From: Treponema sp.
Lineage (GTDB): Bacteria > Spirochaetota > Spirochaetia > Treponematales > Treponemataceae
Reading direction: 5' to 3'
Assembly: GCA_021442965.1 (NCBI GenBank)
Contig: JABUUX010000412.1
Span: 1-6,115 of the forward strand
Length of the DNA: 6,115 nt
Shown here: positions 1 through 6,115 of the stretch, piece after piece
Numbering within the stretch: position 1 is the first letter of the stretch
How the letters are laid out: each line of letters begins with the position of its first letter
Notes under the pieces: model-generated
What the model was told of the DNA's origin: nothing
Databases searched by the model: none
Seen by the model: only the letters and a program-made list of their open reading frames with translations
Made by a program: the position numbers and the translations under genes

Positions 1-1017
1 GGTGCTGTTCAGGTTGGCGATAAAGATTTAATGGTAGAACTTACCGGTGACAATATTGAAAACCTGATTCTTTCTGCAAATATCGTTGCCTGTGACTTTG
101 CCGATGCCGGATACGAAATCAAACCAATTCTTTGTAAACATCCGTATGATACAGGTCTTGGAAAAGATATTGTTGTTCCATATTACTTCCAGCCATCTAC
201 AAAAACAACTTTGGCAGCTGTAAACAAACTTCTGGGGTCAGAACTTGATATGACTACAGTTGTAGATGCTCTTACACGCATGGGAAGTAAGGTTGAAACA
301 AACGGAGAAGAAATTACTCTCTGGCCGGCACCTTACCGCAATGATTTCCTTCATGAAGTTGATATTATTGAAGACGTAATGATTGGAATGAATCTTTCAA
401 GCTTCAAATCACAGAAGCCGAATTCATTTACAATCGGACGCCTTTCACCTTTGACTCAGTTCAGCCGCAAAACACGCGATCTTATGGTAGGACTAGGCTA
501 CCAGGAAATGATTTTCAATTATGTTGGAAGCAAAAAAGATTACATCGATAATATGATGATTGATGCTTCAAAGGTTATTGAAATTGCAAACCCAATGAGT
601 GAAAACTATCAGTTTATCCGCCCTGAAATTATTTCTTCACTTCTTAGAGCAGAAAGCGGATCAGGGAATGCAATTTTCCCTCATAAAATTTTTGAAATCG
701 GAAAAGTTGCATATCTTAAAGAAGATGAAAACACAGGAACTATAACCCGCCATCACTTAGGTTTCCTTTATGCCGGTGCTGAAGCAAACTTCAATAATCT
801 TGCTTCTGAAGTAGCATCTCTTATTTACTTCCTGGACCACAAATATGAAGTAAAAGAAGCATCTGACCCTAGATTTATTCCTGGTCGTCAGGCTTCGTTG
901 ATTGTTGACGGAAAGGAAGTGGGAGTGTTTGGTGAAGTTCACCCTCAGGTTCTGGAAAACTGGTCAATTACAGTACCGTGCGCTGCTTGTGAACTTGATT
1001 TAGAAGCAATTATTTAG
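1..1017 (+). CDS. pheT: Phenylalanyl-tRNA synthetase beta subunit, archaeal-type, C-terminal part (5' end outside window)
   Basis: The frame is open from base 1, so the gene starts upstream; 338 C-terminal residues are visible, and the ATG at 31 is internal. PheT forms the cytoplasmic alpha2-beta2 enzyme that charges tRNA-Phe; the beta chain carries the B5 domain and a catalytically inactive synthetase-like core. Visible residues about 65-130 fit a B5 domain ending in the family signature PAPYRNDFLHEVDIIED (about 109-125). The core-like region follows, with FEIGKVAY (about 231-238) and FIPGRQASL with GEVHPQVLENW near the C-terminus. These motifs match the roughly 550-600-residue archaeal/eukaryotic beta subunit rather than the longer (about 800-residue) common bacterial form. 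Possession of this type by spirochaetes is established knowledge and is the main taxonomic clue here. The next gene starts 14 bases after the TAG stop, suggesting cotranscription. Codon use is richer in C-ending codons than in the two following genes. Confidence 0.93.
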   Translation, partial: GAVQVGDKDLMVELTGDNIENLILSANIVACDFADAGYEIKPILCKHPYDTGLGKDIVVPYYFQPSTKTTLAAVNKLLGSELDMTTVVDALTRMGSKVETNGEEITLWPAPYRNDFLHEVDIIEDVMIGMNLSSFKSQKPNSFTIGRLSPLTQFSRKTRDLMVGLGYQEMIFNYVGSKKDYIDNMMIDASKVIEIANPMSENYQFIRPEIISSLLRAESGSGNAIFPHKIFEIGKVAYLKEDENTGTITRHHLGFLYAGAEANFNNLASEVASLIYFLDHKYEVKEASDPRFIPGRQASLIVDGKEVGVFGEVHPQVLENWSITVPCAACELDLEAII

Positions 1018-1031
1018 GTAAAGGTTTTATA

Positions 1032-1751
1032 GTGAAAAGAATATTTGTTCTTCTTCTTTGTTTTTTGTCTCTTTTAAATTTTGCAACTGCTGAAGAAGAG
1101 TTATCTGATAAATCTATTTTTTCTCATCATATAGACGCTACGGTGGGTATGATTACAGATAATGGCATGGCTCCGGATTATTACCATTTACAGATAGGAT
1201 ATGGACTTGAGTTTCCAAATTTTGTTGGAGATGTAAAAATGCAGGTGGCGGCTCAGACGGTTTCTATGGGAATAGATACTTCATACCGCTTTCTGGATTT
1301 TGGTCATTTTATGACAGATGCACGTGGTTTTTTCTGTTTGGAACTTTTGATAAACGAAACCTTTGCAACAGACACCTTTTTAGGACTGGAGTTTTTTTAT
1401 ACAACGCAAAATATTTTTACAATGTCCTGTGAACTTTATTGCGGATTAAAGACATCAAAGATTTTTTCATTAAAAAATGTGAATGCAATCTGTAACTTTG
1501 ACTTTGCCACCGGATTGAGTTTTTATTGGAATCTTTTTGATAAAAGTCAGTTCTATTTTAAAGTAAAATCCTTTGAGTTTTTCCATCACCCAAAATTTAT
1601 AACGCCTACACTGACTTTGGGAGTTGATTATAAATTTAATGAAAATTTTAAGGGAACAGCAGAGTTCGCCGCCCGAACAATTGACTTCTTTACACTTTCT
1701 TCCTATTTTGACGGATTTATTATGAGAATGGGCATGGAGTATACATTCTGA
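1032..1751 (+). CDS. Exported protein, probable outer-membrane beta-barrel (unknown function)
   Basis: No named family is recognised. The 239-residue product starts at GTG, chosen because an AAGG ribosome-binding sequence (1021-1024) lies 7 bases upstream and because this start gives a clean signal peptide: MKR, a hydrophobic run FVLLLCFLSLL, and a likely signal peptidase I site after ATA (residue 20), followed by acidic EEEL. There is no lipobox. The mature part of about 219 residues has no long hydrophobic helix. It consists of alternating, aromatic-rich segments separated by polar turns, and ends in GMEYTF with a terminal Phe, the usual last residue of a BamA-recognised barrel strand. A small outer-membrane barrel is therefore inferred, perhaps of 8-10 strands; a soluble periplasmic beta protein is the alternative. 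It sits 14 bases after pheT, and its TGA stop shares one base with the next ATG. Base composition is more T-rich than in pheT. Confidence 0.72.
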   Translation: MKRIFVLLLCFLSLLNFATAEEELSDKSIFSHHIDATVGMITDNGMAPDYYHLQIGYGLEFPNFVGDVKMQVAAQTVSMGIDTSYRFLDFGHFMTDARGFFCLELLINETFATDTFLGLEFFYTTQNIFTMSCELYCGLKTSKIFSLKNVNAICNFDFATGLSFYWNLFDKSQFYFKVKSFEFFHHPKFITPTLTLGVDYKFNENFKGTAEFAARTIDFFTLSSYFDGFIMRMGMEYTF

Positions 1752-2632
1752 TGAAAAAATTACTGTTTTGTTTAATAAGTTCAATTTTACTCACTTCCTG
1801 TAAATATGGTTTTAATGAACTTTTTGGAAGAAATGATGAAGTAAATGAAAGAAGTCACTCTTTAGTAAATTTGAATGACGGGAACCTTGCGCCAAATCTT
1901 AATGATTCAGATTCTTATAGTGTTCTTTTTGTAACTGATACACATTTTGGCCGTGTAAGCAGTTCAAACGGAGCAAGACAGGATGAAGATTTTTTTAAAA
2001 AACTTTCAGAAATAAAAAATGAGTATGAAAGTGCAGGAACTCCACTAAGATTTGCAGTTTGTTGCGGAGATTTAGTAGAAACCGGGTTAAAAGAGAATTA
2101 CGAAAAATTTTCTGCAGAACTTCAAAATAAACTTTTAAATGATTTTAATTTGAATCTATATTCAGTTGTTGGAAATCATGATTTGTACGCGAGCGGTTTT
2201 GATAACTGGAAAAATACTGTTTATCAGAAATCTTCTGCCTATAAATTTGTAACAGGAAATAATCAAAAAATAAGCTGGTATTTTTTGGATACAGGAAACG
2301 GAACTTTAGGATCCAAACAATTTGAGCATTTTAGAACGCTTTCAATGGGAGATCCTAATCCTAAGATAGTAATTTCACATTATCCGATATATGGAGACGG
2401 GATTGTGTATTTTTCGTTACAAAATCGTAATGAAAGGGATAAGATAATCTCACTTTTATCCAGAACAAATACAATGTGTTACATTGCCGGACATGCTCAC
2501 TCATCTAAAGTGGACTATAGTTATGGTGAATATTTTACCGAACATGTAATTCAGGGGTATTTGGATCAAAGAGAATTTGTTATTTTGACCGTGAATAATG
2601 GTGATTATTCCATTAAACGCTATAAATACTAG
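1751..2632 (+). CDS. Calcineurin-like metallophosphoesterase lipoprotein
   Basis: The 293-residue product begins with a lipoprotein signal, MKKLLFCLISSILLTSC; the lipobox LTSC places the lipidated cysteine at residue 17, so the enzyme is probably membrane-anchored and faces the periplasm or outer surface. The two-metal phosphoesterase motifs appear in order: D-T-H (D63, H65), G-D (D107), G-N-H-D (N142, H143, D144), S-H-Y-P (H210) and G-H-A-H (H248, H250). All expected metal ligands are present, so it should be active on a phosphomonoester or phosphodiester; the substrate cannot be told from sequence. Residues about 18-55 form a polar linker between the lipid anchor and the domain. The start overlaps the previous stop (TGATG), with GGAG at 1736-1739 about 11 bases upstream, which suggests translational coupling to the probable barrel protein. 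No terminator is visible after the stop. Confidence 0.87.
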   Translation: MKKLLFCLISSILLTSCKYGFNELFGRNDEVNERSHSLVNLNDGNLAPNLNDSDSYSVLFVTDTHFGRVSSSNGARQDEDFFKKLSEIKNEYESAGTPLRFAVCCGDLVETGLKENYEKFSAELQNKLLNDFNLNLYSVVGNHDLYASGFDNWKNTVYQKSSAYKFVTGNNQKISWYFLDTGNGTLGSKQFEHFRTLSMGDPNPKIVISHYPIYGDGIVYFSLQNRNERDKIISLLSRTNTMCYIAGHAHSSKVDYSYGEYFTEHVIQGYLDQREFVILTVNNGDYSIKRYKY

Positions 2633-2667
2633 AAATCTTTGCGATTTTCAAGGTTTATATATAACTC

Positions 2668-2696
2668 TTGTGTTTCAGCGGTTTTCAGAATAAAAT
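2668..2696 (+). promoter_or_regulatory. Possible sigma-70 promoter for rsmI
   Basis: TTGTGT (2668-2673, three of six against TTGACA) and TAAAAT (2691-2696, five of six against TATAAT) are separated by exactly 17 bases. They lie in the 96-base gap between the phosphoesterase and rsmI, with transcription expected near 2703 and a leader of about 26 bases. The spacing and -10 box are good and the -35 is weak. AT-rich DNA produces such matches by chance, so this is a candidate only. Confidence 0.35.
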
Positions 2697-2728
2697 ATAA
2701 AAAGGTGCTTTTTAGCATTTGGATTATT

Positions 2729-3439
2729 ATGGCTGAACTTTATGTTATTGGCACACCAATAGGAAATTTGGGTGATATTACTCTTAGGGCAATAGAAACC
2801 TTCAAGAATGTTGATTTTGTAGCTTGCGAGGATACGCGACATACTCTCCAGCTTTTGAATCATTTGGAGATAAAAAAACCGCTTATTTCCTGCCGTGCAC
2901 AGAATGAAAAACAGGTTTCGGAAAAGATAATCCAGCTGCTTTGCGAAGGGAAGTCGGTAGCTTATGCTTCTGATGCCGGAACACCAGGTATTTCTGACCC
3001 GGGAGCTGTACTTTGCGACTGTGTTCGAGAGGCAGGCTATAATGTTGTTCCAATTCCAGGAGCAAGCGCATTTGCTACTTTGGTTAGTGTGGCTGGAGCA
3101 GGTGGTAAAACTCTTATTTTTGAAGGATTTTTATCTCCAAAGCCCGGAAGACGCCGTAGCAGAGTAAAAGAACTGATGGCAAGCGGAGCTGCAGTAATTA
3201 TTTACGAATCTCCGTTCAGAATTGTAAAGTTGCTGACAGATATTGCCGATACTGATAGTAATCGGCGTATTGTGGTGGGCCGTGAGCTGACAAAGCTTCA
3301 CGAAGAGATTACGAGCGGGAGTGCAAAGGAAGTGTTGGACAACTATGCATCCCGTCAGTCTATCAAAGGTGAATTTGCAGTTTTCATTGCCGGGGATAAA
3401 AATAGTATTCAGAATTCTGAAGATTCTGCCGATAATTAA
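2729..3439 (+). CDS. rsmI: 16S rRNA (cytidine-1402 2'-O)-methyltransferase RsmI, short form
   Basis: RsmI uses S-adenosylmethionine to 2'-O-methylate C1402 of 16S rRNA in the ribosomal decoding centre. The 236-residue product opens with the conserved MAELYVIGTPIGNLGDITLRA, which fixes the start at ATG 2729 with GGA 5 bases upstream. The frame is open back to a TTG at 2639, but the extra 30 residues resemble nothing in the family and would cover the candidate promoter. Tetrapyrrole-methylase-fold motifs follow: EDTR (34-37), SDAGTPGISDPG (81-92), IPGASA (109-114), GFLSPKPGRR (133-142), YESPFR (159-164), GRELTKLHEE (184-193) and KGEF (213-216). The protein ends about 20 residues after KGEF, so the extra C-terminal domain of longer homologues such as the E. 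coli protein (about 286 residues) is absent. flgM begins 21 bases downstream, and the 3' part of this gene contains both sigma-28-like elements described separately. Confidence 0.94.
   Translation: MAELYVIGTPIGNLGDITLRAIETFKNVDFVACEDTRHTLQLLNHLEIKKPLISCRAQNEKQVSEKIIQLLCEGKSVAYASDAGTPGISDPGAVLCDCVREAGYNVVPIPGASAFATLVSVAGAGGKTLIFEGFLSPKPGRRRSRVKELMASGAAVIIYESPFRIVKLLTDIADTDSNRRIVVGRELTKLHEEITSGSAKEVLDNYASRQSIKGEFAVFIAGDKNSIQNSEDSADN
3225..3252 (+). promoter_or_regulatory. Candidate sigma-28 (FliA) promoter inside rsmI
   Basis: TAAAGTTG (3225-3232) matches seven of eight bases of the enteric sigma-28 -35 consensus TAAAGTTT, and GCCGATAC (3245-3252) matches seven of eight of the -10 consensus GCCGATAA. 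The spacer is 12 bases against the usual 11. Transcription would start near 3259 and run about 200 bases to flgM. The site lies in rsmI codons (the -10 falls on Ile-Ala-Asp-Thr), so it may be coincidental, but both boxes match well on the strand leading into a flagellar regulator. Confidence 0.45.
3408..3421. repeat. Perfect 14-base palindrome upstream of flgM
   Basis: TTCAGAATTCTGAA equals its own reverse complement over all 14 bases; the flanking bases (A 3407, G 3422) do not extend it. It lies in the last codons of rsmI, 6 bases before the exact GCCGATAA box, covering the position where a sigma-28 -35 element would sit. It could be an operator for a dimeric regulator. By length alone, roughly 0.4 such palindromes are expected by chance in a window this size, so location is the only argument. 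Confidence 0.4.
3428..3435 (+). promoter_or_regulatory. Candidate sigma-28 -10 element immediately upstream of flgM
   Basis: GCCGATAA is an exact match to the sigma-28 -10 consensus and overlaps the end of rsmI (Ala-Asp-Asn codons just before its stop). Transcription would begin near 3442, leaving a short leader that contains the flgM ribosome-binding sequence. At the expected 11-base spacing the -35 region reads TCAGAATT (3409-3416), only four of eight against TAAAGTTT, so the upstream half is weak. It would place flgM under the sigma factor that FlgM inhibits, as known for one flgM promoter in enteric bacteria. Confidence 0.5.
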
Positions 3440-3460
3440 AGGGCAGAGGGGTAGGACGAT

Positions 3461-3748
3461 ATGATGATAAAAGGAATTGGTGGAGTAAATCCTCTAAACA
3501 ACGTTCAGAGCACAAAAAAAGCAGAAAATGTTGCTAAATACAGTGCAGGATCTGACTCTATTGAAGTTTCTGATGAAGCCAGACTTAAAGCTGAGGCATA
3601 CTACCTTAAAAAAGTAGCTGACGAAACACCTGATGTTCGTGCAGACAGAGTTGCAGAAGTAAAAGCAAAAATAAAAGATCCGTCTTATCTGAGCAACGCT
3701 GTGTATCAGTCAGCCGCAGAAGGTCTTCTGGCCAGTTTCGGTCTTTAA
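3461..3748 (+). CDS. flgM: Anti-sigma-28 factor FlgM
   Basis: FlgM binds the flagellar sigma factor FliA (sigma-28) and blocks late flagellar gene transcription until it is exported through the completed hook-basal body. The 95-residue product has the usual length and layout: a polar, probably disordered N-terminal half (MMIKGIGGVNPLNN, then a Lys/Ala/Ser-rich stretch), the family segment DSIEVSDEA (32-40), and a C-terminal sigma-binding part with PDVRADRVAEVKAKIKDPSY (57-76), ending in ASFGL. Two adjacent ATG codons (3461, 3464) could start it. GAGGGG (3446-3451) suits the first (9-base spacer) and AGGA (3453-3456) suits the second (7-base spacer), so the product may be 94 residues. It lies 21 bases after rsmI, next to an exact sigma-28 -10 box, and is followed by a strong terminator. 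No other flagellar gene is in the window, so flgM is separated from any flagellar operon here. Confidence 0.87.
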   Translation: MMIKGIGGVNPLNNVQSTKKAENVAKYSAGSDSIEVSDEARLKAEAYYLKKVADETPDVRADRVAEVKAKIKDPSYLSNAVYQSAAEGLLASFGL

Positions 3749-3783
3749 GCCGTAAACTAAATTACAAGATTAAATTTATCTAT

Positions 3784-3812
3784 AAAAAAGGCGGGGGATT
3801 CCCGTCTTTTTT
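3784..3812 (+). terminator. Rho-independent terminator after flgM
   Basis: AAAAAAGGCGGG (3784-3795) pairs with CCCGTCTTTTTT (3801-3812) over 12 base pairs with one G-U pair, around the loop GGATT. The GC-rich core is six pairs and is followed by six T and then GTTTT. It ends the rsmI-flgM transcript. The flanking A and T tracts make it nearly symmetric, so it could also act on the minus strand, although no minus-strand gene ends there. It finishes only 24 bases before the next start codon. Confidence 0.92.
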
Positions 3813-3836
3813 GTTTTAGAAATAAAGGAAAAAAGA

Positions 3837-4985
3837 ATGGCAGATTTTGTTTTCAGAATGTCACCGAATGTAATTTTGGGGTCTTATACTACAACAAGAC
3901 TCGGGCAGCTTGTTCGTGAATGGGGAACCCGTTATCTGGTAATTATGGATCCAATTCTTTCTGAAGTTAATCAAAGTGAAAAAATTATTCAGACTTTAAA
4001 TGAAAGGAAGATAGAAAATTTTACATTTAGTGATTTTTCGGACGGATGTTCAACAAAAACTCTGCAGCGTACACTTACATTGGCAAAAGAAGGTCATATT
4101 CATGGTGTAATTTGTGTGGGAGGTTTGAAGACCATGCACATGGGGCGCCTTGTATCGTCACTTTTTAATGAAGCTCACGGATTATATACTTTTGTGGATG
4201 GAGCTGTACCAACAGCAGCGGCACTTCCTTGTATATGTGTTCCAACTACTTTCCGACAGTCATTTGTATTTACTTCTGAAGTTCCGGTTGTAGATTCCAG
4301 AAGCAATCAGACAAAACTGCTTCATGTTCAGAATAATATCTGTAAACTTCTTCTTATAGATCCAAATATGATGCTTACACTTACAGAAAATCAGAAAGCT
4401 TCAATGTCTCTTGATGTAATGTGTATGGCAACAGAAGCATATATTTCTCAAAAAGAGAATTTTTTTAGTGATATGTTTGTAGAAAAAGCAATGGAGCTTC
4501 TAGGCTATGCAATGGATGGAGCAACAAGCTTGGAAATTACAACGCCTGAAGAAATACTACTGGCACAAAGTGGTGTTATGACTTCAATTGCAAATGGTTC
4601 CAGTGCTCTGGGTGTAGCCTCTCTTCTTTCTATGACAATAAATGCACGTTATAAAATTCCAAAATCTCTTGTTTCAACAATACTTTTTCCGTATGTGGTA
4701 GAAGATGCAATTCAATTTAAAGCTGAACGTCTTGCAAAACTTGCAAGACTTATGAAGATTGTTGGGGATGAAACCGATCAGATGGAAGCCGCTCATGCAC
4801 TGGCAGAAAATATCAGGCAAAGAATTGCAAAGGCTAATCTTCCTGCACGACTGAAAGATCTTCAACTTACTGTAGACCAACTGGCTCTGGCTGCAGAAGA
4901 TGCGGGTCAGATTGAAATTGTAAACAAACTCCCAAGGTCAATGACATCTGATGACCTTTTTGACCTTATTAAGCTTGCATACTGA
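3837..4985 (+). CDS. Diverged iron-containing alcohol dehydrogenase family protein, probable pseudoenzyme
   Basis: The 382-residue product has the length and overall pattern of group III (Fe-dependent) alcohol dehydrogenases: an N-terminal nucleotide-binding half (P10-N-V-I-L-G, then VICVGG), PTT (136-138) and a helical C-terminal half with LDVMCMATEAYIS and LFPYVVE. Key residues differ. The GGGSxxDxAK motif reads GGLKTMHMGR (95-104). The GTGSE after PTT is replaced by RQSFV. Aligned by eye to E. coli FucO, ligands D196/H200/H263/H277 correspond to D193/M197/S262/K276, so only the aspartate is kept. Binding of iron or zinc, and probably NAD(P), in the usual way looks unlikely. The frame is intact and composition resembles its neighbours, so this is not a decaying gene. 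The ATG is supported by AAAGGA (3824-3829) 7 bases upstream. No convincing promoter fits between the terminator and the start. The RNA methyltransferase gene follows 8 bases later. Family membership is fairly sure; the function is unknown. Confidence 0.82.
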   Translation: MADFVFRMSPNVILGSYTTTRLGQLVREWGTRYLVIMDPILSEVNQSEKIIQTLNERKIENFTFSDFSDGCSTKTLQRTLTLAKEGHIHGVICVGGLKTMHMGRLVSSLFNEAHGLYTFVDGAVPTAAALPCICVPTTFRQSFVFTSEVPVVDSRSNQTKLLHVQNNICKLLLIDPNMMLTLTENQKASMSLDVMCMATEAYISQKENFFSDMFVEKAMELLGYAMDGATSLEITTPEEILLAQSGVMTSIANGSSALGVASLLSMTINARYKIPKSLVSTILFPYVVEDAIQFKAERLAKLARLMKIVGDETDQMEAAHALAENIRQRIAKANLPARLKDLQLTVDQLALAAEDAGQIEIVNKLPRSMTSDDLFDLIKLAY

Positions 4986-4993
4986 TTTTACAC

Positions 4994-5818
4994 ATGATTG
5001 AACCAACTAAACTAGCGGAACTTTCAGGCGGCCAGAAACGCCGTAAACTGGCTCTTACTTTTGGGGCTCTTGAAAGGGATATTGCGGGCATTGCAGAGAA
5101 GGGAACGGAATATTCCTTCAAAAATATGAGTCGTTCTGCTTATACAAAAAAAATAGCAGAGGTGCTTCTGAAAGATGAAAAACTACCGCAGGAAGCAGCT
5201 GAAGAAATAAAACGTCTTATTCAAGCAGAACCTTTTGATGAACTAAGGCTCTGCAATACAGCAAGGAATCATCTTTTAAGAATAATTGGAACATTCCCTG
5301 CAGAATGGGATTTAGTAATAGCTCCTCATAAATCTCCATTAGAAGAAGACGGTACAGTAAGGCAAAGAGAATGTTTTCCGGGAGTTTGTGTTTATGCAGA
5401 AGATATTCGTTCGCCTTTTAATATAGGTAGTATTTTTCGTACCGCAGAAGGAATGGGCGCTGAAAAAGTGATTCTTTCTCCTTTTTGTGTAGATCCGGAA
5501 CAGCCCAGAGCTATTAGAAGTGGAATGGGATGTATAGAAACTATGGGTTATGAAAGAAAATCTGTAGACGAACTGACGGAGGACGTTCCTGTTTTTGCAC
5601 TGGAAACGGGCGGTACACCAATAGAAGAATTTAAATTTCCGAAAAAAGGTGTTTGTATTATAGGTTCTGAAGAATTAGGAGTTAGCCCTCAAGCCTTGAA
5701 ACGAGCCACTTATGGACGTGTAACAATTCCAATGAAAGGATTGAAAGCAAGTCTGAATGTTGGAGTAGCATTTGGAATTTTAATGCAGAAATGGGTGGAG
5801 TCCTTGAAACAAAACTAA
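4994..5818 (+). CDS. SpoU/TrmH-family RNA 2'-O-methyltransferase
   Basis: The C-terminal half of this 274-residue protein is a SPOUT (trefoil-knot) methyltransferase that should transfer a methyl group from S-adenosylmethionine to a ribose 2'-OH of tRNA or rRNA. Motif 1 is NIGSIFRTAEGMGAE (143-157) with the conserved N143 and R149, motif 2 is IIGSEELGVSP (222-232), and motif 3 is IPMKGLKASLNVGVAFG (245-261) with S253-L-N255. All three are intact. Residues 1 to about 125 are charged and mostly helical and do not resemble the L30e-like substrate-binding domain of common TrmH/RlmB proteins, so the target RNA cannot be named. No Shine-Dalgarno sequence precedes ATG 4994. It lies 8 bases after the upstream stop, and an in-frame stop at 4970 excludes a longer ATG start, so translation probably depends on coupling. 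Its TAA overlaps the stop of the convergent gene. Confidence 0.86.
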   Translation: MIEPTKLAELSGGQKRRKLALTFGALERDIAGIAEKGTEYSFKNMSRSAYTKKIAEVLLKDEKLPQEAAEEIKRLIQAEPFDELRLCNTARNHLLRIIGTFPAEWDLVIAPHKSPLEEDGTVRQRECFPGVCVYAEDIRSPFNIGSIFRTAEGMGAEKVILSPFCVDPEQPRAIRSGMGCIETMGYERKSVDELTEDVPVFALETGGTPIEEFKFPKKGVCIIGSEELGVSPQALKRATYGRVTIPMKGLKASLNVGVAFGILMQKWVESLKQN

Positions 5819-6115
5819 CGGGTTTTGAGGTAGGCTTCTTCAGCCATTGATGCCAGCTTGGCAAATTTTTCTTCTGTAATAATATTAAACTGCCTAAGAA
5901 TAGTTTTATCTACCTGATAAAAGTCTATGGATTTTTCATTGTAGCGAGCCATCATATCAGCAATATAAATAATGGAAACTGATTTGGAAATTTCACGAGG
6001 AGCGTAAATAGGGTCGTGATGAAAAAGTATGGTCGAAGCCAAAGAGTCAGGAAGATTCCATTTTTTTGCAACAAGATACCCCATATAACTATGGTTTAAA
6101 CCAGAGGATAAGGCA
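5815..6115 (-). CDS. HDOD-domain protein, C-terminal part (5' end outside window)
   Basis: On the minus strand the frame is open from the window edge to a TAG at 5817-5815, giving 99 C-terminal residues; the ATG at 6084 is internal because coding similarity continues upstream of it (ALSSGLNHSY). The visible part fits the end of an HDOD domain: G-L-N-H-S-Y-M-G (about 5-12), W-N-L-P (about 19-22) and the HH pair in ILFHHDP (about 29-35), then helices with IIYIADMMARY and a charged tail. HDOD domains are HD-like regulatory modules often found in bacterial signalling proteins, and most lack the full metal-dependent hydrolase site. Whether this protein carries other domains upstream cannot be seen; an HD-type hydrolase is the alternative. 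Its end overlaps that of the convergent methyltransferase by 4 bases, with no terminator in between. Confidence 0.72.
   Translation of the reverse strand, partial: ALSSGLNHSYMGYLVAKKWNLPDSLASTILFHHDPIYAPREISKSVSIIYIADMMARYNEKSIDFYQVDKTILRQFNIITEEKFAKLASMAEEAYLKTR

Follow-up and report, generated by a model that had tools for sequence, protein, structure and literature searches.

An old spirochaete branch of the iron-containing alcohol dehydrogenase superfamily that lacks the metal site and is often encoded near flgM

The 6,115-nucleotide stretch of Treponema sp. DNA analyzed here, referred to as the window, carries, in this order, pheT, two extra genes, rsmI, flgM, a gene resembling those of iron-containing alcohol dehydrogenases (Fe-ADH), trmH and an HDOD-type gene. 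The features in and around the Fe-ADH-like gene are as follows.

2639..3439, + strand: rsmI, for 16S rRNA (cytidine1402-2'-O)-methyltransferase, the upstream partner in a conserved gene order (TIGR00096, 208.5 bits against a cut-off of 167.9)
3428..3435, + strand: GCCGATAA, which matches the sigma-28-type -10 box perfectly and lies 25 nt ahead of flgM, with a weak -35 half (the only match in the window, 0.07 expected)
3461..3748, + strand: flgM, for the anti-sigma-28 factor (Pfam FlgM passes its cut-off, at 3.1e-08; NCBIfam FlgM, at 34.6 bits, falls short of its 40.75)
3779..3820, + strand: terminator-like hairpin with an A-run and a T-run, between flgM and the Fe-ADH-like gene (-18.4 kcal/mol, z -3.27)
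3837..4985, + strand: gene for an Fe-ADH-family protein without metal ligands (382 amino acids, ATG start, no internal stop)
4994..5818, + strand: gene for a TrmH/SpoU-family RNA methyltransferase, 8 nt downstream (Pfam SpoU_methylase 7.5e-29)

The rsmI reading frame as called opens at a TTG; the true start codon is likely ATG 2729 (MAELYVIGTPIGNL), some 90 nt further on. Between pheT and rsmI, the segment 1032-2632 holds a beta-barrel-like reading frame with no Pfam match and a calcineurin-like lipoprotein gene; in four related loci (L001-L004) rsmI directly follows pheT, without these two genes. Searches of the window against Rfam and PHROGs returned no match.

The Fe-ADH-like gene often lies just downstream of rsmI-flgM, and its linkage to flgM and rsmI reaches across the phylum. 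Among 68 Treponema-type loci, some with short flanks, flgM is found upstream in 58 and rsmI in 59, and trmH follows directly in 62, with a gap of at most 30 nt in 57. In 28 deeper loci, rsmI is upstream in 22 and flgM in 19, and trmH is downstream in 9. The original prediction had proposed the neighboring RNA methyltransferase as a partner, which suits the arrangement of the Treponema-type loci but not that of most deeper ones, whereas the linkage to flgM and rsmI is phylum-wide. In loci L076 and L077 the Fe-ADH-like gene and trmH are paired and flgM lies elsewhere (genomes G043, G044 and G049); thus the tie to trmH can persist where that to flgM has gone.

In a draw of 140 genomes from the phylum, FlgM was found in 124, FliG_C in 138 and a match to a profile of the ligand-less branch, at 1e-70, in 112. 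Of these genomes, 107 have FlgM together with the branch, 5 have the branch without FlgM, 17 have FlgM without the branch and 11 have neither (Fisher p 7e-6, a statistic that ignores kinship). Where both occur, flgM lies within 2.5 kb on the same contig, regardless of strand, in 69 of the 107 genomes and is not adjacent in 38. Fifteen loci from genomes scored as having FlgM alone were inspected: five carry a diverged homologue beside flgM and ten have rsmI-flgM without any homologue (rsmI being present in 14 of the 15), so FlgM does not need the pseudoenzyme gene. A diverged neighbor also stands beside flgM in G280 and G321 (L156 and L107). The adjoining rsmI-flgM pair of the ten genomes without the pseudoenzyme (L163-L167, L170, L171, L173, L175, L176) represents a very stable gene order in the phylum. 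Five genomes of 1.0-1.5 Mb (G036, G346, G368, G373, G397) have neither FlgM nor the pseudoenzyme and keep FliG, a parallel loss in reduced genomes.

The -10 box, assigned by the sigma-28 consensus, overlaps the end of rsmI in the window. Of 85 related loci from across the phylum, 63 have a sigma-28-type site ahead of flgM that no more than 5 of 100 shuffles equal, placed at a rather uniform spacing. This suggests that flgM is autoregulated through sigma-28. A site directly upstream of the Fe-ADH-like gene itself was considered and rejected, as it occurs in 9 of the 85 loci with about 5% expected from the threshold. The gap between flgM and the gene is shorter than 30 nt in 26 of 76 loci, and in some lineages the gene may be transcribed from the flgM promoter. 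A terminator-like hairpin is found in 37 of the 50 loci with a gap of at least 30 nt (1.6 expected from shuffles). Because the window has such a hairpin at 3779-3820, its gene more likely depends on read-through or on a promoter of its own, and it may be co-expressed with trmH. A consensus promoter and terminator scan of the window gave no excess over shuffles and did not list this hairpin.

The product of 3837..4985 matches Pfam Fe-ADH (6.3e-20) and ADH_Fe_C (9.1e-21) across residues 11-382 (71.9 and 74.9 bits; cut-offs 31.3 and 27), which puts the entire protein in the Fe-ADH superfamily; the DhaT/FucO-type fold has been preserved, and the frame is intact and full-length, as originally predicted. 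None of the NCBIfam models reaches its own cut-off for this protein, the top one being the ErcA equivalog NF041833 with 117.6 bits against a curated 550. The names on listed homologues, where present, are of the 'iron-containing alcohol dehydrogenase' type or 'hypothetical'.

The metal site was located by alignment with E. coli FucO from MG1655. The ligands of FucO are given in PMC10324492 as D196, H200, H263 and H277, a numbering followed here; the FucO sequence numbers in our alignment are one lower. They align with D193, M197, S262 and K276 of the window protein, in place of the Asp-His-His-His set of group III alcohol dehydrogenases.

4413..4415, + strand: metal-ligand position 1, still D193, where close relatives mostly have E (FucO alignment and homologue counts)
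4425..4427, + strand: metal-ligand position 2, M197 replaces His (FucO alignment and homologue counts)
4620..4622, + strand: metal-ligand position 3, S262 replaces His (FucO alignment and homologue counts)
4662..4664, + strand: metal-ligand position 4, K276 replaces His (321 of 349 listed homologues have K or R)

These replacements recur among the homologues. In the 120 closest, position 193 is E in 109 and D in 11; position 197 is M in 92, I in 11, L in 9, Q in 5 and a few others, never H among the residues listed; position 262 is S in 114 and T in 6; and position 276 is K in 111 and R in 9. The homologue lists comprise the best 120 of 845, 771 and 382 matches from three protein searches, together 349 distinct proteins, of which 235 keep none of the four ligands, 114 keep one and none keeps more. 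Similarly, in a set of 153 sequences made up of the window and related loci, 117 keep no ligand (counting L162, whose sequence ends before the metal site), 33 keep one and three keep two (L081, L083 and L101). Ten loci in which the gene stands apart from flgM (L150-L155 and L157-L160) are likewise ligand-less. Of 446 sequences, 370 combine an acid at 193 with a basic residue at 276. FucO His267, which hydrogen-bonds the catalytic water according to PMC10324492, aligns with M266 and is M or L among the homologues. The loss of the metal site that had been predicted is thus borne out by the alignment, all of the motifs and residues then quoted are correct (including E200-A-Y202, which is present), and canonical residues appear in none of the orthologues examined. 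We infer that the window protein cannot act as a metal-dependent alcohol dehydrogenase, and its dehydrogenase activity may have been lost, as originally proposed. With its catalytic residues gone and its fold and gene conserved, the protein has the features of a pseudoenzyme, and 'alcohol dehydrogenase' is very probably the wrong name for it, in line with the earlier warning about automatic annotation. Because its homologues carry that name or none of substance ('hypothetical'), metabolic models may credit spirochaetes with an enzyme that the protein very probably is not.

The cofactor cleft presents a mixed picture.

3948..3950, + strand: codon of D38, retained, aligned with FucO D39, at the position of the adenine-ribose contact (position from alignment, role from PMC5125639)
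4119..4148, + strand: altered pyrophosphate loop, residues 95-104, GGLKTMHMGR for GGGSxxDxxK
4242..4268, + strand: altered PTTxGTGSE-type loop, residues 136-144, PTTFRQSFV

Section 3.6 of PMC5125639 describes the GGGS motif as 'conserved in all FeADH subfamilies' and has the Asp equivalent to position 38 contacting the adenine ribose in NAD-dependent members. The window protein has GGLK in place of the former, its listed relatives mostly GGxK or GGxR, and it keeps the latter. The original prediction that the cofactor motifs had been lost is therefore too strong: the two loops are altered, but D38, GG95-96, PTT and T146 remain, and K98 is also found in E. coli GldA (GGGK). Among the 349 listed homologues, position 38 is D or E in 347, GG95-96 is nearly invariant, position 98 is K or R in 340 and R occupies position 140 in 301. 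Treponema-type and related members thus largely keep the nucleotide side of the cleft, and an acid-base pair has taken the place of the metal half. The retention of D38, GG95-96 and PTT makes an NAD-type ligand plausible in Treponema-type members. Some deep branches have lost these features, the acid at 38 being absent in part of the deepest loci (for example L116-L145) and GG96 in some as well, and dinucleotide binding therefore cannot be general.

The gene was matched at 1e-5 in 258 of the 274 genomes in the family of a related Treponema genome, and matches at 1e-40 or better, as read from the list, were found in 246 of the same 274. Loci were sampled down to 17-20% identity to the window protein. 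Most of the listed matches carry no source name; the names that are given are spirochaetal except for one unplaced metagenome and one 'Bacteroides sp.' MAG; the latter homologue (P0191, contig up to 996 kb) is 50% identical to the window protein and probably comes from a mislabelled bin. As controls we used FucO together with 4 paralogues (L011-L014) and 11 paralogues (L177-L187) from relatives' genomes, picked as likely canonical, and all 16 have the DHHH ligands. In a quick 121-sequence tree with long branches (GldA 3.56, L169 2.53), the 17 canonical sequences, namely these controls and GldA, fall on one side of a single branch with an SH-aLRT of 99. With the root placed among the canonical enzymes, ligand loss would be one event. 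The ligand-less proteins form a spirochaete branch of the Fe-ADH superfamily that is both old and widespread. The metal site is missing throughout the members sampled, and the pseudoenzyme appears to predate the radiation of the phylum. We found no description of such a branch in the open-licence PMC literature.

On balance, we lean towards a dedicated non-catalytic Fe-ADH branch, kept since before the main spirochaete lineages split, with a binding, regulatory or scaffold role connected with the flgM locus. The cleft of Treponema-type members would probably still take an adenine dinucleotide or a related anionic ligand, the invariant acid at position 38 meeting the ribose, K/R98 and R140 lining the pyrophosphate side, and K/R276 with D/E193 occupying the old metal position. 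The protein would then signal or scaffold through its surfaces. Since the flgM linkage is the deepest, its target would most likely be a product of the flgM (sigma-28) locus or something under the control of that locus, and TrmH may perhaps be a further partner in Treponema. Against a tie to flgM stand the 38 genomes of 107 in which the two genes are not adjacent and the terminator-like hairpin between them in the window. T. denticola FlgM is reported in PMC12655853 to stabilise FliA and to interact with CsrA, which makes unknown partners plausible; with FlgM already behaving unusually in that organism, the flgM-linked pseudoenzyme is a concrete candidate, open to testing, for a component of flagellar regulation in spirochaetes that has yet to be recognized.

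A bolder proposal, which we regard as quite doubtful, is that spirochaetes have an ancient pseudo-dehydrogenase that responds to NAD(H) or nucleotides, works together with FlgM on sigma-28 and so couples redox or energy state to the building of periplasmic flagella, the ancestral metal having been replaced by a Lys or Arg facing the old ligand acid. Bearing on the main reading as well, a first distance-matrix test of the pseudoenzyme against FlgM looked positive, with a partial r of 0.648 given RsmI (70 loci). With FliG as a control, the Spearman correlations with the pseudoenzyme were 0.533 for FliG, 0.356 for FlgM and 0.239 for RsmI, and no FlgM-specific co-evolution signal was seen in these 35 genomes (40 minus the five outlying FliG picks, probably wrong frames, of G285, G334, G341, G364 and G393).

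Other readings of the family were also weighed. A metal-free reductase, which would reduce an anionic substrate with NAD(P)H and with K276 and R140 as basic side chains in the metal's stead, has to be considered because the maleylacetate reductases of this superfamily need no metal for their activity (PMC5125639); PcpE relies on an essential His172 and Lys238 (PMC5741723), and Treponema-type members keep D38, GG95-96 and the basic residues. We nevertheless consider it unlikely, as the maleylacetate reductase signature LHHKLCHTLGG given in PMC5741723 has no counterpart in the window protein (residues 258-268 read LGVASLLSMTI), no His occurs in residues 164-319, the His267 position is M or L, and no metabolic gene adjoins, the neighbors being rsmI, flgM and trmH. 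In addition, the cleft varies at an average rate: across 230 Treponema-type sequences, column entropy is 1.14-1.34 in the loop and metal-site regions against 1.20 overall. This average value argues against a sharply selected pocket, and the idea of a repurposed pocket under strong selection was not supported by the entropies of these 230 sequences.

The same uniformity would suit a pure scaffold, in which the fold survives only as a dimeric surface for contacting other proteins and no lineage binds a small molecule, as would the variation of ligand-site and loop residues between lineages and the loss of the pocket signature in part of the family. The near-invariance of D38 (column entropy 0.04 in the 230 Treponema-type sequences, in addition to the counts among the listed homologues) is hard to explain without a ligand, and we rate a pure scaffold as slightly less credible still. 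A metal-dependent alcohol dehydrogenase that functions through ligands at other positions would fit the intact fold and the automatic names. It is very improbable, since the six His of the window protein are at 87, 89, 101, 114, 163 and 320, leaving none in the metal-site region between 164 and 319 and therefore no shifted His ligand of the kind that could have overturned the original prediction, and since no homologue examined has more than two of the four ligands.

Finally, a decaying pseudogene, to which the lost catalytic residues and the fast divergence over long distances might point (mean protein distance 0.69 against 0.58 for RsmI in 40 genomes), is refuted for practical purposes by full-length frames without internal stops among the homologue matches listed, by the retention of the gene across the phylum and by a dN/dS of 0.021-0.101 in 15 pairs (the window and five close relatives), rough values since dS is near saturation. 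Comparable ranges were obtained for flgM (0.060-0.189, 10 pairs), trmH (0.014-0.091, 14 pairs, one saturated) and pheT (0.023-0.071, 10 pairs); rsmI was left out because three rows were misframed, with pN about 0.7. The closest relatives of the window gene are thus under purifying selection, and two of the checks first suggested for this gene, on dN/dS and on the substitutions across orthologues, agree with a kept, non-catalytic branch, with no sign of decay and at most one of four ligands in 349 of 349 listed proteins.

Among the known systems closest to this branch are the group III Fe-dependent alcohol dehydrogenases of the DhaT/FucO/methanol dehydrogenase type (PF00465 and PF25137), from which the window protein differs in having no metal site and no His267 equivalent and in its rewritten GGGSxxD and GTGSE loops. 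From the maleylacetate reductases (PcpE and GraC/3w5s) it differs in the absence of their HHK..H signature, as described in PMC5741723, and of the GGGS loop. Like E. coli GldA, it has a Lys after the glycines (GGGK there, GGxK here) and an acid at the ribose position; unlike it, GldA, which sits on a very long tree branch, has Asp at the first ligand position together with His at the third. The best NCBIfam match, ErcA, is an alcohol-dehydrogenase-like regulatory protein of Pseudomonas; the window protein scores far below its cut-off, and the loci differ. Nonetheless, with one member of the family named as a regulator, the Fe-ADH fold can serve regulation.
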